Under the pieces are notes generated by a model, which searched no databases, was not told the origin of the DNA, and saw only the letters and a program-made list of their open reading frames with translations. Position numbers and translations under genes: made by a program. From positions 1,736,001-1,800,000 of the forward strand of contig CP049016.1 in assembly GCA_004376055.2 (NCBI GenBank): DNA of 64,000 nucleotides, read 5' to 3'. Shown here piece after piece: positions 1 to 64,000 of this stretch. Source of the DNA: Nitrospirales bacterium LBB_01. Its GTDB lineage: Bacteria > Nitrospirota > Thermodesulfovibrionia > Thermodesulfovibrionales > Magnetobacteriaceae. Every line of letters begins with the position of its first letter. The stretch's first letter is position 1.

Positions 1-66
1 GGGTCTAACAGCCTCAAGATTTTCAGGGCCTCCCATATTAATAAGTAATACGCCTATTGTTTCCAT
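1..66 (-). CDS. hemH: ferrochelatase, N-terminal fragment (runs off the left edge)
   Basis: The reverse strand from the ATG at 66 reads METIGVLLINMGGPENLEAV, which is the typical opening of ferrochelatase (LLxNMGGPxxLEAVRPFL). This enzyme puts ferrous iron into a porphyrin as the last step of haem synthesis. Only 22 codons lie in the window. The start codon overlaps the end of hemE by 13 bases, so the two are translationally coupled in one operon. The identification rests on this short but very conserved N-terminus and on the hemE neighbour. Confidence 0.8.
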   Translation of the reverse strand, partial: METIGVLLINMGGPENLEAVRP

Positions 67-1073
67 GCGTGAACCGTATCCACTAGAAACTTAACGTTAT
101 CCACTGGAGTATCCGGTAAAATCCCGTGTCCAAGATTAAAAATATGACCTCTTGCCGCTGTGCCTTTTTTAAGAATTTTAGCGGCTTCTTTCACAATTAA
201 ACTCTTTGGTGAATAAAGCAGACACGGGTCCATGTTTCCCTGAATTGAAGTCCGCCCTTTTATAGCGCTTATGGCTTTCTTTAAGTCAATTCGCCAGCAC
301 ACGCCCATGACGTCTGAGCCTGCGCCGCTTGCCAAATCTACAATTCCGGCACAATCGTTTACAAAGTAGATTACCGGAACACCGGTTTGTTTTAAAGCCT
401 TGACTACACGCTCTGCAGATGGAAATGCGTAGGTTTTATAATCTGTGGGAGAAAGCGCCCCTGCCCATGAGTCAAAGAGCTGCACTGCCTGCACTCCGGC
501 ACGTACCTGAGCCGACAAGTAGGCGATTGTTGTCTCTGTAACTTTTTCCATTAGAGACATATATATTTTTGGCTCGGCGTACATTAATTTCTTTGTCGTA
601 AGAAAGTTTTTAGAACTGCCACCCTCTATCATATATGTGGCAAGTGTATATGGGGCGCCTGCAAACCCTATCAGCGGCACTTTAAGCTCTCTGCGCAGAA
701 TTTTTATCGTCTCCAGCACATACGGCACATCCTCATCAGGCACAATAACCCGCAGCTTTTTAACGTCATTTATTGTCCTAACCGGATTGCCAAACTTAGG
801 CCCCTTGTTTTCAAGAAATCTGAGTTTAAGTCCCATTTTTTCGGCAGGAATTAAAATATCGGAAAACAGTATAGCTGCATCCACAGAAAGTATATTGACA
901 GGCTGAATGGTAACCTCAGCCGCCTTTTCAGGAGTCTTACATAGAGTGAGAAAGTCCATATCAGCGCGCACTTTTCGGTACTCAGGCAGGTAGCGCCCCG
1001 CCTGTCTCATAATCCACACCGGTGTGTAATCGGTTCTTTCTCCTTTGCAAGCTCTCAAAAATGTATCGTTCAT
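54..1073 (-). CDS. hemE: uroporphyrinogen decarboxylase
   Basis: The 339-residue protein has the usual HemE length and its signature PVWIMRQAGRYLPEYR near residues 18-32, plus the FNLGHGI motif near the C-terminus. HemE removes the four acetate carboxyls of uroporphyrinogen III in the cytoplasm, giving coproporphyrinogen III. It begins 3 bases after the stop of the radical SAM gene, whose last codons carry the GGAGGAAGG ribosome-binding site, and it overlaps hemH downstream. Gene order is radical SAM-hemE-hemH, a haem operon on the minus strand. The start ATG at 1073 is well placed. Confidence 0.95.
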   Translation of the reverse strand: MNDTFLRACKGERTDYTPVWIMRQAGRYLPEYRKVRADMDFLTLCKTPEKAAEVTIQPVNILSVDAAILFSDILIPAEKMGLKLRFLENKGPKFGNPVRTINDVKKLRVIVPDEDVPYVLETIKILRRELKVPLIGFAGAPYTLATYMIEGGSSKNFLTTKKLMYAEPKIYMSLMEKVTETTIAYLSAQVRAGVQAVQLFDSWAGALSPTDYKTYAFPSAERVVKALKQTGVPVIYFVNDCAGIVDLASGAGSDVMGVCWRIDLKKAISAIKGRTSIQGNMDPCLLYSPKSLIVKEAAKILKKGTAARGHIFNLGHGILPDTPVDNVKFLVDTVHAWKQ

Positions 1074-1076
1074 ACC

Positions 1077-2156
1077 TTACCTTCCTCCATCATCGGTTTT
1101 AACCGGTTTAACCGGTATATGGCTGCAAAACGGCTCCTCCTCCATGTAATTTCCACACATCGAGTACGCTCTGGCGCGGCAGCCGCCACAGACGTTTAGA
1201 TACTCACAGTTTCCGCACCTGCCGCCGTAACTCTTAAAATCTCTCATATCTTTAAACAGCGAGGAGTTTTCCCATATATCTTTAAATGTCTGCTCTCTTA
1301 CGTTTCCAGCGGGCAGGTGAAAGTAGCTGCACGGAAGAACGTTACCATCAACGTCAATCAGACATATTAACTGACCTGCAATGCAGCCCTTAGAGCCTCC
1401 GGTAGAAAACTTAAGTGAGCGGCGTTTCATCTTCTCGCCGTCTTGTTTAGCTCTCTGAAGCATAATTCTATAATAATGAGGAGCACAGGTCGGACGAACA
1501 AGGAACGTATCCTCGGTTTTTTCCATATCATAGTGCCAGTTAAGGATTTTTTCGTAATCCTCTTTTGTAATTAACTCATCCATTATGTCTTGCCCACGGC
1601 CTGTAGGCACTATCATAAACATATACCAGGCGGTAGCGCCAAGAGATTTAGCAAGCTCATAGATGCGTGGGATTTCCTCCTGATTGCGGCGCGTGAAAGA
1701 GGAATTTATGATAAACTCTATGCCATTTTCTCTAAAATGCTTGGTAGCCCGCATAAATCCCTTAAACGCTCCACTTTGGTGGCGAAAATCATCATGCACC
1801 TCAGCAGTAGAGCCATCAAGACTGAGGGAGACGATTTTTATTCCGGAGTCTTTCATCTGCTTACATATCTTTTTAGTTACCAGCATTCCATTGGTAGCCA
1901 TGCACATTCTAAGGCCGACCTCAGTGCCGTATGAAGCCAATTTGAAAACATCTTTTCGTAAGAGCGGCTCACCTCCTGAGAGCACAACAACAGGCATTGC
2001 GTAACTTCTGATGTCATCAATAATCCGCTTACCCTCTTCAAATGAGAAATCAGGGTGTCCCTTTGAGGTTGCCTCAGAGGAGGATCTACAGTGGACGCAC
2101 TTCAGGTTACATCGCCGTGTTACCTCCCACGCTATCCATTTGGGTTGAAAATCCAT
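1077..2156 (-). CDS. radical SAM/SPASM protein, AhbD/NirJ-like (haem biosynthesis)
   Basis: The N-terminus has the radical SAM cluster motif CNLKCVHC (Cys16, Cys20, Cys23), followed by the SGGEPLL glycine-rich motif. The C-terminal third is a SPASM domain with clustered cysteines ending in CGGCRARAY. This pattern, and tight linkage to hemE and hemH, match the AhbD/NirJ group, which decarboxylates porphyrin side chains (AhbD turns iron-coproporphyrin into haem b). Which reaction it does cannot be read from sequence; a peptide-modifying role is less likely in this context. A second radical SAM/SPASM protein with a similar C-terminal signature lies at 50294-51355. Its promoter region is a copy of the hflX leader (2190-2330). 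Start ATG 2156 follows GTGAGG. Confidence 0.75.
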
Positions 2157-2175
2157 GCTTCACACCTCACAGTAC
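2154..2175. repeat. 22-bp direct repeat, copy 1 (3' end of hflX)
   Basis: These 22 bases are identical to 3107-3128. In the second copy they are the last codons of hflX (KYCEV, stop) plus the following bases up to an ATG. In this copy the ATG is the start of the radical SAM gene. It is therefore a remnant of an hflX 3' end that once sat directly upstream of the radical SAM gene. Confidence 0.85.
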
Positions 2176-2189
2176 ATAAGTTTTCTTTA

Positions 2190-2330
2190 AGTTCTGAAAC
2201 ATTAACATAAACTGTGGCTATCTCAATTCCTCCTGTGAAAACTTCTATATAAGCAGAGATTAAACCTTTTGTTACATTACTTTCGCTATTATAGCAGAAT
2301 GATGTAATCATTGTGTCTTTTTTGTACAAA
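2190..2330 (-). repeat. duplicated hflX leader and promoter, copy 1
   Basis: Read on the minus strand this stretch matches the leader of hflX (4718-4835) with few changes. Both contain TATAAT in the context GCTATAATAGCG, the ribosome-binding site AGGAGGAATTGAGATAG, and then ACAGTTTATG and AATGTTTCAG. In this copy the reading frame runs straight into the hflX tail remnant at 2154-2175, so the body of the gene is missing. It now supplies the promoter of the radical SAM-hemE-hemH operon. A 65-codon frame across it (2132-2329) is a by-product of the remnant and I do not call it as a gene. Confidence 0.75.
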
Positions 2331-2439
2331 TGCGGACGAACATACGTATTGCATTTAAGCGGCTATTCTGATAACATAATTGTTACAATCTTGTTTGCAA
2401 TTCGTGTTGTAATAAATAATCTTTAAGGAGGCTGACAAA

Positions 2440-2622
2440 ATGCCGTCAACATTAAAAGAAGCAATTGATTCTCTTAGGGCGTTACAAGGGCAACAGGAAA
2501 CCGGCAGAAGAACTTCAGAAGAACTTTTAGGTAAATACAAGGGTATTATACCTGCTGGAAAAACATCAAATGAATTTATTAAAGAGCTTCGGTATTCGTC
2601 ATTTGATAAGGTGAAAAGCTAA
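2440..2622 (+). CDS. putative antitoxin of a PIN-domain toxin module
   Basis: This 60-residue acidic/basic helical protein has a good ribosome-binding site (AAGGAGG) 7 bases before its ATG. Its stop codon is 3 bases before the GTG of a PIN-domain toxin, the classic arrangement of an antitoxin followed by its toxin. I recognise no family; there is no visible AbrB, RHH or Phd fold signature. The antitoxin role is inferred from position and size. The pair lies between two copies of the hflX ends, on the opposite strand to its neighbours, which suggests it was acquired. Confidence 0.6.
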   Translation: MPSTLKEAIDSLRALQGQQETGRRTSEELLGKYKGIIPAGKTSNEFIKELRYSSFDKVKS

Positions 2623-2625
2623 TAA

Positions 2626-3084
2626 GTGGAATTTAGGGTTTTGCTTGATACTGATGTTGTGATTAATTGGCTTATTGAAGAGACAGAAACCGTATCTGGT
2701 AGGGAACTGTGGAAAGCGCCTTTTGAAATAGTGCGCCTTATTGAGGATAGAAATATTTTGGGATTCATTTCCCTTACAACACTTCTTGAAATCCGGTATT
2801 TACTTCGCAGGAAAAAATCATATAATGACCAACAAATAGAAAAAGATATATCAAAAATAACAGGCATTTTTGATGTTGTTATTCCTGATGAGATAACATT
2901 ACTTAGGGCAAATTCTCTCCAGTCAGTGCATCCTCTTGACCCTTTCGATGCAATACATCTATCTGTAGCCATAGGATTGAAACCGATTACTTTAATTTCA
3001 AGAGATAAAGAATTTATTAACTTGGCGGAAAATCTTGTAGATGCCTTAACACCGGAAAATTTTATAAAAACAGTTACACATTAA
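2626..3084 (+). CDS. PIN-domain toxin (VapC-like ribonuclease)
   Basis: The 152-residue protein shows the acidic residues of a PIN nuclease: D8 and D10 in LLDTDVVINW, E55 in TTLLEIRYLL, D105/D108 in HPLDPFDAIHL and D127 in LISRDKEF. PIN toxins of this type cleave RNA (often tRNA) using Mg2+ held by these residues. It starts with GTG at 2626, 3 bases after the stop of the small upstream gene, so the two are probably translated together. It ends just before the hflX 3' end on the other strand. Function as a toxin is inferred from family and gene arrangement. Confidence 0.8.
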   Translation: MEFRVLLDTDVVINWLIEETETVSGRELWKAPFEIVRLIEDRNILGFISLTTLLEIRYLLRRKKSYNDQQIEKDISKITGIFDVVIPDEITLLRANSLQSVHPLDPFDAIHLSVAIGLKPITLISRDKEFINLAENLVDALTPENFIKTVTH

Positions 3085-3106
3085 TTTCAGGAAAACAGAA
3101 TACTTA

Positions 3107-3128
3107 CATGCTTCACACCTCACAGTAC
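3107..3128. repeat. 22-bp direct repeat, copy 2 (3' end of hflX)
   Basis: Identical to 2154-2175. It covers the last codons and stop of hflX and the bases after it, up to an ATG trinucleotide that no longer starts a gene. The two copies bracket the duplicated hflX leader and the PIN toxin module. Confidence 0.85.
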
Positions 3129-4753
3129 TTAAGTTTCTTAGGAGTCTTAAAAAATATCCGTTCCTCCATGGCTGTCATAAGAGGCCTAAAAGTGGTGTTA
3201 TCTATCGCCGATACTGCTACGGCATCAAACCTGCGCACAAGGTTATCAACCTCAATTTGCGGCACTCTGTCGGTTTTATTAAAGACAAGAAGTGTCTCCT
3301 TTGCTGATAAATTAAGCTCATGCAGGGTGTTTTCCACTGATGCCATCTGTTTTTCAAACCGAGGGTTGGAAATATCAACTAGATGAAGCAAGAGATCAGC
3401 GTCTTCAAGCTCCTCAAGCGTGGATTTAAAGGCGGCTACGAGGTCTTGCGGCAAATCCCTGATAAAGCCCACGGTGTCTGTCATAATCACATCCCTTTGC
3501 CTCGGAAAGCGCAGCCGTCTGCTTGCCGTATCAAGGGTAGCAAACATTTTCTCCTCGGTAAACGTGCTGCTTTCAGTAAGGTTATTAAGTAACGTTGATT
3601 TCCCTGCATTAGTGTAACCTACAATTGAAATAATCGGCATAGCGCTCTGGGCTCTGCGGTGTTTTCTTTGTGTGCGGGCAAGGGAGAGTTTTTCAAGCTC
3701 TTTAGTAAGAAGTGTAATCCGGTCTCTGACGCGCCGACGGTCTATTTCAAGTTTCATCTCACCAGGGCCCCTGCCTCCAATCCCTCCGGTTAGACGCGAC
3801 ATCGCTGTGCCTTTACCGATTAGCCGCGGCAGCCGGTACTTAAGCTGCGCCAGCTCCACCTGCACCTTACCGTCTCTGCTGTGCGCCCTGTGGGCAAATA
3901 TGTCCAGAATAAGCTGACTCCGGTCTATTACCTTTAGTTCGGCTAAATCCGAAATGGCCTTACCTTGTGACGGACTTAAATCCTGATCAAATACCAGCAT
4001 TGTAGCGCCCTTATTAAGCGCCTCTATTATTAACTCCTTAAGTTTACCCATTCCAAGCAGATACCGCGGGTTTGCGGCCCTTTGAATCACAGTATCAATG
4101 ACCTCAATGTCACCTGAGCGGCAAAGTTCACAGAGCTCATCCATTGAGTCTTCAAGCTCATATTTGGGTTGAGGAGATACACTTACCAGTATGGCTCGCT
4201 CAGTAAGATTCGTGTCAGTCCATGAGCGCCCCTTGTGCATCTCCTCTTCAAGCGACTCTATGAAGGCGGCAAAGTTCCTGTCAACATTGTAAAAATTAAC
4301 CGGCTCTTCAACCTCGTATAGCACGCCAACATTAGAGGGCATAAGGTACGCCCCAAATAACTTATCCGGGAGGCCGTCCTTTACACCGAGCGCTGCAATA
4401 TAATCAAAGCGCAACAGGGCAAGGTCAGTGAGATCATCTTTAGTGAGGGGTTCATTTTTAAGATGGGTGTGAATAAACCTAAGCCCCCGCAGCACTTTCT
4501 TACCCAGCGGATAGTCCGTCATCTCAGGTATAAACACCGATGAGGCATCGCCAACGATAACATGGCTGATTTTGCCGCTCCGCTCTATTGTAACCGCAAC
4601 CTGCCTGTTCAACTCTGATGATATCTCAGCCAGAAAACGAGCAAGGTCAGCCGTTAAAAGCTCATTTGGGAGAGTCTTCCTTCTATAAATCCTCTCCAGG
4701 TCATATAAGGCTTTTTTTCTTAGTCCTGAAACATTCCCATAAACTGTCGCTAT
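3113..4753 (-). CDS. hflX: GTPase HflX, probably from a non-standard AUA or AUU start
   Basis: HflX is a ribosome-binding GTPase that helps recycle stalled or heat-damaged ribosomes. The P-loop GYTNAGKST lies near residue 380, followed by DTVGF (G3) and NKTD (G4), and the N-terminal GTP-binding-associated domain and linker GGRGPGE are present. The first standard start codon is a TTG at 4612, without a ribosome-binding site. The frame stays open upstream for 47 codons and encodes the conserved HflX N-terminus (VYGNVSGLRKKALYDLERIY). No ATG, GTG or TTG exists there. A perfect AGGAGG (4766-4761) sits 7 bases before an in-frame ATA at 4753 and 1 base before an ATT at 4759. I place the start at 4753; protein 546 residues. 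Confidence 0.85.
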   Translation of the reverse strand: MATVYGNVSGLRKKALYDLERIYRRKTLPNELLTADLARFLAEISSELNRQVAVTIERSGKISHVIVGDASSVFIPEMTDYPLGKKVLRGLRFIHTHLKNEPLTKDDLTDLALLRFDYIAALGVKDGLPDKLFGAYLMPSNVGVLYEVEEPVNFYNVDRNFAAFIESLEEEMHKGRSWTDTNLTERAILVSVSPQPKYELEDSMDELCELCRSGDIEVIDTVIQRAANPRYLLGMGKLKELIIEALNKGATMLVFDQDLSPSQGKAISDLAELKVIDRSQLILDIFAHRAHSRDGKVQVELAQLKYRLPRLIGKGTAMSRLTGGIGGRGPGEMKLEIDRRRVRDRITLLTKELEKLSLARTQRKHRRAQSAMPIISIVGYTNAGKSTLLNNLTESSTFTEEKMFATLDTASRRLRFPRQRDVIMTDTVGFIRDLPQDLVAAFKSTLEELEDADLLLHLVDISNPRFEKQMASVENTLHELNLSAKETLLVFNKTDRVPQIEVDNLVRRFDAVAVSAIDNTTFRPLMTAMEERIFFKTPKKLKYCEV

Positions 4754-4835
4754 CTCAATTCCTCCTGTGAAGACTTCGGTAATAACCGCTTTATTAAGCA
4801 GTTGTCGCTATTATAGCAAAATGACAGAATTATTG
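4718..4835 (-). promoter_or_regulatory. hflX promoter and leader (copy 2 of the duplicated leader)
   Basis: On the minus strand GCTATAATAGCG supplies a consensus -10 box (TATAAT), followed about 50 bases later by AGGAGG. The same block occurs upstream of the radical SAM gene at 2190-2330. The divergent AlkD-like gene begins at 4852, so this stretch also contains its promoter; TTAATATAG at 4838-4846 is a possible but weak -10. Confidence 0.6.
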
Positions 4836-4851
4836 TGTTAATATAGTAGGG

Positions 4852-5535
4852 ATGAAACTATCCCTTTACATCGGTGATATTGAAACAAAGACAACAGAGA
4901 TTATTCTGAAACTAAAATCCCTTGCTAATCCTAAAAACGTAGAGGGCATGGCAAGGTATGGGATAAACCCCAAAAACACACTTGGTATAACTATTCCGGT
5001 ACTTAAGGCAATCCTGCGCGAGGTTGGCAAATCCCACGAGCTGGCATTAAAACTCTGGGACAGTGGGATTCATGAGGCAAGAATCCTTGCCGCCCTTATG
5101 GATATTCCGAGGGATGTTACCGAAGAACAGATAGAGCTGTGGGTTAAGGACTTTGACTCATGGGACGTCTGCGATCAGGTTTGCAGTAAGCTCTTTGTGA
5201 AAACCCCGTTTGCTTATGATAAGGCAAGACAGTGGTGCAAAAGAAACGAGGAGTTTGTAAAACGCGCAGGGTTTGTCATGATAACAGCCCTTACCGTCCA
5301 CGACAAACGCTCTTCAGACAACGTTTTTCTTGATTTCTTTGATTTAATTAAAGAGGCTTCAACCGACGAGCGCAATTTTGTAAAAAAAGCCGTCAATTGG
5401 GCGTTAAGACAAATCGGAAAGAGAAACCAAGCTCTCAGAGTAGAGGCTATAAAGCTTGCCAATGAGATTTATAACATCGGAACCAAATCGTCAAAATGGA
5501 TAGCCCGCAATGCCCTGCGTGAGCTGGATAGGTAA
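4852..5535 (+). CDS. DNA alkylation repair (AlkD-like HEAT-repeat) protein
   Basis: The 227-residue protein is all-helical and matches the DNA alkylation repair family (COG4912/AlkD), built of HEAT-like repeats. Recognisable stretches are MARYGI near residue 33, IPVLKAILRE, DSWDVCDQVCSKLF and the C-terminal KKAVNWALRQIGKRN. AlkD-type glycosylases remove cationic alkylated bases such as 3- and 7-alkylpurines. Some members of this family lack proven activity, so enzyme function is by family. It stands alone, divergent from hflX and convergent with the AI-2E transporter gene. Confidence 0.85.
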   Translation: MKLSLYIGDIETKTTEIILKLKSLANPKNVEGMARYGINPKNTLGITIPVLKAILREVGKSHELALKLWDSGIHEARILAALMDIPRDVTEEQIELWVKDFDSWDVCDQVCSKLFVKTPFAYDKARQWCKRNEEFVKRAGFVMITALTVHDKRSSDNVFLDFFDLIKEASTDERNFVKKAVNWALRQIGKRNQALRVEAIKLANEIYNIGTKSSKWIARNALRELDR

Positions 5536-5620
5536 GCAGTCTTTGTTCAATAAGCGCTTAAGACTTTTCATCCATAACTATTCATCTCATCCGTTGGTTT
5601 ATTATTAAAAACGTAGGCAG

Positions 5621-6667
5621 TTAAATAAGTTTTTTACTCATCAACTCGCTTTTTAAGTAGGCATAGTATATTGGAGCCGCAATAAGGCCGGACATCCCAA
5701 AGGCCGCCTCCATAAAAACAATTGCAAGCAGTATTTCCCACGATTTGGAGTGTATCTTTGAGCCAACAAGTTTAGCGTTTAAGAAATACTCAAGTTTATG
5801 TATTAATATCAGATAAACCAACGAGGCAATAGCTATGTTAAATGATTGACTCAAACTTACAATAATAATCGCAGTGTTGGAAAACAGATTACCAATTACA
5901 GGTAACATTCCGGCAATAAAGGTGACCGCTATCAGAGTTTTAGTAAGATGCAGATGAATACCAAAAAGCGGCAAAGCAACGGCAAGGTAAAGCGCTGAAA
6001 AGACAGTATTTATGGCCGAGATGCTTACCTGCGCAAATACAACGCCGCGAAATGATGAAACCAGTCTTGAAACACTGTCTGTTAATGCTCTTGCCAAAGG
6101 ACCACAGCTGCTCTCATCATGATGTGTCTCACTAAGAGCCACGACAATGCCGATAACCATCCCTATAAGAATATGCACAACACCCATAACAGCCTCATGA
6201 CCGGCAGTTTGCAGTTGGCTTGCATGTCGTCGCAGCAAATCTGCGGCGGCAGTCTTTAACCCGTCAGCATCAGCAGGTAAATGCTCGGTAATCCAGTGCG
6301 GTAATGAATTCAGGGAGTTATCCATGATGTCTGCCATTTTTTTAAGCAAAACAGGTAAACTATCTGCACTGTTACGAAAAAAATATACTATTGCAATAAC
6401 CAATACAGACAATGACACAAGCAGTATAAACACAAGCAGTGAAACCGTTATCAGCTTTGAACCATGTCCGCTTATGCCTTTAAATCTTATATGATGAGAA
6501 AGTATAGAGATAAACTCATACACAGCAAGCCCGGCTAACAGCGCCCAAAGCAGGTGCATCTTGAGCACCAAAATCAACGCTGTTGTTATAATAAACCACG
6601 AAATATAATCGTAACCCGGCACTGCGGCTTTATCTGAATCGTTTGTCGTCATATTATGATTGCTCAT
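5621..6667 (-). CDS. AI-2E family transporter (PerM/YdiK-like membrane protein)
   Basis: The 348-residue protein has about seven to eight hydrophobic helices: two at the N-terminus (about residues 24-55), one near 75-95, then a soluble stretch with LPHWITEHLP, and a helical block from about 165 to the end. This is the layout of the AI-2E/PerM family of putative exporters. The C-terminal HKLEYFLNAKLVGSKI motif is typical. The transported substrate is unknown for most members. It is monocistronic and divergent from the kinase gene at 6761; the start ATG lies close to an inverted repeat TGTCAAA/TTTGACA. Confidence 0.85.
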   Translation of the reverse strand: MSNHNMTTNDSDKAAVPGYDYISWFIITTALILVLKMHLLWALLAGLAVYEFISILSHHIRFKGISGHGSKLITVSLLVFILLVSLSVLVIAIVYFFRNSADSLPVLLKKMADIMDNSLNSLPHWITEHLPADADGLKTAAADLLRRHASQLQTAGHEAVMGVVHILIGMVIGIVVALSETHHDESSCGPLARALTDSVSRLVSSFRGVVFAQVSISAINTVFSALYLAVALPLFGIHLHLTKTLIAVTFIAGMLPVIGNLFSNTAIIIVSLSQSFNIAIASLVYLILIHKLEYFLNAKLVGSKIHSKSWEILLAIVFMEAAFGMSGLIAAPIYYAYLKSELMSKKLI

Positions 6668-6683
6668 GGTACACGATAGATAC

Positions 6684-6708
6684 TGTCAAAGTCAAATGCA
6701 GTTTGACA
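6684..6708. promoter_or_regulatory. inverted repeat TGTCAAA-N11-TTTGACA between divergent genes
   Basis: TGTCAAA (6684-6690) and TTTGACA (6702-6708) are perfect inverted copies in the 93-base gap between the AI-2E transporter and the PAS-GAF kinase. The right arm contains a consensus -35 hexamer (TTGACA, 6703-6708) pointing toward the kinase gene, but the -10 region 17 bases later is weak (TGCTAA). It could be an operator over that promoter. This is seen in sequence only. Confidence 0.35.
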
Positions 6709-6760
6709 CTATCAAATTTACTGATTGCTAATTTCTATCACAATTTACTAATATACAGTC

Positions 6761-8554
6761 ATGCCGGAGAAAGTTTTAATAATATCATCGGAGGAAAAAC
6801 CGCAGGATAAGTCCGTGTCAACCTCTATGGAGGATAGCATTGCTCTCAGGGAGTACGAACTTCTCAGGGTTCTGATGGATAACGTTCCTGACTCCATATA
6901 TTTTAAGGACCTTGAGGGCAGATTTGTAATGGTAAATAACGCCAAAGCTCACAATTCCTCAACTACTCCTGAGGCGATGATTGGCAAAACTGATTTTGAC
7001 TACCTAACCCCTGCTCAGGCCTCCCGCGTAAGACAACTGGAGGAGGAGATAATTAAAACTGGCAAACCGATGGTTGGTAATATTGAAACACTTACACGTA
7101 AAGCCGGTAACATCGTCCACATTCTTGCCAACAAAGTACCATGGTGCGATAGCGAGGGAAATATAATTGGCACAATTGGTATATCAAGGGATATAACGGA
7201 GTTTAAAGAGGCAAGAGAGGCTCTGGAGCAGGCTAAAAATGACCTTGAAAAACGCATTGATGAACGCACCCGACAGCTTAAAGAGCTGAACGAGACACTC
7301 CTGGCTGAGGTAAATGAAAGAACCCGCATGGAGGAGGAAATCCGCAAAAACTACTACACACAAAGAGCGATTAACAGCGTTTTAAAAATAGCGCTTGAAC
7401 CAATCTCATTAAATGAACAACTTGATAAAACTCTTGACTTAGTTCTTTCCATCCCATGGCTTTCCCTGCTGTCAAAGGGTTCTATCTTTTCCTATGATGA
7501 TGCCACATCATCTTTAAATATGATTAGTGTCATGGGACTGTCGGACTTTTTACGTCAGACATGTAAAACCGTGCCTGTGGGAATGTGTCTGTGCGGCAAG
7601 TGTGCCCTTACAAGAGAAACAATTTTTGTTAACCATTTAGATAACAGACACGACATAGGGTATGACGGAATGACAGACCACGGTCACTACTGCGTCCCAA
7701 TTCAGAAAGGCTCCCAATTGCTTGGCGTGGTTAATCTATATGTGGCTGCCGGACACACTACAACCCACATGGAGGTAGCATTTCTCATGGCAGTGGCAGA
7801 CTCAATAGCCGGTATGATGGAAAGAGATAAGAATGAAAGTGAAAGACATAAGCTGCAAAATCAGTTGATTCACTCGGAGAAACTCTCAGCGCTTGGGAGA
7901 CTTTCAGCAAGTGTTGCTCATGAAATCAGAAATCCGCTTACTGCCATCGGAGGGTTTGCCAGAAGACTGCATAAGATGGTGTTAGAGGGCACGAAGGAGC
8001 GAGAGTATGCTGATGTAATCAGTGCCGAGTCCTCGCGTCTTGAGATTATCTTAAAAAACATTCTTTCCTATTCCAGAGGTGAAACTCACTCCATTAGCTC
8101 TCAGAATTTAAACGAAATAATTGCCGAGACAATCAGAAATTACAGTGAAACTATGGCGGAAAAATGTGTTAAAGTATATTTTATGGCAGGTAATCTGCCG
8201 CTTATTAAGGTTGACAGAACCCAAATCCGGCAGGTTTTTGATAACCTCGTCACAAATGCCATTGATGCTATGCCGAGTGTGGGCGGCTCTATCAGAATAA
8301 CAACTAAATCCACCGTAAAAGATAATGTTAAGTGCGCCATGATTCAGATAGAAGACTCAGGAGCAGGCATTCCGGCAGACAAAATCAGCATGATATTTGA
8401 ACCGTTTTTTTCTACTAAGGAAATGGGACGGGGTACTGGGCTTGGGCTTCCCATCACAAGACGAATCGTTACCGAACACGGCGGTATGATTAACGTGGAG
8501 AGCGCTCCAGGGGCTGGTTCAATTTTTACCGTGTATTTGCCGTATAAAGAGTGA
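6761..8554 (+). CDS. sensor histidine kinase with PAS and GAF domains
   Basis: The 597-residue protein has no membrane segments, so it is probably a soluble sensor. A PAS domain (about 33-150, with DNVPDSIYFKDLEGRF) is followed by a coiled-coil linker (about 150-200), a GAF domain (about 205-350) carrying a CLCGKCALTRE cysteine motif, a HisKA dimerisation domain with SVAHEIRNPL (phospho-acceptor His near 386) and a HATPase domain with N box and G boxes (DSGAGIP, GTGLGLP). The cysteines in the GAF domain could bind a metal or redox cofactor; this is a guess. No response regulator is adjacent; trpC follows 17 bases downstream, so the two may be co-transcribed. Confidence 0.9.
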   Translation: MPEKVLIISSEEKPQDKSVSTSMEDSIALREYELLRVLMDNVPDSIYFKDLEGRFVMVNNAKAHNSSTTPEAMIGKTDFDYLTPAQASRVRQLEEEIIKTGKPMVGNIETLTRKAGNIVHILANKVPWCDSEGNIIGTIGISRDITEFKEAREALEQAKNDLEKRIDERTRQLKELNETLLAEVNERTRMEEEIRKNYYTQRAINSVLKIALEPISLNEQLDKTLDLVLSIPWLSLLSKGSIFSYDDATSSLNMISVMGLSDFLRQTCKTVPVGMCLCGKCALTRETIFVNHLDNRHDIGYDGMTDHGHYCVPIQKGSQLLGVVNLYVAAGHTTTHMEVAFLMAVADSIAGMMERDKNESERHKLQNQLIHSEKLSALGRLSASVAHEIRNPLTAIGGFARRLHKMVLEGTKEREYADVISAESSRLEIILKNILSYSRGETHSISSQNLNEIIAETIRNYSETMAEKCVKVYFMAGNLPLIKVDRTQIRQVFDNLVTNAIDAMPSVGGSIRITTKSTVKDNVKCAMIQIEDSGAGIPADKISMIFEPFFSTKEMGRGTGLGLPITRRIVTEHGGMINVESAPGAGSIFTVYLPYKE

Positions 8555-8571
8555 TCTAAGGACTACCCACT

Positions 8572-9381
8572 GTGAGCATTCTTACTGAAATCATTGCAAA
8601 GAAAAGAGAGCGCCTTATTTCTAAGAAAAAATCTGTTCCTTTGAAGGATTTGATTGAAAAGTCAAAAGACATGCCGCCGGTACGGGATTTTTATACCGCC
8701 ATAAAAAGAAAAACCCCTGCAGGGCTAGTAAAAATAATTGCAGAAATAAAGCGTGCCTCACCATCTGAGGGGCTTATCCGCAGTGATTTTGACGTCAGAG
8801 AAATAGCCTCTATATATGCCGCTGGTGGAGCCTCTGCAATATCGGTTCTTACTGAGGAGGACTATTTTAGCGGAGATTTGAAGTATATTGTTGAGACAAG
8901 GGACGAGGTAGATGTTCCGGTTTTAAGAAAAGATTTCATATTTGACCAATACCAGATGTATGAGTCACGTGCTGGCAGCGCTGATGCTGTTTTACTGATA
9001 GCGGCAGCCTTAAGCAAAGCCCAGGCCGGGGAGCTTCTGTCTCTTGCTTCTGAGCTTACACTTCACGTGCTTTTTGAAGTGCATAACCTTAAGGAGCTTG
9101 ACATGGCAATGTATCTAAATGCTCCGATAATTGGAATCAATAACAGAAACCTCACTACTATGAAAGTTGATTTAAGCACCTCGCTGGATATGATAAAAGA
9201 CATAACCCCTGAGAACAAGATCGTGGTAAGCGAAAGCGGCATAAAGACATCTGAGGATGTCAGAGCGCTGGACGATGCTGGGGCGGACGCCATACTGGTA
9301 GGCACATCTTTAATGAAATCAGCCGATATTGCTCAAAAATTAGGCGAGCTGCTTAACTATAGAAATCCGGCGCAGGAATAA
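8572..9381 (+). CDS. trpC: indole-3-glycerol phosphate synthase
   Basis: TrpC closes the indole ring in tryptophan synthesis, turning carboxyphenylaminodeoxyribulose phosphate into indole-3-glycerol phosphate with loss of CO2. The 269-residue protein has the family landmarks: SILTEIIAKKRERL at the start, IAEIKRASPSEG (catalytic Lys), LTEEDYFSGD, VLRKDFIFDQYQ, GINNRNLTT and VSESGI, VGTSLM at the phosphate site. It starts with GTG at 8572. No other trp gene is in the window, so it is detached from a trp operon. Confidence 0.95.
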   Translation: MSILTEIIAKKRERLISKKKSVPLKDLIEKSKDMPPVRDFYTAIKRKTPAGLVKIIAEIKRASPSEGLIRSDFDVREIASIYAAGGASAISVLTEEDYFSGDLKYIVETRDEVDVPVLRKDFIFDQYQMYESRAGSADAVLLIAAALSKAQAGELLSLASELTLHVLFEVHNLKELDMAMYLNAPIIGINNRNLTTMKVDLSTSLDMIKDITPENKIVVSESGIKTSEDVRALDDAGADAILVGTSLMKSADIAQKLGELLNYRNPAQE

Positions 9382-9412
9382 TATTTTAATAATTTCAGTT
9401 GCAAGTAAGAAA

Positions 9413-10459
9413 CTATTTAAAATCACCATTTCTTATTAATCTTACTGTAAACTCAGCACCTCCTTCTGTGTTTCTAACATACAACGAACCCTCCATTTTT
9501 TCCTCAACAATTTTCTTTGACATGTAGAGTCCTAACCCAGTTCCTTTCTCAGCGGACTTAGTTGTTACATAAGGTTCATATATTTTACCTATCACGTCGT
9601 TAGGGATGCCGCCGCCGTTATCTTGTACTTTCACAGTTATTTCCTTCTCAGCCCATATAAGCGTTATCTTGATAATGCCTTTAAAACCGCCGCCCGATAG
9701 CTTGCTTTTACTGACTATAGCATCCCTCGCATTATTGATTAAATTTAACATCACTTGCTTAAACTCATTTGGACAACCTGTAAATGATAGCTTAGACTCA
9801 CTACCTATAACCTCAACTTCAATTTCAAGGTTATGTGCCTTTTTATATGACGCCCCAAACATAAACATTAAATCATCTATTATTTTTTTCACGTTGGTAA
9901 CCGTCTTATCTTTTGAAGGACTTAAAAACTCTCTAAAATCATCTATTGTTTTTGCCATAAACTCAATCTGAGAATGAACTATCTTAACAGATTTATGTAT
10001 AGATTCTTTACTCATTTCGTTATAGTCGTATGTATCCTTAATGTCTTCTACGGTAAGTGAAATTGCATTCAACGGCTGTTTCCACTGGTGTGCTATCATT
10101 GAAATAATCTCACCCATGCTTGCCATTTTTGACTGCTGTATCAGCATCTGCTCTTGTTGAAGTCTGTTTTTAACCTCCTCCTCTACTCTTTGTTCAAGGT
10201 GTTGATTTAAAGACAATAGCTCCTTTTCCATTCTCTTACGTTGTGTAATATCTCGTGTTGCTGCCATTCTAATTTTGTGGCCTTCATGTTCCAGTGTCTT
10301 GCCGCATACTTCAACATTAATGATAGAGCCATCCTTTTTCAGGCAATCTAATTCGTATGGTTTATCATATCCCTCTGAGACATGCTTCATAATTATATCA
10401 CGGTACTGTGGCGTCACAGTGTCAAACACCAACATACCAAGCATCTCCTCTGGCTCGTA
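9413..10459 (-). pseudogene. C-terminal part of a split sensor histidine kinase (PAS remainder, HisKA, HATPase)
   Basis: This is the second part of one reading frame that is cut by a TGA at 10462-10460. From the first downstream ATG (10444) it encodes 343 residues: the rest of a PAS domain with its PAC motif, a coiled coil, a HisKA domain with MIAHQWKQPLNAI (His near 118) and a HATPase domain with NNARDAI, DNGGGIP and GTGLGLY. The kinase core is intact and an independent start at 10444 (GAGGAG precedes it) could yield a soluble kinase that lacks its sensor. The region between the TGA and that ATG continues the PAS motif (YEPEEMLG) in the same frame. Confidence 0.8.
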
Positions 10460-11389
10460 TCAATACATTTCGGCAAGTCGTTTATTGAAATCTATAATTC
10501 GTCCATTTTCGACAATGGATACCCCCTCAAAGGTTGCATCTAATAATAAACTCAACCTTTTTTCTGCCATACGGCGAGAATCTATCTCGATGCGGAGTTT
10601 TTTCTCAGCGTTTATGCTTATATCAATGTCTCTTTTCATAGAAAAAAAAGCAATACTAATCAGATACAAACCAATGAGATAGAAAATGGAATGAGTAATT
10701 ACAACACGCATTATCTGTTCTTTTTCTACTATTATATATCTCTTGAGAGGTATCGATATGCTTATTCCACCTCTGACATCCCCCACCTTATAGCCTTGCT
10801 GCTGATGACACTTCAAGCAGCTACTCGTAGTAATAAACGGTCTAATAAGTCTTAGATAATCTCCATCGCTGGATTTAACAACCTCAGATATCTCACTTTT
10901 GCCTTTCTCGAGTTCTAATAACACTTTTCTTTCCCAGTCATCTGGTTCATTTTTTGGATTTAATGCTTTTAACGATGTAATACGCTCTCTTACACCATTC
11001 TCTGCAGAAATCTCTTCCATTAACTGTCGCAGCACATATGCCGGATTCATCAATGTCAGTGATTTGCCAGAGGTCGTTATAACGTCACGATCCGGGAGAT
11101 TACTGAGATACGGATTGGGAGGGGTTCTTTTATCAGGTGTAACATAAATCCCACCATGCTTTGAAACCCATTCACGTAATGATATATTTTTATTAGATAT
11201 AACCATAGCTTCATGGTGAGCAAGCCTCCTGGTGACTTGCCTTTCATGCCATATAGCAAACGATAGTGACAGTGCAGTAATTAGAGACAATGCTATCAAT
11301 ATGAAAACTATATTAATGTAAACAGTTCTATATCCATTATGCTTTGAAAACACATTGAACAGTTCTATTTGGTGTAAACTGTTAGCCAT
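10460..11389 (-). pseudogene. N-terminal part of a split sensor kinase (haem-binding DUF3365/Tll0287-like domain)
   Basis: This 309-residue frame begins with a membrane helix (about 23-46). Next comes a periplasmic domain with NPAYVLRQL and a c-type haem motif SSCLKCHQQQGYKVGDVRGG, as in the DUF3365/Tll0287-like family. A second membrane helix (about 228-247) and the first half of a PAS domain follow. It ends at a TGA after RLAEMY. The next codons in the same frame read YEPEEMLG and continue the PAS fold, so the normal codon (probably Gly, GGA) became TGA by one base change. The whole protein would be about 658 residues. Alternatives are a sequencing error or stop readthrough. Confidence 0.8.
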
Positions 11390-12044
11390 GGTGCCCCCCG
11401 TAAACGGTTACAATCTTGTTTTGTGACAAAAACTTGTCCCATTCTGTTGGACACACAAAAGAATTAAAAAGTTTAATCCCCATAAGGCCGCCACTTGTCT
11501 ATACACCATTATCGCTCTTAAAGCCTTAAAAGTTTCTGCCTCTTCTGGCCTCTCCTAAAAACCTACCCTAAAAAAGTACCTATGTTGCATTTATAATAAA
11601 TGACGATTACTTGCAAATCACTTACAGATTCGCCGTAACACTGTTATATCTATTCTAAGCTTAAGATAGCACAATAAAGTCATAAATTGTGTAATGCAAA
11701 TTTCAAAGTAAAATATTTTTAAAAAATTCTGGGTTAACTAATATATTTCTTAATGCTTATTGAGTTAACTCCGCTAACAAAAAACTGGATTCCTGCCTTC
11801 GCAGGAATGACAGGACTGTTAACTACGCCTTCATTTGTCATCCCGCACTTGATGCGGGATCCAGTCATTTTATACACATCCTTAAATGACATAAAACCCT
11901 CTACAGGAGCTAACTGCATAGGCAATTATTTCTTTTTAGCATCCCCCAATATAGCCTTTTTTTGTCAGCCATATATTTTTAATCTCCCATTTGCTAAAAT
12001 ACTGTGCATTTATATAAAATACTTTCAAAAAAGGAGGAGATACA
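11390..12044. other. 655-base intergenic stretch holding one MITE
   Basis: Between the broken kinase and the amidotransferase gene I see no gene. The stretch contains MITE copy 1 (11752-11927) and its target duplication. The left half (11390-11744) is AT-rich; two in-frame stretches seen across the MITE come from the repeat itself. Confidence 0.7.
11752..11927 (+). mobile_element. MITE copy 1 with 7-bp target duplication ATTTCTT
   Basis: The 176-bp element begins AATGCTTATTGAGTTAACTCC and ends with the inverted form of AATTGCCTATGCAGTTAGCTCC. It is flanked by ATTTCTT on both sides (11745-11751 and 11928-11934). Inside are two hairpin-forming blocks, one with GGATTCCTGCCTTCGCAGG and one with GTCATCCCGC and GCGGGATCCAG. 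It has no coding capacity of its own and must depend on a transposase supplied elsewhere. Four complete copies exist in the window. Confidence 0.85.
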
Positions 12045-12722
12045 TTGTCAACTCTGATAATAAAAAATATAGGCAACGAGGGACCTGGTACTATTGAGGA
12101 TTACCTCAAGAGTAACTCTAAGCCCTATACGGTTATATATATGAAAGAAGAAAGACCTCCGAAAGGGGACAACTACGATTCCCTTGTAATCTTGGGCGGC
12201 CCTATGAGCGTTAACGAAACCGATAAGTATCCATTTCTCATTGAAGAGGAGGCGCTGTTAAAGGATTTTATAGATAAAGGAAAGAAAGTTTTGGGGATTT
12301 GTCTTGGCTCTCAGATGATAGCAAAAGTGCTGGGTGAGCAGGTCTATAAGGGACCTGCTCCTGAGATAGGCTGGTATGATATAAATGTCACAGAGGCTGC
12401 TAAGGATGACAGAGCTTTTTCAAAGCTGATAGTGCCCGGTACCTCAACTCTAAAAGTGTTCCACTGGCACGGTGAGACTTTTGATATTCCTGTAGGCGCT
12501 AAGCGGCTCGCCTCTTCAGAACTCTATCCAAATCAGGCATTTAAGTATAAAGACAATGTGTATGCCTTTCAGTTTCATATAGAGGTCAACAAACAAATGG
12601 TTATGGAGTGGATGAGTTCAGAAAAAGTAGATTTAAAAGGATTAAAGAAGCAAACTGACGAAATATATGATTCATACTTAAAGCGGGCTATGGATTTTTA
12701 TAGCGAATTTTTTGGAAAATAA
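12045..12722 (+). CDS. class I glutamine amidotransferase (GMP synthase-like)
   Basis: The 225-residue protein is a stand-alone class I amidotransferase domain. The nucleophile is Cys86 in GICLGSQ and the catalytic His178/Glu180 lie in FQFHIEV. VILGGPMSV is the conserved oxyanion strand. Relatives hydrolyse glutamine and hand ammonia to a partner, or act as gamma-glutamyl hydrolases; the target is unknown. It starts with TTG at 12045 behind AAGGAGGAG. glnB follows after 21 bases and glnA after that, so a role in glutamine or nitrogen balance is suggested by operon context. Confidence 0.85.
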   Translation: MSTLIIKNIGNEGPGTIEDYLKSNSKPYTVIYMKEERPPKGDNYDSLVILGGPMSVNETDKYPFLIEEEALLKDFIDKGKKVLGICLGSQMIAKVLGEQVYKGPAPEIGWYDINVTEAAKDDRAFSKLIVPGTSTLKVFHWHGETFDIPVGAKRLASSELYPNQAFKYKDNVYAFQFHIEVNKQMVMEWMSSEKVDLKGLKKQTDEIYDSYLKRAMDFYSEFFGK

Positions 12723-12743
12723 CATAAATGAGGAGGGTTTTGA

Positions 12744-13082
<339 letters not shown>

Positions 13083-13121
13083 TATAAAAAAACTTATAAC
13101 AAAACGGAGGTTTAGAATCAC

Positions 13122-14534
13122 ATGACACCAAAAGAGGTACTGGAATTAACAAAGAAAAATAAGGTTGTAATGGTAAATCTGCTGTTTGTGGATTTTCCCG
13201 GCGTGTGGCAGAACCTGTCGGTACCGATAGGACAATTGAAGGAGGAATCTTTTGAGGAGGGGTTTGGGTTTGACGGCTCATCTATAAGAGGCTGGCAGGC
13301 TATTAATGCCTCTGACATGCTGCTTATGCCAGATCCCACATCGGCATTTATTGATCCTTTCAGGGTACACATTACTTTGAATTTAATTTGTAACATTCTG
13401 GATCCGATAACAAAGGAGTCCTATAGCAGAGACCCGCGCTACATTGCGATGAAGGCGGTAAATTACCTAAAGTCAACCGGTATTGCTGACACCGCATACA
13501 TTGGCCCTGAAGCAGAGTTCTTCATTTTTGACGATGTACGCTTTGACCAGAAAACCAATGAGGGCTACTACTACATAGATTCCATAGAGGGAATATGGAA
13601 CTCCGGGCGTGACGAAAAACCAAACCTTGCCTACAAGCCGCGTCATAAAGAGGGCTACTTTCCGGTATCCCCTACTGATGTGTTTGAAGACCTGCGCTCA
13701 GAGATGGTCATGGTGCTGCAACATTGCGGCATAGAGATTGAGGCTCAGCATCATGAGGTGGCTACGGCTGGACAGGCTGAGATAGACATGAAGTTTGCCC
13801 CGCTTGTAAAGATGGCCGACTACGTGATGATGTTTAAGTATGTTGTCAAAAACGTGGCTTATAGGAACAATAAGACAGTAACCTTTATGCCTAAACCGCT
13901 TTTTGGCGACAATGGCTCCGGTATGCACACACATCAGAGTCTGTGGAAAGACGGCAAGGCTCTGTTTGCAGGGGACGGCTATGCTGGGCTTAGTGAGATG
14001 GCATTACACTACATCGGCGGCATTCTTAAACACTCAAAAGCATTGGCCGCAATAACCAACCCCACTACCAATTCATATAAGAGATTGGTGCCGGGATTTG
14101 AAGCTCCTGTAAATCTGGCATATTCGGCAAGAAACCGCTCGGCCTCAATACGAATCCCTATGTACTCACAAAGCCCAAAGGCAAAAAGATGTGAGGTAAG
14201 ATACCCGGATCCGTCATGTAATCCATACCTGGCCTTTTCAGCAATGTTGATGGCAGGAATTGACGGCATACAGAACAGGATAGACCCGGGCGAGGCGCTT
14301 GATAAGGACTTGTATGATCTTGAGCCGGAGGAGTTGGCATCAGTGCCCCAGATGCCGGGCAGCCTTGACGAGGCTTTAAAGAATCTTGAGGACAGCCACG
14401 ACTTTCTGTTAAAGGGTGACGTCTTTACCGAGGATTCCCTTAAGACGTGGATATCCTATAAGAGAGCTAACGAGGTTGATGCTATGAGACTTAGACCTCA
14501 TCCGTATGAGTTTTTCCTCTACTACGATATTTAA
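13122..14534 (+). CDS. glnA: glutamine synthetase, type I
   Basis: GlnA makes glutamine from glutamate, ammonia and ATP as a dodecamer. The 470 residues include the latch strand motif [12 protein letters not shown], the metal and ammonium site [11 protein letters not shown], the [11 protein letters not shown] and [13 protein letters not shown] motifs and [11 protein letters not shown] tyrosine in LYDLEPEE near residue 396 matches the adenylylation site of type I-beta enzymes. It is the last gene of the amidotransferase-glnB-glnA operon and is followed by strong hairpins. Confidence 0.97.
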
Positions 14535-14540
14535 AAAAGT

Positions 14541-14567
14541 AAGGGAAAGGACTCTGTCCTTTCCCTT
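14541..14567 (+). terminator. hairpin terminator after glnA
   Basis: AAGGGAAAGGAC (14541-14552) and GTCCTTTCCCTT (14556-14567) form a perfect 12-bp stem with a 3-base loop, 6 bases after the glnA stop. A long T-tract is absent. A second perfect stem, CAAGGGGTC/GACCCCTTG (14581-14601), follows. Confidence 0.75.
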
Positions 14568-14580
14568 AAACTCTATCCTG

Positions 14581-14601
14581 CAAGGGGTCTAAGACCCCTT
14601 G
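14581..14601 (+). terminator. second hairpin after glnA
   Basis: CAAGGGGTC and GACCCCTTG pair over 9 bp around a TAA loop. It backs up the first hairpin. Without a T-tract it may act as an mRNA 3' stabiliser rather than a terminator. Confidence 0.5.
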
Positions 14602-14666
14602 ACCCCAGGTTTTGAGGTTAACGACTATACGGGTTTGATTTACGGTTTGGATGATTGTGTTTGTAG

Positions 14667-14686
14667 GGGCGAATAATTATTCGCCC
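14667..14686. promoter_or_regulatory. 20-bp perfect palindrome upstream of a LysR gene
   Basis: The sequence from GGGCGAATAA to its mirror TTATTCGCCC is a perfect palindrome 49 bases before the LysR start. It could be the regulator's operator. A similar GGGGCGAATAATTATTCGCCC block also occurs as a dispersed repeat in many unrelated bacterial genomes (general knowledge), so a repeat origin is equally likely. Confidence 0.4.
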
Positions 14687-14735
14687 TCACTTCGACTGGA
14701 AGGGTACGCGTTAATAATCTCAGCACAGGAGGACA

Positions 14736-15647
14736 GTGGAAGACTATAAGTTACGGGTGTTTTGTACGGTTGCGGAGCTTAAAAGTTTTTCAAAAGCCTC
14801 CGAGATAATCCATTTGACTCAGCCTGCGGTCAGTGCCCAGATACAGGTTATTGAGGAGAATTACGGCACAAAACTATTTGAACGGACTACAAACAGCACA
14901 TCTTTAACCCCTGCCGGAGAAATTCTCTACCGATATGCTAAAGATATTCTATCGCTATATGGGGATGCTGAAAAGAAGATATGCAAGATCACAGGTGTGA
15001 CAAAGGGCAGCATTCGGGTAGGAGCAAGTCTTACAATAGGAAATTACCTAATCCCTCAGATTATAGCCGACTTCATGAAAATCAATCCACGGGCACGGAT
15101 TAATCTTAAAATTGGAAACACCAAAAAAATAGTTGACATGATTAACACCTCAAGCATTGATATTGGGTTTGTTGAGTCTGATATGAAGGGCCAGAAGTTT
15201 ATTGTAGAAAAGGTTTATGATGACGAGCTTTTTTTTGTTGTCAGCAGCCAACATAAGTTGTCATCTGAGCCTTCAGTCACACTTGAAACTATAATGAAAG
15301 AGCCAGTGATAGTGAGAGAAGAGGGATCAGGTACACGTTTGGCTATCGAGCAGTTTTTTATAAAAAAGGGCTTAAGCATTCAGAACCTGCGAACATTTCT
15401 GATAACAGACAGTGTTGAGGCGATAAAGGAGTGTCTTTATGCCGGAGTCGGGGGTTCGTTCCTTTCTAAACTTGTGGTTCACAGGGATGTGGCAAACGGA
15501 GGTCTTAAAGCATTAAAAATAAAAGACGAAAGAATCTTGAGAGACATGTCGCTTATTTATAGAAAAAAGAACATTTCGTCACACGTTGTTGAAGAATTCC
15601 ATAGCTTTATAAAAAACTATAAGTACAGCGAACTTTATACAGAGTAA
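14736..15647 (+). CDS. LysR-family transcriptional regulator
   Basis: The 303-residue protein has an N-terminal winged helix-turn-helix (FSKASEIIHLTQPAVSAQIQ, residues about 18-37) and a periplasmic-binding-like effector domain from about residue 90. The layout resembles CysL/YeiE/CbbR-type regulators. It starts at GTG 14736 behind AGGAGGA. Its target is unknown; it stands between glnA and a nucleotide-sugar dehydrogenase gene. A perfect palindrome lies just upstream and may be its own operator. Confidence 0.9.
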   Translation: MEDYKLRVFCTVAELKSFSKASEIIHLTQPAVSAQIQVIEENYGTKLFERTTNSTSLTPAGEILYRYAKDILSLYGDAEKKICKITGVTKGSIRVGASLTIGNYLIPQIIADFMKINPRARINLKIGNTKKIVDMINTSSIDIGFVESDMKGQKFIVEKVYDDELFFVVSSQHKLSSEPSVTLETIMKEPVIVREEGSGTRLAIEQFFIKKGLSIQNLRTFLITDSVEAIKECLYAGVGGSFLSKLVVHRDVANGGLKALKIKDERILRDMSLIYRKKNISSHVVEEFHSFIKNYKYSELYTE

Positions 15648-15681
15648 CTTTGCTGTTATCAAATAATCTCTCTGATTATGT

Positions 15682-15687
15682 TATAAT
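15682..15687 (+). promoter_or_regulatory. extended -10 promoter of the sugar dehydrogenase gene
   Basis: TGTTATAAT (TGn plus TATAAT) lies 24 bases before the ATG at 15711, which is a good extended -10 element. No clear -35 hexamer is visible at the right distance. Confidence 0.5.
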
Positions 15688-15710
15688 GCCGATTACTTAG
15701 TGAAATTCAA

Positions 15711-17015
15711 ATGGAATTAATTGAAAAGATAAAGGCAAGAGAGGCCAGAGTTGGAATTATTGGCCTTGGATACGTGGGACTGCCGCTTGTGATAGAGTTT
15801 TGCAGGGCTGGTTTTAAGGTAACCGGTTTTGATGTTGATCCAAATAAGGTAGCGCTCCTTAAAGCAGGGAAAAGCTACATAAAGCACATTCCTGAGCAGA
15901 CGATTTCTCAAATATTTCCTAATTTTTCACCGAGTACGGATTTTTCGCTTCTTAATCAGATGGACTGCATTTTAATCTGCGTGCCGACACCGCTTAATAA
16001 ATACAGGGAGCCGGATTTGACATACGTTTTTAAGACATCTGAGGCAATTGGCAAAGAGCTAAGAAGGGGGCAGTTGATAGTGCTTGAATCAACCACATAT
16101 CCAGGCACCACTGATGAGGATATGAGAGTGATACTGGAAAAATCTGGATTAAAAGCTGGCGAGGATTTTTATTTAGCGTACTCACCGGAGCGAGAAGACC
16201 CCAACAATGAGACCCACTCTACATCTACGATTCCAAAGGTGGTTGGCGGGTTTACAAGCCGTTGTTTAAAAGTAACTCAGGCGCTTTATGACACGATAGT
16301 GGTCAGCACTGTGCCGGTCTCTTCAACTAAAGTTGCTGAGGCCTCCAAGCTTCTTGAAAACATCTACAGAGCGGTAAACATAGCGCTTGTAAATGAGCTT
16401 AAGATGTTGTTTGACCGCATGGGTATAGACATCTGGGAGGTTATTGAATCTGCCAAGACAAAACCGTTTGGATTTCAGCCGTTTTATCCCGGGCCAGGAC
16501 TTGGCGGGCACTGTATCCCTATTGATCCGTTTTATCTGACATGGAAAGCGCGAGAGTATGATGTTACAACGAAATTCATAGAGCTGGCAGGTGAGATAAA
16601 CACTCAGATGCCCTACTACGTGCTGCAAAAAACAATTGAGGCGCTTGGACAACACGGTATAACTATGCAAGGAGCGCAAATTCTCATTCTTGGCATGGCA
16701 TACAAGAAAAATGTGGATGATCTCAGGGAGTCGCCCTCGTTAAAACTGATGGAATTGTTTGAATCAAAAGGAGCACAGGTCAGCTACAACGACCCATACA
16801 TTCCAAAGGTGGGCAAGACAAGAAAGTACAAGATTGAAAAGGAATCGGTGCCATTAACTGCTGAAACACTCGGCAGTTTTGATTGTGTGGTGATTGCTAC
16901 CGATCACAGCTCATATGACGCAAAGCAAATCGTCGAGCACTCTAAACTCATCGTTGACACAAGAAATTTGATAAAGAATGATATAAACGTCAAAGGAAAT
17001 GTGGTTCGGGCGTAA
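15711..17015 (+). CDS. nucleotide-sugar dehydrogenase (UDP-GlcNAc 6-dehydrogenase, WbpA-like)
   Basis: The enzyme oxidises C6 of a UDP-sugar to the uronic acid with two NAD+. The 434-residue protein has the Rossmann motif GIIGLGYVGLPL, the substrate loop STTYPGTTDE, and the catalytic-cysteine region GPGLGGHCIPIDPFYL (Cys near 268). IPIDPFYL is typical of the WbpA/UDP-N-acetylglucosamine branch rather than UDP-glucose dehydrogenase. It serves polysaccharide or O-antigen synthesis. No other sugar genes are adjacent. Confidence 0.9.
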   Translation: MELIEKIKAREARVGIIGLGYVGLPLVIEFCRAGFKVTGFDVDPNKVALLKAGKSYIKHIPEQTISQIFPNFSPSTDFSLLNQMDCILICVPTPLNKYREPDLTYVFKTSEAIGKELRRGQLIVLESTTYPGTTDEDMRVILEKSGLKAGEDFYLAYSPEREDPNNETHSTSTIPKVVGGFTSRCLKVTQALYDTIVVSTVPVSSTKVAEASKLLENIYRAVNIALVNELKMLFDRMGIDIWEVIESAKTKPFGFQPFYPGPGLGGHCIPIDPFYLTWKAREYDVTTKFIELAGEINTQMPYYVLQKTIEALGQHGITMQGAQILILGMAYKKNVDDLRESPSLKLMELFESKGAQVSYNDPYIPKVGKTRKYKIEKESVPLTAETLGSFDCVVIATDHSSYDAKQIVEHSKLIVDTRNLIKNDINVKGNVVRA

Positions 17016-17084
17016 TTTCTGCACCTTCTTTACTCCCTTAATCTCACTTATACTGAGTTGCGTTCAAAGACATAAATAAAAAAA

Positions 17085-17166
17085 TGGATTCCTGCCTTCG
17101 CAGGAATGACTGAGAGAGGGGTTATGTCCCTTTGTCATTCCCGCCTGCGAGCGGGAATCCAGTCCT
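17085..17166. repeat. MITE core without ends (copy 2)
   Basis: This stretch has both inner hairpin blocks of the MITE (GGATTCCTGCCTTCGCAGG and GTCATTCCCGCctgcgagCGGGAATCCAG) but neither terminal inverted repeat nor a target duplication can be found. It lies in the 193-base gap between convergent genes, where it could also terminate transcription from either side. Confidence 0.65.
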
Positions 17167-17208
17167 TTTTCTCCACTAGTAGATTACCTTTTTGGAAGCT
17201 ACTTGGTA

Positions 17209-20200
17209 TTACACAATAAAACGAGTAGTGCTGCCTTTGCCATTAAAGGTGACTTCAAGTCTGGCATCAATTCGTTCTTTGAGTTCCGGGACATGGGATA
17301 TGATGCCCACAAGTTTACCGGCTGCCTGTAAATCAACAAGTGCTTTGAGGGCTAAATCAAGGGATTCGGGGTCAAGATTTCCAAAACCCTCATCCACAAA
17401 AATCGTCTCAAGGTGAATTCCTCCACAATACGATTGCACAACATCAGAGAGCCCCAGCGCCATTGAAAGCGATGCTAAAAAACTCTCCCCACCGGAAAGC
17501 GTTGACACCTGACGACTTAACCCACTGTATGAGTCATACACCTCAAGGTCAAGCCCTCCGGCGGCACGTCCCGTTTTAGCTGAAACTGCACGCTCCAAAG
17601 TATATCTGCCCCTGCTCATCATCTGAAGCCGTTTAGAGGCTACCAGTAGGCAATCGTCCAGTACTGAGGCCAAAACAAATCTCTGAAATGTTATATTATA
17701 GGCGTTCTTACCGTTTGCCACATCAGATATGTAACCGACATTACTGTATGTCTTTTCATGCGATGAAATTTCCTTTTCTGTTTTTTCAAGTTTTGAAAGG
17801 TAATTGCCAATATTGCTGTGCGTGTTTTCTAAGTCCAGACTGACTTTAAGTTGCTCCTCGTATTTACTTCTGGCAGATTCATAAGCGTTTTCAAATGTAC
17901 CTATATCTTTTAATGACAAATCCATTGCAGCATCCTGAGCACGCTCTAACCGGTTTTTAGCAGCCTGTAGGAATGTAAAAAATTCACTGATTTCACGCTC
18001 CAAAGTTTCAATATCTGAGGCTATCAATTTTGAATTTTGAAACTCTACAGTATCGTTAAATCCGGCTTCTTCTATTTTGCTCTGAAATTGAAGTTGAAGT
18101 TTTTCTTTCAGTTCTGATGAGAGTTGTAAGTGTTCCTTTATGTTTTTCAGAGATTCAGTTTTAGCCGCAAAATTTGCGCTTGCAGCGCTTTCCTCGGCAC
18201 GGGCTTTTTCCAGAGATTTTTTAAGTTCTAACACACGGACTTGCGCTTGCTCTACGGCTTTTAGGAGGGCATCCTCCGTGCGAAACTCCTCGTTGACATC
18301 TTTTTCTATAACCTCAGCCTTTGACCTCGCTTTTGATTCGTATTCTATTATAGCCTTTAACTCTGTGTCACTGCTCTCAATTTCCTTTTGTAACTCTGCC
18401 GCCTGCTTTTCAATGGCATCGAGAGTTTTCCGTATAGTTTCCAGTCTAATATCAGCATCCATTGCCGCCCTGAGTTTTCCCTGCGCCTCTGCAACTGCAA
18501 CTGCCGTGTCTTTGCCGTCAGCAAGAGCACCTTCAAGGGACTCTATGTTAGAGCTAAGCACTGCAAGTGCGCTTTCAATATCGGATTTTTCCTTAAGTAT
18601 GAAGTTTCTCTGAAGCTCAAATTGTTCTACAGTCTCCTTTTGAGCTTTTAAATCGTTCTCTGTCGGAATCTCCTCCGTTTTGGCAGCCGGAGCAGGATGC
18701 TCAGTAGCTCCACAGACCGGACACGGCTTACCGTCTATTAACGATTGCGCAAGGAAAGCAGCCTGACCCTCTATCCAAAGCGCATTAAGTGTGTCAAGTT
18801 TTTCCTTTGCTTGTTTGAGGGTAAATTGCAGATTATCATAATGTTCCTGCTTTTTTGCTAATTCACTCTGGGCAATAAAAAATTCCTTTTTTAATTTATT
18901 CAATTGAATGCTCTGTTGATGTTTTTGTTGGAAACTTACGAGTTCTCTTTGCAACAGTTCTTTTTGCGAGGCAATGGCTGCGAGGCTTACAAGTTCGTTT
19001 TGATTGTGTGTCATTTCGTTTTTAAGGTTTTCATATTGCAATTTAGAGTTAACTATTTTTTCAAAAAGTTTTTTTCGGGTGGTTTCATACAGAGTGATAT
19101 TTTTTTTTGTGACTTCAATCTCTCTGACCTTCTCTTTAAAACTTGTTAATAAAGAAAGTGTCTCCTGAGCCTTAAGCCTCTCACCCTCCCCTGCCAACTC
19201 ACTGTTCAGTAACTCCTCCGCAGCTTTCTTAAAACTATCGGCCTCAGCAAGCTCAGTCTCAGTTTTTTCATGTTCTTTAACTGCTTCTTCAAACTCTTTA
19301 ATCCGCTCACTGAGAGATTGTTCCACCTCTGAAAGAGGAAGCGCCTTACGGGCGTTTATCAGTTTTGCCTGCTTTTGTTTAAACTCATCTTCTCTAATTT
19401 GAAGTGCTTTCAGTGAATTTTCGGCGTTTTTCTGCTCTTCTATTTTTTCATTGTCCCTTCTTACTTTTTCAAGTAAATTCCTTGCCGACTCGGACTTATC
19501 CTGTGACTCTTTAACAATCTCCTCATATTTAGCAATACACCTTGCGTACTCATAATACTTAAAACACAAGTCGTCAAATGATGAACAATCGCTTTCGGTA
19601 AGAATTTCGCGTTTTTTTATAACAGCGTGTTCTACTTTAGATTTCATATCTTTTGCAGCTTCTTTCAGCGCCTCTTCAATTACTCTATACTCCTCGGTTT
19701 TAAATAAAACTTCAAGAATTTTCTGGCGATCCTTTACAGGCGACATGAGAAGCTCTCTGAATTTGCCCTGTGGAAGCACAACCACCTGACGAAACGTTTC
19801 AACATTAAACCCAAGCAGCTCAGTTATCTTCTCATCAGCAAGAGTTTTCTTATTTGCAATCAACTCGGGGCTATTATAATCGGTAATTTTCCACAGCGCT
19901 GCTCCAACTAGTTTTTTAGCATAGGCTGGGTTTCTGGTAATGCGGTAACTGTCACCTCCCACACTGAATTCAAAAGTCACCTCTGTAGGAACACTGCTGT
20001 CGGCAAAATTACTTCTCATCTGCGTTCCGGTTCTTTCATTACCAGATGTTTCCCCGTAGAGCGCAAAACAGATAGCGTCCAATATCGTGGATTTGCCTGA
20101 GCCGGTGTTACCGTGAATCAGAAACAGCGTTCTGTTTCCTAAGATGGTGAAATCAATAATCTGTTTATTAACATATGGGCCAAACCCTTCTATTGAGAGT

Positions 20201-20214
20201 TTTAAAGGTTTCAT
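17209..20214 (-). CDS. sbcC: exonuclease SbcCD, ATPase subunit
   Basis: SbcC is the SMC-like ATPase of the SbcCD nuclease, which cuts hairpins and covalently blocked DNA ends. The 1001 residues start KPLKLSIEGFGPY, with Walker A GNTGSGKSTILDA near residue 36. Two long coiled coils flank the zinc hook GKPCPVCG near residue 500. The ABC signature LSGGESFLASLS and Walker B LETIFVDEGFG are near the C-terminus. Its ATG overlaps the sbcD stop by 4 bases, so translation is coupled. Confidence 0.95.
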   Translation of the reverse strand: MKPLKLSIEGFGPYVNKQIIDFTILGNRTLFLIHGNTGSGKSTILDAICFALYGETSGNERTGTQMRSNFADSSVPTEVTFEFSVGGDSYRITRNPAYAKKLVGAALWKITDYNSPELIANKKTLADEKITELLGFNVETFRQVVVLPQGKFRELLMSPVKDRQKILEVLFKTEEYRVIEEALKEAAKDMKSKVEHAVIKKREILTESDCSSFDDLCFKYYEYARCIAKYEEIVKESQDKSESARNLLEKVRRDNEKIEEQKNAENSLKALQIREDEFKQKQAKLINARKALPLSEVEQSLSERIKEFEEAVKEHEKTETELAEADSFKKAAEELLNSELAGEGERLKAQETLSLLTSFKEKVREIEVTKKNITLYETTRKKLFEKIVNSKLQYENLKNEMTHNQNELVSLAAIASQKELLQRELVSFQQKHQQSIQLNKLKKEFFIAQSELAKKQEHYDNLQFTLKQAKEKLDTLNALWIEGQAAFLAQSLIDGKPCPVCGATEHPAPAAKTEEIPTENDLKAQKETVEQFELQRNFILKEKSDIESALAVLSSNIESLEGALADGKDTAVAVAEAQGKLRAAMDADIRLETIRKTLDAIEKQAAELQKEIESSDTELKAIIEYESKARSKAEVIEKDVNEEFRTEDALLKAVEQAQVRVLELKKSLEKARAEESAASANFAAKTESLKNIKEHLQLSSELKEKLQLQFQSKIEEAGFNDTVEFQNSKLIASDIETLEREISEFFTFLQAAKNRLERAQDAAMDLSLKDIGTFENAYESARSKYEEQLKVSLDLENTHSNIGNYLSKLEKTEKEISSHEKTYSNVGYISDVANGKNAYNITFQRFVLASVLDDCLLVASKRLQMMSRGRYTLERAVSAKTGRAAGGLDLEVYDSYSGLSRQVSTLSGGESFLASLSMALGLSDVVQSYCGGIHLETIFVDEGFGNLDPESLDLALKALVDLQAAGKLVGIISHVPELKERIDARLEVTFNGKGSTTRFIV

Positions 20215-21356
20215 TCGCTTATGATGCTCTCTAATATTTCGTCAAAAGCAGTTTTCTGTTCAAGGCTTAGGTCTTTCCCCTCCACTTCTTTAAAAAAGCA
20301 GCCAAAAAGCTCTGATTTTGTTGCATTTTTGTGATCCTGATTATTTGAAAATTTAGTATCAGCTCTCATAAGCATTGGTCGCTCTATTTTAAGCACGTTT
20401 GGGTATTTCTCCCTTAATTTCTCCATAGGATTAAGCAGCGCTCCCTCATCAAGCAGCGTAACCTCAAGGTAGTCATCCGAGCGGTCTCCGTTATCAAGTA
20501 TGTCTTTAAGAAATCCTTTGATTTGTCTTAGGTCTCTTTTGGGAGTGAGCGTAATTCGTTCCGATGTGCAGTTGCCGTCTCTATCCATATCTACAACCTC
20601 AACGGATTTTACATGGTTTGCCTCTGAAAAGGAATATTTCATCAGGGAGCCGGAGTACCTGACTGTGTTGCTGCCAACGGTTTGCGCTCTGTGTAAATGT
20701 CCCAGTGCGGTGTAATTAAAATCATTAAAGAGGGACGTGTTAACGGTATCAATTCCGCCAGCAGATGAGGATGACGACGAAAGGGGTCTTTCCGATTCTG
20801 AAGTCACGCCACCAATTGTAAAAACGTGTGCCATCACGATTGCTCTGTTTACGGCGGGGTGTTTTCGTTTTATAACGTCTAACATATGGGAGACGGCGCT
20901 GTTGTGGTCGGTGATGTTTTTGTTATTAAAGGCATCCCTTATTGTAACGGGTTCGGTGTATGGCAGCGGGTAAATATTAATTGTTCCGTAAGAGTCTGAT
21001 ATGGTAACGTGGTTAATATCAGGATTAAACCCGCCAAAGACAAACAGTTTTTGCTCTGATAAGAATCGTGATGCAAAAGAGAGGCGCTCGCCGCTGTCGT
21101 GGTTACCTGATATAACAACCACCGGAACTTTTAGTTCTGCTATGATTTTATAGAGTACCTCATCCAGGAGAGCAACGGCCTCTAAAGGCGGCACAGCGCG
21201 ATCATAGACATCGCCTGAGATTAGCAGCACATCTGGTTTAGTGTCCTTAATAAGCGGTATAAATTGTGCCTTTAACAGATACTCCTGATTGGGAGTTAAA
21301 TGCACGCCAAAGAAAAACCTGCCCAAATGCCAGTCCGATGTGTGTATAAATCTCAT
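20211..21356 (-). CDS. sbcD: exonuclease SbcCD, nuclease subunit
   Basis: SbcD is the Mre11-type phosphoesterase of SbcCD. MRFIHTSDWHLGR at the start carries the first metal ligands, then SGDVYDRAVPP, ISGNHDSGERL and ALGHLHRAQ give the other metal-binding motifs. I chose the ATG at 21356 because the family begins with MRxIHTSDWHLG and GGGGG lies 10 bases upstream; an earlier in-frame ATG at 21386 would add ten unconserved residues. The gene heads the sbcDC operon. Confidence 0.95.
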   Translation of the reverse strand: MRFIHTSDWHLGRFFFGVHLTPNQEYLLKAQFIPLIKDTKPDVLLISGDVYDRAVPPLEAVALLDEVLYKIIAELKVPVVVISGNHDSGERLSFASRFLSEQKLFVFGGFNPDINHVTISDSYGTINIYPLPYTEPVTIRDAFNNKNITDHNSAVSHMLDVIKRKHPAVNRAIVMAHVFTIGGVTSESERPLSSSSSSAGGIDTVNTSLFNDFNYTALGHLHRAQTVGSNTVRYSGSLMKYSFSEANHVKSVEVVDMDRDGNCTSERITLTPKRDLRQIKGFLKDILDNGDRSDDYLEVTLLDEGALLNPMEKLREKYPNVLKIERPMLMRADTKFSNNQDHKNATKSELFGCFFKEVEGKDLSLEQKTAFDEILESIISE

Positions 21357-21534
21357 AGTGGTATGTCCCCCTTTGTTTTGTATCATTTCAATGATAAAAA
21401 AGACAAGCGGTGTGTGGTTTCCAGAAACAAATCCTCTTGTTGATTTGAGACAATAATATTGATTATGGTATTATTTAGCAGTAGGATGTTGAGGATATTT
21501 AAGCTTTAAAAATATCAAACAGAGGAGCTTTAAC

Positions 21535-21828
21535 ATGGAGCGATTTGGAATTAAACTAAATAACGGGCTTTTGGCATTAGCTTTAGTATCTTTTGTTTTT
21601 ATGGCATATCCAGTTTTATCATTGGCTGAGAAAACAGTTGACCCGGAAAAACTTTTTGAATCTAAATGTAGCCAATGTCACCCATCTGACAGACCAAAGA
21701 GCGTACGGAAAACACCTGCGGAATGGAAAGAAACCGTTGACAGAATGCAGTACGGCAACGGCTGCGATATCACAGATGAGGAGGCAGCAATAGTTGTCAA
21801 ATACCTCTCGTCAAAATATCATAAGTAA
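21535..21828 (+). CDS. small monohaem cytochrome c
   Basis: The 97-residue protein has a signal peptide (hydrophobic about 12-30, cut after a LSLAE-like site), one haem motif CSQCH near residue 46 and a short helical tail. A methionine in VDRMQYGNGC may be the sixth iron ligand. It resembles small periplasmic c-type cytochromes that shuttle electrons. It stands alone, divergent from sbcD, with GAGGAGC before the ATG. Partner unknown. Confidence 0.8.
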   Translation: MERFGIKLNNGLLALALVSFVFMAYPVLSLAEKTVDPEKLFESKCSQCHPSDRPKSVRKTPAEWKETVDRMQYGNGCDITDEEAAIVVKYLSSKYHK

Positions 21829-21977
21829 AATACCTAATATTACGGCATCAGGAAACGGTAAATAGAGCAAGCTTTGGAAAATACTTACCCACCCTTTCGC
21901 AAAACCCATGGACTGCTTCTGCCAAAAAGGATAAGCAGGAAAATTGATGATTAACGATACAGATAAATAATAATATT

Positions 21978-22174
21978 AGATGCTTATATACTTAACTCAG
22001 GTACATGGTTTTATGTCAGCTAAGGATACCTTAAAAAGGACTGGATTCCCGCTCGGGAGCGGGAATGACAAAGGAGGGGATTTTCTTTTTCTTGTCATTC
22101 CTTTTCTTTTTCTTGTCATTCCTGCGAAGGCAGGAATCCAGTTTTTTCTTTGCGGAGCTAAGGGCATAAGCATT
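21978..22174 (-). mobile_element. MITE copy 3 with 7-bp target duplication TAATATT
   Basis: The 197-bp element lies in the opposite orientation to copy 1. It is flanked by TAATATT on both sides (21971-21977 and 22175-22181). The inner blocks GGATTCCCGCTCGGGAGCGG and CCTGCGAAGGCAGGAATCC are present, and a CTTGTCATTCCTTTTCTTTT segment is locally duplicated. A 65-codon frame across it is a repeat artefact. The right end is 29 bases before a nucleotidyltransferase gene. Confidence 0.85.
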
Positions 22175-22203
22175 TAATATTATTATATACGTAAGGTGCA
22201 CTT

Positions 22204-22500
22204 ATGATAATGACATTAGAACATATTAAAAAGATCCTTGATGAGCACAGGGATATACTAAAACTTGAGTATAAGATTGATGAAATAGCAATCTTCGGCT
22301 CCTGTGCCAGAGGGCAACAAAGAAGAGAAAGCGACATAGATTTATTAGCCGTATTTGAGGAATCTGTAAGCCTCCTTGACCTCGTTGGAGCGGAACAATT
22401 CCTAAGTGAGATATTAAATGCAAAGATAGACCTAATCCCCAAAGAAAGCATCCGCCCTGAGCTTAAAGACATCATACTGAAAGAAGCGATTACCGTGTAA
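22204..22500 (+). CDS. orphan MNT-type nucleotidyltransferase (MntA-like)
   Basis: The 98-residue protein is a minimal nucleotidyltransferase: GSCARG (32-37) and SDIDLL (43-48) give the glycine-serine motif and the two catalytic aspartates D44 and D46. MntA-type proteins AMPylate and silence a HEPN toxin (HepT). No HEPN gene is present on either side: a MITE is 29 bases upstream and a kinase gene overlaps its 3' end by 11 bases on the other strand. It may be the survivor of a broken toxin-antitoxin pair. Confidence 0.8.
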   Translation: MIMTLEHIKKILDEHRDILKLEYKIDEIAIFGSCARGQQRRESDIDLLAVFEESVSLLDLVGAEQFLSEILNAKIDLIPKESIRPELKDIILKEAITV

Positions 22501-23653
22501 CCCTTTTACTTACCGGTAGAGTCATCTCAAAACTGCTGCCTTTACCGGGCTCACTTTTGACCTTTATTGCTCCGTCATGAACGAGCATTATCTTTGACGC
22601 TATAGCAAGCCCCAGTCCCGTGCCTCTGTCTTTTGTGCTAAAAAACGGATCAAATATGCGCTCTATATTCTGATGACTTATCCCCTCTCCCTCATCTATC
22701 ACTTTAATAACCGCTGAGTTGTTTTCTGTTGCTTCAGCAATTTTTATCGTGCCATCTTCTGCCGTTACATGAACTGCGTTTATTATTATATTCATCAACA
22801 CCTGTTTCAATAGCTCAAGGTCTCCTTTAACTACAGGCGAGGTGCCATCGTCTAATCTTTGCAGCGTTATCCCCCGTGCCTCAATTAGCGGCAAGAGCAT
22901 ATTCAGGGATTCTTCTATCACTGCGGAGATTTTAATATCAACAAATAGCGGTTTCTGCGGTTTTGCAAAAAACAGCATGTTTGTCAAAATATTGTTAAGG
23001 CTTCTGATGCCGGTTGATATGCCCCGTGCAAGGGTTGCGTGCTGGGTTTGCCCAAGTTCGTTTTCAAGCATACTTGCATATAGTTCAATGCTGCAAAGCG
23101 GACTCCGTATCTCATGCACTATTTGTGCTGCCATCTCACCCATCGCTATCAGACGCTTGTTTCTTTCGTGCTGAGTTTCAAGCTCCTTTAGCCTTGTAAT
23201 GTCCTGAAGCAAAAAGACCTTGCCCCTCACCGCTCCCTCAGAATCCGTAACCACAGAGCGTGACACCAGTACATTATATTGGCTGTTTTCCACATTTAAA
23301 AACGTATCAGGCCCCTCGGTTTCAATCGTAAAATCAAGACTCTCTATTGGTTTCCCTATAGCCTCCGACTCTGCTATCCTGAGAAGGTTCACAGAGGCCC
23401 TGTTAAACATAGTCACACTATCGTTTGAATCAGTCACTATGATTGACTCGCTGAGACTCTCTAAAATCCCCTTCAGATAGTCCTTAGCCTCCTCTGTGTC
23501 ACTGAGAGCCTGTTCCAGCTGCTTATTTTTTTCCTCCAGCTCTATCGTAAGATAATGCACCCGTTCCTTAAGCTTTTCATACAAAAGCTCAAGACTCTTA
23601 GAGGCAACCGTAAAGGTGTTGAACGCTTCGTTAAGTCTGCCTATATCTTCCAT
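22490..23653 (-). CDS. sensor histidine kinase, FleS/AtoS-like
   Basis: This soluble kinase has a short N-terminal helix, a coiled coil, a PAS domain (with SLSESIIVTDSNDSVTMFN), HisKA with IVHEIRSPLCSIELYASML and a HATPase domain (DEGEGIS, GTGLGLA). The layout matches FleS/AtoS kinases that pair with sigma-54 activators. The ATG at 23653 lies 1 base after the stop of the TPR gene, so I prefer it to an earlier ATG (23725) that overlaps that gene. With the TPR gene and the FleQ-like gene it forms one transcription unit; it could phosphorylate a regulator elsewhere because the local one has no receiver domain. Confidence 0.85.
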   Translation of the reverse strand: MEDIGRLNEAFNTFTVASKSLELLYEKLKERVHYLTIELEEKNKQLEQALSDTEEAKDYLKGILESLSESIIVTDSNDSVTMFNRASVNLLRIAESEAIGKPIESLDFTIETEGPDTFLNVENSQYNVLVSRSVVTDSEGAVRGKVFLLQDITRLKELETQHERNKRLIAMGEMAAQIVHEIRSPLCSIELYASMLENELGQTQHATLARGISTGIRSLNNILTNMLFFAKPQKPLFVDIKISAVIEESLNMLLPLIEARGITLQRLDDGTSPVVKGDLELLKQVLMNIIINAVHVTAEDGTIKIAEATENNSAVIKVIDEGEGISHQNIERIFDPFFSTKDRGTGLGLAIASKIMLVHDGAIKVKSEPGKGSSFEMTLPVSKRVTR

Positions 23654-23654
23654 A

Positions 23655-25706
23655 TCAGGGGTTTGTTCCCTCCAGTTTTTTATCCAGCTCCCTCTGCTGG
23701 AGCATTGATTTAGCATAGTTTCCAAGAGTTGAATTGATTAGACTCAGTTTCTTTAACGCCTCCTCGGCCTCTGCTCCGGTTGAGCCGGTTGCAATGCCAT
23801 AGAGCGCTCTGTCATTACCTGGATCAGACTGTAAAATTTGTTTATAATACTTTATTGCCAAGTCCTTTTTGCCAGCGCCGGCATACATGTCGGCAAGGAG
23901 CAGGTAATCGTTCTGTGAGCCGCCTAATGTAGTAATTGCCTTTTCAAAAAAAGCCGCTCCACGTGCTTTGTCATCAATCTGTCCAATCGTATCAACTATC
24001 ACTTTCATGTCATCCTTTTTCAATTCCTTAAGGTCCATCATTTTTAAAATTGCATTTCTAAAATCTCCGTTTGAGTAATACATATCAGACTCAAGACGAG
24101 TGATTTCATCCGGCGACACTTTCAACCCTTTAAGCTGCCCCAGATATTTCACCGCAGCAGACTTATCTCCAGCCTTTGATGACATATCGGAAAGCTCCCG
24201 AAAAGCATTGTACTTTTCCTTTTCAGATCCGTTTTTAGAGAGCCACTGGAGAATGTTTTCGTAGGATTTACCCTGCCCTTTGAGTGCATTTTTCACATCT
24301 ATTATGAATTTTTCTCGCGATGGATTTAAAAGATAAGAGCCATATGAGTCCCATAACGAAAGGAATTGGTCACCTTTCATAGCCTCAGTTAGCGCATTTT
24401 CAAGCATGTCGGAAAGTTCCTTAGAATCAGGTGTACTCTTCAACTGGACAGCTATTGCTTCTATTGCTTCTTTAAACTTTTTTTCCTTCAGATTCATATT
24501 TATATTCGAAACACTTAATTCATTTTTTTCATTCCCTGTCAGCTGCATAGACCCTATAATGTCAAGTATTTCTTTAGCATCACCAAGCGCATTTGAACTT
24601 ACCTGAGTGTTTAAGAGTTTAAAATAAGTTTTTCTAAGCATTGCCTTCTCATCATCAGTCATATACATACCCTTAACTGTTGCAATCATTTTTTTAGCCT
24701 CATCAAACATTTTTTTATCTATGTAAGCATCGGCTAACTTTAAATGAGCCTTTCTGTACTGACCCTTTTCCTCCTCAGTCATAAAAAGTGCTTTAAGATT
24801 ATCAAGCGCTTCTTTTGCCTTATCCAACATCTTGTGCTTAATAAATAACTCCGCCAGATTTAAGAATGCTCTCTTTTTGGCTAAACTGTCTTTTGTTTTT
24901 GATGCTTCTGTTAGAAGCTCTATAGCCTTATCCGGTTGTAAATCCTCCATTGAAATAATCCCGATATAGAGCTTTGCTCTGTCCTTAAATTTTTCATCTT
25001 TCACCAAAGCAAAAAAACTTTTTGCCTTCTTTGTACTACCATTAATAAATAGATTCTCTCCATAATTATAACGCGTTTTTTCGTCCTTTAAAAGATAACC
25101 CATACCCTTTGAAATAGCTTTTGAGTATGCTTTTTCAGCCTCCTTGTATTTCCCTATCTGATGCAGTATATTTGCCTTGCCATATAAAACCTCAGGTGTT
25201 TCTTCAGCTTTATCGTAGTAATTAAGCGCCTCTTCTATGGCTCCGGTTTCCTCCAGAGACTTAGCAAGATATTCTCCGGCCTCTTTGGCATATTTTGTTT
25301 TTGGGAAATCTCTTGAAAGTGTCTTAAACCCAGCCCTTGATTGAAAATATCTTTTTTTCTCATAGTTAATCTTACTCTGTTTAAACAGTGCCTCTTCTCT
25401 TATATTTTTGTTCTTCGCATAATTGTATGCCCTACCATATCTTTCCGCTGCCGCAGTATCGTTGCCCCGTAACTGATGGATTTTTGCATAGAGATAATTA
25501 CAGGCTGCCAGCTCATCAGCACCCATAGTTTGTAAAGGTCTGCACTCATCAAGCATATTAATAGCTCTGCTATAGTCCTTTAGCTCAATTAAAACCCATG
25601 CCTGCTTTAACTCAGGAGACAGAGTGAGTTCAGGAAGGGACAGCGCAAAAGCATTTGCAGCTACAGAGATAAAAAAAATTATTGAAAAGATATAGACTTT
25701 CATCAA
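23655..25706 (-). CDS. large secreted TPR-repeat protein
   Basis: The 683-residue protein has a signal peptide (residues about 1-21, ending ANAFA) and is then almost entirely TPR-like helical repeats (for example AIEEALNYYDKAEETPEVLYGKA-type units from about 60 to 330 and near 590-640). A shorter repeat KKMFDEAKKMIATVKGMYMT recurs three to four times around 290-400. It is probably a periplasmic scaffold. The gene lies between a FleQ-like regulator and a FleS-like kinase, which hints at a role in motility or envelope assembly; no direct evidence. Confidence 0.8.
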   Translation of the reverse strand: MMKVYIFSIIFFISVAANAFALSLPELTLSPELKQAWVLIELKDYSRAINMLDECRPLQTMGADELAACNYLYAKIHQLRGNDTAAAERYGRAYNYAKNKNIREEALFKQSKINYEKKRYFQSRAGFKTLSRDFPKTKYAKEAGEYLAKSLEETGAIEEALNYYDKAEETPEVLYGKANILHQIGKYKEAEKAYSKAISKGMGYLLKDEKTRYNYGENLFINGSTKKAKSFFALVKDEKFKDRAKLYIGIISMEDLQPDKAIELLTEASKTKDSLAKKRAFLNLAELFIKHKMLDKAKEALDNLKALFMTEEEKGQYRKAHLKLADAYIDKKMFDEAKKMIATVKGMYMTDDEKAMLRKTYFKLLNTQVSSNALGDAKEILDIIGSMQLTGNEKNELSVSNINMNLKEKKFKEAIEAIAVQLKSTPDSKELSDMLENALTEAMKGDQFLSLWDSYGSYLLNPSREKFIIDVKNALKGQGKSYENILQWLSKNGSEKEKYNAFRELSDMSSKAGDKSAAVKYLGQLKGLKVSPDEITRLESDMYYSNGDFRNAILKMMDLKELKKDDMKVIVDTIGQIDDKARGAAFFEKAITTLGGSQNDYLLLADMYAGAGKKDLAIKYYKQILQSDPGNDRALYGIATGSTGAEAEEALKKLSLINSTLGNYAKSMLQQRELDKKLEGTNP

Positions 25707-25812
25707 ATTATAGTTGCAAATTATATACCAGTTAATAAGTGATTGATTTAAATAGTTTTCTTAAATACTATCCGTCAAACATATGACATGTTTCAACTAT
25801 ATCAGTGTACTT

Positions 25813-26829
25813 TCACTGTGAATCACCATGCTTTGCGGTATCAATCCCCTTCTTTTTTAACTTCTCAATAAAGGTAGTCCTGTTTAAACCCAAAAGAGCC
25901 GCAGCCTTGCTTTTTACTCCCTGAGAACGTTCCAGTGCCTGAAGTATTATGCTTGTTTCTATATCATCAAGATATGAATTCAAATCTATCCCTTCAGATG
26001 GTAGCTGGGATATTCCACCTGATGACACAACAGGCGTATGCGGTTGAGCAAGAGAAAACCTATCGGGTAAATCCTCTACAGTTACCACTCCGTTTTCAGT
26101 AAGTATGGTAAAACGCTCGATGAGAGTTTCAAGCTCTCTGACATTCCCTGGCCAGTTATACTTCATTAGAAATTCCATAGCATCATTATTAATCTGTAGC
26201 GGCTCTATAGCTCTTTTATCAGAGTATATCTTTATAAAATGGTCTCTTAAAATAGGAATATCTTCTTTTCTGTTCCTTAGAGGCGATATCTTAACTGGTA
26301 TGACATTTAATCTGTAGTAGAGATCCTCTCTGAACTCGCCGCGTTTTGTAGCTTCTTCAAGATTTTTATTTGTAGCAGCCAGGATTCGCACATCGCCCTT
26401 TACGGTTTTAACGCCGCCTACCCTCTCATATTCTCTTTCCTGCAGAACCCTGAGTAATTTAACTTGAAGGGATGGATGCAGCTCTCCAATCTCATCAAGG
26501 AAAATCGTGCCCGTTTCGGCAAGCTCAAAACGTCCCTTGCGAGCACAAATAGCGCCGGTAAAAGCGCCCTTTTCATGACCAAAGAGTTCTGATTCAAGTA
26601 ATTCTTTAGGAATAGCTCCACAATTCACTGGAACAAAAGGATTTTCTGCTCTTACACTTAGATAATGAATCGCCTTTGCCACCAACTCCTTACCCGTACC
26701 GCTCTCTCCCATTATCAAAATAGTACTGTCTGAGGACGCAACCTTCTCTATTATTGAATAGAGTCGCTGCATCTCCTGAGACTTACCAATTAATTTATAA
26801 AAGCCGGTTCTGGTCTGCTCATCTTTCAT
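25813..26829 (-). CDS. sigma-54-dependent transcriptional activator, FleQ/FlrC-like
   Basis: The 338-residue protein starts almost directly with the AAA+ domain: Walker A GESGTGKE near residue 41, the sigma-54 contact loop GAFTGA near 90, Walker B GTIFLDEIGEL near 112, and a Fis-type helix-turn-helix at the C-terminus (SKAAALLGLNRTTFIEKLKKKG). There is no N-terminal receiver or sensor domain, so activity must be set by partner proteins or expression. It is the first gene of a unit with a TPR protein and a FleS-like kinase. Flagellar control is inferred from this likeness only. Confidence 0.9.
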   Translation of the reverse strand: MKDEQTRTGFYKLIGKSQEMQRLYSIIEKVASSDSTILIMGESGTGKELVAKAIHYLSVRAENPFVPVNCGAIPKELLESELFGHEKGAFTGAICARKGRFELAETGTIFLDEIGELHPSLQVKLLRVLQEREYERVGGVKTVKGDVRILAATNKNLEEATKRGEFREDLYYRLNVIPVKISPLRNRKEDIPILRDHFIKIYSDKRAIEPLQINNDAMEFLMKYNWPGNVRELETLIERFTILTENGVVTVEDLPDRFSLAQPHTPVVSSGGISQLPSEGIDLNSYLDDIETSIILQALERSQGVKSKAAALLGLNRTTFIEKLKKKGIDTAKHGDSQ

Positions 26830-26882
26830 TATTGATATTGTATAGTTATTCCTTTAGTATGTCAATAATCAGACACCTATTA

Positions 26883-27010
26883 TTCTAATTCTATTTCAAT
26901 CGTCTAACTTCGTTGGCATCGTCAAAAAGCTCCTCAACGTACTAAAAGTACGCCTGCGTCGCTTTCTCCTTGCCGCCTTGTTATACTTCTGAATTAAAAT
27001 TAGAATTAGA
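26883..27010. repeat. 92-bp repeat B, copy A, with flanking 18-bp inverted repeats
   Basis: The core 26901-26992 matches 51312-51402 at nearly every base and contains a perfect hairpin CGTACT-AAA-AGTACG. In this copy imperfect inverted repeats flank the core (TTCTAATTCTATTTCAAT at 26883-26900 and its mirror at 26993-27010). The core lies about 90 bases upstream of one TMTC-like gene; copy B lies 45 bases upstream of the other. Related blocks (GTCGCTTT-CCTTGCCGCC) occur between genes in other bacteria, from general knowledge. Confidence 0.8.
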
Positions 27011-27079
27011 GTCAGTTTAACTGTCTTTGTTTAAAAAAAAGCCGTGATAACCTCAAAAGTGCCGTGTTATACTAAACCT

Positions 27080-28984
27080 ATGAAGATTAAAAAAATTCAG
27101 ACCATAATTAACAATTGTACATCTCTATTAAATATTAAGCTAATAAAAATATTTGTTATAGTTATATTAGCTGCATTAGCTTATAGTAACACTTTAAATT
27201 CACCATTTGTTCTTGATGACCTCAATCTTGAGAAATTTTGTCAATACGGAAATTTTACCGAAATGAGGTTTGTAACCGAAACAAGTTTTGTTCTTAATTG
27301 CAAACTTCACGGCCTCAAGCCGCATGGTTATCATATTGTTAACATCTTAATTCACATAATCAACGGTCTCCTTCTGTTTGCCTTTAGTTTGCTTACTCTA
27401 AATGTTGCTTCAAGAAAGTCTGCTGCAGAAGGCTCAGAAGGAATGTTAAATGAAAATATCGCTTTCTTGATTTCTTTAATTTTTACACTTCATCCAAATC
27501 AAATCCAGGCAGTAACTTATATCATTCAGAGATATTCCTCACTACTTACTTTAACGTACCTGTCTTCACTTTTGTTTTACGCATTGTCAAGAACTAACAA
27601 TTCAAAAAAATACGTGTTTTACACATTGTCACTGTTTTTTGCTTTGGTATCAACTAAGACAAAGGAATCTGCAATTACGCTTCCTGTGATACTTACAGCG
27701 TATGAGTTTCTGTTTTTTGAGGGTAAGTTGAAAAAAAGATTGCTCTTTATTGCTCCCTTTTTTGTCATCATTCCTTTAATTTTACTAAACTTAGGAAACT
27801 TCGGCATACATGCTGACTTAAGCAAAGTTAATGATTTCAGCTCTATTGATAAATCACTCAGCTACTCCGCCGTCAAAAACCCTCTATATGTTTATTCATC
27901 CAGTGAAAATTTCTTTACCCAGATTAGAGCTGTTGTAACTTATATAAAAATACTTTTCTTTCCGGCTAATCAAACCCTCATATACTACTACCCTGTCTCA
28001 ACAACTTTTTTAGACTTCCGTGTGATTTTATCCGGAATTTTTGTTCTGATAATTCTTGGTTATTTAGTGGCGCTGCTTTTTAGCTCATTTAAAAAGACAG
28101 ATAATGTAAATAATTACATCTTTAGCAGACTTGCAGCCTTTGGAATTTTATGGTTTTTCATTAATATCTCACCGCAGCTGATGGTAGCCGTAAAGGAATG
28201 GGTGTTGCTTCAGTATAGGGCGTATCTGCCATCAATAGGCTTTTCTTTTTTTGTGGGAGCGTTAGCATTCAAATTTTCAAAAAAACTCGGAGAAAAACTA
28301 ATGCTGACAATCTCTTTAGGGATAGCGATTGTTTTATCTCTTACGACTTATATAAATAACTCTAACTGGCAAAGCGAGATAACACTGTGGGAGGATAATG
28401 TCAGAAAAGCACCGCAGCATCCCCTACCATATAACTTTTTGGCAAATGCATATTTTAATAAATATCGCTATAATGATGCGCTCAGGGCAGCTAAACAAGC
28501 CGTAGAACTAAACACATACGACTATCAGTCAATCAACTTGACAGGGTATATTTATGAACGGCTTGGGGAGGTTAACGATGCTAAGGGCGCTTATGAACTG
28601 GCAATTAAAACAAATCCACTTTTTGCTCCGCCCTATATTAATCTTGGAAATATTTACGCCTCACAGGGACACTATGATGAGGCGCTTACGTTATACGAAA
28701 AATCTCTACAGTTAAAATCTGATCTCGCACAAACTTACAGCAACATTGGCAATATCTATCTTAAACAAGGCGCACTTAAGAAAGCTCTGGAAAATTATAA
28801 AAAAGCAATAGCTATAACCCCAGCGTTTGCCACCGCTCATAACAACTTGGGAGCGCTGTATTTACAACAGGGACTTATAGACGAGGCTGTGTCGGAATTT
28901 AAGGAAGCGCTAAAATATCAACCCGATTATGCCGATGCCTTCCGTAATTTAAATTCCATTAAACGCAGCACAGTGCCGCACTAA
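27080..28984 (+). CDS. polytopic membrane protein with C-terminal TPR repeats (TMTC/GT-C-like), paralog 1
   Basis: The 634-residue protein has about ten membrane helices over residues 15-440 and then five to six TPR units (about 450-630, for example ALENYKKAIAITPAFATAHN). The first loop has the LDD motif (SPFVLDDLN) of GT-C fold mannosyltransferase-like (TMTC/DUF1736) proteins, and HGLKPHGYHIVN and FTLHPNQIQAV match the paralog at 51448. It may glycosylate exported proteins; unproven. I use the ATG at 27080; the GTG at 27044 would put TATACT (27069-27074), a likely -10 box, inside the gene, so the mRNA may be nearly leaderless. Confidence 0.8.
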   Translation: MKIKKIQTIINNCTSLLNIKLIKIFVIVILAALAYSNTLNSPFVLDDLNLEKFCQYGNFTEMRFVTETSFVLNCKLHGLKPHGYHIVNILIHIINGLLLFAFSLLTLNVASRKSAAEGSEGMLNENIAFLISLIFTLHPNQIQAVTYIIQRYSSLLTLTYLSSLLFYALSRTNNSKKYVFYTLSLFFALVSTKTKESAITLPVILTAYEFLFFEGKLKKRLLFIAPFFVIIPLILLNLGNFGIHADLSKVNDFSSIDKSLSYSAVKNPLYVYSSSENFFTQIRAVVTYIKILFFPANQTLIYYYPVSTTFLDFRVILSGIFVLIILGYLVALLFSSFKKTDNVNNYIFSRLAAFGILWFFINISPQLMVAVKEWVLLQYRAYLPSIGFSFFVGALAFKFSKKLGEKLMLTISLGIAIVLSLTTYINNSNWQSEITLWEDNVRKAPQHPLPYNFLANAYFNKYRYNDALRAAKQAVELNTYDYQSINLTGYIYERLGEVNDAKGAYELAIKTNPLFAPPYINLGNIYASQGHYDEALTLYEKSLQLKSDLAQTYSNIGNIYLKQGALKKALENYKKAIAITPAFATAHNNLGALYLQQGLIDEAVSEFKEALKYQPDYADAFRNLNSIKRSTVPH

Positions 28985-29974
28985 TTAGTAACCGGCTTTA
29001 AGCTGACCGCAAGCGGCAAGTATGTCGCGACCTTTGCTTTTTCTGATAAATACGCTTATATGCCCTTGTGCAACAATTTCCTGAAACTCTAACACAGCCG
29101 CATCAGAAGGTCTTTTGTAATTAGCGCCATCAAATTCGTTAAACGGAATAAGATTGACCTTTGCCCTAATTCCCTTTAGTAGTTTAACAAGTCTAACGGC
29201 ATCATCCGGCGAGTCATTTACCCCCTTTAACAGTACATACTCAAAGGTTATTCTTCTGCGCTCAGGGATGGGTAGTCTTCTGCAGGCGCTAAGGAGAGTT
29301 TTAAGGTTATATTTTCTATTAACCGGCATGATAATGCTCCGCAAATCATCAGTCGTAGCATTTAAAGAAATTGCCGGATTAACTCTAAAACCATCCGAAT
29401 AGAGTCTCTCCAACTCCGGCACAAGACCTGCGGTAGAAAGCGTTATCCTGCGTTTTGATATGTTTAACCATCCTGTCATGATTTTCAGTGCATGCGTTAC
29501 CTCTTCATAGTTACTTAGAGGCTCACCCATTCCCATCAGCACAATGTTTGTGATTTTCCGCTCCGGCTCTATATCACGGCTTACAGAGAGAATCTGATCA
29601 CATATTTCATGCGCTTTCAGATTTCTCTTAAACCCTCCTGTTGCAGTTAAGCAAAACCTGCACCCCATAGCACATCCAACCTGCGATGACACACAGAGAG
29701 TGAGCCTCTCATCGTCTTCTATCAGCACACTTTCCACAGTTTGACCATCGGTTAGAGCAAAGAGGTACTTGCGTGTGCCGTCTGTTGACTCAAGACGTTT
29801 AACGGTTTGCAGGGAGCTGATAAACGAAATGCCCTTGAGATGCTCTCTCAAGGGCAGTGAAAACTCTGTTATATCATCTATTGAAACAGCCTTCTTTGTA
29901 TAAACCCGCAGGAGAAACTGTTTTGCTCTAAAAGCCGGCTCTTTAAGAGTCTTAAAGAAAGCCGCTAACTGCAC
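28985..29974 (-). CDS. rlmN: 23S rRNA (adenine-C2)-methyltransferase RlmN
   Basis: RlmN is a radical SAM enzyme that methylates C2 of A2503 in 23S rRNA and A37 of some tRNAs. The cluster motif CAMGCRFCLTATGGF, the LMGMGEPLSNYE motif and the conserved cysteine in the C-terminal ILAACGQL are present. The first standard start is the GTG at 29974, but the frame upstream encodes [10 protein letters not shown], which resembles the family N-terminus and overlaps the ahcY stop. No ATG, GTG or TTG is in frame there, so the N-terminus is uncertain. It follows ahcY and metK in a methyl-cycle operon. Confidence 0.92.
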   Translation of the reverse strand: MQLAAFFKTLKEPAFRAKQFLLRVYTKKAVSIDDITEFSLPLREHLKGISFISSLQTVKRLESTDGTRKYLFALTDGQTVESVLIEDDERLTLCVSSQVGCAMGCRFCLTATGGFKRNLKAHEICDQILSVSRDIEPERKITNIVLMGMGEPLSNYEEVTHALKIMTGWLNISKRRITLSTAGLVPELERLYSDGFRVNPAISLNATTDDLRSIIMPVNRKYNLKTLLSACRRLPIPERRRITFEYVLLKGVNDSPDDAVRLVKLLKGIRAKVNLIPFNEFDGANYKRPSDAAVLEFQEIVAQGHISVFIRKSKGRDILAACGQLKAGY

Positions 29975-29997
29975 CTCAGAAAATGCCTTAAGGTCAA

Positions 29998-31257
29998 CTA
30001 CGTGCCCATCTCCCAGCTCTTTAAGTAATCCTTTTGAACCTTTGTGAGCTTATCTACTTTGATACCCATAGAGATGAGTTTAAGTTTTGCAATTTCTCTG
30101 TCAATATCCTCAGGCACCTTATAAACAGTCTTATTGAGCTTTTTATAATTTTTGGCAACATATTCGGCACAAAGAGCCTGATTAGCAAAACTCATATCCA
30201 TAACCGATGACGGATGCCCCTCTGCTGCTGCAAGGTTAATTAACCTGCCCTCACCAAGCACATATATACGCTTTCCTGTGCTTAAACTAAATTCCTCAAC
30301 AAACGGCCTAATCAACCGTCTTGAGACTGCCTGTTTTTCAAGCGATGGCAACTCTATTTCTGCATTAAAATGACCGGAATTACACACTATGGCGCCGTCT
30401 TGCATAAGAGGGAAACACTTTTCACTTATCACATTTATGTTACCCGTAACCGTCACAAAAATATTGCCGATTTTAGAAGCATCCGCAATGGTCATAACCT
30501 CATAGCCATCCATTGTTGCCTCAAGGGCTTTTAAGGGATCAACCTCTGTCACAACAACACGAGCTCCCATTCCTCTTGCTCTCATAGCTACACCACGTCC
30601 GCACATCCCATACCCGCACACGACAAACACGCATCCGGCTATCAAACGGTTCGTAGCCCTTAATATTCCGTCAACTGTGCTCTGTCCTGTTCCATAGCGA
30701 TTGTCAAACAGGTGCTTTGTCTGGGCATCGTTTACGGCTATTATTGGGTACTGAAGCACCTTATCCCATGCCATAGCTCTTAACCGGATTACCCCTGTTG
30801 TAGTCTCCTCAGTTCCGCCTATTACGTGCTCAAGCAGATCCTTTTTTTCCTTATGGAGTACCGACACGAGGTCAGCACCGTCATCCATTGTGATGTTAGG
30901 TTTAAACGCGAGCACGTCCATAATGTGACTGTAGTAGGTGTCGTTATCCTCACCTTTTATGGCAAAGGTCGGAATCTCTGAGTGGGTAACAAGACTTGCT
31001 GCCACGTCATCCTGTGTGCTAAGAGGATTTGATGCACACAACACAACCTCAGCACCTCCGGCTTTAAGTGTTTGCATCAAAGTTGCCGTCTCAGTAGTCA
31101 CGTGCAAACAGGCTGCCAGGCGTATCCCCTTAAGAGGTTGTTCCTTGCTGAAATAATCCTTTATTTTCCTGAGCACTGGCATTTCCTTCTCTGCCCACTC
31201 AATACGCAGCTTGCCGGATTCCGCCAAACTCATATCTTTCACATCATGTTTAACCAT
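29998..31257 (-). CDS. ahcY: adenosylhomocysteinase
   Basis: AhcY splits S-adenosylhomocysteine into adenosine and homocysteine and keeps methylation running. The 419 residues contain the NAD site [30 protein letters not shown], the substrate residues in [18 protein letters not shown] and the C-terminal EDIDREIA near the end. It lies between metK and rlmN, 55 bases after metK. No riboswitch fits in that gap. Confidence 0.96.
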
Positions 31258-31312
31258 TTACAATCCTCCCGGAGATTTTTTTTGCCTGCTCATCAACTGT
31301 CTTTCCAAAATT

Positions 31313-32464
31313 TTATAGACCTGCTGCCTTTTTGAGTGTTTCAGCCATATCGGTTGCCTCCCATGTGAAATCGCTGTCATTGCGTCCGAAATGTCCATAA
31401 GCTGCCGTCTTTTTGTATATAGGTCTTCTCAGGTTTAGCCTTTCAATTATTGCATTCGGTCTGAAATCAAAATTATCACGTATGATTTTTACCAGTTTTT
31501 CGTGGGCAATCTTACTGGTGCCGCCAGTGTCAACAAGAATTGATAACGGCTCGGCTATCCCTATAGCGTAGGCAATCTGAACCTCAGCTTTAGTGGCAAT
31601 TCCTGAGGCAACGATGTTTTTAGCAATGTATCTTGCCATGTAAGCGCCTGAGCGGTCAACCTTTGTTGGATCCTTGCCGGAAAAACATCCGCCGCCGTGT
31701 CTGCCAACTCCTCCGTAGCTATCTACAATTATCTTTCTGCCGGTCAGTCCGGTATCTCCCATAGGGCCGCCTACCACAAACCGACCTGTAGGATTCACAT
31801 GATACTTTATCTTTTCCTCATCCAGCAGCTTTGTGGGAATTATCGGTTTGATTACCTTTTCGATTATATCCTCTTTCAACTCTTTCAGAGTTATGTCAGG
31901 GCTGTGCTGTGAGGATACCACAATGTTATCTATCCTAAACGGCTCACCGTCTTTGTATTCAACAGTCACCTGAGTTTTTCCGTCTGGTCTAAGATATGGT
32001 AACACATCGGTTTTTCTCACCTCCGCCAATTTCATCGCTAACTTATGCGAAAGCATTATGCTAAGGGGCATTAACTCCTCTGTCTCGTCGCAGGCATAAC
32101 CAAACATAAGCCCCTGGTCGCCCGCACCACCCGGGTCAACTCCCATAGCAATGTCTTGCGACTGCTCATGGATTGACGTTATTACCGAACAGGTTTCATA
32201 GTCAAAACCATACTTAGCACGAGTATATCCAATATCTTTTATCGTATTTCTTACAATAGAGGGAATATCTGCATAACAGTTTGTTGTTATCTCACCAGCT
32301 ATAAACGCAAGCCCTGTAGTGACGAGAGTTTCACAGGCGACCCTTGCGTTTGGGTCATTCCCTATTATTGTGTCCAGTATCGCATCTGATATTTGGTCAG
32401 CCACCTTGTCGGGATGTCCCTCGGTTACTGACTCAGAAGTAAAAAAATAATTCTTCTTAGGCAC
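31313..32464 (-). CDS. metK: S-adenosylmethionine synthetase
   Basis: MetK makes S-adenosylmethionine from methionine and ATP. The 383-residue protein shows [16 protein letters not shown] at the start (ATP site), [10 protein letters not shown], and [19 protein letters not shown] with the catalytic lysines and phosphate loop. The family hexapeptide normally reads GGGAFSGKD; here Ala is Cys, a mild change. It leads a metK-ahcY-rlmN operon. GGAGGTTG precedes the ATG. Confidence 0.97.
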
Positions 32465-32573
32465 TTCAACCTCCTTTAATTTGTACTTATTCGTCCAACC
32501 GCAATTGTAACATTTTTATTAAAACAGAAACAGGGTTTTGATTACGAGTCCTGTTTAACTAAAGGGTATAGAG

Positions 32574-32647
32574 GGTGAGTAAGGGGATTTGAACCCCCAA
32601 CCCCTGGAGCCACAGTCCAGTGCTCTAACCGTTGAACTATACTCACC
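32574..32647 (-). tRNA. tRNA-His (anticodon GTG)
   Basis: The minus strand from 32647 folds into a 74-base cloverleaf: acceptor GTGAGTA/TACTCAC, anticodon stem CTGGA/TCCAG with loop CTGTGGC (anticodon GTG), T-arm GGGGGTTCAAATCCCC. The extra 5' G opposite C73 is the histidine identity pair. The CCA end is not encoded. Confidence 0.95.
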
Positions 32648-32704
32648 ATCACAATTGTATTGTAAATATTTTTTTTAGTGTTAGTCAAGAGGAAATCACT
32701 TTTT

Positions 32705-32893
32705 TTATAAGTCTTCATTTTTGGACTTATTAAGTAATTCAGAATAATGACTCTTAAGTTTATCAAGCTCCATACGCTCCAGTCTGAGCTCGCTAAGCAT
32801 ATTGACATACATCTTTTTAGCAGCTTTTAAATCACGCCGCCACGTAACAACAATAAATATCAGCAGTAACAGTGCAAAATAATACATTTTCAC
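32705..32893 (-). CDS. small membrane-anchored coiled-coil protein
   Basis: The 62-residue protein has one hydrophobic helix (residues about 4-19) followed by a charged amphipathic helix (MLSELRLERMELDKLKSHYSELL), likely a coiled coil in the cytoplasm. AAGGGG lies 8 bases before the ATG. I recognise no family. It lies downstream of the TM2 gene and of a hairpin terminator. Confidence 0.55.
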   Translation of the reverse strand: MKMYYFALLLLIFIVVTWRRDLKAAKKMYVNMLSELRLERMELDKLKSHYSELLNKSKNEDL

Positions 32894-32909
32894 AACCCCT
32901 TAATAATAA

Positions 32910-32938
32910 AAGCGGGGAGAGAAACCCCCTCCCCGCTT
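32910..32938 (-). terminator. hairpin terminator after the TM2-domain gene
   Basis: AAGCGGGGA (32910-32918) pairs with TCCCCGCTT (32930-32938) over 9 bp; on the minus strand it is followed by TTTTATTATT, as in a rho-independent terminator. It separates the TM2-domain gene from the small coiled-coil gene. Confidence 0.75.
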
Positions 32939-32968
32939 AAAAACAAAACAGTATAAGTGTGACCTGCC

Positions 32969-33193
32969 CTACCACTTGGTTATTGGCAGATTGTCTTTGT
33001 CTTTGAATGCGCCAAGGCTTATCATTACAAAATCAACGAAATACCAGATGCCGAATCCGCCCATTGTAACCAACATTATGATGCCAGTGCCTACCTTATT
33101 AACATAAAAACGATGGCCACCGGCCCAACCGAGTAAGAAACACAGTAGTAATGTTACCAAACGGCTTTTCTCTGATCCCTGTTCATTAGTCAT
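32969..33193 (-). CDS. TM2-domain membrane protein
   Basis: The 74-residue protein has two membrane helices joined by a short loop, with the family signature LGWAGGHRFYVNKVGTGI and WYFVDF. TM2 proteins are common small inner-membrane proteins of unknown role. It is monocistronic, with a strong terminator after it. Confidence 0.85.
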   Translation of the reverse strand: MTNEQGSEKSRLVTLLLCFLLGWAGGHRFYVNKVGTGIIMLVTMGGFGIWYFVDFVMISLGAFKDKDNLPITKW

Positions 33194-33273
33194 AATTTTA
33201 CCCTCACAGTATTTTTTTTACTTTGGGATCCTACGAACCCCTGCTCTTTAGATGTATGATAACCTATCGTTTT

Positions 33274-33399
33274 TTATGTGTCTGTATCACATGATACACT
33301 GGCGTAACTTTTTTTAATACAGTGCAGGTAGTGCTTGTTATTGACCGTTTTGTTTGTACGAAGGAAGGTTAGTACTCGCATTGTGTTATCATTAGCCAT
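33274..33399 (-). CDS. small conserved-looking ORF behind the chemotaxis receptor gene
   Basis: A 41-codon frame starts at ATG 33399 behind a strong AAAGGAGAG site, 41 bases after the receptor stop. It reads MANDNTMRVLTFLRTNKTVN and on, basic and without a membrane helix. I know no homolog. The ribosome-binding site is the main evidence that it is translated. Confidence 0.45.
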   Translation of the reverse strand: MANDNTMRVLTFLRTNKTVNNKHYLHCIKKSYASVSCDTDT

Positions 33400-33439
33400 T
33401 AATCTCTCCTTTGTTATTTCAATGATAAAACGGCTTATA

Positions 33440-35389
33440 TTATCGCTCCAGCTCCTTAATGTTATCAACTTTAAACTGACCTAACATGGTCCTGAGGTTC
33501 TGTGAGAATTCTACAAACTCAGTCGAAGCTTGCAGCACCATTGCAGAGCATTCTGTAGTTTCCACAGATGATGCGGCTACCGCTGTGGTGCTTTGAGTTA
33601 TATTGTGTGACACGGTTGAAATTTCACTGGTTGATTTAGCTATTTTATTTATAAGCTTATGCAGGTCGTTGAGGTTGTTGACAACACTGTCCAAAACATC
33701 GCCGGATTTTCTTGATAAATCAACACCGCTGTGAACGCTGCCAGTACTTTGCTGCATAGAGAATATGGCGCTTGTAGTCTCAGTTTGAATTGAGCTTATC
33801 ATTTCTGTTATTTCTTTAGTGGATGAGCTTGTTTTTTCAGCCAGCTTTCGCACCGAATCTGCAACTATAGCAAACCCTCTGCCGTGTTCGCCTGCTCTTG
33901 CCGCCTCTATGGAGGCATTGAGGGCTAACAGGTTTGTCTGGTCTGCGATGTCGTTTATAACGCTGACTATTTCACCAATCTGAGCCGATCTGCTACCAAG
34001 AGATTGCATTATCTGTGCCAGCACTGAAACGTTTTCCTCAATTTGTTGTACGTTGTCTATTGTCTTGTTGACGGCATCCCTGCCAATCTTTGCTATGTTT
34101 ATGGTGTCAGTCATTGCCTGTGCTATATTACCGGTGTTTTGTGAAATATCAAGTGTGTTTTGTGACATCACTTTTGTTGACAGTGCAATGGTTGTCGTTT
34201 TTTCTGTCTGCTCAGCTGATTCAACAGAAAGTTTTTCAGAGGTCTCATGCAACTTAACGCTTATTGAGTTTATATTGTCAACAGCGCTTTTCAACTCGTA
34301 TATTACATCTCTGAGCTTATAGATAAAAGCATTAACGCCGGCAGCTAACTCTCCTATCTCATCTTTTCTTTGAACTTTAAGTTCTCTGTTAAGGTTCCAT
34401 GTTCTTGTTATTTCTGAGATATTTCTCTTTACATCGTTAAGCAGCCGCAGGCTTTTTTTCAAAGCTATCAGATACGCTATCATAAGTATTGCAGCAAACG
34501 ATGCGACATTAATCAGTATTGTTTTCCAGATAGCTCTGTATTGCTTACTGATGTCTCTATAAAATAAAAGTACACCGGCAGTTTCTCCAAAAGCATCCTT
34601 AAGAGGGCAAACACCCAGTGCGAAATTCTTATTCCCTGAACCAGCGTAAAAACAGATAAACGTTTCTAACCCTTTAGTTATGTCCACGCCTGATTTATTA
34701 GCTATTTTAATCGCTGTATCTTTATCTGTGGATTCAAGAACTATAAAATCCCCTGTGTTGTCTCTTTTTAAATCAATAGACTTGCTGGCAACAAACTTTT
34801 TTGTCAGTAAAATAGCCGCATCATCTCCAGTTATTTCTTTTATGTTAGCTAATATGCGATATATCTCTTCTCCAAACTCCAGATACCCTATGGCTGTACC
34901 CTTATAGGATATTGGATGAACAGATCTTAAGGAAAAAAAGTTTTTACCCATTTCGACACCGCTTGATATTTTGTTTGTTTCTGCGGAATGTCTATAAGTA
35001 GCTCTCGTTATGATGTCTCCGCTTTGTTCCGGCATATGCGCTCTTAAAAATATCTTTCCATTTGGTTCTATGAAGTACATGTGTGTAATCCGGTATTTAG
35101 CTTTTAAAGCTTCAAACATTGGTTTCACGTAGTCAAGTAGTTCAGCCTTATTTCTTTCAGAAAACAATCTTAACAATTCGTCCATTTTCGTAAAACCCTC
35201 GTGAACTTTTGCAAGACCCTCTGCTTCTGAATTAAGCTGCAACGGAAACAGGTTACATGATTTTTTAAGTGAATTGTTTAATGTCTCTCTTAATTCTGAT
35301 ATTTCGCCAGTGTATGTAAAAATGCTATTAATAACAACTATTACAACTGCCGTTATGATTACTTTTGCTTTGATTGATAAAGTGTTCAA
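33440..35389 (-). CDS. methyl-accepting chemotaxis protein
   Basis: The 649-residue receptor has an N-terminal membrane helix (about 7-25), a periplasmic sensor resembling a double-Cache domain ([27 protein letters not shown]), a second membrane helix near 285-305, a HAMP domain and a cytoplasmic signalling domain. The hairpin tip is conserved: [23 protein letters not shown]. It starts with TTG at 35389, overlapping the end of the GGDEF frame by 4 bases. It is last in a signalling operon with a hybrid kinase, an R-M gene and a broken GGDEF protein. Confidence 0.92.
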
Positions 35390-35967
35390 ACCCGATTGCC
35401 TACGGAGAGAAACCGTATTTGATTTCTACCCCTTGCCTTTGCCTCATAGAGTGCCGTATCAGCAGTGTCTATAAGTGTTTTTGCGTTTATGGTTACAGGG
35501 GGTACTACGGTTGAAACTCCAACACTCATAGTAATATGATTTGCCACATCGGAAAATTCGTGTGGTATTTTAAGCTCCCTTACTGCCTCAACAAGCCGCT
35601 CTGCCACCTTTATGCCGCCATCTGAGTCCGTATCTGGCAGTACACAGACAAACTCCTCTCCGCCATAGCGCGCAACAAGGTCCAATGTTCTTGGAACAGC
35701 ATTTTTTAATGCGCACGCAACTGATCTTAGACAAACATCCCCTGCCCCATGACCATAATTGTCGTTATAGCGCTTAAAATAATCTATATCCATAAGGATC
35801 AGAGACAATGGAATCTTTCTTCTTGTTATGCCATTCCACTGGAATTCATAAAACTCCTCAAATCTCCTGCGGTTTGGAATACCTGTCAGTTTGTCCTCTT
35901 TGGCCATCAATTCACACAAATCCCGGCTCAGCTTTAAATCAATGTGAGTACGAACCCGTGCACGCAC
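35386..35967 (-). pseudogene. GGDEF half of a frameshifted response regulator-diguanylate cyclase
   Basis: This 193-residue frame (GTG start at 35967) has the end of a receiver linker and a full GGDEF domain with KLTGIPNRRRF, MDIDYFKRYNDNYGH and the active-site loop RYGGEEF. GGDEF proteins make cyclic di-GMP. Its N-terminus VRARVRTHIDLKL normally follows a receiver domain; that receiver is in the next frame at 35934-36308. Both parts together equal a PleD-like protein of about 306 residues. It may still be made from the GTG. Confidence 0.85.
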
Positions 35968-36308
35968 GACAGGGGGTTTAAATGGTTTTGGTAATCAACA
36001 GCTCCTAAGTCAAACCCTGTGGTCTCATCCTCTACGTCGCTTAGTGCGGTTATGAAAATCACAGGAATACTTCTTGTGTCTATATTTTTCTTAATTCTTC
36101 TGCAGACCTCGTAACCATCCATATCAGGCATCAATATATCCAAAAGAATTAAATCAATGTTGTCAGCAAACGGATTCAAACGCTTCAGCGCCTGCTCTCC
36201 ATTTTTAGCTACAACTGTTCGATAGTCTCCGTTTAGCAGATTGACTAAAACGTCAAGGTTGCTTTTTTCGTCATCCACGATAAGAATTGTAGGGCTTTTT
36301 TGCTCCAT
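35934..36308 (-). pseudogene. receiver half of the frameshifted response regulator-diguanylate cyclase
   Basis: The receiver domain is complete up to GFDLGAVDY (phospho-acceptor Asp in LILLDILMPDMDG). The expected ITKPF then is missing: only two bases remain between the TAC codon of VDY and AAACCATTT, so four bases seem deleted at about 35984. The frame runs on through unrelated codons to a stop. The conserved Lys of KPF falls exactly at the break. The ATG follows the R-M gene by one base and uses GAGGAGG inside its last codons. Confidence 0.85.
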
Positions 36309-36309
36309 C

Positions 36310-39300
36310 TTATTTGCCTCCTCGCTGTATTAATTGCAACTCTAACTTGTCATATATATCATCAATTGATTTTTGTACTTCAATAGTCTTATCAATTGCC
36401 GTGACAATCCTGCAATAGGTCTGTATCTCACTGAGGGTGAGAGTACGCTCTTTCCTGTCCTTCAGCCATTTTTCACAAACCTGATAGCCACCTATTTGAT
36501 AACTCCATAGCTGTCCTGATACGCCCTCAAAGTATTGATTTTTGTTAATAAAAACATGACTATCTTGTGCTTTATAAACAGGCTTCTCAACTTTGCCGTC
36601 ACCATACCCCTGAAATCGGGCGATAGGCACATTTAGTTCTTTTGATTTCAAAAGGTGCAGCTCAACCAGCCTGCTGCCATATTCAACCATGTTCTTAAAC
36701 AGTTCATAATTGTTTGTAAATGGAATTTTGGGAAAGTCTATTTTCAAAAATTCTGCATATTTCTCTCTATATCTTTCGCAATAAAGCACAGCATACATGT
36801 AGTAAAAAATCTCCTCAGGCGTAATCTCCTTATTGTACGCACTATTTAGGAGTTTAAACATTTCAGGCTTGATGTTTGGCTGTCTTGTTCCCTCATCAGC
36901 ATGAAGCAGCGCATTTTTTTCTTTTGAAGGATACGCGAAAAGCGGATAAATAAAACTCTGGTCACCCATGAAGTTACCATCAGAGAGGTATTTACTTATA
37001 AAAACATGTTTAAAGTTAAACACTTTAATGAATCTATTGCGTTTTAAACATAGTCCTAAATTATCATTGAAGAAGTTTTGCATAAAACTCCACCTGCCCC
37101 TATCTATAAAATCAGGCAAGTAACAAACTGCTCTGATATCAAATGGTCTATATGAATAAGGTCTGATATATTCTACCCAATCTAATTTTTTAACGTTTTC
37201 TCTTGCTGATTTTAGTTTCCAATTCGGTGTATCTTTTAAATCCAAAGTCCTGGCAACAAGATCATCAGATAAATCGCTTGAAAAGGTTCTCATTCTCTGT
37301 TTAACTTCATTATCAGTAAAACCTATGCAAAAATCATCTCTATGTGTTTTAACACCACTTGAATACTTATTAAAAATATCAACAACAGAAACAAATTTGT
37401 CATAATCAGCCTGTAAAGAGAAATCCTTCTCTACAAAGAAGTAATACGGCTCAGTTGGTTTTAATTGTATCCAATCTACAGAATGAATGTCCGAGTTATT
37501 TAAATAGACAAACTTATTTTTTCTTAACCCATAAACATCTTGATAAAATACCTTGCCTAATGTATCCTGCTTGTGTTTACTATTCCTTACAAATAAAACA
37601 ATAGACACTCCCTGTTGAATGTCAAAGACATTTTCATCTTTACCGCCATCGGGCGACTTTTCCCCGATGCGGCTGTTACCATGAAGATTTACTATATATA
37701 TTTCATTGAAACTCTCTAATAATCTCCTTCGCATCCCTCTGTGAATCAATCCTGACAGGTAGGAATTATTGGTTATCATGCCGATTATTCCTTTGCCGGA
37801 CTGCTCTATTTTCGAGTGAGCAAAACGAATGAATTTTATATAGTCATCGGAAAGCGGCTGGATGTTTCTTTCGGCTTTAACCTCCTTTTTGTAAGCGTCC
37901 ATTTCCTTTTCTATAAAAACCGACTTATTCACAGAGCTTACAGAGTATGGCGGGTTTCCCAAAACTACCAATATCGGCTGCTGACGTTTTATCTCACCTG
38001 CCATGTGTGATTCCTCTGAAAGAGAAAACATTCCTGGCAATTGTGCCTCAGCAAGTACCTCCATATCAAGAGAGTTGGTTAGATACAGCTTTACCCTTTC
38101 GTCTTTCTGTAATTTATACCCTAATTCCTCAAGCAGAAAGGACATCTTTATATGGCCGACTGCATACGGAGCCATCATTAGTTCAAAGGCGTAGAAGTTT
38201 TTCAGAATATGTTCTCTGATAAAATTATCCTTGCCGCCCTCCCCGTACTTTGTCACAAATTCCTCAACCGCTACTTTTGCCGTCTCAGCTAAAAATGTAA
38301 GTGTGCCTGCTGCCGGGTCAAGAACTGTTACGTTTCTATCTGAAAAACCGTCGGGGCTGTCAAACTGCTCTTTAAGAATACTGTGAAGGCAGCGGACTAT
38401 AAATGCAACCACAGGCTCAGGAGTATAATAAACGCCCCTCATCTCCCTTGTCTTTGGGTCATACACTGAAAGAAAAGTCTCATAGAAATGAATGATAGGG
38501 TCGGCGCCTTTACCGTCATGGTAATATTGGTGCAATAGTTTGTGAATATCCGTAACGGCAAGTACCTCGGATATATCGTCAATTATCAATTCCATCTGCT
38601 TCGGAGGCGACCCCAAAGAGATAAACTGGAAAACGTCTCTTAGAATACCAATTGTCTGAGGGATATTGTCATAGGCAAGTTTCCTGTTAAAGCCGTTTTC
38701 CGAGCGGCTACGGGCTGCAAACAAGCCGTAAGTAATGGTCTGCGCATAGAGATTAGAAAATTCACTCTCTGTGAGACTGCTAATAAGGTAGTCCTTGAAA
38801 GCCTTATAAAATCCCCGAATAAACCCTTTTCCTGTTTTAGCCTCCTCAGCCAACTCAAGAGTTATTGCCTCATCTTTCAAAAAACGCGTCCTTTTAGCAA
38901 GCTCCTCGGCAAGTGTTGCTGCAGTAGAAATAGAGGGTACTGAAAAAGCAAAAAACTTTTCTAATAACTGCATAAACATTGGTTCATTTTCTATCGGCGG
39001 CACTGCCCTCACATTATTGAATATGACAGGGCTGCCTACGACGGCTTTCTCAATCTGCTCCCCGTTACGGTAGAGCCTGAATTCAAGGAAGTTGGTCAGT
39101 ATCACATTAGGAAACGTGTGCAGGTATCTTTTTAGTTGCTGCGTCTTCTCTATTTTATCAAGATTATCAATTGTGGGAGCTTTTGCCTCAATATAGCCTG
39201 TGATGTGCACATTTCCGTCCCACACTCTGAAATCAGGATTTCCGGCCTCAGTCTTTTTGGGTAAAATAGTTATGTGAGTGTTTTTGTCTCCAGTTGAATT

Positions 39301-39405
39301 GCTGTAAGTATTCAGCAAGTTTTCAAGGACATGATAATAACTCTCCTCTGTTGCATCACCGCGGTTGGCAACTTCTGCCAAATCACTTAAATAGGTTTTA
39401 AGCAT
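36310..39405 (-). CDS. type IIG-like restriction-modification protein (N6-adenine methylase with nuclease domain)
   Basis: The 1031-residue single-chain protein has an N-terminal PD-(D/E)xK nuclease-like motif (PD at 57-58, EAK at 73-75 in GYIEAKAP). An N6-adenine methylase core follows, with SAM motif VLDPAAGTLTFLAE near 365 and catalytic LGNPPYS near 480. The long C-terminal part would hold the target-recognition domain. No helicase or specificity gene is adjacent, so it acts alone like type IIG enzymes. It is embedded between a hybrid kinase and a response regulator, in the same direction with gaps of 26 and 1 bases. Confidence 0.85.
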   Translation of the reverse strand: MLKTYLSDLAEVANRGDATEESYYHVLENLLNTYSNSTGDKNTHITILPKKTEAGNPDFRVWDGNVHITGYIEAKAPTIDNLDKIEKTQQLKRYLHTFPNVILTNFLEFRLYRNGEQIEKAVVGSPVIFNNVRAVPPIENEPMFMQLLEKFFAFSVPSISTAATLAEELAKRTRFLKDEAITLELAEEAKTGKGFIRGFYKAFKDYLISSLTESEFSNLYAQTITYGLFAARSRSENGFNRKLAYDNIPQTIGILRDVFQFISLGSPPKQMELIIDDISEVLAVTDIHKLLHQYYHDGKGADPIIHFYETFLSVYDPKTREMRGVYYTPEPVVAFIVRCLHSILKEQFDSPDGFSDRNVTVLDPAAGTLTFLAETAKVAVEEFVTKYGEGGKDNFIREHILKNFYAFELMMAPYAVGHIKMSFLLEELGYKLQKDERVKLYLTNSLDMEVLAEAQLPGMFSLSEESHMAGEIKRQQPILVVLGNPPYSVSSVNKSVFIEKEMDAYKKEVKAERNIQPLSDDYIKFIRFAHSKIEQSGKGIIGMITNNSYLSGLIHRGMRRRLLESFNEIYIVNLHGNSRIGEKSPDGGKDENVFDIQQGVSIVLFVRNSKHKQDTLGKVFYQDVYGLRKNKFVYLNNSDIHSVDWIQLKPTEPYYFFVEKDFSLQADYDKFVSVVDIFNKYSSGVKTHRDDFCIGFTDNEVKQRMRTFSSDLSDDLVARTLDLKDTPNWKLKSARENVKKLDWVEYIRPYSYRPFDIRAVCYLPDFIDRGRWSFMQNFFNDNLGLCLKRNRFIKVFNFKHVFISKYLSDGNFMGDQSFIYPLFAYPSKEKNALLHADEGTRQPNIKPEMFKLLNSAYNKEITPEEIFYYMYAVLYCERYREKYAEFLKIDFPKIPFTNNYELFKNMVEYGSRLVELHLLKSKELNVPIARFQGYGDGKVEKPVYKAQDSHVFINKNQYFEGVSGQLWSYQIGGYQVCEKWLKDRKERTLTLSEIQTYCRIVTAIDKTIEVQKSIDDIYDKLELQLIQRGGK

Positions 39406-39431
39406 AGAGAGTTCATTGTTTTAACTTCTCA

Positions 39432-42140
39432 CTATAAGATAACATTTAACGCCTCTGCAAACATTTTAAGGGTTTCAAGCGCGCTATCATAATCATAATC
39501 CTCGATTTGCTTTTCTATACTAATCAAATCCTCGATTTCAGGATAGTCTTTCAACATCTCCTTTAAATTACCCAGCTCAAAGACAGATTCTGAATCTCCG
39601 TTTTCAAGCATCAATGCCAACTTTCGGATTGAGGCTGTCAGGTTTTCATCTGCCTGTATGTTTAGCACAGATTTTTCACTATTCCTTTGTCTGGCAACAG
39701 CCGGTTGCTTTGCAAGCGTTGATAGATCAGCTGTTACATCGTTAAACGCTGCCTCAAACACTCTCATGAGTGGCGCTAATAGTGCCTCATCATCTGTGGT
39801 CTTAAGCGTCCGTTCAAGCCCCTGTGATGCCCTGTATAGTTCCCCTGCTCCGATAGTGCCGGATACTCCCGTCATAGTGTGCACAAGTCTATACACAGTG
39901 TCTCGCTCACCATTTGATAACCCCGCTTTAAGTGTCTCCACAAACCCCTCGTACTTACTCCTGAAGTCAGTGAGCATTTTAACATAAAGAGCCGTGTTGC
40001 CGCCAACCCGTCTTAAGCCCGTATCCACATCTATAGAACAAAAGCCGGTTGGCAGCGTCACAGGTTGGCGATTAAGCATAGAGCCAGTTGCAGGTAAAAT
40101 CTGTTTGTATTTTGAAAACTCCGCGGGTTTTATCCAATTAACAAGGGTTTTATATAGTATAACAGGCTCAATTGGTTTTCCAATATGGTCGTTCATTCCG
40201 GCTGCGATACATCTTTCACGGTCCCCGGAAAGTACGTTTGCTGTCATGGCTATAATTGGCAGCTCCTTAAATTCCTCTTTTCCCCTGATTATTTTCGTTG
40301 CCTCAAATCCATCCATCACAGCCATCTGTATATCCATAAGCACAAGGTCATAGCTCTTACTCACAACGGCATCCACTGCTTCTTTGCCGTTAACTGCGGT
40401 GTCAACAACGAAGCTTTTCATCTCAAGAAGCTCAATAGCAACCTGCTGGTTTATTTCGTTATCCTCTACAAGAAGAATCTGCGCTCCTGCAATTTTTTCG
40501 ATGCCCTCAACATCAGTTTCTATCATGTGAGGCATGATGTGTCTTTTAGCCTCATCCTCACCAAACACCGACAAGATGGTATCAAACATGATGGACAGGC
40601 TTACAGGCTTTATGAGAAACGAGTCAACGTGTGTATCTTTAGCAGCGGTTATTACCTCCTCTCTACCATAAGCTGTGACCATAATGACCTTTGGAACTTT
40701 ACTTTGTGGAAGAAGTTTATTAATCTCCTCTATGGTCTTTATGCCGTCCATATCCGGCATCATCCAGTCAATAAACACCAAATCGTAGGGGTTATCCTGA
40801 GAGCGTTGCAATTCTGCAAGCGCCTCAATGCCAGAGGCAGCCGGCGTTACTTTGAACGAAAACGACTCAAGAGCGTGCTTTAGAATTTCACGAGAGGCTG
40901 AGTTGTCATCAACAAGCAGTATGCGCATACCTACATAACTGTCTTTTGGCAGACGGAAACGTCGGCGTTCTGCATTTTGACGGGTAAAGTTAGCTGTAAA
41001 ATGAAACGTTGAGCCAATATTTGGCGAGCTGTCCACCCAAATCTTACCGTGCATCAATTCAACCAGCCGCTTGCTGATAGTTAGCCCAAGACCGGTTCCT
41101 CCGTACTTGCGGGTTGTAGAGGTATCTGCTTGAGTAAAAGGCTGGAACAGGCTGTTTATCTGCTCCTGAGTTAATCCGATACCGGTATCCTTTACAGAAA
41201 AATGGAGACGGACGCTGTCGTCTGTTACCATATCCGCATCAATGTGTATAACGACCTCGCCCTTAGCGGTAAATTTAACGGCATTGCTTGCAAGATTTAT
41301 AAGTATCTGACCTAATCGCAATGGGTCTCCAACTAATGCAAGCGGAACACCCTTGCCCACGAAAAAACAGAACTCAAGTTTTTTCTCTTCAGTCTTAATT
41401 GTGATTAAATTTGATACGTTATGAAGCACCTCGTCCAAATGAAAGGGGTTGTATTCAATTTCAAGCTTACCGGCTTCAATCTTTGAAAAATCAAGAATGT
41501 CGTTGATTATTCCAAGCAAAGACAGCGCAGCCGATTGTATCTTAGAAAGGTAGTCAGTTTGCTTTTCAGTGAGCGCTGTCTTCTGAATAAGATACGTCAT
41601 ACCGATAATGGCATTCATAGGGGTGCGTATTTCGTGGCTCATATTGGCAAGAAAATCGCTCTTAGCCTTGTTGGCGCTCATTGCGCTCTCTTTGGCTATC
41701 TCCAGCTGCTCTGTCTGATGACGCAAGAGCACTTCTCTTGAGACCACCGTGCTTATGTCTGCAATGCGTATTACACACATAAAAGACCTGTTTTTTTGCC
41801 GGATGCCGCTTATATACACTACCTGATACATCCGTTCACTTTGAGCTGGGTCAGAGGCCGGTTGAAACAGCGGAAACGGTCTGTTGGTTAGTCTATGGGA
41901 CAGTGTGGTAGGAAGTCCGCGCATAAGAGCGTTATCTATCCCATGGATAACCCTTGAATCAATCAGCTCAGGAAATACCTCAGTTAACACCCTGCCTGTT
42001 ACATCAAGTTTACTGAGACGAGAGGTTTTTTCCATCCAACGGTTCCAAAAAATAATCCGCATCTCGGCATCAAGGATTATGAGCCCCTCCTGGCCCTTGT
42101 CCAGAATTGAAAGCAAAAAATCTGATTCAAATTCAATCAT
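39432..42140 (-). CDS. hybrid sensor kinase: PAS, HisKA, HATPase, two receivers, Hpt
   Basis: The 902-residue soluble protein contains in order: PAS (10-130), HisKA with [15 protein letters not shown] (His near 170), HATPase (about 275-390, [12 protein letters not shown]), receiver 1 (about 405-525, [12 protein letters not shown]), receiver 2 (about 550-670, [12 protein letters not shown]) and a C-terminal Hpt ([15 protein letters not shown], near 755). It is a full internal phosphorelay of the BarA type. It is first in the minus-strand signalling operon; its natural output may be the broken GGDEF protein downstream. Confidence 0.92.
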
Positions 42141-42285
42141 GTATAAAAGTTACTACAATCCTCAGTAAAAAGTAAATTATTAAGAGCCATGACTTGCGTG
42201 TTGCCTTTGAAGAGGAAACTGTTGTATATTTTACACAGTAAGAGGACAGCCGTGTTTGACCATAGTGACTGGAAAGGGGGGTTAA

Positions 42286-42510
42286 GTGAAACAATATAAG
42301 ATTGTAGTTGAAAGACACACCGATGGCTATGTTGCCTATCCTATAGGTATCAAAGGGGCTGTAGTGGGTCAAGGTGATACCCATGAGGAGGCATTAAGGG
42401 ATGTTAAATCGGCTATAAAATTTCACTTGGAAACATTTGGTAATGATTCTCTTGATGTAGAACCTCAAATTGTTGAAGCTTTTATAGAAGAAACATTAGT
42501 AGAGGTATAG
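42286..42510 (+). CDS. hicB: HicB-family antitoxin
   Basis: The 74-residue protein matches the HicB N-terminal fold (YKIVVERHTDGYVAYPIGIKGAVVGQGDTHEEAL), without a clear C-terminal DNA-binding domain. HicB binds and blocks the HicA toxin. It starts with GTG at 42286 behind AAGGGGGG and ends 2 bases before hicA. The order here is hicB then hicA. Confidence 0.85.
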   Translation: MKQYKIVVERHTDGYVAYPIGIKGAVVGQGDTHEEALRDVKSAIKFHLETFGNDSLDVEPQIVEAFIEETLVEV

Positions 42511-42512
42511 TA

Positions 42513-42749
42513 TTGAAATTTCCTGTTGACGCTCCAAAGAAAAAAGTGCTAAATGCGTTGATGGGATTAGGCTTTATAATAATTCGTGAAAAAGAACACA
42601 TATCACTGCAACGGGTAAATGACGATGGAACTAAAACATGTTTAACTATGCCTAACCATAAGACAATCAAAGCCTCAACATTGAGAACAATATGTACACA
42701 AGCAGGACTGTCAAGGGAAATTTTTTTGGAAATATATGAGAAAGTATGA
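42513..42749 (+). CDS. hicA: HicA-family mRNA interferase toxin
   Basis: The 78-residue protein is a small dsRBD-like HicA: KKKVLNALMGLGFIIIREKEHISLQRV and TMPNHKTIKASTLRTICTQAGLS, with the catalytic His in KEHISL. HicA toxins cleave mRNA. It starts with TTG at 42513. It lies opposite to the surrounding signalling genes, like a mobile toxin-antitoxin insert. Confidence 0.87.
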   Translation: MKFPVDAPKKKVLNALMGLGFIIIREKEHISLQRVNDDGTKTCLTMPNHKTIKASTLRTICTQAGLSREIFLEIYEKV

Positions 42750-42892
42750 ACCTATTAGGCACTTTACTATTTTGAGTGGGTGATAAAAAGAATAAGCCAC
42801 TGTTGCATATAACAGAATAGCCTGCGGGCTGTCAAAAATGTCAAGGCAGCTTACAGTTGAACCCAGGTCTGTCACATTATCCCCCCAAAAGG

Positions 42893-43546
42893 TTAAAGTC
42901 CTGCTATAATTCTCTGTATCTCTTGTTTTAGTGTAGCCATAGCATCCTCGGAAAACAGCAGCACTACGTATCCTCTGAGAGAGTTATGCTTATGCTCATC
43001 ATCTGCGGTTTTAAAGTCCATCATCAGGAAAAACGCCTGCTCTTTACTTTCTTTGCCGCCGATTTTCTGTGAAAGCAATAATCTGTGTGAAGATGAGTCT
43101 AAAAGCGCTTCGCACTCCGCTTTTAAAAATTCTGCTGCTTCAAACTCACAATCAATACTCATCATCTGTGTAAAGCTTGAAAGAAACGCATTTAAAATAA
43201 CGTTACCCACATCAAGCAGTGTCTCCTGCTCTAGCTCTGTAAGAGTTTCAAGCGGAACATCGTCACCAAGCAGTGTCCTAACCAGCTCAAGGCTTTTGCC
43301 GCCCGGAAAAATCAAAAGCGCTGTACCGTATAGCTCACCTAAAAAGTTTTGCCTTACAGCAACAAGTTTTCCCTCATCCTTGTGATCAACCAGCTCAACA
43401 GCTTCTTTGTGGCTTACAACCGCTAATTGCGGCAATGAAAGTAATATTTCCTTTTTTACCATCTGGCTTAACGAATCCGCTGCCATTCCAAGCCCCATGT
43501 TAAAAAACTCCTTAAGCGCATCCTGTTCCAGTTCGCTTAACTCCAT
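42893..43546 (-). CDS. CheC-like CheY-phosphatase
   Basis: The 217-residue protein has the two CheC/CheX/FliY active-site repeats: ELEQDALKEFFNMGLGMAADSLS (residues about 4-26) and ELEQETLLDVGNVILNAFLSSF (about 101-122), each with the paired Glu and Asn. CheC enzymes remove phosphate from CheY. It lies directly after the CheY-like gene (3 bases) and the CheA-like gene, so it is likely the local phosphatase. Confidence 0.85.
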   Translation of the reverse strand: MELSELEQDALKEFFNMGLGMAADSLSQMVKKEILLSLPQLAVVSHKEAVELVDHKDEGKLVAVRQNFLGELYGTALLIFPGGKSLELVRTLLGDDVPLETLTELEQETLLDVGNVILNAFLSSFTQMMSIDCEFEAAEFLKAECEALLDSSSHRLLLSQKIGGKESKEQAFFLMMDFKTADDEHKHNSLRGYVVLLFSEDAMATLKQEIQRIIAGL

Positions 43547-43549
43547 AAG

Positions 43550-43921
43550 CTATTTCCCTCCCTCAAGAGCGCCTATCACCCTCACAATATCGTCTTTAGA
43601 GACCGGTTTTTTAATAAACCCAATTCCCATCGCCTCTGCCCTCTGCCTCATAGTCTCCTGAATGTTGGCTGTCACCAAATGAATGCTAATGTTTGGTACT
43701 AACTCCATAAGTTTTGCAGCCAGATCAATTCCATTCATCCCCGGCATATTGAAATCTATGAGAGCTAACGATACACTGCGGTCTTTGACATGGCTAAGCC
43801 CATCCTGACCGGTAGCTGCCTCTACAATAGCCCAATCCGAAAATGTCTGAGATATAATGTTTTTAACCATCATGCGCGCTAGAGAGCTGTCATCAACTAT
43901 TAAGATTGTTTTTTGCGACAT
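43550..43921 (-). CDS. CheY-like single-domain response regulator
   Basis: The 123-residue receiver has IVDDS, the phospho-acceptor Asp in LIDFNMPGMNG, the T/S of HLVTANI and Lys in IKKPVS. There is no output domain. It sits between the CheA-like and CheC-like genes, forming a kinase-regulator-phosphatase set. Confidence 0.9.
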   Translation of the reverse strand: MSQKTILIVDDSSLARMMVKNIISQTFSDWAIVEAATGQDGLSHVKDRSVSLALIDFNMPGMNGIDLAAKLMELVPNISIHLVTANIQETMRQRAEAMGIGFIKKPVSKDDIVRVIGALEGGK

Positions 43922-43945
43922 AATACTCCTCCACTACAGATTTAT

Positions 43946-45649
43946 TCATAAACGCTGAAACCTTCTAATTTCAGAAATGTTAAGTAAAAAGGACACCGTA
44001 CCGTCAGGCATCACAGCCGTACCCGAAAGAACGGTTACATGTGAAAACATACGAGTGAGGGGCTTTACAACAAGATTAACTGTCTCTTCAATACTTTCCA
44101 CTTCAAGTCCAAAGTCTCCTTCATCGCTGTGCAGCATCACTACGTGGCATTGGTCTTTAGAGAATAGTTCGCTCACTTCATTATCATGTACTTCACTGTC
44201 ATATAAGACGTGTCTTAGTCTGACAAGCGGCAGCAGCCGCCCCCTTGAGCGAACCATCAGCGAGTCCATCTTTTTCTCTACATTTGCGCTAATTTCGTCT
44301 CCGTAAAAGGAGAGCAATTCAATTATGCTTGACTGTGCAATAGCAAAGCGCTCTCCCATAGCACAAACCAGCAGCACCGGCACTATGGCCATAGTCTGAG
44401 GAATGCGAATGGAAAAACAAGTGCCTTTACCAAGTGTACTTGAAACTGAAAGTGTGCCGCCTGCTTTTTCCACAGTGCTTTTAACAACGTCCATCCCTAT
44501 GCCGCGGCCGGATATTTTGCTTACTGTTTCTGCGGTAGAAAACCCGGGCTCCATGATTAGATTAAAAGCAGAGGCATTGTCAATGCTCTGAGCCTGTTGA
44601 GCCGTAATGATACCCAACTCTATCGCCTTTAGTTTGACACGGTTTAAGTCAATGCCTGCGCCGTCATCAGCGACATCCATGTATATATAACCCTGTCTTT
44701 GCTCTGAGGAAAGCTCTACCTTACCGAGAGCCGGTTTCCCCTTGCCGAGTCTTACGTCAGGGGGTTCAATGCCATGATCTATAGCGTTTCGTATAAGATG
44801 CCCAAGAATGCTTTTAAGCGACATAAGCACGGTGCGGTCAATTTCGGTGTCTTCGCCTTTCATACTAAGATAGATCTTCTTGCCGGATTCCACGGCAAGT
44901 TCTCTAACCAGCCTGTGGTACGTTTCCCAAACGCGCCCTACCGGCTGTAAGCGGTATTTTAAAACCTCATCCTGAAGCTGTTGCAGCTGCTGCTCCATGC
45001 CGTCAATCTGCTGCTGATAATCATTACGATTTTTACTGAGTGAGTACCGCAGTTGATTAAACGAAACAACAATAGTCCCAATTACATTCATAAGCGTATC
45101 AAGGCGGGTAATTGGAAGGTGTATGGTTTCAAGGTTGATTGACGACTCCTCAATGTTAAAGTTAGAAGCGTTTAAAGCTTCAGCGGGTTTGTCATCAAAA
45201 TTGTAGTCTTCTAAGTCAAGCGTGCCTGAATCATGAGGTTTTGTTTCTGGAGATATTGCGCTTTGGATATGGTTAAGCTTCTCAATCTGAGCGCTAAAGT
45301 TAAGCTCACCCTCTTGTCCGTCTTTCTCTATGGTTTTAAGAGCGCCTCTAATGCTGTCAACCACATCAAGCAGCGTTGAGCTAATCTCACGATTGAGTGA
45401 AATTTCACCGTCACGAAGCAGATCAAGTACATTTTCAGTATAGTGCGTTAACTCTTCAAGCCTGACAAACCCAAGCATCATACAGCTGCCTTTCATGGTG
45501 TGCATATGACGGAAAACGTCGTCTATCAGACCCTTGTTTTCAGGATGGGCTTCAAGCTCTAAAAGCCCGCGCTCAATGTGAATCATTGACTCGGAGCTTT
45601 CAAGCAAAAACTCTTGTATCAGTCTTTTCCAGGTTTCTTCGTTAAACAT
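43946..45649 (-). CDS. CheA-like histidine kinase
   Basis: The 567-residue protein has an N-terminal Hpt (H50 in FRHMHTMKGSCMM), a spacer, the CheA dimerisation and HATPase domains (GHLIRNAIDHGIE, ADDGAGID, GRGIGMDVVKS) and a CheW-like domain at the C-terminus. It would phosphorylate the adjacent CheY-like protein. No CheW, CheR or CheB gene is nearby, so it may serve a non-chemotaxis output. No ribosome-binding site precedes the ATG, and a MITE ends only 22 bases upstream. Confidence 0.9.
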   Translation of the reverse strand: MFNEETWKRLIQEFLLESSESMIHIERGLLELEAHPENKGLIDDVFRHMHTMKGSCMMLGFVRLEELTHYTENVLDLLRDGEISLNREISSTLLDVVDSIRGALKTIEKDGQEGELNFSAQIEKLNHIQSAISPETKPHDSGTLDLEDYNFDDKPAEALNASNFNIEESSINLETIHLPITRLDTLMNVIGTIVVSFNQLRYSLSKNRNDYQQQIDGMEQQLQQLQDEVLKYRLQPVGRVWETYHRLVRELAVESGKKIYLSMKGEDTEIDRTVLMSLKSILGHLIRNAIDHGIEPPDVRLGKGKPALGKVELSSEQRQGYIYMDVADDGAGIDLNRVKLKAIELGIITAQQAQSIDNASAFNLIMEPGFSTAETVSKISGRGIGMDVVKSTVEKAGGTLSVSSTLGKGTCFSIRIPQTMAIVPVLLVCAMGERFAIAQSSIIELLSFYGDEISANVEKKMDSLMVRSRGRLLPLVRLRHVLYDSEVHDNEVSELFSKDQCHVVMLHSDEGDFGLEVESIEETVNLVVKPLTRMFSHVTVLSGTAVMPDGTVSFLLNISEIRRFQRL

Positions 45650-45671
45650 TTTTAGTGTTTACAATTGGTTA

Positions 45672-45886
45672 TATTGCCTATGCAGTTAGCTCCGCAAATA
45701 AAAAAAAATGGATTCCTGCCTTCGCAGGAATGACACTCCCCTAAAGGGGATTCCCCTGTAAAGGAATGACGGAAAAAAGAAGAGTACTCTCCTTTGTCAT
45801 TCCCGCCTACGAGCGGGAATCCAGTCCATTTAAATATATCATTTGCTAACAAAAAAACCTCTGCTGGAGTTAACTCAACAAGCATT
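45672..45886 (-). mobile_element. MITE copy 4, 7-bp target duplication TTGGTTA/TTAGTTA
   Basis: The 215-bp element has ends TATTGCCTATGCAGTTAGCTCC and the mirror of AATGCTTGTTGAGTTAACTCC. It is flanked by TTGGTTA (45665-45671) and TTAGTTA (45887-45893), a 7-bp duplication with one change. The middle carries an extra CCCCTAAAGGGGATTCCCCT segment. It splits the signalling operon between the receiver-kinase gene and the CheA-like gene. Confidence 0.85.
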
Positions 45887-45915
45887 TTAGTTATTTATCT
45901 TTAATTATACAATAT

Positions 45916-47007
45916 TTATGCTAATGGAATAGTGAATTTAAATTCTGCTCCCGACCCTAAAGTACTTGTAACGGAGATGGAACCTCCGTGAGCGTCAACT
46001 ATGTTCTTCACTATAAAAAGTCCAAATCCAGTGCTTTTTTCTCCGCCTGTAGTTTTAGTTCCCAGTCTGTTAAACTCTTTGAATAAATTACTCTGCGCCT
46101 CTTCCGGTATCCCAGGTCCCTCATCTTTTACCCTGACAACAGCATCTTCCCCAGCCTGTGAAAGATACACATAGATATTAGATCCCTTAGGTGAGAACTT
46201 CATAGCGTTACTTATGAGATTGTCCACAACCTGATTTATTCTGTCAGGGTCAAACAGTGCATCGGGAACATCTTCAAAGTGTTCATGTACGGTAATTCCT
46301 TTTTTCTCAGCGTTTATTCTGCTGTTTTTCACCCGCTTTGTGAGTAAACTCTTTAGTGAACCCTGTTTTATAACAAGCGGCAGTTTGCCGCTTTCAATTG
46401 CCGAAACATCCAATAAGTCATTTAGCAAAGTTAATAGTTCAGAACTTGCAGTGTGAATATTTTGCACAATATCTCTGTGGTCTTGGCTTAGTACGCCCAA
46501 ATCCGTATCGTTTAACATTATCTCGCAGAAATTCTTTATTAGTGAGGAGGGATTTCTCAAGTCGTGTGAGGCTATGCCAAGAAATCTGTTTTTTAGAACG
46601 TTTAGCTCAACAAGACATCTTTTTTGTTTGTACAGAGTAATATGCGATTTAACTCTTGCCCTCACTGTTGATGCGCTAAAGGGTTTAGAAATGTAATCAA
46701 CTGCGCCTGCGTTAAAACCCTTCTCCTCATCCCCAGAGTCATTCAGTGCTGTTATAAATATCACCGGAATTTCACTTGTCTGAGTATCTTTCTTTAGCTT
46801 TTTACATACCTCGTAGCCATTCATATCCGGCATCATTATATCCAGAAGAATCAGCTCAGGGGGTTGTGCTGAGGCTGCACGCCGCAAGGCCTCCTGTCCA
46901 TTTTTGGCTACAACTACATTGTAGTCCGCTCTCAAAATATCCACAAGCACGTCTATATTAAGACGCTCATCATCTACTACCAATATTTTTTGCTTACTGT
47001 CAGTCAT
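45916..47007 (-). CDS. receiver-histidine kinase hybrid (response regulator with kinase output)
   Basis: The 363-residue protein has a receiver domain (1-125, LILLDIMMPDMNGYEV, KPFSASTVRARV) and then a HisKA/HATPase kinase (GIASHDLRNPSSLIKNF; DEGPGIP; STGFGLFIVKNIV). Such proteins relay phosphate from an upstream kinase to a downstream regulator. Its receiver is closely similar to that of the broken GGDEF protein at 35934. It follows the CheY-like gene at 47018 by 10 bases. Confidence 0.9.
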   Translation of the reverse strand: MTDSKQKILVVDDERLNIDVLVDILRADYNVVVAKNGQEALRRAASAQPPELILLDIMMPDMNGYEVCKKLKKDTQTSEIPVIFITALNDSGDEEKGFNAGAVDYISKPFSASTVRARVKSHITLYKQKRCLVELNVLKNRFLGIASHDLRNPSSLIKNFCEIMLNDTDLGVLSQDHRDIVQNIHTASSELLTLLNDLLDVSAIESGKLPLVIKQGSLKSLLTKRVKNSRINAEKKGITVHEHFEDVPDALFDPDRINQVVDNLISNAMKFSPKGSNIYVYLSQAGEDAVVRVKDEGPGIPEEAQSNLFKEFNRLGTKTTGGEKSTGFGLFIVKNIVDAHGGSISVTSTLGSGAEFKFTIPLA

Positions 47008-47017
47008 AAGTCACCAG

Positions 47018-47410
47018 CTAAAATTTGATTTCTTTAATTGCAGATATAATCCTCTCTTTAATGTCATAGGTTGAGGCGTCTTTGCGGATGAAGTCCTTTG
47101 CGCCAGCTATAAGGCATTCGTCTATTATTATCCTCATATCTTGTGAGGTTACCATTATTACATTGGCATCAGGAAACTCAGCCATTAATTCCTTCAGCGT
47201 TGATATCCCGTCTTTAACCGGCATATCAATATCAAGAAAGACCATATTAGGCTTCAGGGTTCTGTATAACTCAATAGCCTCAGCGCCGTTATTACCCTCT
47301 CCGACAACCTCAAGTTTTAAAGATTTAATAGTTAACTTTAATAACTGCCTTTGTTTTGGATCATCATCAACTATTAGTACTCGTAATGCCTCATTCTGTG
47401 TCATCGTCAC
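47018..47410 (-). CDS. CheY-like response regulator
   Basis: The 130-residue single receiver has LIVDDDPKQRQLL, the acceptor Asp in MVFLDIDMPVKDG, Ser in VTSQD and Lys in IRKDAS. No output domain. It leads a short operon with the receiver-kinase protein, and before the MITE insertion probably with the CheA-CheY-CheC genes. Confidence 0.9.
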   Translation of the reverse strand: MTMTQNEALRVLIVDDDPKQRQLLKLTIKSLKLEVVGEGNNGAEAIELYRTLKPNMVFLDIDMPVKDGISTLKELMAEFPDANVIMVTSQDMRIIIDECLIAGAKDFIRKDASTYDIKERIISAIKEIKF

Positions 47411-47610
47411 TCCTATTGATTTAAATGTACATATATCATAGTAAACAACATTAGATTATAAAGAATGTAAAAAAAAAAGCAAATAGCTTGCCAAAAAATG
47501 TTAGTATATGCAATGGATTTTCATATAATCATATACTAGTTGACTATGTGTCACGGGCATGGTTGTGTTGAATGTAAGCACATAATAATTATTAACGCAA
47601 GGAGGGAAAG

Positions 47611-48717
47611 ATGTTCTTGTCAACACTACAAAATTTAACTCATGAAAAAAAACAAAAGGTTTTAAAGTATTCACTTATAATAGCGGCTCTTTATACAATA
47701 ATAATAGTGTTTTCTGCCTATACGATGTATCACAATAGAGAACTATCAAATAAAAAGCATGCGCTAAGGATGAATCCCACAGGAATTGAACCAGGCAAAA
47801 CGCCTCCTGAACAGCTGCCAGAAACAGGTAATTATGCTACGGTTAAAATTGGCTCATACGTAGAAAACGTTGACAATCTGTTAATAAAAGACAGCATGTG
47901 GAGCGTTAATTTTTATGTTTGGTTTTCATGGCAAGGCGATGCAAAGCTTGACCCGGGCGGTAAACTTGTAATCGTTGACGGCATTGTAAACAAAAAAGAG
48001 CTTTTGGAGGATTACCACGGCAAAGACGGCGACAATTATCAAAGGTATCGGATTTCAGCAAAAATAATCAAGTTTTTCGATACAGCCCGTGTGCCGATAG
48101 AAGACCACATGCTTAATATCTATGTGGAGGACGGCGCAAAGGATGGCACAAAGCTCCGGTATGTTGCCGATAAAACCTCAAATATCAGCTCAAGGCTGAA
48201 TATACCCGGCTTTAAAATCACAAGTCACAGCAATGTTGTTAAAACACATACATATAAGTCAAGTTACGGCGACCCGAGACTTTCACCTGATAGTAAAAAA
48301 GTGTTTTCCCAGTATATAGCTGCAATCCAGATAAAGCGTGTTGATTTTGGTTTTTATCTCAAGATATTTCTCTCTCTGTTTGCCGCACTGCTTTTGACGC
48401 TTTCCAGTTATTTCATCAAACCCTCCGATGTTGGGCCACGCTTTGCCCTGCCGACAGGCGCATACTTTGGCGCAGTAGCTAACACGTACCTTGCTAATTC
48501 ACTTCTGCCCACATCCGGCTCGTTCGGGCTGGTTGACCATGTGGCAGGAGTCGGTCTCTTTACTATCTTTATCTCCATAGCCACCTCGTTGCTTTCTAAC
48601 TACTATGCCCGCATGGAGGACAAAGAGCTCTCATTGGCTCTGGACAGGACTATGTTTAAGGTAGTGTCTATATGCTGTGTTGCCGCTAACATTATTATTC
48701 CATGGTGTGCAAGGTAG
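47611..48717 (+). CDS. pentameric ligand-gated ion-channel-like membrane protein
   Basis: The 368-residue protein has an N-terminal membrane helix (about 18-38), an extracytoplasmic beta domain (about 75-235) and four closely spaced helices (about 248-269, 277-299, 308-333, 346-366). The beta domain has VNFYVWFSW and FFDTARVPIEDHMLNIYVE, which resemble the strand and Cys-loop-position motif (FDxxRxPFDxQxLxI) of bacterial Cys-loop receptor homologs such as GLIC. RFALPTGAYFGAVANTYLANSLLP would be the pore helix. The Cys-loop cysteines are absent, as in other prokaryotic members. The uncleaved-looking N-terminal helix is unusual. Function and ligand unknown; family call is inference. AAGGAGGG precedes the ATG. 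Confidence 0.6.
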   Translation: MFLSTLQNLTHEKKQKVLKYSLIIAALYTIIIVFSAYTMYHNRELSNKKHALRMNPTGIEPGKTPPEQLPETGNYATVKIGSYVENVDNLLIKDSMWSVNFYVWFSWQGDAKLDPGGKLVIVDGIVNKKELLEDYHGKDGDNYQRYRISAKIIKFFDTARVPIEDHMLNIYVEDGAKDGTKLRYVADKTSNISSRLNIPGFKITSHSNVVKTHTYKSSYGDPRLSPDSKKVFSQYIAAIQIKRVDFGFYLKIFLSLFAALLLTLSSYFIKPSDVGPRFALPTGAYFGAVANTYLANSLLPTSGSFGLVDHVAGVGLFTIFISIATSLLSNYYARMEDKELSLALDRTMFKVVSICCVAANIIIPWCAR

Positions 48718-48788
48718 TATTTTCCTTACTTAAGCATTCAAACACTCTTTAGTGCTATCATATCAAGCAACGATGGAGGTGAAAACCT

Positions 48789-50285
48789 ATGTATAAAAAA
48801 GTTTGCTCTAAAATTGTAATCTTAACAATACTATTGATTTTGACTTTTCCGTCAATTGCCTTTTCCTCACTAATACTTGAAGAGTACGAGGCTGTCTTTG
48901 TAATTGTTCCAAACTCAGGAGGACACTATAAAAACCTGGCAGCAACACTCAACATGACCTTCGTTTCCGATACAAGTTTTTCAAATGGTTTTAAATTTGT
49001 CGGGTCAAATGACATATCTGCCGTAAGAGCAAGGGATGAAAACGGTGAAATTCCATTTGAAGTAAAGAGATTAAATGAAAACAAGATAACTTTCAGCTTT
49101 CCAGTTATTAAAACTGGTAAGAAAAAGATAACGCTGGATTTTACAATTCATGACGCAGTCTCCTCAGGCATGTTTTCCAGCACTATTTATCTGCCGTGGG
49201 TTGGAAAGTGGAAAATTCCGGTAAACACATCGCGATATGTTATAGTGTTCCCTGAAAATTATAATTACAAAAACATAGCGTCTGATTTCCCAACCGGCAC
49301 AGAGACTACAAAACTGGATGAACGTTCGGTAGTTTTTACACCGACTAACCCGTCAGACACTTCTCTTAGTATATCCTTTAGCCCTGTGATAGATTCGGGG
49401 TATTCTAAAATATTTGAGCTTTCCGCAGGAATTTGGATATTTTTAACAGCCTTTTGGATATTTAAGTACAGAAAACTCTCAGGAGCCCGCTTTACAGACA
49501 ACTCTCAACCTGCCCCGTTTGAAGCAGCTTTTATGAAAAAAGGTAGGAATCATGCTGTCACGGTTTGTTTGTTTGATTTAATACAGAGAGGTTATATAGT
49601 TATAGATGGCGCAAAAGATATGACAGCCACTGGAAAAACCGATGGCTTAAGCAGAGCAGAGGACGCCTTGATAGACACTGTGCGTGTAAAGTCATCAATT
49701 GGTGGCATATTGAGCCAGCATGACCAGTTAAAGCGCTTTGAATATGAAACACAACGGTCTCTTGAAATTAAAGGATTGATAAAGGACTCCACAGAGACAA
49801 AACTCTTTTGCAAAAATCTGCGGTTATTTGCCGTCATCTCAATCATTGCTATTGTAGTAGCGAGTTTATATCTGGAGTTTCCTGCCGGCGGAGGTTTTAT
49901 GATGTTTTCACTCTTAGTGCCGGTAATCTCTTTTATAGCGTCACTCATTATGCAAAGGTCTGCTGTAAAAACAAATCGCGGTAAGGCATATTTGGCTCAT
50001 CTGGAGAAAAAAATAGCAGGTTCTAACCATGTTTCAGGTTCTGACGGACATTATGACCCTGAGTTAAGTTATGCGGTTGCAATACTGGGGATGACAATAT
50101 TAGCAGGGACCGTGTTAAGCGGCATATCTGAAGCAATTTTTTATAACAGAGGGGGACATGGAGGCAGCGGCGGATGCAGCGGTTGTACTCCAGGTGATGT
50201 CGGAGCCGGTAGTAGTTGCAGCGGCTGCTCTTCAGGCGACAGCGGTGGCGGAGGGTGCAGCGGCTGTGGCGGTGGAGGCGATTAG
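48789..50285 (+). CDS. DUF2207-like membrane protein with Gly/Cys-rich CSGC-repeat tail
   Basis: The 498-residue protein has a signal peptide (1-27), an exported beta-rich domain (about 28-205), a membrane helix (about 209-227), a cytoplasmic domain with FEAAFMKKGRNHAVTVCLFDLIQRGYIVIDG, two further helices (about 345-385) and a helix near 428-445. Its last 45 residues are nearly all Gly, Ser and Cys, with three CSGC motifs (Cys463/466, 477/480, 490/493). Related membrane proteins with such tails are known beside radical SAM enzymes. Here a radical SAM/SPASM gene starts 9 bases after the stop. I infer that the tail is its substrate. The last codon is Asp. Confidence 0.75.
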   Translation: MYKKVCSKIVILTILLILTFPSIAFSSLILEEYEAVFVIVPNSGGHYKNLAATLNMTFVSDTSFSNGFKFVGSNDISAVRARDENGEIPFEVKRLNENKITFSFPVIKTGKKKITLDFTIHDAVSSGMFSSTIYLPWVGKWKIPVNTSRYVIVFPENYNYKNIASDFPTGTETTKLDERSVVFTPTNPSDTSLSISFSPVIDSGYSKIFELSAGIWIFLTAFWIFKYRKLSGARFTDNSQPAPFEAAFMKKGRNHAVTVCLFDLIQRGYIVIDGAKDMTATGKTDGLSRAEDALIDTVRVKSSIGGILSQHDQLKRFEYETQRSLEIKGLIKDSTETKLFCKNLRLFAVISIIAIVVASLYLEFPAGGGFMMFSLLVPVISFIASLIMQRSAVKTNRGKAYLAHLEKKIAGSNHVSGSDGHYDPELSYAVAILGMTILAGTVLSGISEAIFYNRGGHGGSGGCSGCTPGDVGAGSSCSGCSSGDSGGGGCSGCGGGGD

Positions 50286-50293
50286 ATTGCTCT

Positions 50294-51355
50294 ATGCTTA
50301 AAGTGTGGGGCTTTGACGGGCCTTTTTACTTGCAGTGGCACATCACAGAGGACTGTAACCTTAACTGCATACATTGCTACAGGGAAAAAAGAAACATTGT
50401 TAAGCCTGAGAAATCCGATTTGATACGTGTATTAAAAAATTTCAATAGGTTTTTAAAATCAATCAACAAATGCGGCAGAATTCAGATAAGCGGAGGCGAA
50501 CCTCTCCTTTCGGAGCATTTATTTTCAATCCTTGCCGAAGCTAAAAAGTGTGGCTATCCAGTCAGAGTGCTTTCAAACGGTACTCTGGTGTCAAGAGATT
50601 TGGCAAAACGATTAAATGACTCAGGATGCCGCATTGTGCAGGTGTCTTTTGAAGGTTCTGAGGAAATCCATGACAAAATAAGAGGTGTTGGCTCATTTAG
50701 AAAAGCTCTTGAAGGCGCAAAGATACTCCACGATGAAAATATTGATGTGACTGTCATGATGACAGTATCAGATATTAATTATCAGGCATTAACAGAAACA
50801 ATTAAGCTGACCAGTCCTTATGTGCGGCGTTTTGCCTTTTCACGGCTTGTACCATGGGGATCAGCCAAAACGCTGACTGGTTCCATATTGTCAGCAAAGC
50901 AGGTAAAGGGACTGTTTAAGGAGTTTTATAAATTAGACTTACAGACTTCAGATGTAGATGTAGCAAAAACGTATCGGGATCCACTGTGGCAAGGATATTT
51001 TGGAAATGTAAACCCGTTGCTTTTAGGCGGCTGTTCAATTGGCTACAATGGAATATGCGTTGACACCGATGGTACAGTGTATCCGTGCAGACGACTTCCG
51101 CTCTCACTTGGAAATGTGCACGATATGGATTTAACGCAGATATGGAAATCTGAGATTTTGCAGGAACTCAGAAATCGTGACCAATTAAAAGGTAAATGCG
51201 GCAAATGTAAACTCAGGTGGCAGTGCGGTGGCTGCAGAGCAATAGCCTATGCTAAAACCGGAGATTATATGTCAGAAGACCCACAGTGTTTTATACCAAG
51301 CAGCATTCTATCGCCTAACTTTGTTGGCATCGTCAAAAGCTCCTCAACGTACTAA
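50294..51355 (+). CDS. radical SAM/SPASM enzyme, probable peptide/protein-modifying maturase
   Basis: The 353-residue protein has the cluster motif CNLNCIHC (Cys18, Cys22, Cys25), the SGGEPLLS motif and a C-terminal SPASM domain (GGCSIGYNGICVDTDG, YPCRR, CGKCKLRWQCGGC, Cys near 335) for two extra iron-sulfur clusters. SPASM enzymes usually modify peptides or proteins. The ATG at 50294 is the only start after the upstream gene's stop; an upstream extension in this frame overlaps the glycine tail and is not credible. The last 12 codons (NFVGIVKSSSTY) are provided by repeat B copy B, so the native C-terminus was replaced or extended. Confidence 0.85.
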   Translation: MLKVWGFDGPFYLQWHITEDCNLNCIHCYREKRNIVKPEKSDLIRVLKNFNRFLKSINKCGRIQISGGEPLLSEHLFSILAEAKKCGYPVRVLSNGTLVSRDLAKRLNDSGCRIVQVSFEGSEEIHDKIRGVGSFRKALEGAKILHDENIDVTVMMTVSDINYQALTETIKLTSPYVRRFAFSRLVPWGSAKTLTGSILSAKQVKGLFKEFYKLDLQTSDVDVAKTYRDPLWQGYFGNVNPLLLGGCSIGYNGICVDTDGTVYPCRRLPLSLGNVHDMDLTQIWKSEILQELRNRDQLKGKCGKCKLRWQCGGCRAIAYAKTGDYMSEDPQCFIPSSILSPNFVGIVKSSSTY

Positions 51356-51402
51356 AAGTACGCCTGCGTCGCTTTTTCCTTGCCGCCTCGTTATACTTCT
51401 GA
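51312..51402. repeat. 92-bp repeat B, copy B
   Basis: This block is nearly identical to 26901-26992, including the hairpin CGTACT-AAA-AGTACG and the CTGCGTCGCTTT and CCTTGCCGCC segments. Its left half encodes the C-terminus and stop codon of the radical SAM gene. Its right end is 45 bases before the TMTC-like gene at 51448. It could act as a terminator between the two. Confidence 0.85.
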
Positions 51403-51447
51403 CTGCAGTTTGGTATTAATTAGACTCATTATGGTTTAATAGGAAAA

Positions 51448-53073
51448 ATGAAAGATTTTTTGAAAAAAATAACAAGCGGCAACACCGGAGATATTTTCAC
51501 TGCAGCCGTTTTTATAACTGTTTTAACCGTATTTGTTTTCATAGACGTCAGGGGTTTTGATTTTGTTAACTTAGACGACAACAAATATATGTTTGATAAT
51601 CAGCGGGTGATTCATGGTCTAACACTTGACAATGTTCTGTGGGCGTTTAAAACAACTTATTCATTTTATTGGCAGCCGCTTACGTGGCTTACACATATGC
51701 TGGATATAGAAATGTACGGGCTTAACCCGGGAGGTCATCACATAACAAGTCTCATAATTCATGTTCTTAACTCAATCCTTCTGTTTTACGCATTTTATCT
51801 TATAAATGCAGACATGCTAAGAAGCGGGGCGATTGCAGCCTTGTTTGCGCTCCACCCTATGCACGTGGAATCGGTTGCCTGGATAGCTGAGCGAAAGGAC
51901 GTACTCACGGCATTTTTTTATATCGCATCGGTTGCCCTGTATTTTAGTTATGCTAAAAAACCGTCACTGAGAAAATACATATACGTAACAATAGCCTTCA
52001 TTTTAAGCATAATGTCAAAACCAATGGCCGTGACTCTTCCGGTTTCTCTGCTTTTGCTTGATGTGTGGCCTTGCGGAAGGTTTAAGTTTGAAGGCAGCAT
52101 TGCACAATTTCTGAAATTTAATAAGAATCTGTTTTATGAGAAAATCCCATTTTTTGCTATATCTTTAATTACTGCTTTTGTCACATTTTTTGCTCAAAAG
52201 GAGGTCGGAGCTGTTGCCACACTTGAAAATCTCCCGATGTCTTTAAGAGTAGAAAATGCGCTGGTGTCTTATGTTAAATATGCTTATATGTTGTTCTTTC
52301 CGGTTGATCTGGCGTGCTTGTATCCGCTTCCCCGCACAATCCCCCTGTGGCAGCCGATGTTGGCTTTATTAGCACTTGCTGCGCTATCAGCTATAGCTAT
52401 TTTAACTATTAAGAAGGCTCCATATATTTTTACCGGATGGTTTTGGTTTGTTATCACAATGCTGCCGGTAATCGGGCTTGTACAGGTTGGAAATCAGTCA
52501 ATGGCCGACAGGTTTACGTACATTCCATATATAGGACTGTTTGCAATTTTAGTTACAGCAATACCTGATCCAAAAACCAGTGCTAAGAAAACTCTGACAT
52601 CTGTCTTAGCTTTTATAGTGCTTCTGTTTTGCGTAGTGCTTTCTAAAAAACAGGTTTCGTATTGGCAAAACACTTTTACGCTCTTTAAACATACATTATC
52701 AGTAACAAACAATAATGTTGTGATTTTAAATAATCTCGGTTGCAGCCTTATCTCTGTAGGTAAAGCAGGTGAGGCTGCCGAATATCTCAAACAAGCGGTG
52801 GAAATTAATCCCATATATGTCGAGGCCAATATAAACTATGGCAACGCACTGGTAACTATTGGACAGGCCGAGAAAAGTCTTTTATACTACGATATAGCTC
52901 TCAAACTAAGACCAGACACACCTGAGGCGTATAACGGTCTTGGCACTGCTATGATTGTTAAGGGAGATAAAGAGGAGGCCACCAGATATTTTAAAAAGGC
53001 CATCCAACTTCGCCCCGGTTATGAGGACGCGATATATAACCTGAAGCTTGTTGAAAAAGGTATTAATCGATAA
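51448..53073 (+). CDS. polytopic membrane protein with C-terminal TPR repeats (TMTC/GT-C-like), paralog 2
   Basis: The 541-residue protein has an N-terminal membrane helix, LDDNKYMFDN (GT-C-like acidic motif) in the first loop, about ten membrane helices to residue 415 and three TPR units (about 425-535). FALHPMHVESVAWIAERKDVLT is the conserved family loop. It is a paralog of the protein at 27080 and shares its upstream repeat. Relatives are putative glycosyltransferases; activity unproven. The 3' end overlaps the convergent permease gene by 11 bases. Confidence 0.85.
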   Translation: MKDFLKKITSGNTGDIFTAAVFITVLTVFVFIDVRGFDFVNLDDNKYMFDNQRVIHGLTLDNVLWAFKTTYSFYWQPLTWLTHMLDIEMYGLNPGGHHITSLIIHVLNSILLFYAFYLINADMLRSGAIAALFALHPMHVESVAWIAERKDVLTAFFYIASVALYFSYAKKPSLRKYIYVTIAFILSIMSKPMAVTLPVSLLLLDVWPCGRFKFEGSIAQFLKFNKNLFYEKIPFFAISLITAFVTFFAQKEVGAVATLENLPMSLRVENALVSYVKYAYMLFFPVDLACLYPLPRTIPLWQPMLALLALAALSAIAILTIKKAPYIFTGWFWFVITMLPVIGLVQVGNQSMADRFTYIPYIGLFAILVTAIPDPKTSAKKTLTSVLAFIVLLFCVVLSKKQVSYWQNTFTLFKHTLSVTNNNVVILNNLGCSLISVGKAGEAAEYLKQAVEINPIYVEANINYGNALVTIGQAEKSLLYYDIALKLRPDTPEAYNGLGTAMIVKGDKEEATRYFKKAIQLRPGYEDAIYNLKLVEKGINR

Positions 53074-53866
53074 GTCTTCTTTTTAACCGTTTTATTCCCA
53101 AAAAAACAAAAAGCGATGTGAAAATAATTATATACAGCAAATCATAGGCTATAACGGGTTCAATTCTAAGAAGGCAAAATGCTCTTGATAGTCTTACTGA
53201 ATGGGTAAGCGGTAAAATTTCAACTATAGGCTGCATCCACTGCGGCAGCTGTGAGACAGGAAAAACGGCGCCACAAAAGAAAAACATCGGCGATAAAAGT
53301 CCAGTCATATAGAAATTAAAATATGCGATACTCTTTACAAATGAGGTAACAAATAGAGAAAGAGCAGCAAACATGAAACCCGTCAAAAACCCTACAAAAG
53401 GAGCCATCAACCCTTCAGGAAATTTGATTATCCCTAATGGCATAACAATTACAAGTACGGCAAAAGAGAAAAACAGCCCCTTTGTTGCCGCCCACAACAT
53501 CTCTCCGATGAGAAGGTTTTCCACACTAAGCGGCGCTGCCAGCATCCCCTCATAGACCTTATTGAATTCCATTCTGATAAATGTCCCAAATGAGCATTCA
53601 AAAGCGGCTGTCATCATAGATGTTGTCACAACAAGAGCGGATGCCAAAAATTCCACATACCTTACGCCAGCAATATCCGGCATATACTTGCCAAGTCCAA
53701 ACCCCACGCCGGTTAAAAATATAAGAGGCTCTACAAATGGCGGAAAGCCGTTACTAAAGAGGTTTTTCGTATAAACCCTGACATGCCGACTCCACACGGC
53801 AAACACTCGTGTGCACACACCGGGCATTATGTTGTTGTATGCTGTTGGCATTTTGTTGGCTATCAC
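53063..53866 (-). CDS. ABC-2 type transporter permease (NodJ/DrrB-like)
   Basis: The 267-residue protein has six membrane helices and the ABC-2 permease signature PMFFFCGAVFPVSQLPQWMQPIVEILPLTHSVRLSRA. Members export polysaccharides, lipids or drugs with a separate ATPase. No ATPase gene lies on either side: the upstream neighbour is a PIN toxin gene whose start region overlaps by 4 bases. Either the partner is encoded elsewhere or it was lost when the toxin module inserted. Confidence 0.88.
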   Translation of the reverse strand: MIANKMPTAYNNIMPGVCTRVFAVWSRHVRVYTKNLFSNGFPPFVEPLIFLTGVGFGLGKYMPDIAGVRYVEFLASALVVTTSMMTAAFECSFGTFIRMEFNKVYEGMLAAPLSVENLLIGEMLWAATKGLFFSFAVLVIVMPLGIIKFPEGLMAPFVGFLTGFMFAALSLFVTSFVKSIAYFNFYMTGLLSPMFFFCGAVFPVSQLPQWMQPIVEILPLTHSVRLSRAFCLLRIEPVIAYDLLYIIIFTSLFVFLGIKRLKRRLID

Positions 53867-54255
53867 TGATTCATTTTTGTTATGCAGTTTTTAAGGTCAT
53901 TATCAAAGGAAAAAAGAGGCATTTTGTAACATTCTGATTTAGTGCATAAAATACAATCTACAATATCAAGATTTGATGCTGAATACATACGAAGAGATTC
54001 AATCAGTTCATCCTTGTCAACATTTTTAACCCCTTTATAGCTAAGAAAACCCTGAAGCACATATGATGTCTCTGAACGAGGCACTTTATAAAACTTTACG
54101 AGCACATAAACACACTCTACCAAAACACTCTCTAAGACAACAATATTTTCTTTTCCTGTTCTTACTTTTTCAAATAGTTTCTCAGCTTCAACATACAAGT
54201 TTGAAACGTCTTTTAAAATATATCTGACAATTGTGTTAGTATCGGGTAATATCAT
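53863..54255 (-). CDS. PIN-domain toxin (VapC-like)
   Basis: The 130-residue protein has the PIN acidic set: D5 in LPDTNTIVRY, E42/E47, D97/D100 in NLDIVDCIL and D118 in FSFDNDL. It overlaps its antitoxin gene by 4 bases (ATGA), the usual vapBC junction. It probably cleaves RNA. It overlaps the permease start by 4 bases, which links the permease to this operon by chance or by insertion. Confidence 0.87.
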   Translation of the reverse strand: MILPDTNTIVRYILKDVSNLYVEAEKLFEKVRTGKENIVVLESVLVECVYVLVKFYKVPRSETSYVLQGFLSYKGVKNVDKDELIESLRMYSASNLDIVDCILCTKSECYKMPLFSFDNDLKNCITKMNQ

Positions 54256-54485
54256 TTTTTGAATTTGTCATTTACTGCTGTATTCCATGCAATATCTCTA
54301 ATTTCACTGAACGTATTGTGTCCTTCAGCATATTTGCTTAGTGAGCCTCCAACGCTTCTAACAGGTTTTAGTACAACATTATTGTCTTTCACCTCAAACT
54401 CAACGATGTTTGAATCCAGTATATCCCTGATTCTTTTTGGTATTGTGATTTGCCCCTTAGATGTTATTTTAACTGCCGTTAACAC
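54252..54485 (-). CDS. AbrB/MazE-type antitoxin (VapB-like)
   Basis: The 77-residue protein has an N-terminal swapped-hairpin AbrB DNA-binding motif, AVKITSKGQITIPKRIRDIL, and a flexible C-terminus that would bind the toxin. It starts with GTG at 54485 behind GGAGG. It should repress its own promoter, which lies just downstream of a MITE end (54601). Confidence 0.88.
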   Translation of the reverse strand: MLTAVKITSKGQITIPKRIRDILDSNIVEFEVKDNNVVLKPVRSVGGSLSKYAEGHNTFSEIRDIAWNTAVNDKFKK

Positions 54486-54600
54486 CTTAGCCTCCTTACT
54501 TATTTAGATTCCCTTACATTGATTAATTGTAATGCTTGTATAACAAAAAAAGCAAGAAGAGATTTTGGTTTTCTTTAAAAATAATACAGAGGATTACGTA

Positions 54601-54776
54601 AATTGCATATGCAGTTAGCTCCGCTAAGAAAAAACTGGATTCCTGCCTTCGCAGGAATGACAAGAAAAAGAAAATTCCCTCCTCTGTCATTCCCGCCCCC
54701 GAGCGGGAATCCAGTCCTTTTAAAGATAGATATGGATGATACAAAATCCTCTTTCGGATTTAACTCAATAAGCATT
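54601..54776 (-). mobile_element. MITE copy 5 with 7-bp target duplication TTACGTA
   Basis: The 176-bp element has ends AATTGCATATGCAGTTAGCTCC and the mirror of AATGCTTATTGAGTTAAATCC. TTACGTA flanks it on both sides (54594-54600 and 54777-54783). Inner blocks as in the other copies. It lies between the vapB promoter region and the end of a secreted protein gene. Two 66-codon frames across it are repeat artefacts. Confidence 0.87.
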
Positions 54777-54813
54777 TTACGTAATATAGTTTACACCAAC
54801 TAAATTGGAGCTA

Positions 54814-55689
54814 TCAGAAACCCCTTTCGTTGCGGTGTTCACGTGGTCTGCTAAAATTTCTCCTTCCGCCTCCGGGGTATCCACTGTGAATAGAACCATA
54901 GCTGCTGTGGTGTGGTGCGCCAATGCCTGAGAAGGTTTTTCCTCTGAATCTGTCAACCGGGTCTATACGCAACACACGACGATTTATTGCATCTCTGAAG
55001 TGGTTGGTTATAAACACAGTTGTTCCGCCAACAATTACAACTTTGTGGAAATCATTTAAAATATAGTATCCTGGAAACCAGAAGCCATAGTACCAGAAGG
55101 GATAGTCCACCCAGGCGTACATATAGAGGTATGCAGGAGGTGGTACATAATACGTGATAACCGGCGGTCCTTCTTTTATGTAATAATTGTTTATCACGGT
55201 CTTATTGTCTGACAACGATGCGGAGGAAGCTGAGGTTTTGTCTCTATCCTGCCCGTTGGATGCCAGAACGTTCACTCCAATATCAGAAAAGACTTTTTGG
55301 TATTTGGATATTGCCTCGTCTTTGCTCATTTTAAGTTTTCTCGTGTCAACGGAATTAATTATAGTTTTTTGTATCTCACCAACTATGTCTGGAGTTATCG
55401 GATAGTCTGCAATCCATCCGTTTCTTGGAGCAATCCCAATATCCCCAAGGATTGTTTCGGATTCGATTTCATCTGCAGTCGTACTTAGAGAAAATTCTTG
55501 TACAATTTTAACAGCAAGATGCCCCTCACGTACTAATGGTTGTGAAATTGAGGGGGATGTCTGGTTAGGTTGCGACAGTTCTGGTGTTGTCTCAGAAAAA
55601 CCGTGCAACGGGAAAAATAATATCAAAAGCAAAATAAAACCGCCAAAGAGCCATCCTCTTTGCAACTTAGTTAACCACATTTCTTTCAT
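54814..55689 (-). CDS. secreted Tyr/Trp-rich protein of unknown function
   Basis: The 291-residue protein has a signal-anchor/signal peptide (hydrophobic about 13-30, then GFSE). The middle has no known motif. Residues about 175-215 form an aromatic stretch with YYIKEGPPVITYYVPPP and WVDYPFWYYGFWFPGYY, as in several DUF3300-like or YXWGXW-like exported proteins. The tail is Gly, His and Arg rich. I do not recognise the family with confidence. It is monocistronic. Confidence 0.6.
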   Translation of the reverse strand: MKEMWLTKLQRGWLFGGFILLLILFFPLHGFSETTPELSQPNQTSPSISQPLVREGHLAVKIVQEFSLSTTADEIESETILGDIGIAPRNGWIADYPITPDIVGEIQKTIINSVDTRKLKMSKDEAISKYQKVFSDIGVNVLASNGQDRDKTSASSASLSDNKTVINNYYIKEGPPVITYYVPPPAYLYMYAWVDYPFWYYGFWFPGYYILNDFHKVVIVGGTTVFITNHFRDAINRRVLRIDPVDRFRGKTFSGIGAPHHSSYGSIHSGYPGGGRRNFSRPREHRNERGF

Positions 55690-55790
55690 CGCAGTCAGTC
55701 CCCTGTCTATATATTTTTACTCTTACTAACTATTTAGACACAATGAATATGATAAAGGTTTAACAGATTTACAAAAAATATTTTTATACC

Positions 55791-56738
55791 CTACAATGAC
55801 TGGTCAAGCGTAACCTTTTTTAAAATATCTGTGGCTCTTTTAAAATCTGTCATTATTTGTTCTCTTAGCGCATCAGGGTTAGGAAACACTTTCTCGTCTC
55901 TCAGACGTTCTATAAAATGAACCCGCATGGTTTTCCCCACGGCATTGCCATCATAGTTAAACACATGAACCTCATAACTTGTTGGGTTTTCGCCAAATGT
56001 GGGGTTACTCCCAATATTTGCAGCCCCGTCATAGATACGGCCGTCAATCTGAACCTTTACGGCATAGACGCCACCCCGCGGCACTAACTCATCCGGCAGT
56101 GAAAGGTTTGCCGTTGGTATCTGAAGGATGCTTTTACCGCGTCCTGTGCCGGTTATTATTTCCGATTGTATGAAGTAGGGGCGCCCGAGGTAGCAGGTAG
56201 CATGTGCCATGTCGCCCTTTAGCAGATGATGACGAATTAAACTGCTGCTTATCACTGCCCTGTCTCTTTTAACGTTTCTAACTACTTGAAATTTAAATCG
56301 ATACTTCTTACCTCGTCTTCGGAGTGAGTCCGTTGTGCCCTTTTTACCTTTGCCAAATCTGTAATTGTGCCCAACTATCACATGGCTTACGTTTAACAAG
56401 CCTACAAGCACATTTTCTACAAAATAATCCGGCTCCGTCTTGGAAAATCTCTTATTGAAATCTATACAAAGAAGCACGTCCACACCTACTCTTCCTATAA
56501 GCTCAGCTTTTATATCAAAAGGCGTCAGTATCTTTACACCCTTCTGCGGATTTACAATCTTAAGCGGATGGGGGTCAAAGGTAATCACAATAGACGTACC
56601 GTTTGACTTTTGTGCCGCCTCTTTTACACGTTCAAGTATTCGTCTGTGCCCTGTGTGCACACCGTCAAAATTTCCAAGAGTTACGACAGGTACCGGATAC
56701 TTCTTTACAAGATTATCCAGCCCTCTTATTACCTCCAA
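55791..56738 (-). CDS. ribF: bifunctional riboflavin kinase/FAD synthetase
   Basis: RibF makes FMN from riboflavin and then FAD. The 315-residue protein has the nucleotidyltransferase half (LGNFDGVHTGHRRI; VITFDPHPL; the GHNYRFGKGKKG loop) and the C-terminal flavokinase half (GRPYFIQSEI, TGRGKSILQIPTANL, YDGAANIGSNPTFG). It is monocistronic and divergent from def. Confidence 0.95.
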   Translation of the reverse strand: MEVIRGLDNLVKKYPVPVVTLGNFDGVHTGHRRILERVKEAAQKSNGTSIVITFDPHPLKIVNPQKGVKILTPFDIKAELIGRVGVDVLLCIDFNKRFSKTEPDYFVENVLVGLLNVSHVIVGHNYRFGKGKKGTTDSLRRRGKKYRFKFQVVRNVKRDRAVISSSLIRHHLLKGDMAHATCYLGRPYFIQSEIITGTGRGKSILQIPTANLSLPDELVPRGGVYAVKVQIDGRIYDGAANIGSNPTFGENPTSYEVHVFNYDGNAVGKTMRVHFIERLRDEKVFPNPDALREQIMTDFKRATDILKKVTLDQSL

Positions 56739-56810
56739 CGTTGTCTCCTTAAAAAATTATTCTTAACCACGTAAACTATACATTATACAATTTCCTAAAA
56801 AAATAGTGTT

Positions 56811-56816
56811 ATAATT
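56811..56816 (+). promoter_or_regulatory. -10 box of the def-fmt-DUF116 operon
   Basis: TATAAT sits 14 bases before the ATG at 56830. Transcription would start near 56823, after the GTG at 56821, so the mRNA leader is only a few bases and the ATG at 56830 is the better start. No consensus -35 is obvious. Confidence 0.5.
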
Positions 56817-56829
56817 AGATGTGGCATCT

Positions 56830-57345
56830 ATGAAAATAAAAACATATCCGGCAGCAGTGCTGATGAGAAAGGCCGCAGCAGTGGAAAACATAGACGGAAA
56901 GATCGTAAGACTCATTGATGATATGAAAGCAACACTGTTTGAGTGCGAGGGTCAGGGACTGGCAGCCCCTCAGGTTGGTCACTCTACTAAAATCATCATA
57001 GCTGATCCTTCAATTAAAGAGCCTGAAAAGTATAAGCTGACTGTAATAATCAATCCTGATATTGTCTATTCAGAGGGTGTTATGGAATCGGTGGAGGGCT
57101 GCCTGAGTCTTCCAAAGGCTACTTTCACAGTGCATAGAGCTATGAGGGTTTTTGTAAAGGGACTTGACATAGACGGTAATCCTCTTGAGATAGAGGCTAT
57201 CGGTAATTTTGCACGCATTCTTCAGCATGAAATTGACCACCTGCACGGCTTACTGCTGCTTAATAGGATAAGTGAGGGCGAAAAAACCGCTTATGATAAA
57301 AAGAATTTGAAAAATCCAAAACGCAAGTTTTTTTTAAAAGATTAG
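56830..57345 (+). CDS. def: peptide deformylase
   Basis: Def removes the formyl group from nascent proteins. Motif 1 GQGLAAPQVG, motif 2 EGCLSLP (metal Cys) and motif 3 QHEIDHLHG (metal His, catalytic Glu) are all intact. From ATG 56830 the protein has 171 residues; the family starts near MKIKTYP. It leads the def-fmt-DUF116 operon and fmt follows after 11 bases. Confidence 0.95.
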   Translation: MKIKTYPAAVLMRKAAAVENIDGKIVRLIDDMKATLFECEGQGLAAPQVGHSTKIIIADPSIKEPEKYKLTVIINPDIVYSEGVMESVEGCLSLPKATFTVHRAMRVFVKGLDIDGNPLEIEAIGNFARILQHEIDHLHGLLLLNRISEGEKTAYDKKNLKNPKRKFFLKD

Positions 57346-57356
57346 GAAACCGGTAG

Positions 57357-58289
57357 ATGAATATAGTTTTTTGGGGGACGCCGTGGTTTTCAGTGCCTAC
57401 TCTTGAGGCATTAATTAAGAGCGGACATAGGGTCTCGCTTGTTATAACCCAGCCGGATAAGGGCAGAAGGTCAAAAGTGATAATACCTCCGGTTAAACAG
57501 GCAGCAAAGGCAGCTGGGATTGAGGTGATGCAGCCTGAGGGTCTTAAATCAGAAGCTCTTATCAGCAAGTTGGAAACACTTAATCATGACGTTAATGTTG
57601 TTATTGCTTATGGCAAAATTCTACCCGTTGAGATACTAAACATCCCAAAGTTTAAATCTATAAATGTTCACGCCTCACTGCTTCCTAACTACCGCGGAGC
57701 AGCTCCAATCCAGTGGGCACTAATAAACGGTGACACAGAAACCGGAGTTAGCACTATGCTCATGGATGAGGGGATTGATACAGGGCATGTTTACTACACA
57801 GAGAAAGAGATTATCAAAGATGACGACACGTATGAATCTTTAGGGCTGAGACTCTCTAAACAAGGAGCGGAGTTATTAGTAAAGACGCTAAGAGACATAG
57901 AGACCGGAGTTGTCACTCCAACCCCACAACTGGGAGAATCTACCTATGCACGGATTCTAAAAAAAGAGGACGGCCTTATTAACTGGAACAAATCGGCCGC
58001 ACACATCGTAAATATGACACGGGGGCTTTACCCATGGCCAGGAGCCTATACGTTTTTTAACGGTCAGAGGGTTAAAATACTGAAAGCTACGGCAGTATTA
58101 ACTGAAGGAAGTTGGGCAGAACCTGCCACTGTGATACATCAAAGTGTCAGAGACGGCCTTATTATATCCTGTGGGGAGGGTACGTTGTCAATATTGGAGC
58201 TTCAACCAGAGGGTAAAAAAGCCATGTCCTACGCTGACTTTATAGCAGGCAGAGTAAAAACTCCAGCGGATGTTATTAATGTGGGTTAA
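57357..58289 (+). CDS. fmt: methionyl-tRNA formyltransferase
   Basis: Fmt formylates initiator Met-tRNA with 10-formyl-THF. The 310 residues contain FWGTPWFSVPTLEAL, the catalytic Asn/His/Asp region in VHASLLPNYRGAAPIQWAL and MDEGIDTG, and the C-terminal tRNA-binding barrel with LYPWPGAYTFF. It overlaps the DUF116 gene by 20 bases. Confidence 0.96.
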   Translation: MNIVFWGTPWFSVPTLEALIKSGHRVSLVITQPDKGRRSKVIIPPVKQAAKAAGIEVMQPEGLKSEALISKLETLNHDVNVVIAYGKILPVEILNIPKFKSINVHASLLPNYRGAAPIQWALINGDTETGVSTMLMDEGIDTGHVYYTEKEIIKDDDTYESLGLRLSKQGAELLVKTLRDIETGVVTPTPQLGESTYARILKKEDGLINWNKSAAHIVNMTRGLYPWPGAYTFFNGQRVKILKATAVLTEGSWAEPATVIHQSVRDGLIISCGEGTLSILELQPEGKKAMSYADFIAGRVKTPADVINVG

Positions 58290-58821
58290 ATTTAAAATAT
58301 TTTGGGTCAAATTTCTGCGCGCCGTCACTCTAAAGGTGCTCTATCCGTTTCTTATGCTATTGGGAGCTTTCATAAAGAGCAAAAAAGAGGCGTTTCAGGA
58401 TTTCATTATAAATATTAACAATAAACTTGTAATGAAGCTGGGCATTAAGAGTTCAAGGCTCTTGATAATGCTCCCGCACTGTCTTCAGATTGATAAGTGT
58501 GACATCCGGATTACCAATGATATCAATAACTGTAAAAGATGCGGCAGGTGTAATGTTAAAGACTTAATATCTGTAGCAGAGGAGTGCAATCTTAAACTCT
58601 ATGTGGCGACAGGCGGCTCAATAGCACGAAAACTGGTTAAGGACATCCGGCCTGACGCCATAGTGGCTGTTGCCTGCCAGCGGGATTTAAGCAGCGGGAT
58701 AGCCGATGCGCATCCTCTGCCTGTCATAGGAGTGCACAACGAAAGGCCGTTTGGTCCCTGTTACAATACAAAAGTAAACGTTGAAAAAGTGCAGGAGGCG
58801 ATAAGAACATTTTTTCAGTAA
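58270..58821 (+). CDS. DUF116 family protein
   Basis: The 183-residue protein has an N-terminal hydrophobic helix (about 8-34), then LPHCLQ and a cysteine cluster (CDIRI, NNCKRCGRCNV, VACQRD) that could bind a metal or iron-sulfur cluster, as in DUF116 proteins. These are regularly found next to fmt and def in Nitrospirota, Deltaproteobacteria and Clostridia; the function is unknown. It overlaps fmt, so it is co-translated. Confidence 0.85.
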   Translation: MLLMWVKFKIFWVKFLRAVTLKVLYPFLMLLGAFIKSKKEAFQDFIININNKLVMKLGIKSSRLLIMLPHCLQIDKCDIRITNDINNCKRCGRCNVKDLISVAEECNLKLYVATGGSIARKLVKDIRPDAIVAVACQRDLSSGIADAHPLPVIGVHNERPFGPCYNTKVNVEKVQEAIRTFFQ

Positions 58822-58837
58822 ACTTTTTTGGACTGTT

Positions 58838-59788
58838 TCATATACTCTTTCCCAAAAACTCTTCCAATTCATCTACAGAACCGGAGCTTTTGATAAGATT
58901 TTTGAGCTCTTCAAGTTTATCTATAGAGTTTATAACCCTGACTATGTTCATAAGCTCAAGTCCTGCTAAACCATATTTGAGTTCAAGCCCCAATTCAATA
59001 CCCTCAAGTAACCCCTCCTGCTTACCCTTAAACAATCCCCTCTCAATTCCCTTTTCAATCCCTCTCTCAATCCCCTTCTCAATTCCCTTTTCAATCCCTC
59101 TCTCAATTCCTCTCTCAATTCCCTTTTCCATCCCCTGTTTGTACCTGACATCGCGTTCTATATCATAAACCAAAGCCATTTCACTTACCTCCTTACATAC
59201 GTTTTCCTGTAAATCCCTCAGTTGTGCCAAAACCTCCAACTGTCTTATGTATTTTAAACGACTAACCTCCTCTTTTACGGTTCCCATTATTTTGTTTAAC
59301 AGTCTCTTTATTACTATTGTATCATCTTTTGAGCCAAAATTACATAAAATACCAAGTATTATCTCCGCCGGTGTATTGGAATTTATGAATTTTTCACAAT
59401 CTATACTCCTGAAGTCTATTATGTCATATTCAAAGGTCATTTTTTCATCTTTGATGTGATTTTTCATTCTGAGCGGTTCTTTACCAACGTAAAACAGCAC
59501 CTGTTTTACCGGTTTTCCATAAGTCTGACTGATATAAATCCGGTAACGAAGCATTCTATACGGCATATTGCTGTCATTTGTGGCTTGAAACTCTATATGC
59601 AAAATGTATGTGCTGCCATCGTGTAAACTAACCTCAAGTAGAAAGTCGGCTTCTCTTTCGTCAGTAATCTGTAGTTTAGTTTTTAACGGCTTTATTGATT
59701 TAGCTTTTATGCCCAACACCTCTGACATTAACACTTGCAACACACCGCGCAGGCTCTCTTTTAATATCTTATCGTATCGTCCTGACAT
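58838..59788 (-). CDS. Rpn/PD-(D/E)XK-type nuclease-transposase-like protein with tandem GIEK repeat
   Basis: The protein (about 316 residues from the ATG at 59788; an ATG 3 codons earlier is possible) has the Rpn/RpnC-like nuclease core: EADFLLEVSLHDGSTYILHIEFQA, with the PD-(D/E)xK pattern (D near 51, E-x-Q). The middle is helical. Residues about 220-252 form eight tetrapeptides GxEK/GxER, encoded by a 12-bp tandem repeat. Rpn proteins promote RecA-independent recombination. It stands alone, convergent to DUF116. Confidence 0.8.
   Translation of the reverse strand: MSGRYDKILKESLRGVLQVLMSEVLGIKAKSIKPLKTKLQITDEREADFLLEVSLHDGSTYILHIEFQATNDSNMPYRMLRYRIYISQTYGKPVKQVLFYVGKEPLRMKNHIKDEKMTFEYDIIDFRSIDCEKFINSNTPAEIILGILCNFGSKDDTIVIKRLLNKIMGTVKEEVSRLKYIRQLEVLAQLRDLQENVCKEVSEMALVYDIERDVRYKQGMEKGIERGIERGIEKGIEKGIERGIEKGIERGLFKGKQEGLLEGIELGLELKYGLAGLELMNIVRVINSIDKLEELKNLIKSSGSVDELEEFLGKSI
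59039..59134 (-). repeat. 12-bp tandem repeat inside the Rpn-like gene (about eight units)
   Basis: The minus strand repeats GGGATTGARAAG-type 12-bp units, giving GMEK, GIER or GIEK eight times. Copy number can change without a frameshift, so the protein length is likely variable between strains. Confidence 0.8.
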
Positions 59789-59797
59789 ATAATTCAC

Positions 59798-60094
59798 AGT
59801 AACACAATTTTATAATAGCATTCAACTTATTTTACAGAGACTACAACCAGCTTTTTACGTGTAACAAAAGTGTCAGCTTTCAAATAATAAATTGTTTGCT
59901 CGTCATTTCATTATAAAGATTGGAGCAATTTGTGCCAACTTAAAAAGGATAATATCGCTTAACTACAATTAAGATATGAATTTAAAAAAATTAACCGCTA
60001 CACTGTTGACATAATGATAAATATAATGCTAAACTCACGGAAACTGGAACATTACAGACCACAAAAAAATAAATTTTAGGAGGACATTTTAAGT
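59798..60094. other. intergenic stretch before the DsrE-like gene
   Basis: The 297 bases between divergent genes are AT-rich and hold no gene. TTGACA at 60006-60011 is a possible -35 box, but TATAAT (60022-60027) follows after only 10 bases, so the promoter is uncertain. AGGAGG lies 15 bases before the ATG of the DsrE-like gene. Confidence 0.4.
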
Positions 60095-60574
60095 ATGGCA
60101 GCACAAAAGAAGAGAATGGCGATAATAGCAAGCAAAGGGACTTTGGATATGGCTTATCCCCCGTTAATCCTTGCTTCTACCGCAGCAGCAATGGACGTTG
60201 ACGTGCAGATATTTTTTACTCTTTACGGTGTGGATATAATAAACAAAAAGAAGTACAAGAATCTTCAGGTAGCCCCTATTGGCAATCCTGCAATGCCCTC
60301 TCCGATTCCGATGCCTAACATAATCGGAATGCTGCCCGGCATGACACCAATGGCAACCATGATGATGAAAAGTATGATCAAAAAAATCAACTGGCCGACA
60401 ATCCCTGAGCTTATTGACGCTTGCCGTGAGGTTGACGTCAGAATGATAGCCTGTACGCCTACAGTGGAGATGACCGGCATATCTAAGGATGACCTCATAG
60501 ATGGCGTTGTACTTGCCGGAGCTGCAGAGTTCCTTAACTTTGCTCTTGACGCTAACATCACCTTGTTTATCTAA
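60095..60574 (+). CDS. DsrE/DsrF/DrsH-like family protein
   Basis: The 159-residue protein has the DsrE-like alpha/beta fold: MAIIASKGTLDMAYPPLILASTAAAMD at the start, a mobile methionine-rich loop (about 68-95, many Met and Pro) and a conserved Cys in MIACTPTVEMTGI (near 122), the position of the reactive cysteine in DsrE2-type proteins. Family members move sulfane sulfur or act with sulfur/redox enzymes. It lies just upstream of the cytochrome-NxrA-like pair. A hairpin at 60641-60676 follows. Confidence 0.8.
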   Translation: MAAQKKRMAIIASKGTLDMAYPPLILASTAAAMDVDVQIFFTLYGVDIINKKKYKNLQVAPIGNPAMPSPIPMPNIIGMLPGMTPMATMMMKSMIKKINWPTIPELIDACREVDVRMIACTPTVEMTGISKDDLIDGVVLAGAAEFLNFALDANITLFI

Positions 60575-60640
60575 ATTGAACAGATAGTGATTTTCAGTTT
60601 GAATATTACTCAAGTATAGACTAAGGGATATAAGTTACAT

Positions 60641-60676
60641 AACTAATAAGGCGGATCAATTCCGCTTTATTAGTTT
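60641..60676 (+). terminator. hairpin after the DsrE-like gene
   Basis: AACTAATAAGGCGGA (60641-60655) pairs with TCCGCTTTATTAGTT (60661-60675) over 15 bp with one G-T pair. Only a short T-run follows. It probably ends the DsrE-like transcript. Confidence 0.65.
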
Positions 60677-60860
60677 GTGTAGGGTTAATCTTTGTTTGCA
60701 CAGACTGCCATAGACTACCAATGTCAATTTATGAGTATCTATTAAAAAAAAACTTTTCGTGACTATAGTTACATAACTTACAATAATATGTTATGCTATT
60801 ATCGTGCGTTAGCAGGAGGACTTGCGCGAGAAGTACAAGTTTTTTTTGAAAGGAGGAGAC

Positions 60861-61640
60861 ATGCAGAGATCTGTAATCAGAAGTATTTGTGCAAGTACAG
60901 CAGGGTATCTCATCATCCTAAGTGTGTTGTTTTTGCCGCAATTTTCTAAAACATCATACGGAGCCGATATGGATACCGGCAAAAAGGTTTTTGAAAGCCG
61001 CTGTGCCATTTGTCATGGTGCTAAGGGGGACGGAAACGGAGTAATTGGAATTGTAGAAAAAGGAGTAGTTGGTGACAAACTCTGGTCAGTCTATCCCAGA
61101 GACTTAACTGTTGGTACATTTAAGTTTAGATCAACTCCTTCAGGCTGTCTGCCTACTCAGGCCGACCTTGAGTACATAGTTTCAAAGGGTATTATGAGAG
61201 CAGCAATGCCATCTCACAAGGATGTTTCTAAGTCCGACGTTGACGCAGTTATTGTGTATGTAAAGTCACTTTCAACGCGGTGGCAAGAGGAGCAGCCCTG
61301 CAAAACCTTTACAGCGGCAAAACCAAAGTGGGTAGGTTCTGCTGACTCCGTAAAGAAGGGGCAGGAAGTGTATGACAAAATGAAGTGCTGGGAGTGTCAT
61401 GGTAAAGAAGGTAAAGGAGACGGTCCCAAGTCAAATGAAATCAAAGACGACTTTGGTAAGCCGATTTTGCCGTTTAATTTTACCACTGGAGAACTTAAGC
61501 GCGGCTCATCGCCCGAAAATGTCTATATGACTTTTACAACCGGACTTGACGGCACTGGAATGCCCTCTTATGAGGATTCTTTAAACGAGGAACAACGGTG
61601 GAATCTGGTCTCTTACACTTTAAAACTCATGAAAAAATAA
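60861..61640 (+). CDS. di-haem class I cytochrome c, periplasmic
   Basis: From the ATG at 60861 (AGGAGG 5 bases upstream) the protein has 259 residues: a signal peptide (about 1-33, hydrophobic IILSVLFLP), and two c-type domains with haem motifs CAICHG and CWECHG. Candidate Met ligands are in GIMRAAMPSH and GTGMPSYED. Such cytochromes occur in nxr gene clusters and carry electrons to or from the enzyme. It lies 82 bases before the molybdenum subunit gene. Confidence 0.88.
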   Translation: MQRSVIRSICASTAGYLIILSVLFLPQFSKTSYGADMDTGKKVFESRCAICHGAKGDGNGVIGIVEKGVVGDKLWSVYPRDLTVGTFKFRSTPSGCLPTQADLEYIVSKGIMRAAMPSHKDVSKSDVDAVIVYVKSLSTRWQEEQPCKTFTAAKPKWVGSADSVKKGQEVYDKMKCWECHGKEGKGDGPKSNEIKDDFGKPILPFNFTTGELKRGSSPENVYMTFTTGLDGTGMPSYEDSLNEEQRWNLVSYTLKLMKK

Positions 61641-61722
61641 CAGGCTGACGCTTGTTGACGTTGTGGCATTAAAGTGTCAAAGCAAAACAAGTGTTGTCCT
61701 ATGAAGGAGGGGTAAAAATTAT

Positions 61723-64000
61723 ATGGCCAATTTATCAAGAAGGAATTTCTTAAAAGCGACCGGCAGTGGGCTTTTGTTGACTATGGCCGGGGGTACCGAG
61801 GCCTTAGCGATGCACGCCCTTGAGCCTGCCGTCGGTGTGGCTAACCCGCTTAGCCATTACCCAGCTCGCGATTGGGAAAAACTCTACAGGGATATTTATA
61901 AAGCTGACTCAAGTTTTGTGTTTATGTGTACACCAAACTGTACGCACAACTGCTACCTTCGTGCGTATGTGAAAAATGGAGTAGTGGTGCGTGTCGGTCC
62001 GTCACAGAATTATCACAAAGCAACCGACGTCTATGGAACTAAAGCGTCTCAGCGCTGGGACCCGCGTCACTGTAACAAAGGGATTTCGTTAGTAAGGCGT
62101 TTCTATGGCGACCGCCGTGTAAAAAGCCCCATGATACGTAAAGGATTTCTTGAGTGGGTGGAAAAAGGTTTTCCGCGTGACGAAAACGGAATGCCTCCAG
62201 CAGAGATGTTTCGCCGCGGCGAGGACACCTATGTTGCAGTAGAATGGGAAAAAGCATACGAAATAGCAGCAAAGACCTTTCATGAAATAGCAAAAACCTA
62301 TTCAGGCGATAAGGGAGCACAACTACTTAAAAAACAAGACTACGATGAGGCTATGATTAAACGTATGGATGGCGCCGGTACAAGAGCTATGAAGTTCAGA
62401 GGCGGTATGCCTGCACTGGGTTCAATCAAGCTCTTCGGGCAATACCGTACAGCAAACTCGATGGCCCTTTTAGACAAATATGTCAGAAAGGTGGACGATG
62501 ATAAAGCTGTTGGCGGCGTTGGACTGGATAACTATACGTGGCATACCGATTTGCCTCCAGGACATCCTATGGTTTGCGGACAGCAGACCATTGATTTTGA
62601 TTTGTCTAATGTCGAGTACTGTAACATAGTTGTCTGCTGGGGTATAAACTGGATTTCCACTAAAATGCCTGACGGTCATTGGCTTACCGAGGCGCGCATG
62701 AAGGGCAAAAAAGTTATTGCAATAACTGCCGAGTACAGCTCTACGTGCAGCAAATCAGATGAGATTGTAATCATGAGACCAGGCACTGACCCTGCATTGG
62801 CTCTTGGAATAGCCCATGTTTTGATTAAAGAAAACCTCTATGACAAGAAATTCGTTAAAACTCACACAGACCTCCCTATGCTTATCAGGATGGACACCGG
62901 CAACATGTGTAAGGCAGCCGATGTGATTAAAGATTATAAGCAAAAAGTACTTACAATGAAAAAGATAGTGAAAGAAGCAAAGGATTTGCCTAAACCTGCA
63001 GCAACAAACGAGGGTATGCCTGGCGTTACAGAAGCTATGCGTAACTCATGGGGCGATTACGTCATGTGGGACACTAAAAGCGGAAAACCAGTTGCCGTTA
63101 GCAGTGACGACGTAGGCGAGCATTTCCATAAACTCGGTATAGAGCCTGCCATTGAGGGTGAGTTCACAGTTACAATTGGTGGCAAAGATGTAAAAGTGCG
63201 CCCTGTGTTTGATGTAGTTAAGCAGCACTTGTTTGACACATGGACGCCTGAAAACACGTCTAAGGTAACTTGGGCGCCAGTTTCTGCCATCTATAGCCTT
63301 GCCAGACAATTTGCCAAAAACCCTGAGAAAGTTCTTTTTACTGTCGGAATGGGACCAAACCAGATGTTTAACGCTGACCAAAAAGACAGAGCAATATTTT
63401 TAGTGGCAGCGTTGACAAGAAACGTTGGCTTCTTCGGTGGTAATGTGGGAAGTTACGCAGGTAACTACCGAGCAGCATACTTTAATGGAATGCCGCAGTA
63501 CATGGCTGAAAATCCTTTTGATATAACACTAGACCCAACAAAACCAGCTAAAGTTAAACTAACATATGCAATGCAGTCGGCACATTACTACTCTCACGGA
63601 GATCAGCCTCTAAAGGTGCATGGTCATTATTTTAACGGAAAAAGCCACATGCCGTTTCCAACAAAATCCATGTGGTTTTCAGCCTCAAACTCCATTTTGG
63701 GTAACGCTAAGGGTCACTATGAGATAGTAATGAACCTGTTGCGCCATCCAGCGTACCGCGCTAAGGGGATGCACAAGCGTATGATAGAGGCTGTGTTTGT
63801 AAATGAGTGGTGGTGGACCGGTACATGTGAGTATGCTGACATCGTTTTTGGTGTTGATAGCTGGGCAGAGTATAATCTTCACGACATGACACAGTCTTGC
63901 ACCAATCCCTTTATGCAGATTATGCCGCTTACTGAAATTAAGCGTATCCACAATACAAAGAGCAATGGCGAAACCTATCAGGGTGTAGCTCATGCACTGG
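61723..64000 (+). CDS. NxrA/NarG-like molybdopterin oxidoreductase, catalytic subunit (3' end outside window)
   Basis: At least 759 codons are open from the ATG at 61723, behind AAGGAGGGG, to the window edge. The N-terminus has a twin-arginine signal (SRRNFLKATG), so the enzyme is exported. Iron-sulfur ligands are Cys69, Cys73, Cys77 (CTPNCTHNC) and Cys117. Asp276 in HTDLPPGHP matches the molybdenum-ligand Asp of type II DMSO-reductase family enzymes (NarG). FRGGMP, GGVGLDNYTW and VVCWGINWISTKMPDGHWLTEARMKGKKV resemble the Nitrospira/anammox nitrite oxidoreductase alpha subunit. Direction (nitrite oxidation or nitrate reduction) cannot be told. The haem cytochrome upstream supports a periplasmic electron link. 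Confidence 0.85.
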   Translation, partial: MANLSRRNFLKATGSGLLLTMAGGTEALAMHALEPAVGVANPLSHYPARDWEKLYRDIYKADSSFVFMCTPNCTHNCYLRAYVKNGVVVRVGPSQNYHKATDVYGTKASQRWDPRHCNKGISLVRRFYGDRRVKSPMIRKGFLEWVEKGFPRDENGMPPAEMFRRGEDTYVAVEWEKAYEIAAKTFHEIAKTYSGDKGAQLLKKQDYDEAMIKRMDGAGTRAMKFRGGMPALGSIKLFGQYRTANSMALLDKYVRKVDDDKAVGGVGLDNYTWHTDLPPGHPMVCGQQTIDFDLSNVEYCNIVVCWGINWISTKMPDGHWLTEARMKGKKVIAITAEYSSTCSKSDEIVIMRPGTDPALALGIAHVLIKENLYDKKFVKTHTDLPMLIRMDTGNMCKAADVIKDYKQKVLTMKKIVKEAKDLPKPAATNEGMPGVTEAMRNSWGDYVMWDTKSGKPVAVSSDDVGEHFHKLGIEPAIEGEFTVTIGGKDVKVRPVFDVVKQHLFDTWTPENTSKVTWAPVSAIYSLARQFAKNPEKVLFTVGMGPNQMFNADQKDRAIFLVAALTRNVGFFGGNVGSYAGNYRAAYFNGMPQYMAENPFDITLDPTKPAKVKLTYAMQSAHYYSHGDQPLKVHGHYFNGKSHMPFPTKSMWFSASNSILGNAKGHYEIVMNLLRHPAYRAKGMHKRMIEAVFVNEWWWTGTCEYADIVFGVDSWAEYNLHDMTQSCTNPFMQIMPLTEIKRIHNTKSNGETYQGVAHAL

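Follow-up and report, generated by a model that had tools for sequence, protein, structure and literature searches.

The C-terminal Gly/Ser/Cys tail of a TIGR04222/DUF2207-type membrane protein of Nitrospirales bacterium LBB_01 is, with a probability that we put at roughly three in four, the substrate of the radical SAM/SPASM enzyme encoded by the next gene. The pair lies in a stretch of 64,000 nucleotides (contig CP049016.1, positions 1,736,001 to 1,800,000), the whole of which is referred to here as the window. The proposal draws on comparative sequence evidence, namely the reciprocal co-occurrence of enzyme and tail, their adjacency despite altered gene order, the fact that two or more radical SAM lineages have been recruited, and the decay of the tail where the enzyme is missing. 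The original prediction had named the tail as the substrate and thioether bridges as the product. The first of these proposals now has strong comparative support, whereas the bond type, with its loss of 2 Da, is less secure, because one of the paired enzyme lineages is SbtM (a loss of 4 Da) and the MNIO enzymes found with this membrane protein family elsewhere form thiooxazoles.

Architecture of the gene pair

The two genes and their parts are as follows.

48789-50285, forward strand: TIGR04222/DUF2207-type membrane protein of 498 aa, the proposed substrate (TIGR04222 and PF20990 above cut-off; AF2 model)
48789-48863, forward strand: N-terminal hydrophobic segment, aa 1-25 (hydropathy; helix 3-18 in the model)
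48870-49388, forward strand: extracytoplasmic-looking beta domain, aa 28-200 (strands in the model; alignment)
49464-50105, forward strand: TIGR04222 domain, aa 226-439, with a cytosolic-looking domain and two transmembrane helices (profile, model, hydropathy)
50145-50282, forward strand: Gly/Ser/Cys tail, aa 453-498, the proposed modification site (sequence; model)
50175-50186, forward strand: CSGC motif 1, then TPGD (sequence)
50217-50228, forward strand: CSGC motif 2, then SSGD (sequence)
50256-50267, forward strand: CSGC motif 3, then the C-terminal GGGGD (sequence, alignment)
50294-51355, forward strand: radical SAM/SPASM enzyme of 353 aa, the proposed tail-modifying enzyme (PF04055, PF13186, AF2, Foldseek)
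50333-50341, forward strand: QWH signature (alignment)
50354-50377, forward strand: CX3CX2C (CNLNCIHC), the radical SAM cluster site (sequence, alignment)
51032-51289, forward strand: SPASM domain cysteines for the auxiliary clusters (PF13186, alignment)

The membrane protein matches the curated TIGR04222 model at 47.4 bits (cut-off 43, aa 226-439) and PF20990, DUF2207_C, at 38.3 bits (cut-off 33), the match to PF09972, the DUF2207 N-terminal domain, lying slightly below its cut-off (23.4 against 24.4). It is the only TIGR04222 protein in its genome (3.27 Mb, one contig). The hydrophobic segment formed by aa 1-25 is likely a signal peptide. A fold search with the AF2 model (mean pLDDT 76, pTM 0.51) returned weak matches only, those of the beta domain being to M1-aminopeptidase-type domains. 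The tail, NRGGHGGSGGCSGCTPGDVGAGSSCSGCSSGDSGGGGCSGCGGGGD, extends over 46 residues, close to the 45 or so first proposed, of which 21 are Gly, 9 Ser, 6 Cys and 3 Asp, such that Gly, Ser and Cys make up 78% of the sequence; in the model it is disordered (pLDDT <50). All three of the predicted CSGC motifs are present, starting at aa 463, 477 and 490, and their spacing, described as regular, is near-regular (14 residues, then 13).

The stop codon of the membrane protein gene (50283-50285) is followed 8 bases downstream by the probable ATG start of the enzyme (50294), rather than after the 9 bases first counted. The assignment of this next gene to the radical SAM/SPASM enzymes holds, as PF04055 (86 bits) and PF13186 (49 bits) both exceed their cut-offs and the protein displays CX3CX2C together with the conserved Cys columns of the SPASM auxiliary clusters. 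The AF2 model is good (pLDDT 84), and its top Foldseek matches, SkfB, anSME, SuiB, TigE and CteB, are peptide- or protein-modifying enzymes. The last 20 residues are unconserved, close relatives stopping at DPQCF plus one residue, and the enzyme has neither an N-terminal peptide-recognition domain nor a visible export signal. A QWH signature precedes the cluster motif in all paired enzymes, in SbtM, in AcgM and in a further QWH clade; in the comparison it was missing from AhbD-like and other heme-type sequences. Among NCBIfam models the enzyme scores best with AhbD heme b synthase, TIGR04545 (187 bits, cut-off 500). The ACGX maturase TIGR04340 (183 bits, cut-off 400), SbtM TIGR04082 (174 bits, cut-off 350) and PapB NF047865 (88 bits, cut-off 340) models also score below their cut-offs, and the StsB model gives 102 bits. 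No ACGX-repeat peptide was seen at the locus.

Upstream of the pair, the gene at 47611-48717 (forward strand) encodes a protein that has an extra N-terminal transmembrane helix followed by a region weakly resembling pentameric ligand-gated ion channels (E 0.004-0.01 with the LIC/LGIC models); copies that are 88% identical lie upstream of the pair in two genomes only (G002 and G003). This gene and the downstream TPR gene were rejected as parts of the system, being conserved only within the genus.

Enzyme and tail gene occur together

Among 396 Nitrospirota genomes TIGR04222 proteins are encoded by 18, and the same 18 carry an enzyme of the paired type, the two genes always being neighbours. With an alignment of the paired enzymes as query, the group scored 349-534 bits in 17 of the 18 genomes, the scores just beneath it (<=335 bits) belonging to SbtM-type and other enzymes; in the eighteenth genome (G232) the enzyme gene is interrupted where a contig ends in L053 and resumes in L116, the overlap being identical. 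No paired-type enzyme lacking a tail gene was seen among the 396 genomes. The Fisher p for this co-occurrence, 1.7e-31, is too optimistic owing to the relatedness of the genomes, which share ancestry, and 18 of 18 does not represent 18 independent events. In family f1 the membrane protein occurs in 13 genomes, the window's included, and the enzyme lies directly downstream in 12 of them. A TIGR04222 protein is encoded by one of 398 Bacillota genomes, that of a Lachnospiraceae, where the enzyme again adjoins it, and a search of its class revealed a second genome, likewise paired. It had been proposed that the link between tail and enzyme would fail if homologs of the membrane protein usually lacked a neighbouring SPASM gene, and in the two phyla examined this is false. 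It should be stressed that the sample comprises two phyla, Nitrospirota and Bacillota, whereas the family is found mainly in Actinomycetota.

Plasmid and viral collections yielded distant enzymes only, and the membrane protein of type B (see below) had no plasmid match. One Campylobacter jejuni plasmid record of 2,894 bases (NZ_CP029056.1), more than a third of which is spanned by a TIGR04053-family radical SAM/SPASM gene, is possibly an artefact of assembly. No MNIO (PF05114) was found in the window's own genome, and the pair does not class as an MNIO-modified RiPP. An MNIO as hidden modifier was also rejected, being absent from 21 of the 22 genomes tested, the other one containing a marginal 25.1-bit match.

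Four gene arrangements

The genes occur in four arrangements. In type A, which comprises the window, family f1 and genus g65 of f12, the membrane protein gene precedes that of the enzyme; most type A membrane proteins contain the N-terminal beta domain, and their tails end in CGGCGGGGD or similar. Type B (family f13 and G232) has a shorter TIGR04222 protein, the f13 tails ending in CGGCGS or CGGCGG, and in two f13 genomes the enzyme gene comes first, followed by one for a 254-aa nucleotidyltransferase-like protein and then by that of the membrane protein. In type C (f26) the nucleotidyltransferase-like gene is followed by those of the membrane protein and the enzyme, and in type D (Bacillota) the membrane protein gene is followed by an overlapping enzyme gene, no partner protein being present in the arrangements of types A and D. 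The alignment shows the beta domain to be missing from types B, C and D.

The nucleotidyltransferase-like genes of types B and C (L032:8092-8856, L033:8779-9540 and L052:7004-7834, all on the reverse strand) encode proteins that match PF01909 near its cut-off, the 254-aa type B protein at about 22 bits, and those of type C are 52-56% identical to those of type B. The protein reads DVN in place of the usual acidic motif and so might act as a binding partner without being a catalyst.

The number of CSGC units, put forward earlier as a feature to compare across relatives, is not conserved: in the aligned set, tails of types A to C contain 4 to 8 Cys and 1 to 4 CxxC motifs, with a constant C-terminal CxxCG end. 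Cys motifs and the C-terminal C(S/G)(S/G)CGG are retained in relatives down to 31-35% identity, the region of CSGC motif 3 being the best-conserved stretch of the tail in the alignment, and a search of the whole genome for the CxxCGGG pattern at the DNA level gave two matches, the tail and one on the opposite strand. Given this retention and the rarity of the CxxCGGG pattern, we judge the tail to be more than low-complexity chance. In type A the Gly codons at motif 3 may also provide the enzyme gene with its ribosome-binding site, and conservation of the DNA there thus has a second possible cause; type B, in which the enzyme is upstream, nevertheless retains the Cys/Gly tail end.

Natural controls

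Two genomes provide natural controls. In G015, where a genome search found no paired-type enzyme, the membrane protein gene is intact and syntenic at 86% with G018 and G016, and the tail is frameshifted, contains a stop and has lost one Cys. On our reading of this locus the enzyme has been lost and the tail alone has decayed; G015 is a draft genome, but the remaining tail traces argue against a simple misjoin. In G030 the Gly/Ser tails of the canonical DUF2207 paralogs contain no Cys, and the short flanks read show no radical SAM gene beside these paralogs. The same genome contains a paired locus (L057:5469-6810) in which the enzyme's SPASM end, its sequence scrambled, overlaps with a TIGR04222 gene that lacks its N-terminal part; this locus looks degraded, as though joined by deletion.

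Enzyme lineages

In a maximum-likelihood tree of 61 enzymes, types A, B and C are each well supported, type D enzymes join B, and C is nested in SbtM, whose model type C enzymes match at 538 bits against the cut-off of 350. Constraining A, B and C to one clade costs 191 log-likelihood units, and a single origin for all paired enzymes is rejected (p-AU 2.65e-10), whereas A and B as one clade is not (p 0.34). The tree thus indicates that the paired enzymes have at least two radical SAM origins. In the tree of the membrane proteins, built with the tails removed, type C is sister to the f13 type B proteins, and for type A the membrane-protein and enzyme trees share subgroups. Because type C enzymes fall within SbtM, but the type C membrane and nucleotidyltransferase-like proteins are close to those of type B, we conclude that the enzyme was exchanged on one substrate module.

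A widespread Nitrospirota radical SAM/SPASM clade of QWHLT enzymes of about 350 aa (L125-L138) was also observed, one tested member of which scores below the AhbD, NirJ2 and ACGX cut-offs. The neighbours read for this clade included no clear common substrate; its substrates are possibly short peptides encoded just upstream, as in L128. At L132:4745-5110 and L136:53-334, small PqqD-like-looking proteins are encoded directly after a QWH-type radical SAM gene, which suggests another uncharacterised peptide-modifying pair.

Discussion

We propose that the radical SAM/SPASM enzyme would modify Cys residues of the Gly/Ser/Cys tail post-translationally, at a stage when the newly made tail is still in the cytosol and whether or not export follows, and that the modified tail would remain attached to the envelope protein. 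The enzyme itself presumably works in the cytosol. Hydropathy and the model clearly show two transmembrane helices following the cytosolic-looking domain; aa 425-447 are hydrophobic (Kyte-Doolittle up to 1.9), yet the model breaks this segment into short helices, and the tail end of the window protein could therefore lie in the cytosol or outside. Such tails have been argued to be periplasmic (PMC12452194), in which case modification by a cytosolic enzyme would have to precede export.

With respect to the chemistry, we tentatively suggest that tail Cys may be oxidised in place to a thiooxazole-type, metal-binding group. SbtM acts on Cys or Sec in a peptide with the loss of four hydrogens, the Cys product being a thiooxazole by NMR (review, PMC11002830), while MNIO enzymes form copper-associated 5-thiooxazoles (PMC12668002), and TIGR04222 tails have been proposed as MNIO substrates, mainly in Actinomycetota (PMC12452194). 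The thiooxazoles of SbtM and MNIOs make Cys oxidation plausible for the family, and we favour this group somewhat over thioethers joining Cys to Gly, Ser or Asp. For the window (type A) the chemistry is transferred from the SbtM lineage, whose cut-off the window enzyme does not reach (see above). The predicted mass change is -4 Da per Cys for a thiooxazole and -2 Da per cross-link for a thioether. Purely by analogy, the system may function under metal (copper) or redox stress.

Cross-linking of the tail by thioethers of the sactionine/ranthionine type, joining Cys S with the alpha carbon of Gly or Ser or with the beta carbon of a following Asp in type A, shares the substrate claim with thiooxazole formation and differs in the bond. 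This is doubtful but credible, as the SPASM fold is nearest to peptide- or sulfatase-modifying enzymes (SkfB, anSME, CteB) and in type A the second Cys of CxxC often starts CX3-5D (CTPGD, CSSGD, CGGGGD), a Cys-to-Asp motif of the kind used by PapB (PMC9413430). The motif is, however, missing from most type B and C tails, and the PapB and StsB scores lie below those of the AhbD, ACGX and SbtM models (174-187 bits). Tail chemistry other than thiooxazole or thioether is unlikely. It is improbable that the enzyme acts on a small molecule, such as a tetrapyrrole in the manner of AhbD/NirJ, with the membrane protein as partner, receptor or metal donor and the tail serving, unmodified, as a metal or redox site. 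Many proteins do bind metals through CxxC motifs and AhbD gives the enzyme its best score, but that score is far under the cut-off, an AhbD-like sequence of the same phylum reaches 444 bits on the AhbD model and is without QWH, and SbtM, a peptide modifier, is one of the two or more lineages from which the paired enzymes derive; a heme-type identity for the window enzyme is rejected by both the cut-off and the QWH motif. That the genes are ordinary operon neighbours, functionally unlinked and kept by shared ancestry, is highly improbable, for although radical SAM genes are common in Nitrospirota (~25 first-look candidates per genome), the altered gene order, the other enzyme lineage on sister membrane proteins, the occurrence in two phyla and the tail-specific decay with enzyme loss all argue against it.

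The preferred system, a tail modified by its radical SAM/SPASM neighbour, resembles TIGR04222/MNIO (DUF692) pairs (PMC12452194) in belonging to the same family by cut-off and in combining a disordered Gly/Ser/Cys tail with an adjacent peptide-modifying enzyme, but its enzyme is a radical SAM/SPASM protein and the genomes lack a convincing MNIO. The text of that study names radical SAM in reference titles only, and the open-access papers searched yielded no report combining DUF2207 or TIGR04222 with a radical SAM partner. SbtM belongs to the same QWH-type radical SAM/SPASM group, includes the type C enzymes and acts on Cys or Sec; it is longer (about 540 aa), its substrate is a Sec or Cys peptide and not a membrane protein, and the window enzyme falls outside its clade. 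The ACGX system (AcgM and AcgA) likewise places a QWH-type SPASM enzyme beside a peptide with repeated Cys-Gly units (ACGTACGAG), but the substrate is short (64 aa) and soluble, and the window enzyme scores far from its maturase model. The ranthipeptide maturase PapB is also a SPASM enzyme, and its Cys-X3-Asp acceptor spacing is found in type A tails, but its model and motif fit the paired systems poorly, as described above.

The TIGR04222 family contains >3,500 proteins, and one in three of the genomes that encode it have no MNIO to account for the Cys tail (PMC12452194). For this large orphan family the present study adds radical SAM modification as a probable further route. MNIO and radical SAM enzymes are chemically unrelated, the former using oxygen and the latter being anaerobic and oxygen-sensitive. 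A broader proposal, which we regard as somewhat unlikely, is that TIGR04222 tails serve generally as membrane-anchored carriers of Cys-derived metal-binding groups, with thiooxazoles installed on a full-length protein that is never cut, by oxygen-using MNIOs (mainly in Actinomycetota) and, in Nitrospirota and Bacillota, by anaerobic radical SAM enzymes that were recruited on two or more occasions. Should the tail prove to be the enzyme's substrate, the target of radical SAM chemistry would be a multi-pass membrane protein, at its tail, and not a short precursor peptide, and aerobic and anaerobic enzymes would have been swapped on one kind of substrate.
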